NCBI RefSeq assembly: GCF_026151205.1
Contig: NC_087083.1
Coordinates: 3,944,460-4,008,459 of the forward strand
DNA length: 64,000 bases
Direction of reading: 5' to 3'
DNA from: Bolinopsis microptera
Lineage: Eukaryota; Ctenophora; Tentaculata; Lobata; Bolinopsidae
The position numbers were made by a program, and so were the translations under genes. A model generated the notes under the pieces. That model made no database searches and was not told the DNA's origin. It worked only from the letters and a program-made list of their open reading frames with translations. Within the stretch, counting starts at the first letter, position 1; every line of letters begins with the position of its first letter. Shown here piece by piece: positions 1 to 64,000 of the stretch.

Positions 1-1744
1 AACCTGGTTATATAAGCTCACAGTTAGTTCCCTTTTCTCATAGCTAGGTCAGGGTGTATCCTTGCTGCTTCACTCCGTCATATCACATGGTAGTTCCCCT
101 TGGTAGTTCCCCTTTTCTAGCGTACACGGGACCCGTACTCACGTACAGGACAGTCCCGTATACATGTACAGACTCCAGGGTCTATTGTTTGATCTTTGAA
201 GCCTTTATGACCGGACCTACCGATCTGTATAATTGTTGAGCTCATCTAGTTGGAGAATACGTGTAATCAGTTTTGCAGTGATATCCGGTATTCAGTTCGG
301 ATGACTGTCCGAGTTGCTCTTGTTTAGACGTTTAGTATTTTCATTTTGTCGTGTATAATTCACGTGATGCCCAAATAAGGAGTTATACGTGTATAATCTC
401 ACTCTCTTATCTCTTATCTTAAATATTATCATAGAGTTTCAGTAGGGTTGTACTGATTATGAGTTATAGGAAGATTGTCGCTAAAAACAGGTGAGATTCG
501 GGGTTACAATTACAAAACCGCAAGGTTGCTATAGTTACTATAGCTACTATAGTTACTATAGTTACTATAGTTACTATAGTTACTATAGTTACTATAGTTA
601 ATGTAGGTACAGAATACAGATTGAGATAATTGGTATAAACTTGAGTTGGTGATTGCTTGTATTTAGCTCAGTTTAATAATTACATAATTGTAATGAGTTA
701 ATTACATCTAAATAATGTTACTTTAAAGTATGATCCGAATGATCTGGTTTTACAGCGGCTGGCATCATTTAAATATTAAAGTAGTGTGCGTTATTCGGTT
801 GCGAGATATGGTTGCTAACGGAGATATGGTTGCTAACGGAGATATGGTTGCTAACGGAAGGGTTGTTCATTAGTTTCATCAGGAAACAAACATAAAAAAT
901 AGCGGACAATCTTGGCTGGTTTCATGTTCCATCTCGCTAGATATCCACTAAAAAGTCTACAGTGAAAACGGCGGCAATCCCAGCCTCCCCCTTCTGTGAC
1001 GTCACGCCTTATGACGTCACGACTAACGAGCGAGACTAGTTAACATTAACAATTATACCCGGTTATACTACGAAGAGTAGTCGGGCAGATTATATTTGCT
1101 GCTACTCCCGCATGTTTGATCTCGTCTGAGACTTTAGTCAGCAAACACCTGTTATAACACTGCCAGGGTTACCAGGGTTACCAGGGTTGCCAGGGTTACC
1201 AGTCTGTATCCCTCTTATTATATACTGCATGTAAGCTTGGTTAAACAGCATTGGGCAAAGCATTCTCACGATTATAATAGTGTTAATTACTGTTGACACT
1301 TTAAATCAATGGACGATATCAAGCAATAAGAGTTTTTTGGGAAATATGTACTTTTAAATGGTGTAAATTCCTCGTGTGCTTTATCACACGATTAGATGAT
1401 TTAATATTCCTGATAATACGCCGCCTTGATTACAAGTGATGACAACTTTTAACGATGACAACTTTTAACTGACTCAAATTGGGACTCGGACCAGCCGTTA
1501 ATCACAAACGATTAAATAATTCGTTGCCAAACCTCCGTGTCATTACATCTTGTGACCACGATTTGTGACAAGGAAGGTAATCATGACTTATGACAGCAAC
1601 TTATATACTTATATAGTAACTATGGTTACTATGGTAACTATGGTTACTATGTTTACTATGGTTACTATGGTAACTATAGTAACTTATGACCACCACTTGA
1701 GATGTTACATGTGACTAAGGCTTACTTAAGCGTTTTATTTTCAG
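1..1744. other. Non-coding stretch upstream of first exon-like segment
   Basis: I see no convincing coding exon here. It holds short tandem repeats: a 9-bp TAGTTACTA-type run at about 528-600, three copies of an 18-bp GGAGATATGGTTGCTAAC unit at about 805-860, CCAGGGTTA repeats at 1160-1200 and TATGGTTAC-type repeats at 1615-1690. One E-box/CArG core lies at 361-380. Confidence refers to the absence of a clear gene. Confidence 0.5.
997..1019. promoter_or_regulatory. Paired full CRE palindromes
   Basis: Two perfect TGACGTCA palindromes lie 15 bp apart (997-1004 and 1012-1019) just after a C-rich stretch. TGACGTCA is the classical CREB/ATF site. The location, 0.7 kb upstream of the first exon-like segment, fits a promoter, but this is inference only; no TATA box or start site can be fixed. 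Confidence 0.35.
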
Positions 1745-1832
1745 CCCTCAAGCCAGTAAGAAAAAGATCGGATTTAAACCTGGTGGATACAGTTTAGCCG
1801 CAGGAGTCAAAGGTGCTAGAAACATATCCGAG
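1745..1832 (+). CDS. Candidate internal exon upstream of the SH3 adaptor gene
   Basis: An open segment preceded by a good acceptor (TTTATTTTCAG) and followed by a donor (GAG|GTAAAT). Read after one leftover base, it encodes 29 residues, PQASKKKIGFKPGGYS... to ...ARNISE, and ends in phase 0. That matches the phase of the small exons from 12387 onward, so it could be an upstream exon of the same transcription unit. Its IGFKPGG start loosely recalls the GFKTHVPG motif repeated in the 8.4-10.7 kb exon. It cannot be joined in phase to the ATG at 8430, so the two may be alternative 5' exons. I do not recognise a domain. Confidence 0.4.
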
Positions 1833-2454
1833 GTAAATGGTTATTATATACACTTTCACTTTCACTTTCACTTTCACTTTGAGTCTTTCACTTTCACTCT
1901 CACTTCTCTCCCATTTTCATTTTGTTGTCACTCTACTTGTAGTTTCACTCCTGTTTCATCTTCCTCTTCATTTTCCCGATCACACATAGTTTAAAAGTTG
2001 CGGGGGAACGGAATCGCTGAAAATGGTATTTATTTCCGTTTGACTTAAATATTTGATGTTTTATGGTCTCGGGCTGGGTCAAAGTACTAGTACATCGTCC
2101 GGGCAAGGAGGGGACTAGTGTTACCATAGTTACTAGGGTAACTATAGTAACTTATAGGATAAGGGTTTGAGCGAAGGTTTAAATTCGGGGTGACGAACTT
2201 TGTGAGATGAAACTATAAGTATAACGAGGAAAGAGAAGCAGAACCGCTTCAAGAAGCCATACAATTGACCAGACTGTAGTCGGCCGTTATCTTAGACCCC
2301 TCCGAAAGCAGTTACAAATACCAGGGTATAAAAATAACCTACTTGTAAAAATGAACTAAGCCCGAACATAAAATATTAACATCAGCACCTTGGTCTTTAA
2401 AACATACCTAACTTTAAAACTGTAGATCTACAGACCCCAATACCATGTCCACTG

Positions 2455-2580
2455 TAACACCACGTGTTAAACCTGTCACGTGTTAAACCTGCCACGTGTT
2501 AAACCTGCCACGTGTTAAACCTGCCACGTGTTAAACCTGTCACGTGCTAAACCTGCCACGTGTTAAACGTGTCACGTATC
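2455..2580 (+). repeat. 16-bp E-box minisatellite
   Basis: About seven copies of CACGTGTTAAACCTGC with small changes. Each copy carries a CACGTG E-box. Its sequence outside CACGTG is unrelated to the other CACGTG arrays in this window. Confidence 0.85.
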
Positions 2581-3268
2581 CATGGTGATATTAGCATTTA
2601 ATTATGACTTGTTATTGATCTATTACGCTCCAACTGGTCTAACAGCGGATACCGGGATACCGTCACGAGAAATAATCGTTACAATTCGCCCTGTATTAGC
2701 TTCAATTCAGAGAGCTAACAGTTTGATTCCTAATATGGGTTTGTTTTAGCTGTGGTTTGCATCTCGCGAAATAATCGCCACTACCCACTACCATACATGG
2801 GCATGTTTAGAATTGGTCGCCTGGTAATACAATGCGTTATGAGAGTCGCGCCCCTGCTATGTAGCTGTTCGCTATTGAATTATTTCCGCGTGACTTTTAC
2901 GGGAAACCCCCTCAAGTACTTTAATCACCAAATTCCAGCCGATTCGTTAAATCAAGATACCTTAAGAGTTAAAATCTGATTAGAATTCTCCTTCAACTGG
3001 ACCGGAGCCAGGAATATCCCTTCAAATTACAATTACAACAAATTACAGCTTCAAATTACAACTACCTTATTGGCTGGGTTTCAGAGCTGTTCACAACTTG
3101 TAGGAGCGCAGCGCTGTCACCAGGCCGGCCTGGTAACCCTGGCAACCCTTTATTAGGTCGCACTATTCCGGGCTACATGTATATACCGGATAGGTTTATC
3201 AGGTCGCACTATTCTTCAGTAATTTATTTATGTTACAGTACCTCGTGTGTCGTTGTCCTAGCACCTCC

Positions 3269-3298
3269 TAGAGAGAGAGAGAGAGAGAGAGAGAGAGC
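3269..3298. repeat. (GA)n microsatellite
   Basis: An uninterrupted GA dinucleotide run of about 30 bp. Between it and 3540 there are three imperfect copies of a roughly 30-bp unit containing GTAAAACTGTCGGTATTTTC. Confidence 0.8.
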
Positions 3299-3768
3299 AC
3301 CTCCAAACCTCGCACTATTCCTCAGTGCGAGCTCCTCCCAACCTCCCTACTGCTGACTGACGCGCTGTGTTTAAATACGGCGCTTTGTTGTTGCGGTCAG
3401 CCGTCCTCGTCAGTCTAACTGTCTGGTGCTTTTTAAACTTTCCGGTACCGTAAAACTGTCGGTATTTTCTGGTGCCGTAAAACTGTCGGTATTTTCTGGT
3501 GTCGTAAAACTGTCCGATATTTTGAAACTGCCAGTCTAGAATAGTAGTCAAGGTTCAATTGTTTACAGTTTGGTGTTTACAGCCTGATAGTAGCTCCACC
3601 CAGTACCCTGTACCACACGGTCTACAGATCAACGAGAATAGTCACATGACTTAGTTCAAACTGGTCACGTGATTTAGTAAATATGTTAGATCTGGACAGA
3701 ATAGCGTTTTTAATAGTGTCATCTTTGTTCTTTTGTTAAGGGCGCCTAATATTGTTATGAATTAATCT

Positions 3769-5457
3769 GAGTGGAGTTGGGTTAAAAACATATAAGAGAT
3801 ACGATGATTTAACTTGTAGAAGCTTTCAATAAACATGTGTTAATCGTCGTCAGCTGAATGTGATGTGGTGGACAATGCTTATATGTGATTGAGTGGTGTC
3901 AGGGATGGAGGGTGGGGGAGGTGTGGGTGGGAAAGTGAAAATTACAGTACAATGTCAATAAAAATTTAGTCTTCTGTTGAGGTTGAGAAGGAAATGCCAG
4001 ATGGTCTTGACTTTAAGGATTTGGCAATTTTAGGAAGAATGGGGTCCCAGAGGGAACTACATTTGGGTGCGCGGTCTGTTCTGTTCATAGCGGGTTGTCG
4101 TATTTGTATAGCTGCGTGTTCTGTGAGGTCAAGTTGGGAGCGTGAGGTGAGGGATTTGAGGACTTCGATGTTGTTCCAGGAGATGGTGTGGCCGGTGGTC
4201 AGGGCATGATGTGCAGGGGCTGATTTGATTCTGTCTGTGGATTCGTCGATGGCGTTGTTGAGTCTGTAACATCGTTCGTGTTCTTTCATGCGGTGGACCA
4301 AGGGTCTGTAGGTCTGTCCGGCGTATTTGGAGGGGCACTGTGAGCAGGAAATTTCGTAGATGGTGTTGGGAGTGAGGTGAGTAGGGGGTGTGGTCTTCGT
4401 TTTGGTGAGGAGGTTGCAGAGGGAGGTAGCAGAGGAGTGGGTGACTTTGATGTCGTGTTGTCCGAGTATCTTGGAGATGGGTTTGGATAGGGAGGGATGG
4501 AAAGGAAGAGAAACACTAAGGGCATGTTCACGGGTCTGTCGGTTGAATGAGGCTAGGGATTGGTGGCGAGAGGGGTTGGTGAATTTCCGTTGTACTTCGT
4601 CCATGATGGTGGTGATGCGGTGAGGAGGGAAGCCGTTCTGGAGGCAAACGTGTCGTACTGTCTGGAGTTCGTCGTCAAGGTGTTGGGGTGAGCAGATGTT
4701 GTGGGCTCTTCTGGTCAGTGATCGGATGACTGCGTTCTTAGATGAGTTGGTGGTGCAGGAAGAGTACTTGGTGTAGAGGTTGGTGTGGGTGGGTTTTCTG
4801 TAGACTGATGTGGATTTGTCAGGGTGGATGAGAACGTCAAGGAAGGGTATAGTTCCGTCTGTAGAGGGATGTTCTTGGGTAAAGTTGAGGTCTTCAGTAA
4901 GGGAGTTAAGGAATGTAAGGAAGGATTCTGCGTGGTTTCTGTCTCTGAAAGATCCAAGGCCGTCGTCAACGAAATGGGAGTAAGTGTTCGGAGGGTCAGG
5001 ACATGAGGATAAAGCTAAGGTCTCGATTTCAGCAAGGCGGATTTCAGCTAGTTCAACAATGAGGGGGGATCCCATTGTACCACCTTCGTCTTGGGAGTAG
5101 AAGGAGCCGTTGAATTCAAGGTATGAGTTGTCAAGGCAAAAGTTGATAAGGGAGCCTATGGTGGTGGTGGTGACATTGGAGGGAAGACGAGAGGGGTTCT
5201 GTTCAAAGGAGGAGATGACAGTTTTGAGAGCTAGGCGCATGTCACAGGAGGTGTACAAGGATTGGACGTCTAAGGAGGCGTGGTAGTGGAAGGAGGGATT
5301 GAGAGAGGAGTCGAAGCGATGTTTGAAGTCGGAAGAGTCTTTGAGGCGTAAGGGGTTCTGGGCTAGGGGTTTGAGGAAAGATGCGAGGACTTTGTGGAGG
5401 GCTTGGAGGGGGGTGTTGTAGAAGCTGACTACGGGACGGAATTAATGACTACGGGAC
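3769..5457 (-). mobile_element. Penelope-like retroelement, 5'-truncated
   Basis: The element is bounded by a perfect 15-bp direct repeat, GTTATGAATTAATCT, at 3754-3768 and 5458-5472, which I read as the target-site duplication. Between the copies lies about 1.69 kb on the minus strand: a truncated reverse-transcriptase/GIY-YIG frame and roughly 200 bp of 3' untranslated DNA (3769-3965). At the truncated 5' end GACTACGGGACG occurs twice. There are no LTRs. The clear duplication implies a fairly recent insertion. Confidence 0.85.
3966..5440 (-). CDS. Penelope-like RT with GIY-YIG endonuclease (partial)
   Basis: One open frame to the stop at 3966, open to the 5' truncation near 5440. N-terminal to the first Met-like codon it already encodes SLDVQSLYT, matching RT motif A (LDVxSLYTN in Penelope-like RTs). 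The active-site block appears as SHFVDDGLGSF, with PFLDVLI and KPTHTNLYT after it, both typical of this RT group. The last about 130 residues are a GIY-YIG endonuclease: IYEISCSQCPSKYAGQT, then RPLVHRMKEH and a conserved Glu in LTEHAAIQ. The two Cys before KYAGQT fit the usual Penelope linker. No stop or frameshift interrupts the preserved part, but the N-terminal RT lobe is missing, so the copy is not a full gene. Confidence 0.88.
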
Positions 5458-5472
5458 GTTATGAATTAATCT

Positions 5473-8354
5473 CCGTTATTTGTTACGACTGATTTCTCTT
5501 TACAGATGTTTAGTAACTGTAACGGTACTCGTAACGGCACTCGTTTGATTTTGTCTTCGCAGAGAAATCAAACTTAAACCACAAACTTAACTTTATTGGG
5601 TTTGTTATTACCTTATATGGGCATCACGTGATTTGTGATGAAATCATCTGCTGACCGTTGGTCTGCAGTGTAGAGGGTTTATAAAGTTATGAGGGCTGAT
5701 TTCTTTTGGTGTTTTAAAGATTTTTCATCGTCGGTTTTTCAGTTGTTTCATTTTGTTTTGGCAGAGACATTTTGTGCAGCCGTGATCACTGTCATTCGGT
5801 CCCATAAAACTCAAACCAAAAACATAACTTCATTGGGTTTATGATCCAATAATAGTACTATCCAAGCATGGCCACAACTCTGGTCAAATCATCTGCTAAA
5901 ATATGTAAAGTGTTATTCTGCGGTAAGGGTATGGTGTGAACTTCTCTCTTCTCGATCATGGTATAGATGACGAGTGAAGACTCACAAGGAAGCCACACTT
6001 CTTGAGTTGAAACTTTTGAAGTTTTCCAGCAGTAACTTTGTCAGATTCGATCGCTTTCGATTAGATTAGATCCGAATTAGGAAGGTCTTATCAATATCAC
6101 ATAGTTTTGTTTATTGTTTAGAAAAGTAGTAAATCAAAATCACTATACTGGTACCAGGACTTCAGCCAGGACAATCCCTCGTGGTAAAATAGAAGTCACG
6201 TTTGAAGTCTGGTCGGAAACTTCAAAAATATAGCAGAATCCCAGAATTAGCGTGTAATAGTATGCCCTTATATGGGCATCAGGTGATATTACTATTAGTA
6301 GCTGCTGGTACACGCTCCCAACCCACAAGAAGCTTAATAGCAGTACTAATATAATCTCGGTATACTTTTAAAGAGTCTGTCACAACGGAGGGTGTGTTTG
6401 ATATCGTAATAATTCTTAATATTCCTTAATATTCCTTAATGTTCCGTAATATTCCGTAATATTCCGTAATGTTCCTTAATATTCCTTAATATTCCGTAAT
6501 ATTCCTTAATGTTCCGTAATATTCCGTAATGTTCCGTAATGTTCCGTAATATTCCTTAATGTTCCATAATATTCCGTAATGTTCCGTAATGTTCCGTAAT
6601 GTTCCGTAATGTTCCTTAATATTCCTGAATATTCCTGAATATTCCGTAATATTCCGTAATATTCCTTAATATTCCGTAATATTCCGTAATGTTCCGTAAT
6701 GTTCCTTAATATTCCTTAATGTTCCGTAATATTCCTTAATGTTCCGTAATGTTCCTTAATATTCCTGAATATTCCTGAATATTCCGTAATATTCCGTAAT
6801 ATTCCGTAATGTTCCTTAATGTTCCTTAATATTCCTTAATATTCCTTAATATTTCGTAATTTTCCGTAATATTTCGTAATATTCCGTAGTATTACTTATT
6901 CTGTAATTCCACCCTTCTCTATTCCATCACCCAAATAAGTCTTCCCTCTGTCGTAACCAAACCTCAGAACATGCGCTGGGAGTGATGTGAAGAGTGGTGA
7001 TCACTTTGTAATATACGTGATTTATGCTACTGTCACGTGATTTCTGCTACTGTCACGTGATCTCTGCTCGTGTCACGAAGGGCTGTTAGCCGTGAAGCGT
7101 TGTGAGAGTTGAATATAACGTGTCATGTTTGACAGGGACACGTGTTTGTCACATGTTTGACAGGGACACGTAGGGGTTACTCCTTCTTCAAGACAGCTTA
7201 ACTTAAATCATTGTAATGTTGTCACGATAAGTACAGAGCGAGGAGTAGTTATGATTATTTATGGTATTTAACGCTGCAGGGCTCGGTTATCAACAGTATG
7301 GGTCTTCAGATCTTGTACTCATAGTTAAAAATAGTTGTTCTATGTTAAGTATGTTAGCACCCTATAATTCTTCAATCAGTTGCCTCCAACCTCACCAATT
7401 TTTCAATCAGATGCCCCGAAACGGTACTACTACTAATCAAAGTCCGTTTTGTGCCTTCTACTGTAACCACTATATTAGTGGTTACTACTGGTTACTACTG
7501 GTTACTACTGGTTACTACTGTAACCAGTAGTAGTGGCACTATTCCAGGAGTTGTGTCAGTTAGACGCTATTTCCGGCCTCTTTTCCCCTTCTTCAGAGTC
7601 GTCTAACTGTTGAAGTGTTAAAGCTAGTCCCTTATATGGGCATCACGTGATTTAACTAGGACTTGTTCTCTAGTACACACAAAGCTAGGACTTGTCCCAA
7701 CTTGTTGTAAAATTGTAACACGAGATATCTTGTTTAGAGTCCTTCTGTTAATTTCTTCAACCTGCCGAGTAAAGGTGTTATCCGTCTTAAGAGATGTGAA
7801 TTGCCAGCATTCCGGTCAATAATCAGGCTAATTCAAATAGTTCTATCAACACAACTGATTTGACTTATTTAAATAGTTGTTATAGCTAATACGATTTATT
7901 TGACTTATCTTAATACTTCGCAGAACCTGTAACCGACCTGTGAGCGGGTAAATGTATAACTATCACGTGATTCCCATATAAGGGTAGAACTACCACGTGA
8001 TGCCCATATAAGGGTAGAACTATCTAGAGCTTCTTAAGTTCACCCTGACCTAGTTTATAACACAAATGTTGGAGTGGGAGGTTGTGCCGGTTGTTGTGAT
8101 GTGTTATACTTCTCCTTCTCTTTTGCTTGTTTTCCTTTGTCAGATCTTGCCTTTCGCTTTCCCAGTTTTGTTTGATTCCCTGTGCTGCGCAGTTTTGGTA
8201 TAGCAGACACCTTTTACTTTATTAATAAGTAGGACTATAATCAGTGTTAAAATTTAATCGTTCTGTTGTTGCAACTATAGTGATAATCTATATTTTCCTC
8301 ACCTTTGCAACTATAGTGATAATCTATATTTTCCTCATCTTTCCTCTGTTTTAG
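5473..8354. other. Intronic/intergenic DNA with arrays and scattered CACGTG cores
   Basis: No coding exon is apparent. It holds a decamer array (6411-6890), GTTACTACTG repeats at about 7478-7525, and E-box/CArG cores at about 5613, 6266, 7631, 7963 and 7994. A 34-bp GCAACTATAGTGATAATC-containing unit is duplicated just before the acceptor at 8354. Confidence 0.5.
6411..6890. repeat. Decamer array TTCCGTAATA
   Basis: About 48 near-perfect 10-bp units, varying at two positions (TTCC[GT]TAAT[AG]). The 10-bp spacing is almost one DNA turn, so every AT step faces the same side of the helix. Confidence 0.9.
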
Positions 8355-8429
8355 TTAAGAACCAAGAACCCCTCCTGCTGCTAACCACGTGTTCTACCTG
8401 TACTACACAACCTGTAACTACACATCTGA

Positions 8430-10772
8430 ATGGAAACAGATCACCCACGTGACACTAAAGAATCACGTGACACGACAGAATCACGTGGCACGACAGAGTC
8501 ACGTGACACTAAAGAATCACGTGACCACCCGCGGTACATGTACACTGACCCGCAGGACGCGCGCGTGTCACGTGACAAGACGCCCACTGAGCTAGCTGAA
8601 CAGTGTCTATCTGAGTTGACGGGGGGAGTTCCTAGTACTGTCTCTCTTATTGATATGGGGAACCAGGAGCATGCTAAAGCGTCGCAGTGTTTACAGGAGT
8701 TTGTAACTGAAAGAACAGCTGCACTCGGACAAAATCCTGAAAAAACAGTGGATCACAAAACAGAAGATCGTAAAACTGAGGGCAGTAATCCAGAGAGAAC
8801 TCCACGTGACGTCATCACAACACCACGTGACGTCATCACAACACCACGTGACGTCATCACAACACCACGTGACGTCATCACAACACCACGTGACGTCACA
8901 TCGCCACCGCGTGACGTCACATCGCCACCACGTGCTACGAACGGTAGAGGATTCAAAACACATGTTCCAGGGGTCTTTGGCAAGATCCAAGCTAAGTTAG
9001 ATCCCTCAATTAAGCTGGTTGGAGATGAAATAGGAGGAGATGTTATTTGCAAACCTGCCAAACTGTCCCAAGCATTTCCAGATGTTGAAACTGAGAACAG
9101 TAAGCCTGCCCCGATCATCCGTTCCTCTTCAGTACTTAGTTCAGATGATCCTGTTGAAATAGCTGAACAGTGTCTCGCTGAATTACTGAATGGAGTGCCC
9201 AATATACCACCACGTGACGTCTTATGTTCGTCACGTGACGTCATCACACCAGCACGTGACGTCATATGTTCCTCACGTGACGTCATCACACCAGCACGTG
9301 ATGCAGTACCTCCTTTACATGAAAACATCAAGCAGAAACCTGCGGTTATGAGTCGTAAAGTCAGTGCTCCAGCAATGCAGAGGAACGCACGTGGATTTAA
9401 AACCCATGTTCCAGGTATCTTTGACAAGATCCAAGCCAAGTTAGACACTTCTTTAATTCCTAATGACATGGATGAAGAATTCGATATCAAGCCTCAAAAA
9501 ACTTCAAACAATATTAGAAATACTTCTGCAACTGCTAGATCTGAAAATGGATCTGTAAAATCAGCAACACTCAGTCGCTCCTCCTCAGTCTTGAGTAGCA
9601 CAGACGACCCTGTTGAAATGGCGGACCTATTTCTGGCCGAGCTTGAAGTACCCAACATCTCCCGTATTAATCTGGACAATCTTGACCACTCTAACGCTTC
9701 TCAGTGTCTCCAGGATTCTGCCGCATTTGCCTTGTCACGTGACGTCATCACACCACCGCGTGACGTCATCACACCACCGCGTGACATCATCACACCGCCA
9801 GAAGATGTGGTCCCTCCTCTTCATGAGAATATAAAGTTTATAAAACCTCCAGTAATGCAGCGGAGAGTCAGTGCTCCAGCAATGCAGAGAAACGCACGAG
9901 GATTTAAAACCCATGTTCCAGGTATCTTTGACAAGATCCAAGCAAAGTTAGATACCTCTCTGGTTCCCGATGATGTAGAAGATGAAATCTATTCTAAACC
10001 GAAAACAAAACCCCCCTCCCGATATAACAAGACCTCCCCAATAAGCCGTTCTTCTTCAGTGCTGAGCTCCGACGATCCTATTGATATAGCGGATCAGTGT
10101 CTCGCCGAGTTACAGAACGGTAGCGGTGTGATCACACCACCACGTGACGTCATCACACCAACACGTGACGTCATCACACCACTGCGTGACGTCATCACAC
10201 CACCAGAACATGTGGTTCCTCCTCTTCATGAGAATATAAAGTTTATAAAACCCCCAGTAATGCAGAGAACAGCCAGTGCTCCAGTAATGCAGACCAACTC
10301 TAGGGGATTCAAAACTCACCTGCCGGGTATATTCGGTAAGATTCAAGCCAAGTTACCTGCAGTGAAGCTAGTCGACGAGGAAGCTGATGAAACAAGCAAG
10401 CAAAGTAATTCTCCTCCACCTTGTGACGTCATCACAACAGCACGTGACGTCATCACACCACCGCGTGACGTGTTCTCCAGACTAAACGAGTTGGAACCTG
10501 ATGGTTTCCAGAACCACTGCCCTGGTGTCTTTAACAAGATCCAAGAGAAACTGTACTTTAACCCGGAGATGAGGGAGAGTGGAGGATCAGACAACAAACA
10601 GCCCTCACGTGACGTCACAAAAAATTCACGTGACGTCACTAAGACACCACGTGACGCCACACCTCTGGATGTGTGGGATACGATACCTGCTCTGCACGAG
10701 AATATCAAGTTTATAAAAGCTCCGGTAACACAGCAGTTCACTAAACCGTTACACTACCTCGCTACTGACTGA
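8430..10772 (+). CDS. N-terminal repeat-module exon of the adaptor gene
   Basis: An unbroken 780-codon frame from ATG 8430 to TGA 10772. An in-frame TGA directly precedes the ATG, and a strong acceptor lies at 8354, so it may be an alternative first coding exon. It contains about five copies of a module of roughly 150 residues: an [DE]xAxQCLAEL helix-like motif, a run of RDVITP/T repeats, [22 protein letters not shown], then [17 protein letters not shown] and a Ser block [12 protein letters not shown] donor CCG|GTAACA at 10724 would join it in phase 0 to 12387, whose LYEDIKTPI echoes LHENIKFIK. The RDVIT runs are translated E-box/CRE minisatellites. I do not recognise the module as a known domain. 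If the donor is not used, the protein ends at 10772. Confidence 0.68.
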   Translation: METDHPRDTKESRDTTESRGTTESRDTKESRDHPRYMYTDPQDARVSRDKTPTELAEQCLSELTGGVPSTVSLIDMGNQEHAKASQCLQEFVTERTAALGQNPEKTVDHKTEDRKTEGSNPERTPRDVITTPRDVITTPRDVITTPRDVITTPRDVTSPPRDVTSPPRATNGRGFKTHVPGVFGKIQAKLDPSIKLVGDEIGGDVICKPAKLSQAFPDVETENSKPAPIIRSSSVLSSDDPVEIAEQCLAELLNGVPNIPPRDVLCSSRDVITPARDVICSSRDVITPARDAVPPLHENIKQKPAVMSRKVSAPAMQRNARGFKTHVPGIFDKIQAKLDTSLIPNDMDEEFDIKPQKTSNNIRNTSATARSENGSVKSATLSRSSSVLSSTDDPVEMADLFLAELEVPNISRINLDNLDHSNASQCLQDSAAFALSRDVITPPRDVITPPRDIITPPEDVVPPLHENIKFIKPPVMQRRVSAPAMQRNARGFKTHVPGIFDKIQAKLDTSLVPDDVEDEIYSKPKTKPPSRYNKTSPISRSSSVLSSDDPIDIADQCLAELQNGSGVITPPRDVITPTRDVITPLRDVITPPEHVVPPLHENIKFIKPPVMQRTASAPVMQTNSRGFKTHLPGIFGKIQAKLPAVKLVDEEADETSKQSNSPPPCDVITTARDVITPPRDVFSRLNELEPDGFQNHCPGVFNKIQEKLYFNPEMRESGGSDNKQPSRDVTKNSRDVTKTPRDATPLDVWDTIPALHENIKFIKAPVTQQFTKPLHYLATD

Positions 10773-13700
10773 CGTGTGCAATAAGATCCGGAAGAGAACA
10801 ACACATAGACCCATACTAGCAGCCGGGACTGGCGAAAACAAAACCAAGACTGGGACTGGCATTTTCAATAAGATCCAGGTCCGGACTGATATTTTCGATG
10901 AGATCTGATATTACCATATTACCATATATTATGGGCATCACATGGTTACCAATGAGATCCGGGCGACAATTCTCTGAGATGAGATGTTCAGTGTTTAGAA
11001 CTAATGAACTGAGAATATTTGAGGTTCGAGCTGATTTATATTTGAGATTAGAGTTTTTAGGATGTTTTAGATTTAGAACAATTTTGAGATGAGATTTATT
11101 TGAGAGTAGGGTGATTTGGGATGAGGATGATTCGACATATAAGATTGAAGTGATTAGTACTGAATCAAGTGATACTGGGAACAATTCAATAATAGTTACT
11201 GAACTTTTGATAGGCTGTAAATTTATCACTGAAATTGGGAACAATTCAATAGTGGTTACTGAACTCTTGATAAGCTGTAAATTTATCACTGAAATTGGGA
11301 ACAATTCAATAATGGTTACTGAACTCTTGATAAGCTGTAAATTTATCACTGAAATTGGGAACAATTCAATAATAGTTACTGAACTCTTGATAAGCTGTAA
11401 ATTTATCACTGAAACTGGGAACAATTCAATAGTGGTTACTGAACTTTTGATAAACTGTAAATTGGGGAATACCATATTCTCTGGCGGGTGTACCATTATA
11501 TATTTTTACAGTGGAATGATTTAATTATGTATATAATTAACATTTTGTCTTGTTATTTTTGATTAAATAAGTTATTATTTTGTTGTTTTTCTTGGTTGCG
11601 TAAACGTGACGGACGGTGAAGTCAATTACTGTACTTTAGAGGGAGACTCAAAGCAATTAACATACAACCTCTTAATTTGAACAGTTATAATTAATTTATT
11701 AAAATGAAAAGAACTTTGACACGAATTACCTGTTGTTATTTCTGAATATTCCATCGAATTTGAATCAAACATTTTTTTTCTTCATAATCAAAACAAATAA
11801 ATCAAACATCACTCTGAACTCCTATCACAATTCACAACTCATTTTAATCACTGAATTTGGTTTTATGTAAACTTAATAAATCTCGACCGAGAATGATCTA
11901 TCAAAATAAGTCAAAGACAGTTTTAGCTGCTTCAGTAACGAATAACACTAATACCAGGTAACCATGGTAACGAATAACACTAATAAAATAACAGTAGTTG
12001 TCTTCCGTCAGGCGCCGTTGATGCACGTATCTAATATAGACCATCACGAACGAGTAAGCAGCTACGACAGTGTCGAAAGTAATACCAGCAACGCCAGTGT
12101 AAGTAAATCCTTCGAGCGTTTGTAAGTCTCCTTCGTGCGTTCGGTTGTTCGTTCGTTCGTTTTTGTGGTTGTGCGTTTGTTTATGCGTTCGCGTTTATGC
12201 GTTCGTTTGTTTGTCTGTATGACTGTACGTTTGTTTGTTTGTATGTATGTCTGTACGTTTGTTTGTATGTATGTATTTTTGTCTGTACGTTTGTATGTAT
12301 GTATGTATCGTATGTTTGTCTGTACGTTTGTATGTATGTATGTCTGTAAGTTTGTTTGATATATTGACACATCTCCTGCCCGTTAGATGGACGCAGTAGG
12401 ACACCTCATATTATACGAGGACATTAAAACTCCAATAGATCTTAGTATCGGGAGAAGTTTCAACTCTTCTTCAGTAAGTTAGCGCTTCTAACCGCTCAAC
12501 AGCGCTTGTTAGCGCTCAACAGCGCTTCTAACCGCTCTACAGCGCTTGTTAGCGCTCAACAGCGCTTCTAACCGCTCAACAGCGCTTGTTAGCGCTCAAC
12601 AGCGCTTCTAACCGCTCTACAGCGCTTGTTAGCGCTCAACAGCGCTTCTAACCGCTCAACAGCGCTTGCTAGCGCTCAACAGCGCTTCTAACCGCTCTAC
12701 AGCGCTTGTTAGCGCTCATTACTCTGGCTATCGGTAGCACTTCTAAATTATCTCAGTAACGCTTAACGCTAGCGCCTATATAATATATATCATAAGTAAA
12801 AATAAAATTACTCGTTAAAGACCTGTAGAATACCTTGGAGATTGTGCTGATACCATCACCTTAGTCAATAACAAAACAGCTTTATTTTAATATTTATAAA
12901 GACGCTTTGAGATTTAGCCGCTGTGCTTAGTGCTTAGTGCTAGACTTTTTATAAACTATTTAACCTGAAACATGCGTCCAAACACAGGATACATAACATG
13001 AAGACTTTGTTGTAACTTGTATGAAAAGCATGAATATAACATATTACATATATAATAAATATATGTTAATATACATACATTATATTACACATATTGTATA
13101 TTATCAAGTCAGTCTGTATATAATATACTTCGAAAACTGAATTATTGGTGATAGGTTTTCTCTGTTACTATCAGAATAGTAATATTTTACTTCTACCCGG
13201 CGCATTGTTTTTATCAATTAATTGCTTCAAGAATTAGAGACGCTATTTTTCGAAGGCTTCGCCTAAATTTTTGCTTTGTAACAAATTCCAGTATTATTTG
13301 GGCTTTCATGAAACTATATCAAAACAGAAATAGCCAAACTTTCGGTTCTATATTTTCAATCCAGGGTCGATTATAATACTAATTATAATATACAAATAGA
13401 GAAATAGCTAATTATTGACTTTAAGTTAATTACCCTTGTTCTTCTCAGTTGGGTGGAAGAAGTAGTGATCTGTCAACTCCCCGATCTAGTTCTCCTAGTC
13501 AGTTCGCAGGACCTATCTCAACCAAACCAGTTAGTTATTAATTTATTCATTTACTTACTCTTTAAACTTAAATAACAAAACCAGTTAGTTATTAATTTCT
13601 TCAGTAACTTAATCTTTAAACTTAAATAACTAAACCAGTTAGTTGTTAATTTCTTCAGTTACTAACTCTTTAAACTTAAATAACTAAACCAGTTAGTTGT

Positions 13701-16700
13701 TAATTTCTTCAGTAACTTACTCTTTAAACTTAAATATCAAAACCAGTTAGTTATTAATTTATTCAGTAACTAACTCTTTAAACTTAAACAACAAAACCAG
13801 TTAGTTATTAATTTATTCAGTAACTTACTCTTTAAACTTAAATATCAAAACCAGTTAGTTATTAATTTATTCAGTAACTAACTCTTTAAACTTAAACAAC
13901 AAAACCAGTTTTTAAAAAATTAAATACTTTTCAAATTTTACAGAGTACAGCAATAGATGAATATAAAATAGAATCGTTCAAAATATCGCCCCCATCTGTA
14001 AAATATGATGGGCACCCAAACACGGTAAACACATAGTGAACTATGTCCGCAGTAACTTGGACCCATTGATAGTTAGTTATTAATTTATTAAGTAACTATC
14101 TCTTTAAACTTAAATACCTAAGCCAGTTAGTTATTAATTTTTTCAGTAACTTACTCTTTAAACTTAAATAACAAAACCAGTTAGTTATTAATTTTTTCAG
14201 TAACTAACTCTTTTAACTTAAATAACAAAACCAGGTAGTTATTAATTTCTTAGTGCAGGAACTTCCCGACATCATATAATAGAGACTTAAAACCTCAACC
14301 AAAGTTAAACTTTTCCTACATACTTAACTGTTTATATTCAATAACATTTTGTTTTTATGGACCTACCTAATTGTATATCATCTCTCCATATCCTAGAGAA
14401 GTAACCTGTAGAAGGTGCAGCCTGAGATATTTTATTAACAACTAAACAATAATACACTTTTAGTCGGGCGTTTCCATTTAATTCCTTAAATTCTTTCAAA
14501 TATTTACCTGTGTTGAAAGATGCCAGTTTATTCCAATTAATAGATAGTTGCCTGTTTATTGTAATTGTCCTTAAAGTAACTGCCCGCCATCTTTACAATC
14601 TGTTATATTCTCGCAACTATGGTAACTATAACTATGGTAACTATAACTATGGTAACTATAACTAAGTTAAAACTATAACTAATGTAACTATAACTAATGT
14701 AAAGTTTGACATTCTAATTTCTTCAACAACACAACAGGATGTTAATTTTTTTCTAAAATATGTGCGGCTTATTCAAGACCAAAGGGAAACTCCATAAAAT
14801 TAAAACTTGGCAAATATAAAAACTTTGTTAAAAGTAAATCCAATACACCTTAACTAGTTCGCACTGGTATTTAATTATCATATCAACACTTATCACGTGT
14901 CTTATCACGTACTGTTCTTATTGAGACAGCCGCTTACAGTTAATAAGTAACAAAACATATTACTTATTAAGTAATGTTCTCTTAATAAATGATAATAAAA
15001 GCACGTTTATAAATTAAGTAATATTAATTAAATTAAAGATAACTCTCAGATCACACATACCTACAACAATAAAGCTCCCCCGAAACACAGTTTACACATA
15101 GACTCTAGCAGCAGAGACGTACCTTCGTATAACTCAAAAGAGGTTCGTAATTAATTAATTGGTTATTAATTTGATATTAAATACTCAATTAATGTTTGAT
15201 CGAAGAAATATCTATGACTTAATTCACATTTAATTTCTACATTATGTTACCAGATATTCATAAGTCTCACAAGATTGTTTTACTCAATTTTTTTGTATTT
15301 TCTAACTTTTATAGTATCTAGCTTATTTTGAGGTTATTTTACCTCATTGGAAAAGTAAAATCGTTAAAGGATATTTTGTTCACACCAGAAATGAAAACTT
15401 TCTGGACTTTTAATATTTTGACATATCCGGTTTTAAACATACGATGCACCATAAGTTCTGAATTTTAATAAACGCATTATTTTGATAACACATTTTATAT
15501 TATTTAAATATTAATTAATTAATTAATTAATTAATTGATATTAATTAAATTTACCCATCTCAGGTCGCCAACATGTTAAGACAGTCCTACACCGCCCGAA
15601 CCGAATCCACGCTTGACGATAACACATTAGACTTTATAAAGGAGTTCAAGGACAGCAAAGTAATTCCCATTAACCGGCTCCGTGACAATGAGGTAATTAA
15701 CCGGCTCCGTGACAATGAGGTTCGTTGTTTTCTTGGAAACAAAAATAGAAAATAAAAAATAGTACGGCAGTTCTCATAATTACGGCAGGACACAAAATTA
15801 AATGTGTAGCTGGTGTAGCGAGCTATTTTAGCTATTGTAGCTAGTGTAGCTAGCTATTGTAGCTATTAGACACACTCCCCCTGTGATTATACACACTCCC
15901 CCTGTGATTAGACACACTCCCCCTGTGATTAGACACACTCCCCCTGTGATTAGACACACTCCCCCTGTGATTATACACACTCCCCCTGTGATTAGACACA
16001 CTCCCCCTGTGATTAGACACACTCCCCCTGTGATTAGACACACTCCCCCTGTGATTAGACACACTCCCCCTGTGATTAGACACACTCCCCCTGTGATTAG
16101 ACACACTCCCCCTGTGATTAGACACACTCCCCCTGTGATTAGACACACTCCCCCTGTGATTAGACACACTCCCCCTGTGATTAGACACACTCCCCCTGTG
16201 ATTAGACACACTCCCCCTGTGATTAGACACACTCCCCCTGTGATTAGACACACTCACCCTGTGATCAGACACACTCCCCCTGTGATCAGACACACTCCCC
16301 CTGTGATTAAACACACTCCCCCTGTGATTAGACACACTCCCCCTGTGATTAGACACACTCCCCCTGTGATTAGACACACTCCCCCTGTGATTAGACACAC
16401 TCCCCCTGTGATTAGACACACTCCCCCTGTGATTAGACACACTCCCCCTGTGATTAGACACACTCCCCCTGTGATTAGACACACTCCCCCTGTGATTAGA
16501 CACACTCCCCCTGTGATTAGACACACTCCCCCTGTGATTAGACACACTCTCCCTGTGATTAGACACACTCCCCATTCCTCACATGCGCTGTGAAGGGCTA
16601 TGTTGTTGTTGCCTTTGTTAACAGGGTTGTTTTAGTGTGTATGTGAATAATACACTGCGTTCTTGTCATTAGTTCTTATTGTCACTGTGTTGAGTTTCTT

Positions 16701-19700
16701 TCAAGTTGTTTCCTCATCTTTATCAACGGTAAACTTTTTAGACATATTTAGACTGTTTTCGGGAAAATTTCTAAACTCTTCGAACCCATGACAATCCGGG
16801 GGGGGGGGGGGGGCATCAATCTCATAAATACTTATTATTCCCTCCGATTTCAAAATAGGTATAGGCCTTTATGTATATTTATAAGGTTGACTCCCCGCCC
16901 CCAACTCTTAAATTTCTAATTTATGACGGACATTTTTAACAATCTTTAACAATTGCATACATTTTTTTCTCGGTTTTAATAATTGTTAAATAAGTAAACT
17001 GTACCAGTAAAAGGCCTCATTGGGGACGGGAATATAAAACCGCCCTTCAAATAAAAGCCTTGTAAATTATGGGTTAATTCTATTAAAAGTAATCGCCAAA
17101 TCGCCCTAGAACTCAACAGAAGTGGACTCTAAGATCCCGGAAAACAAGAACATAACAATCGCCACCCCCGCTCCCACGACAATCTCCACAACACCACGTG
17201 ACGTCATCACTCCGTCACGTGACGTCAGAGCCGCACGTGCTGAGGAGCCGCGCGCCGCAAAGCAGGACAACATGGCGAAGGAGCCTGAAGTGATGAGATA
17301 CTGCAAAGCTAAGTATGTTGAAGAAATTGGTAGATCACTTCCTTTTACACCGTTTTACACCGTTTTACACAGTTTCACTCAGTTTTACTCAGTTTTACTC
17401 AGTTTTACACAGTTTTACTCAGTTTAACTCAGTTTTACACAGTTTCACTCAGTTTTACTCAGTTTAACACAGTTTCACTCAGTTTTACACAGTTTCACTC
17501 AGCTTTACACAGTTTCACTCAGTTTTACTCAGTTTAACACAGTTTCACTCAGTTTTACACAGTTTCACTCAGCTTTACACAGTTTCACTCAGTTTTACTC
17601 AGTTTAACACAGTTTTCCACAGTTTCACTCAGTTTTACGCAGCCACCGATCTGCATCTCCGTGATTAACTCTTCAATAACAAAATAAATCTGTGTTGAAA
17701 AGTTTTGACAGTTCCCTTAAACCCGCTCAGGTACACATTTAAAGCAGAAGGTGCTCGTGAGCTAGGTTTTAAAAAGAAAGATATTATCCGGATTAGGAGG
17801 GAGGTAGACGCTAACTGGATCGAGGGAGAGCTCAACGAACAAGTCGGAATATTTCCTCGAAATTATGTGGATATTCTAGATCCTGGTATGTATGCTTATC
17901 AGATATTAGGTTTAGTGTTGGGTGTTTAATTTGTCTGAAACAGTAAATTATTTAACTCGATTAAGGTGATGATGTAACCATGATGCATTATTCTCAGATG
18001 TAGCAAAAATAAACAATATATTAAGCTCTCTTTTAGAGAAATCACACTAAATTCTGTACTCCGAAACTGTTCATAATCGATATCTAGTTAATTAATTAAT
18101 AGTTAATTAATTAATAGTTAATTAATTAATAATTTCAGAGCCAACCCAGTCGCCCCAGGATGTGGAAACGACGTTCGAATCAAAGAAATCCCCACCCTCC
18201 CCCCACTCCCCACCCTCTCCCATCACGGACTTTACACCTAGCAGTATGAGCTACGTTCCTAGTTACCAGCGTGATATTGGCAGGTAATGGAGAGTTCTTA
18301 TCGTAGTGTCACCATGACTACCATCACTATGGCTATTATCTATCTTAATAGTTAATGTTTTGACTTCTGATATTTTAACTCATATTTGATCGCATAATAT
18401 AATAGCTTAATAGGTTCTGTTTTCACAAGATATGAAACGCAGCCTCTGTGCATATTTTGAAGGTTATTCTCCATTTGAACATTTAGCTGTTTAGATTTAA
18501 GCCATTCTACATAGCAAAACAAATAAAGTCATACAATAACATCATATTTTCAATAAAAACTTTCTTATAAAAACTTATTTTGCAGTTTGCCCCAGCTGAG
18601 TCGCTACCAAAAAAACGACGAGTCAAACAAAGAAAACAGGCGGGAAATGGAGCGAAAAAAGGAAGAAAAGCGAAAAGAAGAAGAAAGAAAAGAGCAGGAA
18701 AGAAAGGCGGAAGACCGTCGACAATCCTCGGCACGCAGACTGGCGGAAGAAAAGCAGCGTGTTATGGAACAAAGAGCAGCCGATCTTCGGAGAAAAGAAG
18801 AAGAGAAGACGTTGGAGGAGGAGACTAACCGTAGAGAAGAGCAGGATAGGAGTAAGAAAGAAAAACTGGATGCGGAGAAACAGCGAGTTAGAGAGCAGAG
18901 AGCTGCAGAGCAATTAATTAAAGAAGAGGAGAGGAGAATCGCAGAGGAGAGGAGAAGAAGGCAAGAGGAAGATGATGACAGAAGAAGGGAAGAGGTAGAA
19001 CAGCAAAGGATATACGAAGAACAGAAAAGACTCGAGCAGGAGAAAATAAGGAAGGAGGAAGAAAAGAGGCTAAGACGGGAAGCAAATGAGCGGAAACGAA
19101 GAGAGGAGGAAGAGAGGAGAAAGGAAGAATTGGAGCGAAAGAGAAAAGAGGGCGAAGAGGAGATGAGAAGAGTTCAAGATCGCATTCGGAGGGAAGAGGA
19201 AGCACGAGTCAGATTGGAAGAAGATGAAAGAAAGAAGGCGGAGGAAGAAGAGCGTCTGTGGGAGGAAGAACGCCTTCGAAAAGAAGAAGAAGACAGGAAA
19301 AGACGTGAAAATGAACAGAGAAAACGAGACGAGGAACGGCGCCAGAGAGAAAACGATGAGAGGAAGCGTCAGGAAGAAAGACTTCGAAGATTGGAGGAAG
19401 AACGGATCAGGGAAGAGGAGGTAGCTAGAGAGGAGGAAGAGAGATTACGAGAAGAGAAGAGGAAACGAGAAGAAGAGCGCTTACAGGAACTGGAGCGTCT
19501 ACATCAACAGGTGATTCTAATTGTTAATTAATTAATTACTGAGTTAATTACTGATTAATAATTAGTTCTTCTAGTTCCCAAGAAGACCAGTTCAGTAATT
19601 TGTTTATGAAAACTTACGTTACAAGACTAAAATAATGTTGTAACGAACTATTGAAAGTTTGGTTAGTTATTTAGAATATATATTCGCATGTATCCACATA

Positions 19701-22700
19701 TAATAAGAACTATTGAAACGTGAACATATGCTGATACATACTTAGAAAGAACTTGTATTCTTTGTAACACACTTTTGTTTTTCTTTGTGATAATCAGAAG
19801 ATTTTAGGAGATGGAGGAAGGAAGGAGACTTAAGGAGGAGGCGGAGGAAAGGGCCAGAGTAAAAGAGCAGAATAACATAAACTACAGGGTTTCTAACAGC
19901 GAATTAGGGAATGATGAGGACGATGATACGTTCGAGGTTAAAGCTATTTACTCTTTTAAGTCCACTGAGGACGGAGAACTTACTTTCAAAAAAGGTAAAC
20001 TTTAACAGTGTTTATTTGTTGCGGTTAATAAGTGTTATCGTCTTACTTTAATTAATATTATCGGTGTCAGCGATTATAAACGAAATCTCTTAATCCCACT
20101 GAAAACAAAAATAAGCCTCTCCTCTTACTCAGGAGCCACCATAACAGTTACTGAAGTGATAGATGATAACTGGTACTACGGGCAACTAGGCGCTGCACAG
20201 GGCATATTCCCCACAAGTTACGCAGTGAAGATTGAGGCTCCAGATCTCCCCCCACCTCCTGATCTCACAGCACAGGTACCTTTACTCCTTCATCAATACT
20301 TTACATTCCCACTTATTTTATAGATCACAGGTACCTTTACCTATCAATACTTTACATTCCCAGTTATTTTATAGATCACAGGTACCTTTACTCCTTTATC
20401 AATACTTTACATTCCCAGTTATTTTATAGATCACAGGTGCACCTTCATCAATACTTTATATTCCCAGTTATTTTATAGATCACAGGTACCTTTACTCCTT
20501 CATCAATACTTTACATTCCCAGTTATTTTATAGATCACAGGTACCTTTACTCCTTCATCAATACTTTACATTCCCACTTATTTTATAGATCACAGGTACC
20601 TTTACCTATCAATACTTTATATTCCCAGTTATTTTATAGATCACAGGTGCACCTTCATCAATACTTTATATTCCCAGTTATTTTATAGATCACAGGTGCC
20701 TTTACTCCTTCATCAATACTTTATATTCCCAGTTATTTTATAGATCACAGGTACCTTTACTCCTTCATCAATACTTTATATTCCCAGTTATTTTATAGAT
20801 CACAGGTACCTTTACTCCTTCATCAATACTTTATATTCCCAGTTATTTTATAGATCACAGGTGCACCTTCATCAATACTTTATATTCCCAGTTATTTTAT
20901 AGATCACAGGTGCACCTTCATCAATACTTTATATTCCCAGTTGTTTTATAGATCACAGGTACCTTTACTCCTTCATCAATACTTTATATTCCCAGTTATT
21001 TTATAGATCACAGGTACCTTTACTCCTTCATCAATACTTTACATTCCCACTTATTTTATAGATCACAGGTGCACCTTCATCAATACTTTACATTCCCAGT
21101 TATTTTATAGATCACAGGTGCACCTTCATCAATACTTTATATTCCCAGTTATTTTATAGATCACAGGTACCTTTACTCCTTCATCAATACTTTACATTCC
21201 CACTTATTTTATAGATCACAGGTGCACCTTCATCAATACTTTACATTCCCAGTTATTTTATAGATCACAGGTGCACCTTCATCAATACTTTACATTCCCA
21301 GTTATTTTATAGATCACAGGTACCTTCATCAATACTTTACATTCCCAGTTATTTTATAGATCACAGGTGCACCTTCATCAATACTTTACATTCCCAGTTA
21401 TTTTATAGATCACAGGTGCACCTTCATCAATACTTTACATTCCCAGTTATTTTATAGATCACAGGTGCACCTTCATCAATACTTTACATTCCCAGTTATT
21501 TTATAGATCACAGGTACCTTTACCTATCAATACTTTACATTCCCAGTTATTTTATAGATCACAGGTACCTTCATCAATACTTTACATTCCCAGTTATTTT
21601 ATAGATCACAGGTACCTTTCATCAATACTTTACATTCCCAGTTATTTTATAGATCACAGGTACCTTCATCAATACTTTACATTCCCAGTTATTTTATAGA
21701 TCACAGGTACCTTTACCTATCAATACTTTACATTCCCAGTTATTTTATAGATCACAGGTACCTTTAACTATCAATACTTTACATTCCCAGTTATTTTATA
21801 GATCACAGGTGCACCTTCATCAATACTTTACATTCCCAGTTATTTTATAGATCACAGGTGCAACTTCATCAATACTTTACATTCCCAGTTATTTTATAGA
21901 TCACAGGTGCACCTTCATCAATACTTTACATTCCCAGTTATTTTATAGATCACAGGTACCTTTACTCCTTCATCAATACTTTATATTCCCAGTTGTTTTA
22001 TAGATCACAGGTACCTTTACTCCTTCATCAATACTTTATATTCCCAGTTGTTTTATAGATCACAGGTACCTTTACTCCTTCATCAATACTTTATATTCCC
22101 AGTTGTTTTATAGATCACAGGTACCTTTACTCCTTCATCAATACTTTATATTCCCAGTTGTTTTATAGATCACAGGTACCTTTACTCCTTCATCAATACT
22201 TTACATTCCCAGTTATTTTATAGATCACAGGTACCTTTACTCCTTCATCAATACTTTATATTCCCAGTTATTTTATAGATCACAGGTGCACCTTCATCAA
22301 TACTTTACATTCTCAGTTATTTTATAGATCACAGGTACCTTGACTCCTTCATCAATACTTTACATTCCCAGTTATTTTATAGATCACAGGTACCTTTACT
22401 CCTTCATCAATACTTTATATTCCCAGTTATTTTATAGATCACAGGTGCACCTTCATCAATACTTTACATTCCCAGTTATTTTATAGATCACAGGTGCACC
22501 TTCATCAATACTTTACATTCTCAGTTATTTTATAGATCACAGGTACCTTGACTCCTTCATCAATACTTTATATTCCCAGTTATTTTATAGATCACAGGTG
22601 CACCTTCATCAATACTTTACATTCTCAGTTATTTTATAGATCACAGGTACCTTTACTCCTTCATCAATACTTTACATTCCCACTTATTTTATAGATCACA

Positions 22701-24903
22701 GGTACCTTTACTCCTTCATCAATACTTTACATTCCCAGTTATTTTATAGATCACAGGTACCTTTACTCCTTCATCAATACTTTATATTCCCAGTTATTTT
22801 ATAGATCACAGGTACCTTTACCTAACAATACTTTACATTCCCACTTATTTTATAGATCACAGGTACCTTTACTCCTTCATCAATACTTTATATTCCCAGT
22901 TATTTTATAGATCTCAGGTACCTTTACTCCTTCATCAATACTTTATATTCCCAGTTGTTTTATAGATCACAGGTACCTTTACTCCTTCATCAATACTTTA
23001 TATTCCCAGTTATTTTATAGATCACAGGTGCCTTTACTCCTTCATCAATACTTTACATTCCCAGTTATTTTATAGATCACAGGTACCTTTACTCCTTCAT
23101 CAATACTTTATATTCCCAGTTATTTTATAGATCGCAGGTACCTTTACTCCTTCATCAATACTTTACATTCCCAGTTATTTTATAGATGTGGGTAATGATG
23201 TGGTACGCCATATTTGTTTCGACGCCCGCGCTTGTTAATAATTTCTTACTATGTATATTATAAGTCGTTCAATAATTCATGCTAGAAGTTGATCCGTTAA
23301 TCGCTGTTGCGTATCAGAGAAATAATGGCTCACTTCACCACCAGTACACAGATCCATGACTATATTTAAAGCGAGTATTTTGAAGATTTAAGATTATTGT
23401 CTGCTCAACTTTGTGACTCTAAGCTGTTGTTGTGACATTAAACTGTACTACAGAGAATATTGTCTGCTCAACTTTGTGACTCTAAGCTGTTGTTGTGACA
23501 TTAAACTGTACTACAGAGAATATTGTCTGCTCAACTTTGTGACTCTAAGCTGTTGTTGTGACATTAAACTGTACTACTAAGCTGTTGTTGTGACATTAAA
23601 CTGTACTACAGAGAATATTGTCTGCTCAACTTTGTGACTCTAAGCTGTTGTTGTGACATTAAACTGTACTACAGAGAATATTGTCTGCTCAACTTTGTGA
23701 CTCTAAGCTGTTGTTGTGACATTAAACTGTACTACAGAGAATATTGTCTGCTCAACTTTGTGACTCTAAGCTGTTGTTGTGACATTAAACTGTACTACAG
23801 AGAATATTGTCTGCTCAACTTTGTGACTCTAAGCTGTTGTTGTGACATTAAACTGTACTACAGAGAATATTGTCTGCTCAACTTTGTGACTCTAAGCTGT
23901 TGTTGTGACATTAAACTGTACTACAGAGAATATTGTCTGTTCAACTTTGTGACTCTAAGCTGTTGTTGTGACATTAAACTGTACTACAGAGAATATTGTC
24001 TGCTCAACTTTGTGACTCTAAGCTGTTGTTGTGACATTAAACTGTACTACTAAGCTGTTGTTGTGACATTAAACTGTACTACAGAGAATAGAAGACTGTC
24101 TAGAGGAATACGAGTCTCCAGAAACAGTCGACCAGTCACGTGATAGTTTTCTTGATGATAGTGGTAACCTTGACAACACCGATAATCTTGAAAACAGCGG
24201 TATTGTTGACAACAGATCTGCAGAGGATTCTGACGATTTCCAGGTTGGTTAAAAAACAGCATATACCGAATTTAGTTGAGTATTTAGTTGAGTATTTAGT
24301 TGAGTATTTAGTTGAGTATTTAGTTGAGAATTTAGTTGAGTATTTAGTACCATAATCTCAGTATTAGTTAGTGTTACTCCGAGTATAGCTTTCTCGAAGT
24401 TAATCGGGAATTAACTGTATGAATATAGCATAGTACTTAAAATTATTAAATTATTGATGTTCAGAATAAAAGTTTTACTTTAGTTAACAATGTCCAGGAT
24501 TACGAGTTATACGTAGCCCAGTACAGTTACCAGCCCCTTAATGATGACGAGTTGGAACTCCAGCGAGGGGACATTGTGGAGGTTACTTTTTATATTTATT
24601 TATTTAATTGATTAATAGATATGTTTATTTAATAATATTTTAATAAACTTTATTTAAATTTCATTATTCTATAGACTTTATTGCTCGTTTTGTTAACATA
24701 GAGCAAGGACTTCAAACGTCGTTTTTACAGTTATCTCTTTGAAGATAACTTAATATCTGTCTGCGCGGCTCAGTACTGCTCCTTCATAAACTCTCCCACA
24801 GGTTATCGAGAGATGTGATGACGGTTGGTTCGTTGGAACCTCACAACGAACAGAAAAGTTCGGTACATTCCCCGGTAACTACGTTCTACCCAGCGAGGAG
24901 TGA
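8430..24903 (+). CDS. SORBS-like triple-SH3 adaptor protein, 14-exon model
   Basis: Joined exons: 8430-10724, 12387-12473, 13449-13529, 13944-14024, 15564-15659, 17110-17312, 17731-17885, 18139-18283, 18586-19510, 19808-19994, 20133-20275, 24085-24243, 24465-24581, 24802-24903. Every junction is GT-AG and all phases agree, giving 1591 codons. Seen: N-terminal tandem modules, Ser-rich exons, SH3-1 (about 944-999), a charged coiled coil (about 1048-1356), SH3-2 (about 1397-1452), an acidic linker and SH3-3 (about 1532-1588). Known: CAP/vinexin/ArgBP2 (SORBS) adaptors carry three C-terminal SH3 domains that bind vinculin and other adhesion and signalling partners. Inferred: this is their relative, acting at the cytoskeleton. 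The order of the three domains matches. No SoHo domain was recognised, and a coiled coil sits between SH3-1 and SH3-2. The 5' end and the inclusion of the first exon are uncertain; the part from 12387 is firm. Confidence 0.72.
10773..12386. other. Intron DNA with a decayed module copy and arrays
   Basis: At about 10849-10908, in a frame different from the preceding exon, the DNA still encodes GTGIFNKIQ and DIFDEI, a decayed continuation of the GIFDKIQ module. At about 11170-11465 there are five copies of a 60-bp unit (GGGAACAATTCAATAATAG...). From 12130 to 12360 runs a TTTGTATG-type simple repeat. No further exon is evident. Confidence 0.55.
12387..12473 (+). CDS. Small exon, adaptor gene (LYEDIK motif)
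   Basis: Acceptor CCCGTTAG, donor TCA|GTAAGT; 29 codons from [14 protein letters not shown] to the Ser-rich end GRSFNSSS. Both ends are phase 0. The LYEDIKTPI stretch resembles the [11 protein letters not shown] motif of the preceding large exon, which supports membership in the same gene. Confidence 0.65.
12474..12725. repeat. 20/40-bp intronic minisatellite AGCGCTTSTTARCGCTCAAC
   Basis: About six copies of a 40-bp unit made of two diverged 20-mers (AGCGCTTCTAACCGCTCAAC and AGCGCTTGTTAGCGCTCAAC). The array starts within 6 bp of the donor of the exon ending at 12473. Confidence 0.9.
13449..13529 (+). CDS. Small Ser/Pro-rich exon, adaptor gene
   Basis: Acceptor GTTCTTCTCAG, donor CCA|GTTAGT, 27 codons, phase 0 at both ends. 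It encodes [18 protein letters not shown] followed by FAGPISTKP, a disordered, phosphorylatable linker type. The donor is the founding point of a 54-bp minisatellite. Confidence 0.75.
13530..14250. repeat. 54-bp minisatellite founded on a splice donor
   Basis: About ten units of roughly 54 bp. The first unit starts at the donor GTTAGTTATTAATTT, and each later unit ends in ACAAAACCA|GTTAGT, copying the exon end ACCAAACCA|GTTAGT. The array is split by the exon at 13944-14024 and resumes with four units beyond it, in the next intron. Confidence 0.88.
13944..14024 (+). CDS. Small exon, adaptor gene, embedded in minisatellite
   Basis: Acceptor CAAATTTTACAG, donor ACG|GTAAAC, 27 codons ([20 protein letters not shown], then YDGHPNT), phase 0 at both ends. 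The same 54-bp repeat family flanks it on both sides. No domain recognised. Confidence 0.68.
14251..15563. other. AT-rich intron DNA
   Basis: No exon with matching phase is seen. It contains AACTATGGT-type repeats at 14610-14700 and a TTAATTAA run at 15510-15540. Confidence 0.5.
15564..15659 (+). CDS. Small exon, adaptor gene
   Basis: Acceptor TTTACCCATCTCAG, donor AAA|GTAATT; 32 codons, [19 protein letters not shown] then [13 protein letters not shown], phase 0 at both ends. Probably a helical linker. Without splicing the frame continues to a stop at about 15755 with a duplicated VINRLRDNE block, which is intron sequence containing a 27-bp tandem duplication. Confidence 0.7.
15870..16575. 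repeat. 18-bp intronic minisatellite GACACACTCCCCCTGTGATTA
   Basis: About 38 nearly identical copies of an 18-bp unit (ACACTCCCCCTGTGATTAG by phase). It produces long artefactual frames on both strands (RHTPPVI, CLITGGV). It lies wholly inside the intron between exons 15659 and 17110. Confidence 0.95.
16799..16815 (+). repeat. G homopolymer
   Basis: A run of about 16-17 G within the same intron; prone to length variation and G-quadruplex formation. Confidence 0.8.
17110..17885 (+). CDS. Exons for PRDVIT linker and SH3-1
   Basis: Two exons, 17110-17312 and 17731-17885, joined across phase 2 so that AA+G restores Lys. The first encodes a Pro/Thr linker with [13 protein letters not shown], the same heptad used in the 8.4-10.7 kb exon and in the same reading frame. 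The junction starts SH3-1: [25 protein letters not shown], then [20 protein letters not shown]. It has the ALYDF-like start, the Trp of the ligand groove and the GIFPxNYV end expected of an SH3 domain. The RELxxxKxDIIxI and GIFPRxY pattern is close to the first SH3 of CAP/vinexin. It binds proline-rich ligands. Confidence 0.88.
17330..17640. repeat. Decamer array AGTTTYACWC in SH3-1 intron
   Basis: About 30 units of AGTTTTACTC / AGTTTCACAC, period 10 (occasionally 11). Many units contain TTTTACTCAG or TTTACACAG, which resemble 3' splice sites. The real acceptor is at 17730. Confidence 0.85.
18139..18283 (+). CDS. Pro/Ser-rich linker exon
   Basis: Acceptor AATTTCAG, donor CAG|GTAATG; enters in phase 1 and leaves in phase 2. 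It encodes [19 protein letters not shown], then a run rich in Ser-Pro and [11 protein letters not shown]. Likely a flexible linker after SH3-1; PxxP-like SPPSP elements could be SH3 ligands. Confidence 0.82.
18586..19510 (+). CDS. Long charged coiled-coil exon
   Basis: A 925-bp exon (acceptor TTTTGCAG, donor CAG|GTGATT) coding about 308 residues that are almost entirely E, K, R and Q, for example [19 protein letters not shown]. The pattern fits a single alpha-helix or coiled coil of the caldesmon/ezrin-linker type. It separates SH3-1 from SH3-2. The purine-rich (GA) composition gives long mirror frames on the other strand that are not genes. Low-complexity helices align with many unrelated proteins, so homology searches should mask it. 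Confidence 0.88.
19808..20275 (+). CDS. Exons for end of coiled coil and SH3-2
   Basis: Exon 19808-19994 (acceptor AGATTTTAG; upstream AGs give in-frame stops) finishes the coiled coil and starts SH3-2 with [20 protein letters not shown]. Exon 20133-20275 joins in phase 1 and supplies [36 protein letters not shown] and a [12 protein letters not shown] tail. The ALYxF-like start, the EL-F acidic loop, the NWYYG Trp and GIFPTSYV are complete SH3 landmarks. The exon ends ACA GCA CAG|GTACC, and the intron's minisatellite begins at that point. Confidence 0.9.
20276..23187. repeat. 2.9-kb minisatellite built from the SH3-2 exon donor
   Basis: About 55 units in two main length classes, 55 bp (GTACCTTTACTCCTTCATCA...) and 49 bp (GTGCACCTTCATCAATAC...). 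The first unit starts at the real donor CACAG|GTACC. Every unit ends TTATTTTATAGATCACAG and is followed by GTACC or GTGC, so each repeats a juxtaposed AG|GT with the last five exon bases. Units are highly homogeneous, with block-wise variants (TATATT/TACATT, AGTTGT/AGTTAT). Confidence 0.93.
23395..24084. repeat. 63-bp minisatellite containing the next exon's acceptor
   Basis: About ten units of 63 bp (AGAATATTGTCTGCTCAACT ... ACTGTACTACAG). The last unit ends at the functional acceptor TACTACAG|AGAATA at 24084, and every unit carries the same acceptor plus the first six exon bases. Because 63 is divisible by three it gives an open frame ([17 protein letters not shown]...), which is artefactual. 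Confidence 0.92.
24085..24243 (+). CDS. Acidic linker exon
   Basis: 53 codons, phase 0 at both ends, from [18 protein letters not shown] to [11 protein letters not shown], rich in Asp, Glu, Asn and Ser. It links SH3-2 to SH3-3. Acceptor TACTACAG, donor CAG|GTTGGT. A TATTTAGTTGAG 12-bp repeat (about six copies) lies in the following intron at 24275-24350. Confidence 0.82.
24465..24903 (+). CDS. Exons for SH3-3 and stop codon
   Basis: Exon 24465-24581 (an alternative acceptor at 24497 keeps the frame) encodes [19 protein letters not shown] and RGDIVE. Exon 24802-24903 encodes [19 protein letters not shown], then [14 protein letters not shown] and [26 protein letters not shown] and FGTFPGNYV are near-diagnostic for the third SH3 domain of CAP/vinexin/ArgBP2. 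The stop is followed in the same frame by PRDVITT heptads (see separate entry). Confidence 0.92.
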
Positions 24904-25092
24904 CCGCGTGACGTCATCAAAACACCACGTGACGTCATCACAACACCACGTGACGTCATCACAACACCACGTGACGTCATCACAACACCACGTGACGTCA
25001 TCAAAACACCACGTGACGTCATAGTAGCACTTGTTGAAGTCTGTGACTACTATACATCGTTATTCATCATGAACTGCAGTGCGCTGATGTAG
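24904..25092 (+). other. In-frame heptad extension after the stop codon
   Basis: Directly after TGA 24901-24903 the same frame stays open for 62 codons to TAG at 25090. It begins with six PRDVI[TK]T heptads (21-bp units, 24904-25019) and ends with a short hydrophobic tail. The heptads match, in the same frame, those in the 8.4-10.7 kb and 17.1 kb exons. It is either 3' UTR made of a leftover coding minisatellite or a C-terminal extension reached by readthrough of TGA-C. Confidence 0.7.
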
Positions 25093-27125
25093 AGCTAACA
25101 TTTAATTTATTGTATTTATATCCCAAATTTTCTCGTTCCAGAATTGATTTATACATTGCAATGAAATGTTTACTTTTAGAAAAGAAACTATTTGACGAAA
25201 TTATTTCTGCGAGATGATTACCATACCGAGTTTATAAACTAGGTTACCAATACCATGGTTACCATTATAACGGCTATTGAAGTCTGTGAGGGGCTTCACT
25301 ATTCACTGTTCGCCACTTTATCGTTAAAATAGGTGCTTCTATTCATTAATATTTTAATGAATTTTGAATTACAAGAGTAATGAGTATGTGTTTATAGTTA
25401 TTCATCAAGATAAGTAACTGAAGTTACAAACGATGAAGATAAAATACTTTCTTTTTTTTTCGTTGGATTTTAATTTTTCGAAAATGCCGAAATGTCGTTG
25501 GTACCACATTTCGTAACCACGATTCTACCTGACGACATGCTATGCTTATTGACACTATAATAAAACCAACTGATTTTGCATGCGATGGACTCATTTTCAT
25601 TTCCGGGTATATCAACATCTTTTTCCATAATAAAAACCAGTCTGTATCTTAAAATGTATCCTTGACTTTATTTAATGGAGCTAACAGTACCGCAGTAAGA
25701 AAGTGCCGTAATAAGATGTGCAACTATTCGCGTGTTGGGGTTTATGTTCGCAGTATCACCACCATTACAACACTGTAATTGTAAATATGTGTGTTTAACC
25801 CCGCTGCTTTGAAGAAATCTTATTTTTATAACAATTTAGGAGTTAAAATCCTCGTTTTATTTATGATATTATCAAAAACAGTAACTATACAGACAGTAAA
25901 CAGAAACTGAAACACTTAAAGGGGGGCCGGGGTTCAGCCTTAAATTTTGATGGGCAGTTTTCTTCATTTTGAGTGGTCTTTTCGCCTTAGTTTCCAGGCC
26001 ACATTTCTATAAAAATTAAGCAATACATATCTCGGAGAATGTATAGTTTAGGCTTACCTTTCAGTCATATAAAGTTGGTTTCATTCAAAAATAATAATAT
26101 TGATATTTGACCAATTTATGGGCCAAAATCTATCAAATTAGGTGGATATGACCAAATATGGGCGTATGGTTTTTGGCGGCATGTTAAGGTGATTTGAATT
26201 GGGCTCAAATATACAATATGGGCGCGGCTGTACCGCAGCCAACGGTGGGCGGTTGTAGTCCGGGACTCCCGCAAAAGTTTGGTCATAGGTCTAATTTGTT
26301 TGTTGCTCAACCGCTATGTCATTGTCATTTGTCAGAATCAAGTTTCACAAGATGCAAAACTTCACTGTTCAGGCTGAACAAAATTTTAACATGGTTTTTA
26401 AGGCACCACAATATGGCGATTTTGGGCTTTTTACCGAATTTCTTACAACAGTGCTGGCGCGTATTTTGCGCAAATTTCTTAAAAACCTCCACATTACTAT
26501 GTCTATATTCCATAAAAAAGTAAACACTTCAATAAATTTCCACATATATATACAATATAGTGTCAATCAAGTCTACTACCATTATTTCTTTCGCTCCTCG
26601 TGATCTCTCAGCTGCGTCAGCCTCCTCGTATCTCCTCTTATCTTTTCGTCATCGTTCACGGTCCTTTCATACTCCCCGTCTCTCCATCGTCACATGGTTG
26701 ACAATACCCAACCATAGAAGTTGCTGTGTATTACCGGATACTGGGCAGCTGTTCGCAATGAGATTATGTTTTCTCTCAGTTCCACGTACAACTCTTTTGA
26801 TGTGGAACTGCAACTACCAATATGACCATACAACACCGTCACCACCAGGCTATATATTATATACTTCATGCTATAAAAAACTGATAATCAGTTCCTTCAG
26901 GCGATGACTTAACATGTTGAGTAATATAACACCGCAGCTTGATCTAATGAAATGTCACGTTACTCGTCACGTTACCTAACCTGCTATCCAGAGCACTCTC
27001 TGGCGGGTCATGTGAAGCGCACGTGACTCATAGTAATATCATGTTCGTACACGAATAATATTAATCTACACTCATAGAGAGACTCGTGAATCGTGTTCGC
27101 TCTGACCCATTTCTTTTTCTTGAGA
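25093..27125. other. Intergenic DNA, no gene seen
   Basis: AT-rich with no exon that I can support. Open frames around 26194-26907 are short, lack homology I recognise and overlap on both strands; the region reads like decayed repeat DNA. Confidence 0.45.
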
Positions 27126-27129
27126 CCTA

Positions 27130-29815
27130 GTAAGCTTGCACTAAACCCAGCCTGATTTGTTAACTTGTTTTAATTGACGAGTGTTTGTCAGCAAAACATT
27201 TACAGCTTCTTGGCAGGTACGTGGAAGATTTATAGTAAAGAGGTTTTACCAAGTTATGAAACTCATTTACATTTTGGCATAGTTTTAATCATCAACTAAC
27301 TACATATTATAATTAATACCAAAGCGGATTTCAAGCTACAAATAAATAAACCTAAAGAAGGTCATCATAACTTCAGATATAAATATTTCAATTTTTGAGT
27401 ACAGTTCATGGTTATTGAATGTAAATGATTTCAGTGACTAAATTGTACGAAACTTTAACAGACGATTCTGAGAAGAAAACTATTTCCAAACTCCTAACTG
27501 TAACCAGAACGTTTATCTTGTGAAGACCCAAGGAGATCAGGTTTGTGAATGTTTTATAATTATAGTGTTCAGAGTCAGACAACTCAATTTTTTTTCTTCA
27601 TATTTGGCTCTTGATTAGTTAATTTGTAATTAATTGATTGTTTTTTGAGGGAAATTTTATTTTGTGTCATTTAAGAATACGACAGCCAGCCGCTCCCATT
27701 AAATCGCTCGCCCAACCGGCAAAAAACCGTTTTAGCCACGTGACAGGCTAGTAAAACACGAATTCAATTGTTTAGGGCTCGGGTTAGGGTTGTGGTTAGG
27801 GTTATGGATAGCTTCGGGCCGGGTTATACCGGTGACCGACAACTAGGAACCTCTCATTTCGGCCTCCCACAGGTATCACATCACATGGCCCAATCAGTGA
27901 CGTATCATTTGTGATGTGATCCATATTATAACCATCCTAACAGCCGGACAACCAAGAACCTGGGTAGGGTTCACATGTCAGTTTAGTAAGTAGCTGTGTA
28001 TTATGAAGTATATTAAGAAGTGTTTGAGCTCTCGGTATGTGTTCACATTACGGACGTGAGCCGGGTCCCAACGATGTGAGCCGGGTCCGAAAGGGGCTGA
28101 AAGGTTCCTAGTTGTCCGTCAGCCGGTTATACTTATGGTTAGGGTTAGGATGAAGGTTTATATAAAAACCGTTTTGTTCTGATGCAAAACCATAAAAACA
28201 AAGTCACGTGATAATTTTTGGGCGAGCGAATTATTAAGAGCCACAGCCAGCACGCCGTTTTAAAGCGATGCCGATAAGATTAAAAAACTCACGTGGAGTT
28301 TATCAGATTTCAGTGAACAGAAGTACGGTACCGTAGAGGATCATAAGGACTTATTCAAGAAACTAATTCCTAACTTTAGTCAATCTTGTGAAGACTGACA
28401 TATCCTACCCTAGATTATCAGGTTTGTGAACATTATAGTGTTCATACAATTTTTAATTTTCCTTCGCAAAGTATTATTAATCAGCAATCTCAATAATAAT
28501 CTCAGAATGTATGTTATATGTCTGTCTGTGTGTCTGTCTGTGAGTGAGCGTGTAATTTCCGAGCGGCTTAATTAAGAAAACGGTAAGAGTCATGTGACTG
28601 TTTTTTTCGGTATAGTTTAGACAAAACTTTGACGAGTGACGAAGCCTATAAGCCTTATAATACTTTTGCATTTCAACTGCGATAATGTGGTCCCGGCCGT
28701 AGGGCCGTTACACTAATTGCGACTCAATTACGGTACTGCTAATTTTATATCATTGTAAACTACTAATTATGTATAAGAAAATGACATGGAGAATTTCAGG
28801 ATTCACTTAGACAGAAAGAGAGGATCAAAACAATCTAGTCAATTTAAACAATCTATCAACACCAGGTACCATATTTTAAAATGCTTCTCTAAACCCGGCC
28901 TGATTTTTTGACCTCTTTAAATTGACGCATGTTTGTCGGCGAAACATTTTAAATTTATTGGTACATGGAAGATTTATGAATAAAAGGTTTTGCCAAGTAA
29001 GGATAGTGATACCTTAATAGGCTTAAGAACGAAAAATTTAGTCGACCATGAATAATTAGTCAAAATTTTGACTAAAATTGTTGTAAACCAAATAATATAT
29101 CTATTTCAATCTTTGAAGCTTTGTGAGTACAGTTGGTTAATTATTGCACATGATTTCAGTGACTGAATTTTACGAAAATTTAAAAACGGTTCTGAGAGGA
29201 AAACTATTTCCTAAATCCTAACTGCAATCTATCTTCTGAAGACTGATCTTACCTACTCCAGGTTTTTAGCTATATGAATGTTTGGCAGTATTCAGACAAC
29301 TCAATCTTCTTTCCATATACATACGGGACACGGGTTCTTGATTAGTTAATTGATTGGTTGATTAATTTAAGGTATATTTTAGTTAGTGTCATTTTAGAAT
29401 ACGACAGCCAGCACGTCATTTTAAAGCGATAAGATTAAGAGACTCTCGTGAAGTATATCAGATTTCAGTGGACAGAAGTAAAGGTTCAAAACAACTTGTT
29501 CAAGCAACTACTTCCTACCTGTAGTCAATCTTGTGAAGACTCTACCCTAGGCCCATTTTATCAAGTTTGTAAATGTTTTAGTGTTCAGACTACGCAATCT
29601 TTTAGCACAATTATACCCTAAATTTCAGTAAACCAATTGCGATTCAATTACGGTACAGCTTATTTAAAATTATTGTAAACTACAGCAGTACCGCTGTCAT
29701 AAATATTCCACTTAAAAAGTATAAGAAAATAACATGGAGAATTTCAGGATTCAGTACACAGAAAGAGAGGATCAAACCAACTCAGACAATCTAAGCAGTC
29801 TCTCACCACCAGGTA
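27130..29815 (+). repeat. Diverged tandem segmental duplication with exon-like blocks
   Basis: Two segments (about 27130-28880 and 28880-29815) share the same ordered blocks: CTAAACCC[AG]GCCTGAT, GTTTGTC[AG]GC[AG]AAACAT, a TTTCAG|TGAC block, a GACAGCCAGC block, AGATTTCAGTG[AG]ACAGAAG...GTCAATCTTGTGAAGAC, and AATTTCAGGATTCA...AACACCAGGTACCA. Many blocks are bounded by TTTCAG and AG|GT and look like small exons (about 70-110 bp). The last one (29748-29813) is open, DSVHRKRGSNQLRQSKQSL. They could be 5' untranslated or decayed exons of the gene starting at 36297. Confidence 0.6.
27691..28242. mobile_element. MITE with 9-bp target duplication
   Basis: A 552-bp element flanked by ACAGCCAGC at 27682-27690 and 28243-28251. 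Its ends form imperfect inverted repeats (CGCTCCCATTAAATCGCTCG versus the complement of CGAGCGAATTATTAAGAGCC), with nested inner arms around AACTAGGAACC (27841 and 28102). Telomere-like GGTTAGGGTT motifs occur toward both ends. The paralogous segment at 29398-29440 lacks it and shows the empty site. A 9-bp duplication is typical of Mutator-like elements, so a MULE-type MITE is the best guess. Confidence 0.78.
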
Positions 29816-30139
29816 CCAAATTAAAATACTTATTAATGTGATTTTTATAATTAGGGGGAATACACCAAAAGTTTATTGACCATAGCATATGGCGCACCGT
29901 TTCCTCACCAATACATTTTTTTGAGGATTCCCGTTTTTTTAATCGAGCATTTCCTGGTCAAAGTGCATTTTCGGAAAAGCACAATTTGTTTCATGGAGAG
30001 ACAATAAATTAATCATTTCATGTGGTATTGAGCTGAAATTTTGAACGAAGTTTATTTATATCTTGTTCAAGATGCGTGTAAACAAAAAGTGGTAATTTTA
30101 CTTTTCAGGCTTGTTTTGACCAAAAAATCCGTCAAGGAA

Positions 30140-32372
30140 TTTTTTTTATTATTTTTTTTAATTTTTTTAATGAGAGGCTGGGCCAAGATAGCCCACGAGA
30201 GGATAGCATTGAGATGCTCTGCCTACCTCTGGGGTGTGGCAACCTTGGGGAAGGTTGCCGGTGAAATCAGAGTGATTGGTGGAGGATGGTGTAAGCTGTT
30301 ATATGAGTCAAAAAGATACGCTTAAATGCCAGCTGGGTTTGGAAAAGTAAAACGAGACGAGACAGCATATGAGATAATACTTTAAGTCCCCCGGTCTGAT
30401 CCAGTTCTTCCGGCACAATTAAGCGTTTGGTGCGGTTTGTGAAATTGACAATTGTGGTGATGTGTTGGTTGTCGAATATGTCATTGACAGAGAGGTAGTA
30501 GTCCTGGAAATATTGACCTCTAATTTGGGCAATAGACGGACACTGTCCAAGGAAGTGTGAGACAGTTTCCTCTCCGTCGCCGCACATAGGACAAGCACTG
30601 GTGTTTGATTTGCAAATGGTGTGAAGGTGTTTGTTTAAGCCGCAGTGACCCGTGATGAGGTGAACTGCAGTTCTGTAATCTTGTCTGTTTTTGCTGAGTG
30701 TAGTGTTGAGGTTTTTGATGATTTTGGCATGCTTGTGGCCGAGTGTCAGTTTGGTGTGTCTGGGACCGTCAGTTAACCAAGTTTCCTGATTCAGTCTGTT
30801 GACTTTGTTGTCGATTTGACGCTTGATGTAGGATTGTGGAATTGGACACTTCAAAGTGGTTTCACTGATTATACCAAGCTTGGCCAGCTCATCTGCTTTT
30901 TCGTTCCCCCACAATCCGATGTGTGCTGCAATCCATCGTATCTCTAGCGTGTTGTTGGATCCGAGTGCATTAAGAGAGTCGTAACAGTCTCTTGTAGTTC
31001 TACTCCGCGTTGAAAGCGCAGAGATAGCTTGTATAGATGAGAGACTGTCAGACCATATGATGATATGTGTGTTGGTATAGGTAGAGAGAAATTTGCAAGC
31101 TTCAATGATGGCGGTGAGCTCTGTTTGGTAAACAGTGCAATAATCAGGGAGCTTGAATGATCTTTCTTCAAGGGTGGTGTTATTGTTGTCAGTTGTGATG
31201 ATATAGCCAGCCCCGCATCCTGAGTCTGTGAGTGACCCGTCAGTGTAGCAGGTGATCGTTTCACTGGTAATGTTGTCAATAGTGTTTTGAAGTGAATTTC
31301 TATATTCAGTGTTATCGGCTCCAGGAGTTGTGACGGTGAAGTGCCGTCCCAGCATCATGGTTGGTGTTGTTAGGTCTCTCGTTGCTCTAGGTGGAATAAT
31401 GAGATCTGCCATGAATTGTTTGTTGATAGTGGTATGATTTTTGATAGTTCCCTTCCTGAAGGCGATAGTTTCAAGAGTGAGGCTGCCATAAGCTTGTAGC
31501 CTGGCCGCACCCTTTGCTGCTTCGCCTTGCAGGAACAGTATGATGTCAGAAGTGTCGGTGAGGTGATTCAATGCGATAAAAGGTGTGCTTGGCATGGCAC
31601 CAGACATCATTCTGAGTGCCAATGCCTGAACACGTTTGAGTTTCTTCGCGTTATAGTCCGTTTGAGTGGCCCTGATCCATATACTACAGCAGTAGGATAG
31701 GATTGGACGGATGACAGCAGTGTACATCCATTTGCATGTTTTGGGGCTCATACCCCATGTGGGGCCGACAGCTCTTCGACATTGCATGAGGGATGCCGTG
31801 GCTTTTTTGGTGGTGTTGATGATATGTTCATTGAAGTTGAGTTTGCTGTCCAAGGTCACTCCTAGAAATTTAGCAGACTTGGACAGACCTATAATGTTGT
31901 TGCCAACTGTTATAGGTCTTAGAATCCACTTACTATTCCAGGTAAACATGACTATCTGAGTTTTAAGGGCACTAATAGATAGCTCTTTGGTTCTGCACCA
32001 ATTTTCAATCGTTTTAATAGTTTTGCATGTTCGGTCCCAGATGATGTCTAAATCATCCCCTTCCGCTAGAGACAACAGATCATCCACAAAGGCTTGCAGG
32101 TAACCCGGGATGTCTTTTGCGGTAAAGGAAAGGAGATCGTCGACTACCAGGTTCCAGAGAAAAGGAGAGAGAATGCCTCCTTGGGGGCAACCTCGCCTGA
32201 TCCGTACCCTTCTCGACTTACCCTTATGATTTAGTGTGATGAATCGATTGGTTACCATGTTGATGATCCACTGTGCAGTAGCCAAGTCCACTTTCGTAGC
32301 CTTGACTGCTTCAGAGATAGCCTTGAACGAGATTGAACATCGGATTGTTTTGTTGCTAGACATGAAATTCAT
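30140..32372 (-). mobile_element. 5'-truncated LINE with RNase H
   Basis: The body runs on the minus strand. Its 3' end is marked by an A-rich tail, seen on the plus strand as a T-rich tract at about 30140-30170, directly after the coding end. The 5' end is truncated inside the RT domain near 32345-32372; upstream DNA does not continue the RT. No target duplication was fixed. Confidence 0.82.
30267..32372 (-). CDS. LINE polyprotein: partial RT, RNase H, C-terminal zinc motif
   Basis: A single 701-codon open frame. RT: GCPQGGILSPFLWNLVVDDL (motif B region), active site LQAFVDDLLSLA (FVDD), LSISALKTQIVMF and KFLGVTLDSKL. RNase H follows at about residues 390-510 with CYTDGSLTDSG, TVYQTELTAI, IIWSDSLSSIQAI and AAHIGLWGNEKADELA, so the D-E-D-D residues are all visible. 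Near the C terminus is a CPMCGDGEETVSHFLGQCP zinc-knuckle-like motif common in such LINEs. An RNase H domain after RT points to the I/Jockey/R1-like group. The endonuclease and RT motif A are missing, so the copy cannot be autonomous, yet the remaining frame has no break. Confidence 0.87.
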   Translation of the reverse strand: MNFMSSNKTIRCSISFKAISEAVKATKVDLATAQWIINMVTNRFITLNHKGKSRRVRIRRGCPQGGILSPFLWNLVVDDLLSFTAKDIPGYLQAFVDDLLSLAEGDDLDIIWDRTCKTIKTIENWCRTKELSISALKTQIVMFTWNSKWILRPITVGNNIIGLSKSAKFLGVTLDSKLNFNEHIINTTKKATASLMQCRRAVGPTWGMSPKTCKWMYTAVIRPILSYCCSIWIRATQTDYNAKKLKRVQALALRMMSGAMPSTPFIALNHLTDTSDIILFLQGEAAKGAARLQAYGSLTLETIAFRKGTIKNHTTINKQFMADLIIPPRATRDLTTPTMMLGRHFTVTTPGADNTEYRNSLQNTIDNITSETITCYTDGSLTDSGCGAGYIITTDNNNTTLEERSFKLPDYCTVYQTELTAIIEACKFLSTYTNTHIIIWSDSLSSIQAISALSTRSRTTRDCYDSLNALGSNNTLEIRWIAAHIGLWGNEKADELAKLGIISETTLKCPIPQSYIKRQIDNKVNRLNQETWLTDGPRHTKLTLGHKHAKIIKNLNTTLSKNRQDYRTAVHLITGHCGLNKHLHTICKSNTSACPMCGDGEETVSHFLGQCPSIAQIRGQYFQDYYLSVNDIFDNQHITTIVNFTNRTKRLIVPEELDQTGGLKVLSHMLSRLVLLFQTQLAFKRIFLTHITAYTILHQSL

Positions 32373-33522
32373 GTTCTCTGAATTCTGGCGCAGTTTTTGA
32401 TGCCCTCAAAAATGTGTTTTAAATTCAACTGTAAAGTTGATCTTTTGCACCTCAAAGCCAAACAACAAATTTAGGCATATTTTTCGTTTTAAATATTTAC
32501 AGATTTTTCTAAAATTTCGATAGGAATCTGCAACTAGCACATTTATACATAAGTTATGAATAAAAAACACCCTAAAATGCTTTCTTTTAAAGTTATGGGA
32601 GAAAATATGATTTTATCAGAACTTCCTATGAGGTCATTTGGGCTGGACAGTTTTGGTGTATGCCCTCTTAAGGTGGACAATAACAAATATTTTTTGAGCC
32701 AATGATAGATATGAATGCAAAATTTCAAAAGTCAGTTATACACATACGTTGGGTCTTATAAAGTTATAACATAGCTATGTTTTATAAATGATATACTGTA
32801 ATGGCGCGAAACAGATTTAAAATGATAAAGGTATCAAACAATTTTTTTATTTCGTTAGCAAAATTAATTCCTTTAACTTGGGTTATCATATGCTTGCTAC
32901 GACACCATAATTGAGCTGCTCTGTACGATTCCCATGGTGCGGATCTAGCGTCAACCTAATCACCTGATTCTGCATAATGATCAATAAGCTCTTGATTCAT
33001 ATCATTCATCTGAGTAGCAGCCAGTAGGACAGGAGCTCCCATATTTTCAGGAAAAGTGTCCTGAAGTTTTTCAAACTCATTACAGTACAATTCGACTCAA
33101 TCCAATCATTCAAAATATCTAAAAACCGCAAAAATGAACGTTCATTCGAAAAAATGTATAACATTGTTGTTATTTTATTTGATGTATTCCTCGAATGAGT
33201 GATAATACACAAAGAGAATTATATCTGGATTGTGCTAATTAATTAACATAGTATGTAATTATTCGAGCACACCTGGCTTTTTTTACATAACTTAACTACT
33301 GCTTTATAGGGCAAGAAAGAAAGACGCCACTTGCACTGAAACCAACCTCGGACACACTATTCTATTTCAAGGTAATAAACGACCACTTTAAATAAATGGT
33401 ACTAGTCATTTTGGAAGTTGACTGAAATTCAATAATTAGGTACTACGAGAGCTGTGTGATATATAATCAAAATATTAAGTATTAATCCTTGATTCTTTGA
33501 TTTTTTTAATCTGCATTACTCC

Positions 33523-36241
33523 AGTAGCAGGGAGGGGTTGAGTGTGCACTTCACTGCATAGATATTTGTTGATACTGAATCGGGTTAAATAGGTCATCTG
33601 TAACCCAAATCACTGAACGGCACATGTTGTGTTGCTAGTCCCAATCCTGTGGGGAAACGCCCATATTTCACATTAGGCGCATATATGGGAAATTTGTATC
33701 TCAGCTTCTGAAGGTCTTAGAGACTCAAAATTTGGCTTAAAATGACTGTAATGCACATGCTTATATTGGCACTATAAAAGTACATATAAAGATCAAGGCC
33801 CAAAATGCTTTCTTTTGGAAAAAATCCAGAAAAACTGATTTTCACTGTACTGGGGCGAGAGTGAAAAAAATCTACTAATTGAAATCGAGTATGCACTTTG
33901 GTGTCTACAACTTTCCGAATTTAGCTTTCATTTTAGACTTCACGTCTCCCGAAATAAAACTGCGAACAAAGTGAAACAAGGAACTAAGTAAACTGTAAAA
34001 AACTTTGTTCGCAGTTTTATTTTGGGAGACGTGAAGTCTAAAATGAAAGCTAAATTCGTCTCAAACTCACGCTCAGCCTTAAGATCTATTTACAACTTTT
34101 CTAGAAACCAGGTTCTTTGTAAGGTCATTCTGGATAAGAATTGATAAGGTACGCAATTTCCATCAGTAGTTCCAAGTCTTCCAACCCTAGGGGGGAAATT
34201 TTTAAATTACCCTCAGGCGCAAATATATGACTTTTGTATCTCGGCTTCTGAACGTTGTAGGGGCCTCTCTTTTACCTCAAACTAACTGCAAAGGCCACAT
34301 TCATATAATATAAGCTATAAAGCAACATAGGGTATATAGTGCTTAGTTTTGGATATATTCATTAAAACTGCTTTAACTTTCGCGTTCGTGCATTCTAAAA
34401 TAGTAGCATCAAACATGTACTTAATTTTGGTATCCTGGACTAAAAAGTTTATTTGCAGCACAGCAAAATTTTCAGCATGAACACATTCAGATAATATTTA
34501 TGGAGCAACACAAATCAGTTTCAGAAGCTCCAGCTATCTTATATTATCCCCAAATTTATACATCTAAACATCTCTCTGGTTACTTCAAACTACTTCAATC
34601 CCCAAATTTGTACATCTAACCATCTCTCTGGTTGCTTCCATTTCGTTAAGCCAAGGCTCGACCGATACCGCTTTTTCGGCCGGGACTTGGAAAAAGTGCA
34701 GGGACCGAGATTAAGACCGGGATTAAGACCGGGACCGGGGACGGGGTTTAGGATCGGGATTAAGCCGGGATTCCGGTCTCACCACAAGTTGGGCTCTCTC
34801 CAGTACTGTTTGGCTATTATGGCTAATCAACTCCAATCCAACCTCATGTAGTAGAATCTACTTCTAGTTGGCTCTTAGTCTTTCTAGCAACCTCTGGATG
34901 CTCCTTTCTGCTCTTTCTAGCTTCCACCAACACCTAATAAGTGCTGTCCAGCTACCACTAGCACCTGCAAATTCTAGCCCCCTTTCCAGCAACCTCAGAC
35001 TAACTCTGTTCAGCTACCACTAGCACCTGCAAATTCTAGCCCTATCCAGCAACCTCAGACTAACTCCTACTCTGTTCGGCTACCACCAGCACCTGCAAAT
35101 TCTAGCACTATCCAGCAAACTCAGACTAACTCCTGCTCTATCCAGCTAACACTAGCAAATAGCAATCGGTACCCACAAATTTTAGCTTCTAGCTACTTCA
35201 GTAGTTTTAACTTTCGTGCATCCTAAAATAATAATATCAAACAGCATCACCAGCACATGTTCAGCTATCACCAGCACCTGCAAATTCTAGCACTATCCAG
35301 CAACCTCCGACTAACTCCTACTCTGTTCAGCTATCACCAGCACCTGCAAATTCTAGCACTATCCAGCAAACTCAGACTAACTCCTGGTCTATCCAGCTAA
35401 CATTAGCAAATAGCAATCGGTACCCACAAATTTTAGCTTCGTCTACCTACTTCAGGATACCTCCAGGCTCCAGCTAGAATTCGAGGGTGCTTGTGCTATC
35501 TGGATATAGCATAAGGTAGTCTGAGTTTGCTGGATAGTGCTAGAATTTGCTGTTTGATGTGCTGGTGATAGCTTAACAGAGTAGGAGTTAGTCTTAGGTT
35601 GCTGGATAGTGCTAGAATTTGCAGGTGCTGGTGGTAGCTGAACAGCAATTAGTGGGTGTTGCATTGATGGAAGCAAGATAGAGCAGGAAGTAGCATTCAG
35701 AGGTTGCTGGAAATAGCAGGTTTCCTCTTCCTCAATGAGCTGGAAATTGTTGAATGCAGTTGAGGCAGCCGGAAAGGACCAAAATAAATTGTCGCTGGTG
35801 GTGCTATAAAAGGCAAGAGGTAGCTTAAGCTAAGTTTTCTAGAAACAGAAAAAAGTTGGAGGGGCCTTGGCTTGGTGGTAGCTAAATATAGGTAGCCGAA
35901 GTAGGTGAAAAGAGCTGGAATTGGTGGTTTCTGCCCACTGGTGGTACCTATTATATAGAGCATCAAGCAGCATTCAGAGGTTGCTAGAAAGAGCTAGAAT
36001 TATAACGTGCTGGTGGTAGCTGGGTAGAATTGGCATGGCATGAAGGTAGCAGAATTTAAGGTAGCTAGAAGTATATTATACTCCAAGAGGTGGGATTGTA
36101 GTTGACTAGCCATAATAGCCAAACAGTACTGGAGAGAGCCCAACTTGTGGTAGCTGTAACGAGATAGTTATAACCCGATTCGGCGATTCAGTATAAAATA
36201 CTCTATGCAGTGAAGTACACACTCAACCCATCACTGCTACT
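33523..36241. mobile_element. Large fold-back element with nested inverted repeats
   Basis: Outer arms of about 65-70 bp (33523-33586 and 36171-36241, sharing GTTGAGTGTG[TC]ACTTCACTGC) are inverted. Inner arms are perfect over 44 bp (34782-34825 and 36107-36150). Between the inner arms, a CACCAGCACCTGCAAATTCT tandem family runs in one orientation on the left (about 34930-35430) and inverted on the right (about 35540-36010). A separate 57-bp hairpin lies at 33916-34058. No protein is encoded. Confidence 0.72.
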
Positions 36242-36296
36242 AAAGTATATATATTACCGCTTATGATTTCATTTCAGATATATTAACTAATCAACA

Positions 36297-38578
36297 ATGA
36301 ATAAATATTTGGAAAATGGCAAACAAATATTCGAAGAATACTGCTCAACGGCTGGAAACCAGCCCACGATGCTTCCAAGAACACCAGAACAAACCTACGT
36401 AGATAGATATCCAGACGAGAATCAACCTGGTTCCAGCTTTACAGACGACAAACGACATCAGTCAGACTACGAGACTGAAGTCAAAATGTATAGGGCTTTA
36501 GAATTAGGATTAGACGGAAAATTTATTGTTCTTCACAGTTTTTGGTACACACACGATCAGTATTGTCTGTGTGCAGGTAAAAGTCATGTTAGGGACAAAA
36601 AGAAGTGTAACAAGTGCAAGAATCCGTTTAATAAGGAGGGTGAGTGCGACTTCATTATTATTTGTCCGGACAGTTTTATCATTATCGAGGTAAAGAACAT
36701 GGAGAATATTAATGGAGAGTGTACGACTAGAAAATTGGAGGCATTGATTGGTACGTACAGGAAGTCAGCAGAACAGAGAAAAAAGGTAGTGGAACTGATC
36801 AGATTTATTGACAAGGACGCAACTATTCTTCAATTCACAGCGTACCCTAATTTTAGTAAGCAGTTTAAAGAACAGTTTCAATTTAGTGAAAAAACAGAAC
36901 TCCGGTTAAGTGATGATGAATTGTCGACTATCATTTTTCAAGAGGACTTGTCTGATAGTCACAACAAATTTAAACAAAACTATTTTTTTCGTTTATTAAG
37001 CTGCTTTTCTCGCTGCTGCAATAAAGCCACTGATACAGATGAGAATTTATCTACTTTTAATGCTTGGTGGGCAGACAATGTAACTCAGGCCATACCATCT
37101 GTTGGAAGAGCTTCTGAAGAAACAGTATCAAATACGGAAATACCAATATCTGGATACAATCAAGATTATCATGAGAAAGCAAGGAACATTTTGTTAGCCA
37201 TATGGGCCACAGAGAGAAACAAATGTGATCAATCTAAGTGCAGTTTAGGACGTTGTATTATGGATGTCAACAAGCAACTTAAGGAAGGACACATAACTTT
37301 CGAGCCTAAGAAAGGTAAAAAACGTGACAAAATCCCGGGGTTGTAAAAGCTCCTGATGTCATAAGCAAATACGTTGGGGTTCTCAATTTAACCACACAAC
37401 AAAATAGTGTGTTTAATTCAAGTGAGAATATGTTGTGGATCAATGGACCCGCAGGGGCGGGAAAAACTGTCATATTGTGTGGTAAGATAATACAACTTAT
37501 ACAATCTGATAGTGACAATAAAGTAGTTGTATTTAAGTTTACTGGAGAAGGGAACAATTCACAGCATTATCAAGATGCATTGGATAAAGCTAGTATAGCA
37601 TATGAACTGATAAGCACTTGTGATAATGAACACACTCCCGCACAACTAGCTGATCTGATTACAGAGAGTTCGTGTAGTGTTATTATTGTGGATATAACAG
37701 GTTATCCAAAAACCACACAGTTAACAGATAGACTTAGTTTATTGAGTGGTTATCATTTGTTTGTTGATGATATACAGACAATAATTAGATATGATATCAC
37801 AGCTGAAATGTGGAGTGCACTGGTTAACAAGTTATTAGAATTATCAGCAGATAAGAATGTGTGGATAGCATGTGATTATGTTCAGGGTTGGGCGATATTA
37901 AACACAGGTGTCATTTCAATCGTAGCTAATGTTTTAACTGATATATTAGCACCTCATCAGAGTACTAATTTATCTATGAACTTGAGAAATACGTCTGATT
38001 TATCGAATATTTTATCTGTAATTAGAGATGAATTCGTTAAATTATGTTCTCTTAAATCAGATATTTTGAAATTAGTTTTACCTACACAATTACCAGGACA
38101 CTTTATACACGGTACATTACCTGTCATACATGTGTTTAATGATTTCAATGTTACTAGTATTATGCATGTATTTAATAATGAATTAGATAGATTATGTACT
38201 GCTGTGCATGGATTAAAGCATTCTGATATAGGTATAGTTACTGAAGTCACTAGTAGTGTATTGTCACAAGTTAAGGACAGTGTTGATAGGAGATGTGATA
38301 ACACTGATAGTAAGATTGCTGTGTGTCACAGTGAGGATAGTTATTCTGCTCAGTGGCCAGCTGTAATAGTACTGCACACAGTGGGGTGGTACAGGGAGGA
38401 GGACCTGACTAACCTTTACTTAATGTTATCCAGACTTTACTTAGCGTTATCCAGAGCACGTGTTTACTGCTCTGTTTTTATATTCCCATTTAGGGAGGGT
38501 AGAACATTAGACGATTCACCTCATATGTTACGTTTGTTAGATAAACTGAGTAGCTTTGCTCGTATTATACGGCATTAA
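36297..38578 (+). CDS. NERD nuclease-SF1 helicase-like protein with one frame break
   Basis: Frame 1 (36297-37346, 349 codons) starts at ATG 19 bp after an acceptor (CATTTCAG, 36277); a stop lies in frame upstream, so this is the start. It has a C-x-C...C-x-x-C cluster (C90, C92, C104, C107), then GECDFIIICPDSFIIIEVKN, with D118, E131 and K133 fitting the PD-(D/E)xK core of NERD nuclease domains. The second frame (to 38578) has Walker A GPAGAGKT, a Walker B-like HLFVDDIQT and a motif VI-like LALSRARVYCSV, as in superfamily 1 helicases. The two parts are in different frames, meeting at 37328-37346. Either one base was gained or lost, or a 35-nt GT-AG intron (37315-37349) joins Lys-Lys to Ala in phase. 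Nuclease-helicase pairs act on nucleic acids; in prokaryotes some serve in defence. The role here is unknown. Confidence 0.75.
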
Positions 38579-41500
38579 ATTTAATATTACTGTGTAATAA
38601 CGTTGGTGGGTGACTAGTTCTATTTTTTCCTTTTCACCCTTTTGAAAAAAGGCAATAGTGAAAGGTTACGAATGGAGGTTTTTGCAGAAAAACGTGGATT
38701 TTGGAGAACGAGATAGGTGGGTTTAAATATGTGGTGTGTCCTTCCGTTCGTTACCATGCAACGAAAAAGTTGCGCGCGCGCGAGGATTGCTTGCGGAGAT
38801 GTGATATATAGATAGCCTTTGATCTATGAATGCGCAGCGCGACTGTGTTTTAATGTATTATATGATGCATGTAATGTATAATATTACTATTAGGTAATAC
38901 GCCCAATTTGTACGTGGCACGCGTAGTGTATTGATGTGTACACGAGTATAGTTTACCTTTGCTGATAATTTCTTGAATTACAGATACAAGTTAAGTTCTA
39001 CGGCAATTGAACTGAATTTCAAGTGTTTCCCGTATTTGATGCATAATTTATCAATATTATTATCATGAAGATTGAAGTGAGCTGATTGGAGCTTATACTT
39101 AAATTTATAGTAAATGTGAAATGGAAATCTAGCGTCCGCCAAAACGAAACAACGGGCGCAATTCTTGTTCTGAAACATGTATACACAAGCCTTTAATGCT
39201 TGAACTAATTGACGATTGTTGAAATTTTGACCCAGCCGGGGTTTCGAACTCGCAACCTCCGGGCTAAAGGGCCAAGACTAACCAATTGTACTAACCAATT
39301 GTGCCACTGAGGTGACATTTGTACAAATATATTAGGCTAGTAATTATGATTTGCAGATAATTTCACCCATTAACTATTACTATTATTACTATTATTTAAT
39401 TGTGTTTCCTTTCTGATTTATTGCTAAATATTACAGTGTTTTGTATCGAAATGTTTTATACAATAATATGAATGGGCCAGAATAGACAAAGTGATTATAT
39501 TCGTCATTCGTGGTTTGGAAACAACTAAAATTACCCCAAATAATGAAGACTGTCAAAATATTAAAAACGGGACTAATCTGCTTAATGATATCTTATTGGC
39601 TATCAGTATCAGTATTTAAATTCACTCATAATAGCAGAAATAGTATCTAGTCTACTTTTTTTACTAAGTACACTTACAGAACATAAAACTAGATTTTGAG
39701 AATAACAAAACATTTGTCCGGAGAAACTAGCCATCCTCGAAACCGATAACAGATAAGATCTATTCATAATTATGCACTTAAAATAAAGGATAAGATCGTA
39801 GTTCAACGTTGCGCATAACTGGAACTGATCAAAGAAAGGAAACAGAGTAAAACTCTGAACGTAAGCAAACAGGAGCGGCAACTAAATTTTCAGTATATAT
39901 GCGCGCGATTTTCCTATAATAAGAACTGCACGCGCGCATCTCATCACGTTGCACGTGCTTAAAATTTCCTAATAACCTGCCATGACGCGCACTGCACACT
40001 GAGTTGGACTCGGTCGACAGTCGAATATTTGGACCAATAATTTTACGATTATCACCCGTTAAATCAAAATCCAAAGACGCGGGTATTTATAACTATAAGT
40101 TAATATTGTAAATGAAAGTTGAGACTTTGCTAATGGTGCGTCCTCAAATAATGTATCATAATTACCAATCTATCAAGTGTGAAGTGTATAATAGTAATAT
40201 TATATTATGTATTATTTTAATTGTTAAAAGTTGCAATTCGGTACTTAAATTGCAGTTAGTAGAAAAGTTTCACAAGCGTGCTAAACCACTCCTTAGTCGA
40301 TCTTCGAGATTGTCCTTATAAAAGTAAAAGGCCCCCCCGACAGACGACAGTTGAAACTAACTTGCATCAATATATTTTCGGACGCTGATTCCAAATCCAG
40401 AATCATTGTCAGAAAACTGTCTCGATCACGTGATATGACCATAATATAAGGAAGTTAGTATAATTTCTCGTTAGGGTTAGGGTTTCAGCATATGCTTTTG
40501 TTAAGGATTAAGGGTTAGGGTTATATTAGGATTGGGATCAGATTAGATCGGGTTAGGATTTCGAATAGTCGTTCAGCCTCAGGTAGCAGCTAGAGTTAAC
40601 GGGTTGCGGAATTAAATAATTGTGAGTGTAGAGTGATTATTCATCATCCGTTAAGTGTAAGTCAACTATCGGTTTGTAACGAGTCAGCCAAATTAGTTAG
40701 CCAGGTTAAAGTCTGTTGAATTTTAAAATAAAGCTGCTAACTAGTAAACCGAAACGTAGTCATTAGTCATATTATATTGTAAATTGATCGTGATATTTTC
40801 TAACAAATTTTGCTATTTTTTTGTGATGGAATAAAATTCGGAATGTATAGTACACTGTCACTAGTAGTGTTGTAGTCAATAGTATTATATAGTTAGGAAC
40901 AGTGTTAATATGCGATGCGATAACACTACTTGTAAGATTGAAGTGTGTGACAGTCTATATTTACCCTTCTAATTCTAATCATAAGTTTCAGCTGTTTGCT
41001 AAAAGTTGTGAAAAATGCAAAATGGATCGTTATAAATAATAAAACGCAACTTTTCTGATGACACCTGAATTTGTGTATTTATTTAGATCTGCAGTTAAAT
41101 GACTTATAGTCTATGTAATAAGCGCCATGAGTTGGCACAGAATTGTTTGTCTCTGATTTTGATAAATTTGGTACCAAAAGTTGCCTTTAACTGTGAATAA
41201 TGAAAATTCACCGTGTAGCACGATTCGTTGAAATGTATGTGGGCCTCCTGTGCATTGCAAAAGTGTAATATGGACGAAAAATGGTTAATTTATTGCTTAA
41301 AATGCGTATAACTCCTAAAATATTGAATATTTTGAAATAATTCTTACAGAATCGTAATATTAATAAGCTTAATCAGACGCAACTTTTGATACCAAAATTT
41401 TACACACCCTTGTGTTCAGATTAAAAACTTTTTTAAAAAAATTCCTTTAAATCTTAAAATATTAGTACTAAAAGTTAAGTTTCGTCTCGATGAGCTGATT

Positions 41501-41760
41501 ACGATACCATTACCATAATAACTGTGTGATAATAATTGAAAATGTGAAAGTTATAGGCCAAAAACTAAAAATTTGCGCGAAAAAAGCACGCGCGGCGAAC
41601 AAGCGCCGTGTAGCATTTTTTCCGAAAATTGCTACACGGTGGATTTATTTTATTCACATTTTTAGACAACTTTTGGTACCAAATTTATCGAAATCGGAGA
41701 AAAAAAGTTCTGTGCTCGCGCTTGGCGCTTATTACACTGACTATTAAGAGAAGCTTAAGT
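38579..41760. other. Gene-poor AT-rich DNA
   Basis: Apart from a MULE-related scrap (38770-38800), the tRNA-like sequence (39222-39312) and telomere-like TTAGGG motifs at about 40473-40490 and 40511-40525, I see no gene. Confidence 0.45.
39222..39312 (-). other. tRNA-derived sequence (SINE head or tRNA pseudogene)
   Basis: On the minus strand there is a box A-like AGTGGCACAATTGGTTAG and a box B GAGTTCGAAACCC with correct spacing for an RNA polymerase III internal promoter. The ACAATTGGTTAGT segment of the D arm is duplicated, and the acceptor stem ends (GTCACCTC and GGCTGGGTC) do not pair. It is therefore not a working tRNA gene. Confidence 0.55.
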
Positions 41761-42246
41761 ACGTATCACGTGATGTCCATATAAGGAGCTTAAGAGAAGC
41801 TCGCGCCTTCCAGTAAGTTCTTTCTTTTGCAATAGCAGTAATTTACTGTAAGCGTGACTTATAGTATATGAATGTCGCAATTTCTATTAAAACTTTTGTC
41901 TGCCAGTCACACATTCCATGTTGACAAATTAAAGCAGCGTCCTGGCCCCAATCCTATAAGTCACCCCTGATACTAACCTTATTATACTTACTGCTTAAAG
42001 TTAATACGTGATTACCAGTATCAAATGCTTTTAAGAAGTGCCCATGGCTATATCTAAAGTAAGATCGCTATGTCTACAATAACACGTGATGCCCATAATA
42101 ACACTGCGCCCTCATGAAAACCTGCAATATTTAAAGCCACCACCACCAAGTGAGAAACACACAGTATCAGTGCTATGAACTAACCAGTCTGTTACAAGGT
42201 CCTACAAAGTTTAATGGTTTGTTAATTAGATAATGGAGCTCAAGGA

Positions 42247-42551
42247 ACGGGTTATTACTCAGTTACCACGTGATGTGTCTTCAGTCACGTGATAAGCTGT
42301 AAGGGGTTGCACCAGGGGCGGTGGTAACAGAACTTCAAGACTCTCGGAGTCTGTTGTCGATATCTATGTATAATATAATTATGGTATATAACTTGGGAGT
42401 CTCTCTCTCTAGCAGCAGGAGTTGGAGAATGGGGACGCGTTGTGAAAGCCACCGCAAGGAAGGCTTACAGTCGACGTTGACCAATCAAAAGAAAGAAAGG
42501 GACGGGTTATTACTCAGTTACCACGTGATGTGTCTTCAGTCACGTGATAAG
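42247..42551. repeat. 54-bp direct repeat pair with E-boxes
   Basis: A nearly identical block (CGGGTTATTACTCAGTTACC ... CAGTCACGTGATAA) occurs at about 42247-42300 and 42500-42551. Each copy contains two CACGTG or TCACGTGA motifs. The intervening 200 bp shows no gene. Confidence 0.7.
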
Positions 42552-43550
42552 GTGCCGACGATCACGTGATGATGTGTCTGCAGTCACTCTGTGTGTGCCA
42601 GATATTGTACAATGGTTATGTGAGTTATTCACTTATTTAAGAGGGAGCTGCTGACAGAACATTGTTATTTTGTTTGAGTTGTGACCTGCTGTTTGTTCTG
42701 CAAACTAAGGATAAAGGACAACTTAGACACGTTGAGTTGTTTTTTTGTGTCCTAATCATTTGATATCAAATTAGTTTAATCCTACGTAAGAAAATGGCCT
42801 GCAGGTCTAGTATATAGAGGCACTGTTTTCAATTACTTAACCATTAATTAAATCATAAGCTATTTCTATTTCTTAAGCAAGAAAATGGTCTGCAGTCTAG
42901 AAGACGCACTTAACAATTACTTAATCATTTAACAGCTGGTAAAAATTTGTTACTTGTTTAAGTTACGCTAACTGTTACAATGTCTAATGATGCTGTTTAA
43001 CTTACGTTTCACAACAAATTCCATTGTGGTCATCACAACACAGTTAAAATAGTGTACAAAATTAATCTGACCGCCATTTCGTGTATTTAGTTTCATCTTT
43101 TGGAGCCAGCTGTTTTCCATTACTTCTTTCTCGCTGTACATAATGAACTAGTTTTCATAGTTCTTAATAAGGATAGGCAAGGATTGCACGTGCTATAAAC
43201 TGCGCACCACGCCCCCCCCCCCCTTTTCAGCGCATAATTACCCCCAAATATTTAACTAAAGATATGCAGCTAACAATTATAGATATCAGTTCATTAGCCT
43301 TCTCTTTTTATAAGCGTTATCAATTACCTTTTGTTCACGTAGGTTCAATAGTTCTATATATATATAGAACTATATATAATATATAGAACTAAGAAGATAA
43401 AAAACAGAACATAATTTTAATAAAGCTTTAATGGCTCCTTTATACAAACACAACTCTATACCAGTTAACGTTGAGGTTCTCGTCTATTGGGAGGTTTGTG
43501 ACGGTCCTTTGTTTGTTATGTTTCGCAATCTCATGGTGTTGTTTTGTTGC

Positions 43551-43805
43551 ACTAAGTTTAGGGTTGTTACCGAGGTAACTAACATGATTAAGTTTAGGGT
43601 TGTTACCGAGGTAACTAACATTATTAAGTTTAGGGTTGTTACCGAGGTAACTAACATTATTAAGTTTAGGGTTGTTACCGAGGTAACTAACATTATTAAG
43701 TTTAGGGTTGTTACCGAGGTAACTAACATTATTAAGTTTAGGGTTGTTACCGAGGTAACTAACATTATTAAGTTTAGGGTTGTTACCGAGGTAACTAACA
43801 TTATT
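43551..43805. repeat. 39-bp minisatellite
   Basis: Seven copies of a unit with AAGTTTAGGGTTGTTACCGA and GGTAACTAACATTATT. The 39-bp length keeps both strands open, but these frames (KFRVVTEVTNI, LVTSVTTLNL) are artefacts. Confidence 0.92.
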
Positions 43806-44627
43806 ACTCGTCACTATTAGTCAGTGTAATCTCTACTCTTATAGCCTGGAGCCATGGTGTTTTGTATTGTAAAGGCGGAAAAGTTATTTATCATTTAACG
43901 TAGCGTCACAGCCAAGTTTCATATTGGAGACTGGTAACTTTGCAGATCACATATTGTAACTACTGTAGTTCGAGGATTTTTTTTCGCCAAAAGTTAAGTA
44001 AAATTAAAATTAGAATTATAGATCATATAATGCAATTATTGTGTAACTATCACAAAAGTTCGAACCAGCTGGTGCTGCATTAACAGCCTTGCAGCGAGAA
44101 CTAATCCTGAAGTTTTACCACTTTTTGTTGAGCTGTGATCAGTTCATTCATTACCACTATAAACCACCACTATAAACCACCACTATAACAATATTTCATT
44201 ACCACTTTAAACCACCACTATAACAATATTTCTGATCGACTTCTCTGCTCAACTTAATTCCACTCTGCTCAATTTAATTCCACTATTGATTATTTTCTTG
44301 CTATTTCTCTGTATTATAGAGTCAGGGGATAAGCAGCTGTACGCCGTATATACGGTGTAACATAATTTCTCCGCTATTTTGCGTTTAATTGAGTTAAATA
44401 CTTGCACTTCATATTGTGCTGCCTTATAATTAAAACTATTGGGTACTATTGGTGTTTCACAAAGAATATAAAGGCTGTCTGGCTCTGCAGGATCGTTCCT
44501 TGACAGCTCTAGTCAATATAACATGTATCTCCATACTAATTCCTGATTGCATTGTGTCTATTAATATGCTTGTAGACTGCTTCTAATACTTTAAATACCC
44601 CTCACTTGGATAGCTTGACAGTTGCTA

Positions 44628-44818
44628 TGTGACAGTTGCTAGGTGGCAGTTTGCTAGGTGACAGTTGCTATGTGACAGTTGCTAGGTGATAGTTGCTAGG
44701 TGATAGTTGCTAGATGATAGTTGCTAGGTGACAGTTGCTATGTGACAGTTTCTAGGTGATAGTTGCTATGTGACAGGTGCTATGTGACAGTTTCTAGGTG
44801 ACAGTTGCTAGGTGACAG
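44628..44818. repeat. GTGACAGTTGCTAG minisatellite
   Basis: About 13 degenerate 14-15-bp units (GTGACAGTTGCTATG / GTGATAGTTGCTAG). Located in gene-free DNA upstream of the first secreted-protein gene. Confidence 0.8.
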
Positions 44819-44978
44819 GACGATTTCTTGCACCTGCATGCCCTTACTTTTCATGAAACAGAAACTTACCACTTCTGATTTCTTAAAAAGAGATATTTGC
44901 TAGGTGACAAGAGATATTTGCTAGGAGATACAAACGTGTCCAGACAGTTTGCTATCAATGTTAGACGTGAGTGCGAAG

Positions 44979-45791
44979 TACCTTATCGGACCTTATTTGG
45001 ACGGACATTACTTGAACGCTGGAGGCCCTAGCGTTCACCTTAATGTCCGTTCAAATAAAGTACGTTCAATTAATGTCCGTCCAAGTTAAAGTCCGTTGAA
45101 TTTTTTCAAACATTTTTCCATTTCGAACTTTTTGTCCAGAATATGACAACTTTTTAATTTCAGTCAATTTCAATAGCTATCATTAGACTAAACTATATCG
45201 TTAAATCAATAAAAACAAGGTATTAAAAAATTTCAACAATCTGAATTGTAAATATCACATTATTACATGATCACTATCTAAGTTGATCTTCGGCTTCTTC
45301 TACCCCACGTTTGTCTTACAACTGGTTGTCTGTCCAACTCGTAGTCGTACCGGGCAATGAACGATCCCAACTGCTCTACTAGAAAGATACTTGAATGCCT
45401 AAAGTACAGCTTAAGCTTTATCTCTAGCTCCCCACTTGGTCAGCTACGATACCTTCTACCATACCACCCATCTCGATAAAGTAGAAGACAAACCGGGATA
45501 TCTCCCTGCACGAAAACCCATTTGATGAAGATGATATGTGATATTAAAATAATGATAATGTAAACATATTTTAATAATTTACTGATTAAAGACTGCTTTA
45601 ATTTTTAATTTTGCTTACTGTATGAAAATTGGATTTAAAAATCATTTGCTAAAATTAAAAAAACGTTAAAAAAAAAGATGAAAAAGTTCGGATTTTTGAT
45701 GCTTTTGATTGCCTTCTAGCGCTCATATTAATGTCCGTTCATAATTATGTCCGTTCAAGTAATGTCCGTCCAAATAAGGTCCGATAAGGTA
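44979..45791. mobile_element. MITE with perfect 40-bp terminal inverted repeats
   Basis: Arms 44979-45018 and 45752-45791 are exact reverse complements over 40 bp (outer end TACCTTATCGGACCTTATTT). An AATGTCCGTTCAA subterminal motif is repeated several times inside both ends. At 813 bp with no coding frame, it is a non-autonomous DNA transposon. The target duplication is unclear; the superfamily is not assigned. Confidence 0.8.
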
Positions 45792-46224
45792 GGTTCGTGT
45801 AATAATAGAATGTAACCATGGTAACGCAGTGACGCTGTAGGTGTCACTCCGAAGCATCAGAGCTTATTGTCTGAAATTGAACGTCTGACTTCATTGTTCC
45901 GTTGTTAGTGTTTTAGTGTTTCAAATTCACAGTTCAGAGTTTAACGAGTTTAGCTCTTAAAATAAGCTTTGGGTCTGGTCTTCTTAAGCTTTACTGTTAT
46001 TGTAATAACCTGTAAACCTTTGGAACCAGTAAAACGTTTGTTCATACCTTTTGGTTTTCTATTAACAGTAGATTTACTGAACTGTTCTATGTAATGAGCA
46101 CTACAGAAGTTCATTGCTGCTTTTCCACTTCAATCTGATAATATTTGTGTACGTGACACAATTCACTATCCACTAAACCATAGGCAGGACACTATTTTAA
46201 TATTCAAAGCTACTGAGCGCTACA

Positions 46225-47303
46225 ATGAAGCTGACCCTACTGACGGTGCTGTTTTCTGTTTTCTCACGGTCGTGTGCTGCTGATCCCGTCCTGCAGGTAT
46301 AACTTTTTTTCATTTCCACTTCAATTTACCAGTCAGCAACACGTATAAGCATGAATTATAGTTGTACCGATGTGGTTTATATCATTGTGCAATTTAAACG
46401 ATTCAAAAAGAAAAATCAAACAAATTGTTAACATTTTCATCTTTTAAATCACAAAAGACTCGCATGAATCTCACCAAGTAGTTATTATTATTAAAGATTT
46501 TAATAAATGTGAGATGGATATGTTTAAACTAAGATTGTTCAGGTGCGATATCACGTGATGCCCATATAAGGTACGATATCACGTGATGCCCATATAAGGT
46601 GCGATATCACGTGATGCCCATATAAGGTGCGATATCACGTGATGACCATATAAGGTGCGATATCACGTGATGCCTATATAAGGTGCGATATCACGTGATG
46701 ACCATATAAGGTGCGATATCACGTGATGCCTATATAAGGTGCGATATCACGTGAAGCCCATATAAGGTGTGATATCACGTGATGCCCATATAAGGAGCGT
46801 TATTGTAATCGCCCTCAGGTGCGAGGAACGGGGCACTGTATTGACCAGAACCACAATGAGATGGATTACGAGTGTTTGAAGTATATGTGGGATTTCTACT
46901 ATCTGGAGAGGGCTGCAGATAGTTGGGTAGCCTGTGGTACATACCTCTCCTCCTTCAGTACCAAGAAGTATCCTGCCAGTAACAGTATGTCTTCTTTATT
47001 AGTTCTTAATTGTCTTCTCTTTTACTGATTTAGGTCTTCTCTTTTACTGGCACCAGATTTATCTTGCATAGAGATTATTATTCGCGAATCTATCTGAGTA
47101 TAACTTGTAATATTATAAAATAAATGTATTTAAATTATAATTATCATTAATCAAATTAATGATTAAATTTTAATTATCATTAATGAGCTTCCTCTGCAGA
47201 GTGTTTGGTGTATCGGAGTAAGTGTAACGATCTTGATAACGATAAGCCGTGCTGCAAATCTATTCACTGTCATCTCTGGTTAATGGGGAGAAGACCGTCG
47301 TAA
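46225..47303 (+). CDS. Small secreted 8-cysteine protein, copy 1
   Basis: Three exons, 46225-46296, 46819-46984 and 47200-47303 (donors CAG|GTATAA and ACA|GTATGT; intron phases 0 and 1), 113 residues. MKLTLLTVLFSVFSRSCA is a signal peptide. The mature part has eight Cys: GHC, YEC and VAC in exon 2, then KC, SKC, CC and HC in exon 3. Strongly kept stretches are DQNHNEMDYECL, MWDFYYLERA, KYPAS and CNDLDNDKPCCKS. It has a paralogue at 57258 with the same exon sizes and phases. I do not recognise the family. Eight Cys suggest four disulphides and an extracellular role. Intron 1 is filled with E-box/CArG repeats, and a second array starts 13 bp after the stop. Confidence 0.82.
46539..46800 (+). 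repeat. 28-bp array of the E-box/CArG core (intron 1, copy 1)
   Basis: About ten units of GGTGCGATATCACGTGATGCCCATATAA. Each holds CACGTG plus CCATATAAGG across the unit boundary. It sits inside intron 1, ending about 18 bp before the exon 2 acceptor. The unit's AGGTGCGA also matches the start of exon 2 (CAG|GTGCGAGG). Confidence 0.92.
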
Positions 47304-47315
47304 GAATCTTAATAC

Positions 47316-47748
47316 CGACGTGATGCCCATATAAGGAGTCCCACGTGATGCCCATATAAGGAGTCCCACGTGATGCCCATATAAGGAGTCCCACGTGATA
47401 CCCATATAAGGAGTCCCACGTGATACCCATATAAGGAGTCCCACGTGATACCCATATAAGGAGTCCCACGTGATACCCATATAAGGAGTCCCACGTGATA
47501 CCCACATAAGGAGTCCCACGTGATACCCATATAACTATATAAGGAGTCCCACGTGATACCCATATAAGGAGTCCCACGTGATACCCATATAAGGAGTCCC
47601 ACGTGATGCCCATATAAGGAGTCCCACGTGATGCCAATATAAGGAGTCCCACGTGATGCCCATATAAGGAGTCCCACGTGATACCCATATAAGGAGTCCC
47701 ACGTGATGCCCATATAAGGAGTCCCGCGCGATGCCCATATAAGGAGTG
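47316..47748 (+). repeat. 25-bp array of the E-box/CArG core (3' of copy 1)
   Basis: About 17 units of GGAGTCCCACGTGATRCCCATATAA, immediately downstream of the stop codon at 47303. It ends in AAGGAGTG...AGCGTTATTGTAATCACCCTCA, a copy of the sequence before exon 2 in intron 1. Confidence 0.92.
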
Positions 47749-48178
47749 TTTTAACAGCGTTATTGTAATCACCCTCACTCAGTAAAGAAACTGCAATAGA
47801 AATTAATGGTGGTTTAGCTTGCATTTTATTTTTTGTCCTTATTTGTTATTTACGAGTATTTCTGTAGAATTGCAAATATTGATTAATCTCCATAAATAAC
47901 CTAATTTCCAAGTGTTAACCTTTCTAAAGTGTTAACCTTTCAAGCTCTGTGTATTGATTAATTCTGTCCCGACTTTATTTAGGCATATGTGAAGCTGTCA
48001 TTTACAAATTAAGCGATTTCGTTACCATTTGGATATTTGAAAATTATTTGTTTGATTGTAATTTTGTTGAAATTCGTCAAATTTGCATTAATTTATTTGA
48101 AAAACGTGGTTTTTATTAGAATTTAATAAATATCTGATATTGGATATAATCAATTGTTATCATTATAATCAGAAATTG

Positions 48179-50207
48179 ATAATCTTGTTTTGCTCTTATG
48201 AGTGGGTCAATCATTTATTTTTAATTGTAGTTGACGAAATGAGAGTCTCCACTCAGTGTGTTAAAACATAATTCTTTGTCGACGTTTCGGCTACATGCCT
48301 TTGTCATAAACAGGACGTACTGAAAACTTACATAGCTGCAAAGATACAATGTTAAAATAATCTATTAAATTAATCTATTAATACTACGAAATATAACAAC
48401 AACAAATAACATCTTGAAACACAACAACAATCACAAATTTATCCAAAAGAAACATAAAATATAACGGCTAAAAGAATCCAAACCGCAACAAGCCGTGAAC
48501 AATTCTTCATAATACTACAAACATTTTACCAAGATAGCTCCTTCATAAAACTGATTAATCAAAAATTATCTAGGTTTATAAGTTCAATATTACATTAACT
48601 TCCAAGTATATTTTATCCAATCACCTTCATTTACGGACTCAGACAATTGAGTATTTATTTCTGGGTTTTCACGTTTTATTAGAACCGACTGCCACAATTG
48701 ACGGTCCACATAGTCTTTACATCTTTTTCGAACTATAAACCGAAACGGTATGTTTGGCATTGAAATGTCTGCATGCTCCTCTAGGTAGTGCTTCCCCATG
48801 GCCGTAGATTTGTTGCCATCCCTTACTGATTTGTAGTGTTCCCAGGCTCTACTTCTTTTAAACCTACCAGTTTCCCCAATGTAGGACTTATTACATATTT
48901 GGCATATTAATTGGTAGCAAATGTTTTTGATCATGCAGGATTTATCGCACTGGTAGCATTTGCTGTCACTTTGTTTATTGCATTTTGTTTGCTGTAGGCT
49001 AGATCTTCCATGAGACGTTAAAGCTTCCATGACGTTGACCTGATGTGAATGTTACCCTGGTGGAATCCAAGAGGTTTTGATTTCTTAGGGTATAGTAGAC
49101 TTTTCGACACGTCTGTTCATTTATATAAGGTAATGATAAGTAAGCTATTTTTGAGTTCTTTTTAGGCGCATTTTGTTTATCCAGTGTATTCTGTGTTTCT
49201 CGAATAAGTTTCTTGACAATATTAGGAGGGAAACTATTCTTCTTTAGCATATCAGCTATTCTGTTGATACTGAGATCTTGTAGTTCAGGTGTGGAGCTGT
49301 TATTGATAGCCCTTCTGATCTCATTTTTGGCTGAGTTCAGAATCGTTCTACGAGGGTGAGCAGAGGCATAATTTAGGAATATGTCCTGGCTGGTTGGTTT
49401 AACAAATAAGGAAAAATCTAACCTCTTGTCCACCGTATTCATATAGATGTTCAGGTCCAAAAATGCAACACAATCTTTGGAGCACTCATATGTGAACTGT
49501 ATATCCCTGTTCAACGAGTTAATGTAGTTAAACAGCAATAGTACTGTGTCTTCATCTCCCTCGATTATGCTGAAGCAGTCATCTACATATCTATCCCACA
49601 TATCTATGATTGGGAGTCCTACTGGTTTGGGGGGAGCTTCTGGTATGTAGGAATAGTCGTTCTCCATCAGAGGCAATTCGATTGTACAGTAAACATAGAT
49701 TATTGCAAATGGTGGAGCTGGTTTCACACCCATGCCGAGTCCATTTAGTTGTTGGTAGAACTTTGAATCAAATCTGAAGTATCCTGCCTGTATGACTGAT
49801 TTGAGGACCAAGTCAAAGTCCCCGAGGTCCATTCCATTTGTATCGATTTTATCCCTGTTGTTTTTTATGAACTTTATGATAACTTTGTGTCCTTCTACAA
49901 GTGGGACATTTGTGTAGAGGCTTTTCACATCAGCCGTGAACATTATGTGGTTTGTGTTTATTCTTCCCATCCAATGATCTTCTAATTTTTGCCGAAATTG
50001 AGGAGTGTTCTTAGTGTTAACGGGAACCAAGTCTAGTGCTTGGTTAAGTATATTGGTAACAAAATGACCTAGTCTTTCCGCTGGTGAATCTACTTGGGAT
50101 GTGACAGGTCGCAAGGGTGGCGGTGAAATATCTTTGTGTGTTTTCCATGTACAATAAAACTCTGGTATACGAGGAAGATATGGATTACAATGTTCTCCGA
50201 TCCAAGG

Positions 50208-50269
<62 letters not shown>

Positions 50270-50517
50270 TGTAAGTGAAATTATCAAGCCATCTATATCT
50301 GTGTTCATGCGAGGAAGAGGATTTATTTGTTGTTGTTATATTTCGTAGTATTAATAGATTAATTTAATAGATTATTTTAACATTGTATCTTTGCAGCTAT
50401 GTAAGTTTTCAGTACGTCCTGTTTATGACAAAGGCATGTAGCCGAAACGTCGACAAAGAATTATGTTTTAACACACTGAGTGGAGACTCTCATTTCGTCA
50501 ACTACAATTAAAAATAA
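48179..50517 (-). mobile_element. Penelope-like element with inverted terminal repeats
   Basis: Flanked by a 14-bp direct repeat ATAATCAGAAATTG (48165-48178 and 50518-50531), read as target duplication. The ends are near-perfect inverted repeats of about 197 bp (48213-48409 and 50323-50519), with 34 bp of extra DNA outside the left arm. Each arm contains the GGCATGTAGCCGAAACGTC motif, a GGC/GCC stem followed by GAAAC that recalls hammerhead ribozymes known from Penelope-like terminal repeats; the usual CTGATGA core is not exact. A T56 tract (A56 in the sense strand) lies at 50213-50268. It is inserted between the two secreted-protein paralogues. Confidence 0.83.
48590..50212 (-). CDS. Penelope-like RT and GIY-YIG endonuclease, frameshifted
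   Basis: The RT frame (open from the poly-A tract at 50212 to 48999) has PEFYCTWKTHKDISPPPLRP at its start, ADVKSLYTNVPL (motif A), FYQQLNGLGMGVKPAPPFA, the active site WDRYVDDCFSI and CVAFLDLNI. The GIY-YIG frame (to the stop at 48590) has KCYQCDKSCMIKN, ICYQLICQICNKSYIGETG and RAWEHYKSV. The two frames overlap at 48999-49030 in different registers, so one indel or programmed shift separates nuclease from RT. The RT N terminus is replaced by the A56 tract, so the copy is probably dead. Confidence 0.85.
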
Positions 50518-50724
50518 ATAATCAGAAATTGTATATTTTTAGATCCCTGGTTCACAACACTACTATCACCAAGTTTACTCAGTTAACTTGGAGACCATGT
50601 TACCATGGTTACCATTTCTCAAAAGTTAAGTTAAATTGAGTCTACAACGTGGAATGTAGAAAAGTACAATATATCTCACAAAAGAGTTGGAGCGCTAAGA
50701 AGCAGTTCTGTTACTCTATTATTA

Positions 50725-50842
50725 TACGTGATGCCCATATAAGGAAATATAGAACCACGTGATGCCCATATAAGGAAATATAGAACCACGTGATGCCCAT
50801 ATAAGGAAATATAGAACCACGTGATGCCCATATATAAGGAAT
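50725..50842 (+). repeat. 31-bp array of the E-box/CArG core
   Basis: Four units of GGAAATATAGAACCACGTGATGCCCATATAA. The spacer differs completely from the 46.5 and 47.3 kb arrays, while the core is unchanged. Confidence 0.9.
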
Positions 50843-52440
50843 GTATTGTTACTCTATCCGAATAGGCAGAGGATGAATTATCATAATTTCTCAATAAGGA
50901 CAAAGTCGTGGCGAAATAAGGGACAGCGACGATGTATTATTCAAGATTAACTTCTTTGTCCCTGAACTTAAATCATCATAATTGTGGTGACGATTACCAT
51001 GGTTACGATTGGCGCGTTATCATGCCCTCTAGATAGCGAAACCTCGCACTACATTGTAGTATTCTTTACTATGTTACGTTAAACCACCTATTCTTGTAGA
51101 AGGCTCGGGAACAGTAAGATTTGGGATTATCTTAATATTAATCAGTACGTAATGAGTAATTAATGGTAACGAGTAGGAGAGACGGTTACTGCATGGTAAC
51201 GAGTAGGAGAGAACCACTAAGCAGACCGTATTCTAGTTCTCCTATTGTTTATCAGTCGTCGACCATCAGACGTAGGGATGTTTACAAGCTCCATCAATCT
51301 GTTTACTGTTTACTGTTTACTGTTTACCTTTAGCTTAACAAGGTATACAGCAGTGATTGGGTTGTTACCAGTCCCTGGTCCCATCATACCAACTATCCCT
51401 GGTATATGCCCTAACCCTCAATAAACCAATGCATTAATTTCCGTTAAACCGAATTAATATGCAAAAACTAATAGAGACGGTTACCATGGTTACGAGTTTT
51501 AAAAACTAATAGACAATAAACAATATAAGGAGTCCCACGTGATGCCCATATAAGGAATACAATAAACAATTACAACACCTGAGCAGCTGTAATTGAACGT
51601 TTAAATTAAACTTGATAAAAAAGTGCGTCGCCCGCCGCGGACTATTGATTATAGTTAACGATAACAAAGTCAGTAACTAATCTAATCGTTCAAATTTAGA
51701 CCTGTAATTCAAATTTAACCAAACCCTTGAGTTTAAGAGAGAGAGTGAGAGTGGTTACTGTTAGTGATGTTGCTTTAGAGCAATGTGCCACGCCCTTTTG
51801 TTCCTTCTCCTACACAACAGAACGATCCAGCAACTAACGTCTAACACGTCATCCCAGCTGCTGGGCTATAAGAGTATAACTACAAGGAGGAGTGCCTCAC
51901 TCTGCCTCTCACTCTCTCAGTCACAGTGAGCTTGTTTCTCAACCATCTGGCCTCCGTTCTATTGTTGTACAGCCCATCATCCATGTATTGTGAGTTTTTG
52001 TCGTTAGGACTTTGGAGAGATCTGTAGGTTACACAAGCTCGTGCGCCGCGCAGCTGGGTTCTGATCATAATTACCTAATTAGTGAATCCACGCAATTTGA
52101 CGTGATCAATTATCAATAACGTTTACCTTTTATACCATTCTTGCTTTATTACCGTCTGTAATCCGAATATTCGAGAGATCTGCGTAGGTTATATTATGTG
52201 ATTATGATTTAAGCTATGTGACGATGTGAGCATTTTAGTAAGCTTCAATACCTGGCGTCTGCAGCTGACAATAGAAAATTAGTTATCAGTTTTGTTTTCC
52301 TCCTAGATTATTATTAAATATATAAATACTCAGAAAACTCAAAACCTAGCCACTTAACAAATGCAGACTCCCCACGTTTAGCTAACGATCTCCTCCCCAC
52401 CTAATTACTCTAGTAGTAGGGTGGTGATGCACAACTAATG
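50843..52440. other. Intergenic DNA, no gene seen
   Basis: Holds a single E-box/CArG core at 51537-51556 and several TTTACTG and GGTAACGAG repeats, but no supported exon. Confidence 0.45.
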
Positions 52441-52640
52441 TGACCCCTCCAGTGTGACCCCTCCAGTGTGACCCCTCCAGTGTGACCCCTCCAGTGTGAC
52501 CCCTCCAGTGTGACCCCTCCAGTGTGACCCCTCCAGTGTGACCCCTCTAGTGTGACCCCTCCAGTGTGACCCCTCCAGTGTGACCCCTCCAGTGTGACGT
52601 CATCACAGTGTGACGTCATCACAGTGACGTCATCACAGGA
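52440..52640. repeat. 14-bp array TGTGACCCCTCCAG plus CRE triplet
   Basis: Eleven units of TGTGACCCCTCCAG, followed at about 52596-52638 by three TGACGTCATCACAG copies, that is three full CRE palindromes. Confidence 0.9.
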
Positions 52641-52802
52641 TCTCGAGGACATCATGATGTTTACTCACTAAACTACTATTACATTACCAAGTAAATGGCA
52701 ATCTTCGCCGTATTCCTCCGCAGATCCTGTATTTATCTCCACCACCTAATCACAGTACAGCTTGCAACCAGGTCTTGTATAATAGCCAGTTCCTTGGTCA
52801 CA

Positions 52803-53160
52803 ATACAGTTTCCTCCCGGCTACTACAATACAGCTTCCTCCCGGCTACTACAATACAGCTTCCTCCCGGCTACTACAATACAGCTTCCTCCCGGCTACTA
52901 CAATACAGCTTCCTCCCGGCTACTACAATACAGCTTCCTCCCGGCTACTACAATACAACTTCCTCCCGGCTACTACAATACAGCTTCCTCCCGGCTACTA
53001 CAATACAGCTTCCTCCCGGCTACTACAATACAGCTTCCTCCCGGCTACTACAATACAGCTTCCTCCCGGCTACTACAATACAGCTTCCTCCCGGCTACTA
53101 CAATACAGCTTCCTCCCGGCTACTACAATACAACTTCCTCCCGGCTACTACAATACAGTT
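52803..53160. repeat. 25-bp array CTTCCTCCCGGCTACTACAATACAG
   Basis: About 15 near-identical units. With period 25 it opens all frames at 75-bp period and yields artefactual proteins. Each unit ends ACAATACAG, a possible acceptor look-alike. Confidence 0.93.
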
Positions 53161-53322
53161 TCCGAGGTGGCTGGTGGGCCTCCTTATATGGGCATCACGT
53201 GTAGAGGTGGCTGGTGGGCCTCCTTATATGGGCATCACGTAGAGAGGTGGCTGGCGGGCCTCCTTATATGGGCATCACGTGTAGAGGTGGCTGGTGGGCC
53301 TCCTTATATGGGCATCACGTGG
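53160..53322 (-). repeat. 40-bp array of the E-box/CArG core (minus strand)
   Basis: Four units with GGTGGCTGGTGGGCCTCCTT and ATATGGGCATCACGTG; the core is on the minus strand and is directly fused to the preceding 25-bp array. Confidence 0.9.
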
Positions 53323-55307
53323 GCCATCTGTTATAAATAGATCAGTCGGCCCAGTTTAATTAGTGAAATTGTATGATCTTATAATGTAACAATAACAACG
53401 AACTCGTCAGTTATTAATATTGCTTATTATTGCTTATTATTGCGTCACTATGGATCATATTATATGGTTACAAATAAGACGTAACATTTTGTTTAGTGAC
53501 ATTTTCTTACAAGTCTCTTCTAGACATGGAAGGCTATTTAGGGACATTGAACTAACGTTTAGAGTCCACATCGCTCCTATTTAATTTACAAATCCACTGC
53601 TGGGCCGGGGGCTAAGCACGCAAAATGGATTTAGCTTAACTAAGAAAACTCCTTGTCAGCATCATACTTTTAAATCGTATTTTTTAGAAAAGTTGGACCA
53701 ATTGCAATTTGGCCCATAAGAGAATAGCAAGTAGGATCTTTGCTGTTGGTCAGCTTGATAAACTGCAACTCTCCTTTTTTTCCATTTTGTGTGACTGATA
53801 CACTATGAATGGCGTAGGTTATCTCTCCGCCAAAAGCACATCCAATTTGATACGTATGAAATATGTCTATAACTTCCTTGATTATGCACTAAGTTGATGT
53901 TCTACGACCTAAATTGAACGGGGAATCGTTTAAGATCACTTTCGAGGCACCTCAACAAAAGATTCTCACGCTATTGACTATTGTACTTACGCTACGTCAG
54001 TAGCGTTTTTGAGCTTGTTATTCTCTTTTGAAGGTATTCCAAGTGATTTGTATAATTGCATATATTAACTCTGAATACATTGCAAAATAATTTATCTCGA
54101 TTCATGAATTTTGAAAGAAATTACTATACAGCAAGAATGCGCGCAATTCGGGGAGTGTGCTTTCGGCGGAGATATAACCTGCACCTACACTAATGATAAT
54201 CTCCATTTTCTTATACATAGTGGCAAAAGATCAGCATGTTTGACTATATACAAAGGGTGTGCGGAATCGTGCAGTTCTGATTTAACACTATATATTTGTA
54301 GTCGTTACTTAGTAATAGGCAGTGCGCCATCGACAATAAGACGCGCGCGCTGACCATTGAATGGTTTTTTAGCTCTTATTTCGGCCAGCACATTATTTTT
54401 GAAACAATCGAAAAGTTATAATACTTCCCATATAACAATTTTGTTGAAATTCGGTCAGCTTACGTAAACACTTATGTTCTACTGAACCTAATTTAGTTTC
54501 AGCAATTTCGATGCTCAGAATTTGAGTTATCAACGAATTTATACCTATTTTGTCATTTTTAGACCTCTTAATCAAGGCCAATCTCTCCCAACTAAATTAG
54601 GTTCGGTAGTTAAGTATGATTGAAAGGTTCTGACAAATTTTCAGCATGATTCATGTTCAGGAACCGAAGATATGACAGAATAATACGACAAAAATCAACG
54701 AATTTCGTCAAATTACGCGACTTTTACACCTAATTTTGCTCCAAAAGCCGCGCACCATCAAATATGGTACCTAGGCGAAACTCACTAATCATTCCAAAAA
54801 GGTATGATAAATTTGGTACTGTGAAAATTTTCACAGTCTCTAGAAAACGATGGTACAAAAATTTTGAAAATCCGAGCAAGTTTATTTTTATCGTGCACCG
54901 CCTATTAGTAATAATACAGCATACAGTTTATACTGTATAGCTGATACTGAAATTATACCCTTAGTCTTAGAACCCTGATTTGTTATGTCCCTCCAAGGAT
55001 TTATTATGCAGTTCCTTTATCCAGCAGAATAAAACAGATAGCTGCTGTGTTTGCAGAACATTGCTAAACACTCCTTATATGGGCATCGCGTGTTTGCAGA
55101 ACATTGCTACCTCACACGCTGATCAACCAACTTCTCAATATATATAATAGGTAATCACACTATATAATGACAACACTATATAATGACAAGCACTTTGTAA
55201 TGACAGCTGATCTTTGTCATTATATAGTCTGCAAAACGGACTATATAATGACAACACTATATAATGACAAGTTTATCTTATATCGACTTTTCCTTACTTT
55301 TCTTTAA
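53323..55307. other. AT-rich DNA, no gene seen
   Basis: No supported exon. A palindromic cluster of CTATATAATGACAA repeats occurs at 55155-55270, and one E-box/CArG core variant at 55074-55093. Confidence 0.45.
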
Positions 55308-56168
55308 TAGTAGAGGCTCTTACGGGCAAAAAGACGTGTTTTCTGCTACGAGTTTAGAGACCTAACCGCTAATTGGACACAATAGTATGATGTCTAAGGA
55401 TCGATAATATGTTAAGAAGTATAAATTTGGCCTTATTAGTCACGTGCTATACCAATGCGCGTTTTAAACTTTGACAGTCTATTACTCTAAGGCAAATAAA
55501 GTAATTATATCCATATTTTGTCAGCAATAAGATCACATTATTTTCTATTTAGTGTGAAAATATGAGCTAGAACGGACATAATCTCGCTGAGTTATAGCTG
55601 TTTGAAATTTATGATGAACGCGCGGGTGCCAATTGATAACAACTAAATGCTTTTGCGCGTAGTGCGCGTCGAAAATTTGGCAAAAACGCTTGCGGAGTGA
55701 CAATATTCAAACTTCGATTAAGTATATGAAGTGGGTACTTCTCGGAAAGGAAAAATTTAGGCAAACACGATGTGACTATTTTTGGGTTGATTTAATACAA
55801 CTGCAAAAAATTATTCAAACTTAAAGCAAAAAAGTCAAAATTTTTACCACTTTTTTGGATTTTTACCTCAGAACAAATAGAGGGATTTGTTTTATTTTTA
55901 TACAATCTTGTGCGGCTGTCTTTTAGCTATCTTTATGCAAGTTTTGCCGACATGCCAACAAAATTAACTTGCTCAAAATATCAAAAAACATGGTTTTTTG
56001 GCCTATTTTTGGCCCAAAAATCGGTTTTTTGCGATTTTACCCCAGAACAATCAGTCCAATCATCTTGAAACCACTTTCAATCGATTCTACGGTCAAAAAT
56101 ACGTCTAGTAAGGTGTATCTGGGGTCCCTAACGTATCGAGCAGACAATGCCCGTAAGAGCCTCTACTA
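55308..56168. mobile_element. MITE with 21-bp inverted repeats
   Basis: TAGTAGAGGCTCTTACGGGCA at 55308-55328 is exactly inverted at 56148-56168; similarity decays further in. The flanks (TTTAA and TAATT) allow a TA target duplication. It is 861 bp and non-coding; likely a non-autonomous DNA transposon of the TA-targeting kind. Confidence 0.65.
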
Positions 56169-56330
56169 TAATTCTACTTTTAGAATATTACTAAAGCAAA
56201 TAATCTTATTTAAGTAAAATGTATAACTGTCATAGAAATATAGTACAATCGAAATATCATAAAATCCCAATATCGTAAAACCGATAATATCAATAATATA
56301 TAATCAATAATATATAATCAAATGTCGAAT

Positions 56331-56600
56331 TCATAGTGCAGCAGAAACAGCAGAGAGATAATCGATGACTTCGTACTCCTGGTTATCGTAGGCTTGCATG
56401 AAGGATTCCAGAAGGGAGTCGTACCTTATCCACTTGGCTGCTCTCTGGGGTGGAGGTCTTCTCATCAGTCTTTCCGTGATCTTCTGGTCTGTTAGTCCTT
56501 GCTCTAGTTTGAGGGCTTCAAGGAATTTCCAGATGGTAGGATTGCAGTGGCGCAAAAACACATGGTTAGGCGCGCGAGGATTGCTTGCGGAGATGTGTTA
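56331..56600 (-). pseudogene. C-terminal fragment of a MULE-type transposase
   Basis: The open frame encodes HISASNPRAPNHVFLRHCNP, then TIWKFLEALKLEQGLTDQKI and a YDSLLESFMQAY...YLSAVSAAL tail before a stop. Known: the NPxIWKFLEALKxEQxLT pattern is typical of the C-terminal end of FLYWCH/MULE transposases in invertebrates. Only about 90 residues are kept; the DDE core is absent. A 28-bp stretch (GCGCGCGAGGATTGCTTGCG...) coding its first residues is repeated at 38773-38800. Confidence 0.6.
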
Positions 56601-57257
56601 GGTGAATTAATGGCAGATCAGATGTCTGTTGTGGTAACAACTTCTATGTAGTTAATAGTTACTACAAGTTGTATACCTTTTATCTTTTTTAGCGAAAAGA
56701 CCACTTTTTTACACCACTTTTACATTTATTTAAAAGTAATTATGAAAAGATCAGCAACTGTGCACTTTAGATAACCTGGTTTTTATAGGATATCAGTTAA
56801 CATTGTCTCTTTTCAGCCATGATCACAGGTTCCTTTGTTTATACTGAGTACCTGTTTTTGGTCTATTTATATAGTGCTTAATTCGTTTTAAATTGATGCT
56901 TTTCACCGCTCAATCTCTGATTTGTGGGTGGTCCTTATAGATTGCTCCTTCATAAAGCAATTTGTTTTGCTCGGGCTATAACTAGGTCTGTCAATAGTTA
57001 ATTAGCTCACTACACTTTCCAAAAGTGTTTTATTCGACAGTCACGTGGTTACGTGATCAGGATATATTAATATAGCTTAATTATCAAGAAATTGCTATAA
57101 TAATGGTTTTAGTAGGAGTTTAAAGGATAATAGTGTTCGTATGACGGGGTTTCACGTGATGTCCATATAAGGAGTCCCACGTGATACCCATATAAGGTTA
57201 TTATATATAAATTATAATATAATAATGGTTTTAGTAGGAGTTTAAAGGAGTGTTGGT

Positions 57258-58397
57258 ATGACGTGGTTTCTGTTCGTGGTTTGTTCCGTACTCTATCAGC
57301 TGTCTTCCACCAACCCAATACTCAACTTCAAGGTAAAGATACTGTTTGTTCGCTCGTCATTATGTATTCACTATTTCGAGAGTTTGGGGTGGGAGGGGTT
57401 GGTCAATTAAACACGTGATGCCCATATTAGGATTAAAATTATTTGAATCCTGGATTATTATCAAGCAAGGAAAGATCTTGGAGCAGCCACAGATTCTTGA
57501 AATATCGAATCGATCATTTCCATGCTGGTTTTAATGGTCAGGGTACTATAATTTGAGTCATGGTTGTTCAAAAACTCTTCTGGGTATTACTTAATATGGT
57601 AGTATAATTGACTTATAAGGTAGTATTGCCTTAAAAGGTAGTATTTCCTTAAAAGGTAGTATTGCCTTATAAGGTAGTATTGCCTTATAGGGTAGTATTG
57701 TCTTATAGGTTAGTATTGCCTTATATGGTAGTATTGCATTATAAGGTAGTATTCTAACTCCACCGTTCAGGAGAGGGCAGTGGGTTCCTGTGTTGATCAG
57801 AACCACGATGAGATGGACTACGAGTGTCTACAGCACATGTGGGATTTCTACCACTTAGAAAGGGCTGGGGACGGGTGGAAGGAGTGTGACACTTACAGCT
57901 CAGCTTTCAACACCAATAAATATCCTGCAAGTCAGAGTGAGTTTTATTATTAATAACTACTAGTTATTAGTGATTAGTAATGATTAGTAATGGTGCTGAT
58001 TAGTAGTAATTATTACTGAATATATATGATTAGTAGTAATTATTACTGAATAGTACTAATTAGTACTAATTTAGGTGCTAAATTTAATTTAACATTCTCT
58101 GTATTATAAAAGTATAAAGGCAAATGAAAAGTAACCACCTAGTAACCACAAGGTAACCACATAGTAACCACCTAGTAACCACATAGTAACCACATAGTAA
58201 TTAGTAACCACCTAGTAACCACCTAGTAACCACATAGTAACCACATAGTAACCACCTAACGTAACCAAAAGTAACCGCCACATTTTTCAGAGTGCCTAGT
58301 TTACCGAAGTAAATGCAACGACATTGACAACGATAAACCTTGCTGCAAATCAGTACACTGCCATCTGTGGCTTATGGGACGAACACCTGCTGCCTAA
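57258..58397 (+). CDS. Small secreted 8-cysteine protein, copy 2
   Basis: Exons 57258-57332, 57771-57936 and 58291-58397; exon 2 has exactly the same length (166 bp) as in copy 1 and the intron phases (0, 1) are identical. 115 residues with a signal peptide (MTWFLFVVCSVLYQLSS). The eight mature Cys align one-to-one: GSCVDQNHDEMDYECL, WKEC, KCLVYRSKC, NDKPCC, HCHLWLMG. Signal peptide and exon 1 differ strongly, while exons 2-3 are highly conserved, as expected for a functional secreted pair. Introns hold different arrays (57590-57755 and 58130-58265). E-box/CArG cores flank it on both sides (57152-57198, 58409-58460). Family not recognised. Confidence 0.82.
57590..57755. repeat. 18-bp array GGTAGTATTGCCTTATAA in intron 1 of copy 2
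   Basis: About nine units, ending near the exon 2 acceptor at 57770. It occupies the place that the E-box/CArG array holds in copy 1, so intron arrays have turned over independently. Confidence 0.88.
58130..58265. repeat. 11-bp array AACCACMTAGT in intron 2 of copy 2
   Basis: About 12 units of AACCACATAGT / AACCACCTAGT, ending 25 bp before the exon 3 acceptor at 58290. Confidence 0.88.
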
Positions 58398-58408
58398 TAT
58401 TCTTAATG

Positions 58409-58460
58409 ATCACGTGATGCCCATATAAGGAAATTCATAATCACGTGATGCCCAAATAAG
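58409..58460 (+). promoter_or_regulatory. Two E-box/CArG cores 3' of copy 2
   Basis: CACGTGATGCCCATATAAGG and CACGTGATGCCCAAATAAGG about 32 bp apart, starting 12 bp after the stop codon. The second still satisfies CC-W6-GG although a base changed, which would be expected if the CArG box is under selection. Function is inferred from motif identity only. Confidence 0.4.
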
Positions 58461-58966
58461 GATTGTCTGGTTGTAAAAACGGACATTGCCTCTTCGACAG
58501 ATACTTTTGGTTTCAAATCTAGTTTTTCAATGTAATACGCGATCTACGATCAAGTGTTTCAAATAAATTAGTTGTGTTAGCAGTTTTTTCCCCTGTTTTT
58601 AAATTTTTGATAACATTTGTGAAATAAATTTTGGGATAAATTTCAATAAATCGTTGTCATTGTTATGCTTTTACGGATTGATCTATGGTAATTTTTGACG
58701 TTTTATCATTATCATCACTTTAATTTCGATTTATTGAACTTCACTTAATTTATTCATCAGAATTGGTTAATTTTGATTTTTCAATCGTTTCACAAATGCA
58801 AATATGCACTGCTTGAATTGCAAACAAATTTACCGCCAGATAATCGCATAAAGTTAAAGATACGAGAAAAATGAGGGGTTAAAAATAGAACCAAGTTAAA
58901 TTTGGTCCAGAAATAAATAATCAACCTGATCTGAGCCTTCCTGACTATCTTTCTTAGGAGCCATCT

Positions 58967-59395
58967 ACTTAGGACGTCCGGCAAATAGGGAAGGGGGGGG
59001 GGGGGGGGGTTGGTTCTAAAATTTCGGACAAATCCGGACAGGGGGAGGGGGTGGTTTCAGAAAATCCGGACGTCGAGAAATTTTGGTAGAATTAACGAAA
59101 AAGTCCCATTTATTTCAACTCTTTGAAGTTTGACACTAATTACTTTGTAAGATTAGGTCCATGTATTTTGAACGAGAAGTCGCGATTCCCAGAGCAGATC
59201 ATGAGAGTCGAGACACAACTCGCATATTCTCCTACTGCCTTTTAATTTTATACTTCATGTCGCCAGCCAGTCTGGCAACAATCCGGACGTCCGGGGAAAG
59301 GGGGGGGGGGGGGGGGGTGTGATTTTGAAAATTCGGACACACCCGGACAGGGGGAGGAGGGCTGAAAATATTCGATTTTGACGGACGTCTTAAGT
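58967..59395. mobile_element. Short inverted-repeat element with G tracts
   Basis: Ends ACTTAGGACGTCCG (58967) and CGGACGTCTTAAGT (59382-59395) are inverted. Inside, a roughly 110-bp block with CGGACA-GGGGGAG and a G15-G17 homopolymer occurs twice (58980-59085 and 59285-59390), separated by unique DNA. Non-coding. Confidence 0.55.
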
Positions 59396-60265
59396 ATATC
59401 AATCGTGGTTGTAATTGTTCAAAACCTTTGTATTCGTAACAAGTTCACCCTGCAGTACTAACCTTTGTATTCACAAATATCTTAACTAAGCATAACCAAG
59501 ATTTGATCCTCCCTTGTGTAAATATAATCTGTTCTGTATCTGTCTCAGTTTGTTTGTTAGTGTTACACAAGAATTATCAATTATTCGAGTAAATTATACT
59601 CAAACAGGGAGTCTATAAATATCATAATTGCATTTTTAACTGTTTAACGTTTAACCGTTTAACCGGTTCGTAATCAAGAAATGCTAAATCTGTGGCAGAT
59701 TTCCAAATTGTCGGACCTGCAGCACATTTTCTTCAGCAAAAAAGACGAAAACACATTTAAATTCACTCGTAAAACACATGATGAATGAACGGTAACTAAA
59801 TTCATACAATCTAAAACAAGCTAATAATACGACAGTTTACTAAATATACTGTAAATCACTACATCACCATTGTTATATTTGTAACTTGTTACTCAATATG
59901 ACTACTCAATACTAATAGTCATTTAAACCTGACGGATCACGCTTATTGGCCCTTATTTGAACGACCTTTATATGAGCAGTTTGTTTGAATAAGAGAGCTA
60001 TTGAGCAGCTTGTCTCAATAGCTGTCTCATAATTACCAAGCACCGACATTATATGCCTGATAAATTGAGTATGTTTAAAAATAAAACTCGTGAGCGGGCA
60101 TCAGGTCTTATTTGAGAATATTTCATAATTTGTGCCGCTCACAGTTTGAAAGTTTAGTCCGCATAGATTAGGGTCGCTAAGATTGCTTGAAACCTATTTC
60201 TTTTCGGGGATCAGATATGATTTCTGTAACAGTTTAACATTTTGTGCTTCCACAACTGCAACTAA

Positions 60266-61934
60266 TTAACTGCCAAATTGAGGTGTAGAACCGTTCATCT
60301 TACTGACCTCCCAGCAGCTCCTAGTTCTATTGAATCTATACCCGTTATCACCTATATAACTTGTTTGACCACGCCCATTTTTGTCCTTGACTCCGCTCCT
60401 GATCTTGGCATCTGTCCAACAACCAGAGCTGAGTCTGTGGTGATGAGTTGGGTAAAGTTGGTACTCCAGTGAAGTGTACTCTACTGGTTTATCACCCATA
60501 ACTCTAGTGTTCTCCAGAGGACGCGACATACTATTCAAGAAGCGCGTGTCACGTGCGTTGTCACGTGTGTTGTCACGTGTGTTGTCACGTGTGTTGTCAC
60601 GTGTGTTGTCACGTGTGTTGTCACGTGGGTTGTCACGTGGGTTGTCATGGTGACGGGGGTTCTGGAGACGATGATCGTGGTGTCGGGGGTTCAACAGTCT
60701 GGTGTCCTGGTGGAACCGGGGGTCGAGAGTGTGATTCTTGGTAACTAGAGCGGGAGCTGAGTTGGGTCTGTCCAGGATATTCCAGTTGTCCACGTGGGGT
60801 TCTATTATATAAACCTGTGGATAATCCCACTGATATTGGGTTCAATATATACTGCACATGTATTATGTCAAGTAAAGGTGAACGTCACCATTCTCATTTA
60901 TATTCATTGAAATGGTTATAACAATATTAATATGGCTAGATAAATATTAACCAAAAGACACTTTCTACAGAAAGTCCAATAAAACTATAATCATAATCTA
61001 CTTGGTGATATCCTTGGTGATCTCCTTGGTGATCTCTTGTAACGCTAACTGACTAACCTGAGGTTCAGGCTTGAACCGGACATGTTTCCTCTCCTTAACT
61101 CTCTTCGTACACATTCCATTAGTACCCCTGCTCCTAAACTCCTCCTTCTTATTGCTCCTTATAACTGCCTCCTTCCTTTCCTCAGTCTTTAGGAAGTGTC
61201 TGGTGTCGGAATACCGTACAAATGGACCCTTCATTCGGCCCGGAGGGAGGGAGGTTGCTGGACGAGCTTTTCTGCACTGCTGCTTCTGTGGAGGCAATGT
61301 CAGTGAGGTTCATACTGAGGGTTTATAAACCTTATAAACAGTATACTGAGGGTTTATAAACCTTATAAACAGTATAGTGAGGGTTTATAAACCCAATAAA
61401 CAGTATAGTGAGGGTTTATAAACCTTATAAACAGTATAGTGAGGGTTTATAAACCTTGCAAACAGTATACTGAGGGTTTATAAACCTTATAAACAGTATA
61501 CTGAGGGTTTATAAACCATATAAACAGTATACTGAGGGTTTATAAACTTATAAACAGTATAGTGAGGGTTTATAAACCTTCAGTTTATAAGGGTTTATAC
61601 TTAGAGTTTATACTTAGGGTTTATAAACCTTTAGTATAAAGTGAATAAACCTTTAGAATGAACCTCACTGATGTATATGTCGGATACTATCCGACATACA
61701 TGTAGAGCATATGAAAGTTTTAGTAGCCTAAACAAACCACAGATATTTTTATAAACGGAAAAAATATATATTATAAATGTATTAATCGTAAAAAAGATAA
61801 AAATTACTTCATTTTGATTGAGGGGTGGATTGCTGAGGTTGCAGGATATGCCGAGTATGTAGCCCATTAGCGAGTTCATGTCCCGGTCAAATACCTTAGC
61901 TTTTCTGTCCTGTTCAGTTCTTAGTAGTTTGTAC
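60266..61934 (-). CDS. 3' exons of an unrecognised gene with RDN repeats
   Basis: Three minus-strand exons, 61934-61808, 61285-61058 and 60814-60266, with matching phases (0 at both internal junctions), acceptors CTTCTAG, CCTCCACAG, ATCCACAG and donors GAA|GTAATT, CAG|GTTAGT. They encode about 300 residues: YKLLRTEQDRKAKVFDRD, a basic segment (KQQCRKARPATSLPP, KERKHVRFKPEPQ) and a final exon with NPRHHD, about eight TRDN repeats and a C-terminal SYIGDNGYRFNRTRSCWEV. TRDN comes from an exonic CACGTGTTGT-type minisatellite (60545-60650). The 5' part lies beyond the 12-bp array and was not found. No domain recognised; if the donor at 61058 is skipped, exon 2 ends at a stop at 60998. Confidence 0.65.
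61312..61612. repeat. 32-bp array GTATACTGAGGGTTTATAAACC
   Basis: About nine units of roughly 32 bp between exons 61285 and 61808 of the minus-strand gene, abutting the acceptor region of the downstream exon. Confidence 0.88.
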
Positions 61935-61953
61935 CTAGAAGATGTGCAGTGAC

Positions 61954-62868
61954 TAACAGAGTGACTAACAGAGTGACTAACAGAGTGACCAACAGAGTGA
62001 CCAACAGAGTGACCAACAGAGTGACCAACAGAGTGACCAACAGAGTGACCAACAGAGTGACTAACAGAGTGACTAACAGAGTGACTAACAGAGTGACTAA
62101 CAGAGTGACTAACAGAGTGACTAACAGAGTGACTAACAGAGTGACTAACAGAGTGACCAACAGAGTGACCAACAGAGTGACTAACAGAGAGACCAACAGA
62201 GTGACTAACAGAGTGACTAACAGAGTGACTAACAGAGTGACCAACAGAGTGACTAACAGAGAGACCAACAGAGTGACTAACAGAGTGACCAACAGAGTGA
62301 CCAACAGAGTGACTAACAGAGTGACTAACAGAGTGACTAACAGAGTGACCAACAGAGTGACCAACAGAGTGACTAACAGAGTGACGAACAGAGTGACTAA
62401 CAGAGTGACTAACAGAGTGACTAACAGAGTGACTAACAGAGTGACCAACAGAGTGACCAACAGAGTGACCAACAGAGTGACTAACAGAGTGACTAACAGA
62501 GTGACTAACAGAGTGACTAACAGAGTGACCAACAGAGTGACTAACAGAGTGACCAACAGAGTGACCAACAGAGTGACCAACAGAGTGACCAACAGAGTGA
62601 CCAACAGAGTGACTAACAGAGTGACTAACTGAGTGACTAACAGAGTGACTAACAGAGTGACTAACAGAGTGACTAACAGAGTCACTAACAGAGTGACTAA
62701 CAGAGTGACTAACAGAGTGACTAACAGAGTGACTAACAGAGTGACTAACAGAGTGACTAACAGAGTGACTAACAGAGTGACTAACAGAGTGACTAACAGA
62801 GTGACTAACAGAGTGACTAACAGAGTGACTTACAGAGTGACCAACAGAGTGACCAACAGATTGACGGA
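61954..62868. repeat. 12-bp array GTGACTAACAGA, about 76 copies
   Basis: Units vary almost only as GTGACTAACAGA or GTGACCAACAGA, in runs of like units. The array lies directly 5' (minus sense) of the exon ending at 61934, about 20 bp from its acceptor. Long VTNR and VTLL frames on the two strands are artefacts. Confidence 0.96.
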
Positions 62869-62875
62869 CTACTAA

Positions 62876-63657
62876 CGAATTCCAAGGACTTAATACAAAA
62901 TTAATTTAACTAAATTAGTTTAGGAACAACTCAATATTATAATTACTGTGATCTTCTGATAATGATTACAAAACTTACACTGACAGATATATTACTTAAA
63001 CGTTTTTGACTGGTTCAAATGCTATGATATAATGGCCAGCATGAAAAAATAAAAAATTGGTCAAGGAATAAGAATTTTAGTGCCCAAAATTTTGACGAGA
63101 GAAAGAAAATATAATAATGAAGCTATAGAGTATGTGGAGTATTATAATGCACTATAATATACACTACCATATACACTCATACAGTATACACTATAATGAT
63201 TAGCAATGAAAGTAACTTTATACATGGAGCTGAGGAAAGTGAAATAGCTGTGTCAAAATAGCTGTTGTGGTATAATTACTGCATCTAATTTCTTGAACGA
63301 AAACTGAAAATCCTCAGTAACAACATCAGAGTATAATATATAAATAACTGGGAATGTAAAGTATTGATAAAGGAGTAAAAGCACTTGATTCTTATTAAAG
63401 ATGCTCGAATTGTGATCAATGACTATATTTCTTGCATGTAAACCTTGTGGTAAATGATCATTCTATATTGTCCATATCTCAGGAACAGTCACGTCATAAA
63501 ATATAAAAATAATAGTCAGATTTATGTTTTATAAAACAATCCCACAGATAGTTTGTCTTTGACATGCTATTCTCGGCTTACTGTAAACATGCATTATTTT
63601 AAATATAAATCATGACTGCGGTATAATGATATTCTTGATAACAATCATATTTTTCAG
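62876..63657. other. AT-rich DNA with one dispersed minisatellite unit
   Basis: No supported gene. At 63339-63380 it carries one inverted copy of the 55-bp minisatellite unit from 20.3-23.2 kb (see findings). Confidence 0.5.
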
Positions 63658-63752
63658 ATTTTCACACGACAAACCTTTGGTTGGCACGGAAGTTTACTGG
63701 GTTGTTCATTACGGGCAGGATCAAGCCGTACTATCAACAAAGCTTTTAGAAA
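63658..63752 (+). CDS. Candidate exon near window end
   Basis: A good acceptor (CATATTTTTCAG) and a donor (GAAA|GTAATG) bound 95 bp that in one frame reads FSHDKPLVGTEVYWVVHYGQ then DQAVLSTKLLE. The other two frames are also open across the exon but read less naturally. It would belong to a plus-strand gene continuing past the window. No family recognised. Confidence 0.3.
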
Positions 63753-64000
63753 GTAATGTTTTCTTGAAACTCTTCACTGCGGTGACAATTACAATTTACA
63801 ATTAGTTAACTGCATACGAGAATTATATAGTGACTATTCAAAATTGTAAACCGATAAGCGATAACTCAGATCACAAAGCAATCACAAGCGAGTTATTTAC
63901 CGAAACTTGCGGACCACAGCACACATTAAAACTACCAAGCAGAATCTCACGATAAGCTCGAAAATCTAGAGGCGCCCACGTGCCGTCTTGAGGCGCCCAC

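Follow-up and report, generated by a model that had tools for sequence, protein, structure and literature searches.

Why should a single intron open with dozens of copies of its own donor and close with ten copies of its own acceptor, and what, if anything, would the copies do? The question is raised by a gene of the ctenophore Bolinopsis microptera that lies in a window of 64,000 nucleotides (C12:3944460-4008459, the whole stretch of DNA analysed here); the genome searched comprised 264.65 Mb in 232 contigs. When joined, the exons of this gene encode two SH3 domains (PF00018 in a Pfam domain scan), the last of which matches best to SORBS1 (92.8 bits) and vinexin (86.1 bits), the next molecule being GRB2 (58.4 bits). 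An NCBIfam search for the gene gave no match. A genome search for let-7, a marker of bilaterians, returned nothing, but as its control likewise gave no match the result carries no information. By these similarities the host gene is a predicted SORBS/vinexin-like SH3 adaptor, and its relevant parts are as follows.

17731..17885, forward strand: exon encoding the greater part of the first SH3-like domain (reading frame; edges placed by eye)
20133..20275, forward strand: exon before the intron, carrying the rest of the SH3 domain begun in the exon that ends at 19994, and ending ...DLTAQ (open frame joins, PF00018)
20276..24084, forward strand: intron of 3809 bp (array-free counterpart in the copy on contig C1)
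20271..23187, forward strand: donor-side array of 55 full units of 47-55 bp and a final partial unit (Tandem Repeats Finder, cutting at CAG/GT, where the slash marks the junction)
23188..23390, forward strand: single-copy intron spacer (alignable with the C1 copy)
23391..24084, forward strand: acceptor-side array with ten TACTACAG acceptors, in units of 63 bp (seven) and 95 bp (two) (Tandem Repeats Finder, alignment to the C1 copy)
24085..24243, forward strand: exon after the intron (open frame joins)
24498..24581, forward strand: exon in which the last SH3 domain begins (domain scan, frame; SORBS1 match)
24802..24903, forward strand: last coding exon, which completes the last SH3 domain and holds the stop (domain scan, frame)

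The exon joins at 20275 and 24085 are supported by reading frame and homology. The original prediction had described an intron at 20276-24084 with a donor array in front and an acceptor array at its end, and both repeat finding and the cutting of units confirm this layout. With both arrays collapsed to one unit each the intron would measure 316 bp, as compared to its actual 3809 bp. Elsewhere in this gene, two more intronic arrays, at 17343-17642 and 24270-24348, reach no splice site and provide a useful contrast.

On the donor side, Tandem Repeats Finder reports a 55-bp array of 56 copies at 20271-23187. Each unit consists of CACAG, the five exonic bases that end the exon, and the first 50 or so bases of the intron, and cutting at CAG/GT yields the real donor and 55 internal ones, 56 in total. 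The full units, which read GTACC...TTTTATAGATCACAG when cut in this way, measure 55 bp (27 units), 49 bp (18), 51 bp (6), 47 bp (3) or 48 bp (1) and comprise 22 distinct sequences in mixed order; five variable columns lie in their last 36 bases and the remainder of the variation just after the GT. The GT at the start and the CAG at the end are present in 55 of 55 units, and the AG/GT at each unit boundary is without exception a CAG/GT (55 of 55). Of the 56 donors, 36 share one sequence over positions -3 to +6, which agrees with the U1 consensus at seven of nine positions; the remaining 20 agree with it at five or six of the nine. Each internal CAG/GT junction is preceded by a T-rich stretch, and TATAG stands seven bases upstream of the CAG end in every one of the 55 units.

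The acceptor side is detected as 63-bp arrays at 23391-23577 and 23577-24050. It had been predicted to consist of about ten 63-bp units, and as to the number of acceptors this holds: there are ten TACTACAG/AGAATA sites, the real one at 24084 included. They are generated, however, by nine units, which are not all of the predicted length. The units contain 4-6 exonic bases and are nearly identical to one another, a single base change being visible among them. RNA folding is ordinary for two units of each kind (z of -0.54 and 0.32).

Evidence on the origin of the arrays comes from contig C1. A search of the genome DNA with two donor units returned, beyond the array itself, 36 bp of similarity on C1 and, within the window, an inverted piece about 50 bp long; acceptor units, searched separately, matched 49 bp on C1, some 230 bp away from the 36-bp donor-like piece. 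Among the scored candidates of these unit searches, which covered one assembly, there was no second copy of either array. This part of C1 (L029 and L030) holds the end of the SH3 adaptor gene as a diverged copy, whose longer alignments with the window gene show 77-88% identity. Its frame is open, its junctions are those of the window gene, and over 183 codons the comparison of the two gives a dS of 0.229 and a dN of 0.060 (dN/dS 0.26). The similarity begins at window position 19533, a shared 21-bp minisatellite aside, and the C1 copy, judged from its extent, looks like a partial duplicate. Its intron is short and contains a single donor unit, a single acceptor unit and no array. Because a short and array-free intron is thus found between matching junctions, the layout in the window is no product of chance, and the most likely origin of both arrays is growth from real exon/intron edges that were present once each, which bears out the earlier proposal of tandem growth from both of them. 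That the C1 copy lost its arrays rather than never having had them is possible but less simple.

The inverted piece is a single copy of the donor-unit body at window positions 63337-63387 on the reverse strand, 39 kb past the end of the intron; it is 90% identical over 50 bp, is apparently devoid of a CACAG/GT junction, and has the look of a copy templated by the donor array or derived from a shared source. The 21-bp minisatellite (CACGTGACGTCATCAC...) occupies window positions 8430-10772 (forward strand), where it lies within a long open frame of PPRDVIT-type heptapeptides (by eye), recurs at 17187-17236 and at 24903-25022, immediately downstream of the SH3 gene's stop, and likewise follows the stop of the C1 copy.

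But would the copied sites be of any use to the gene? We paired all 56 donors with all 10 acceptors and translated the resulting joins, considering single-step splicing only. The frame is kept to the end in one of the 560 choices, that of the outermost pair. Whenever a downstream donor is chosen the first unit is retained, and with it a TAG in frame; from the upstream acceptors, translation runs into a TGA in frame. Since one choice in 560 stays in frame, the copies are not interchangeable as regards the protein and would be unable to make up for loss of the real site; under single-step splicing, the extra sites are predicted not to buffer splice-site mutation. The original prediction had envisaged dozens of equivalent sites as such a buffer and the array as a splicing ruler. 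The former idea is not supported by these results, and the latter finds no support in splicing choices that, away from the outermost pair, hit a TAG or a TGA in frame. A stepwise (recursive) path via CACAG/GT could, on the other hand, end in normal mRNA.

How unusual, then, are such arrays in this genome? Counting arrays with units of 9 bp or more in three or more copies, we find 47 minisatellites in the window outside the intron arrays, and 22 in 50 kb sampled from ten round-coordinate places, three of which had none. Simple arithmetic from the 50-kb sample, which assumes random and independent placement, puts the chance that a founding duplication spans a given junction at about 0.9-1.25% and, on the same assumption, introns hit at both ends at about 0.8-1.6 in 10,000. 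Rare as the two-ended case is, it lies within rough neutral expectation.

Similar arrays are present elsewhere. Three perfect donors CAGGTAAGT in a row, with gaps of 15-45 bases, gave 450 overlapping matches in the genome as compared to 0 for the reversed word (one control; counts uncorrected for the frequency of CAGGTAAGT itself). The 100 of these 450 places that were listed correspond to nine arrays, all of which were read. Among the matches listed, seven of the nine arrays adjoin apparent coding exons, and three of these seven exons have a protein-family match.

C10:4505800-4508600 (L062): homeobox array, 21.5 units of 35 bp after an exon ending ...LAKSLNLAQIQVQ, followed by VWFQNRRAKCKKTGV; homeodomain match from the joined exons at E 4.4e-23, above the curated cut-off
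TAF2 exon: acceptor-side array, 37 bp x 10; TAF2 E 1.9e-14, above the curated cut-off; TFIID subunit 2 E 0.00057
WDR62-like WD40 exon: donor-side array, 29 bp x 10; E 8e-5, below the curated cut-off; WD40-type structure matches
C4:1262426, C4:3730100, C10:1535228 and C10:17037541: four arrays, each with an exon recognized by frame and splice signals, by eye
C10:17036500-17039000 (L063), reverse strand, the locus of the array at C10:17037541: small apparent exon with three 34-bp acceptor-side units on its 5' side and 42 donor-side units of 27 bp on its 3' side

The exons scanned at the four loci recognized by eye had no family match. One of these exons, at C10:17037541 (L063), seems to be flanked by both kinds of array. 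For the arrays at C6:20294637 and C8:17904441 no adjoining exon is visible; the latter is an 11-bp array and accounts for 42 of the 100 places listed. The 35-bp unit of the homeobox array, at the start of the homeodomain intron, is mostly coding sequence plus donor.

Taken together, these observations are in our judgement probably explained by neutral duplications that spanned the junctions in a minisatellite-rich genome, with the extra sites carried along as passengers and the outermost pair in use. Two separate tandem duplications, one over each edge of the SORBS-like intron, would have founded two minisatellites, and slippage or unequal exchange would later have enlarged both. A duplication spanning the donor would leave the exon and its original donor unmoved and merely add sequence to the intron, and one spanning the acceptor would do the same in mirror image. 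Since the exon and the original site stay in place, such duplications should be tolerated provided that the spliceosome continues to pair the outermost donor with the outermost acceptor; the internal sites would then be decoys, and normal SH3 adaptor would be made directly from the outermost pair only. We infer both the mechanism of array growth and the use of this pair. Simple random placement does not account for the reach of both arrays into the exon by about five bases, and hits at both ends of one 316-bp intron are uncommon by chance. The internal GT and CAG, intact in 55 of 55 units, count against a passenger role too, though most other columns are fixed as well.

A rival reading would make the donor array a recursive-splicing ratchet. 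Every internal junction is a CAG/GT behind a T-rich stretch, and splicing of the exon to any of them would regenerate CAG/GT, so that each CACAG/GT might act as an acceptor and then as a near-identical new donor, that is, as a dual-specific site. The array would be removed stepwise, or cleaned up after use of an internal donor, and the final mRNA would be unchanged. A study of human UBC describes dual-specific AG/GT sites in use within tandem repeats, and an enrichment of such sites in repeats (PMC10809524). Then again, units of 47-55 bp are very short as separate introns, and the TATAG present in each of the 55 units would, if taken as the acceptor, leave seven extra bases and shift the frame; we are decidedly doubtful of such a recursive ratchet. 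A broader proposal would make splice junctions preferred birthplaces of minisatellites, give many introns arrays of usable sites and turn the 55 CACAG/GT-type junctions of the SORBS-like intron into zero-length recursive points. If true, an intron lengthened ten-fold would be removed stepwise with its mRNA unchanged, but we hold this, too, to be unlikely.

The remaining readings would have the copies kept for what they do, or not be there at all. Decoys that compete with the real sites might set the output of the gene, in that transcripts with premature stops are destroyed or yield a protein that lacks the last SH3 domain. Decoys are indeed numerous near the real sites, and stops sit directly behind both kinds; however, AT-rich units commonly hold stops by chance, and the C1 copy is array-free, and we regard regulated poison splicing of this sort as very improbable. 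Still less credence can be given to the idea that the copies are maintained as a backup of the real sites or for timing. The identity of 36 of 56 donors over nine positions and the near-identity of the acceptor units would fit it, but direct use of any pair other than the outermost breaks the frame, the C1 copy manages without arrays, and unrelated arrays stand at apparent exon edges of other loci. Assembly of long tandem arrays is difficult, and it might in principle have produced the lengths seen here, or both arrays as such. The mixed order of 22 distinct unit sequences and the like structures at other loci argue against this, and it carries next to no weight with us.

Arrays over splice junctions also have a precedent. 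No described system built in this way had been known to the original prediction, but one has been published from amphioxus under the name of 'mirages', of which Canestro 2002 is reportedly the founding paper, and similar arrays adjoin apparent exons elsewhere in the B. microptera genome. Mirages are minisatellite-like repeats that span exon/intron boundaries, in Adh3 and the globins BflGb6 and BflGb9 (Ebner et al. 2010, PMC3087553), with TnC and PGBD5 added later (PMC3902484), and they reportedly leave splicing undisturbed (PMC3087553, PMC3902484). The intron arrays described here are likewise minisatellite-like tandem arrays whose unit spans an exon/intron boundary, as placed by frame and homology, and like the amphioxus repeats they are founded on a donor or acceptor edge and have many units with AG/GT signals. 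They differ in that the host is a ctenophore and a single intron has been amplified at either end, and in size, with 55 and 9 units here as compared to the 2-7 given for amphioxus globins and PGBD5 in the available text (PMC3087553, PMC3902484).

Partial resemblances exist to other systems. Intron gain via duplication of AGGT is said to be the Rogers model. Cryptococcus intron gain by repeat expansion shares with the present case the tandem duplication of DNA that bears splice sites (PMC2395259), but no new intron is evident in the B. microptera gene. In human segmental duplications, tandem repeats at exon-intron boundaries are described in connection with 27 intron modifications (De Grassi and Ciccarelli 2009, PMC2812944). 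There as here, growth of minisatellites at the edges differs between recent paralogs; the human repeats can cause novel introns, whereas in B. microptera the old intron has been kept and only lengthened. With the dual-specific arrays of UBC and VCX3A our donor units have the AG/GT at unit boundaries in common (Duan 2024, PMC10809524). They are nevertheless not of the UBC type, because the UBC units are given as coding, 228 nt long and in frame, and those of B. microptera vary in length (55, 49, 51, 47 and 48 bp) and hold in-frame stops.

The arrays of this intron thus belong to a known kind, the mirages, and what may be new is the two-ended layout, the copy number and the phylum. Our search of a literature collection with few subscription journals found, among the titles listed, no ctenophore report of edge-spanning arrays and no published description of the two-ended arrangement, of this copy number or of ctenophore occurrence. 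Mirages are extended in this way from amphioxus genes to a ctenophore, in which similar arrays recur. A classic experiment with duplicated splice sites exists, and the intron offers natural versions of it, in which dozens of donors are nearly alike and so are the ten acceptors. RNA of a single individual could reveal how the spliceosome chooses the outermost among many similar sites, and also whether arrays feed the birth of new introns.

Elsewhere in the window, a 12-bp unit (AGTGACTAACAG) is repeated 76 times at 61948-62865 and is open in several frames on both strands. Long frames that resemble retroelement reverse transcriptase by eye lie on the reverse strand at 30267-32405, 3966-5441 and 48999-50363.
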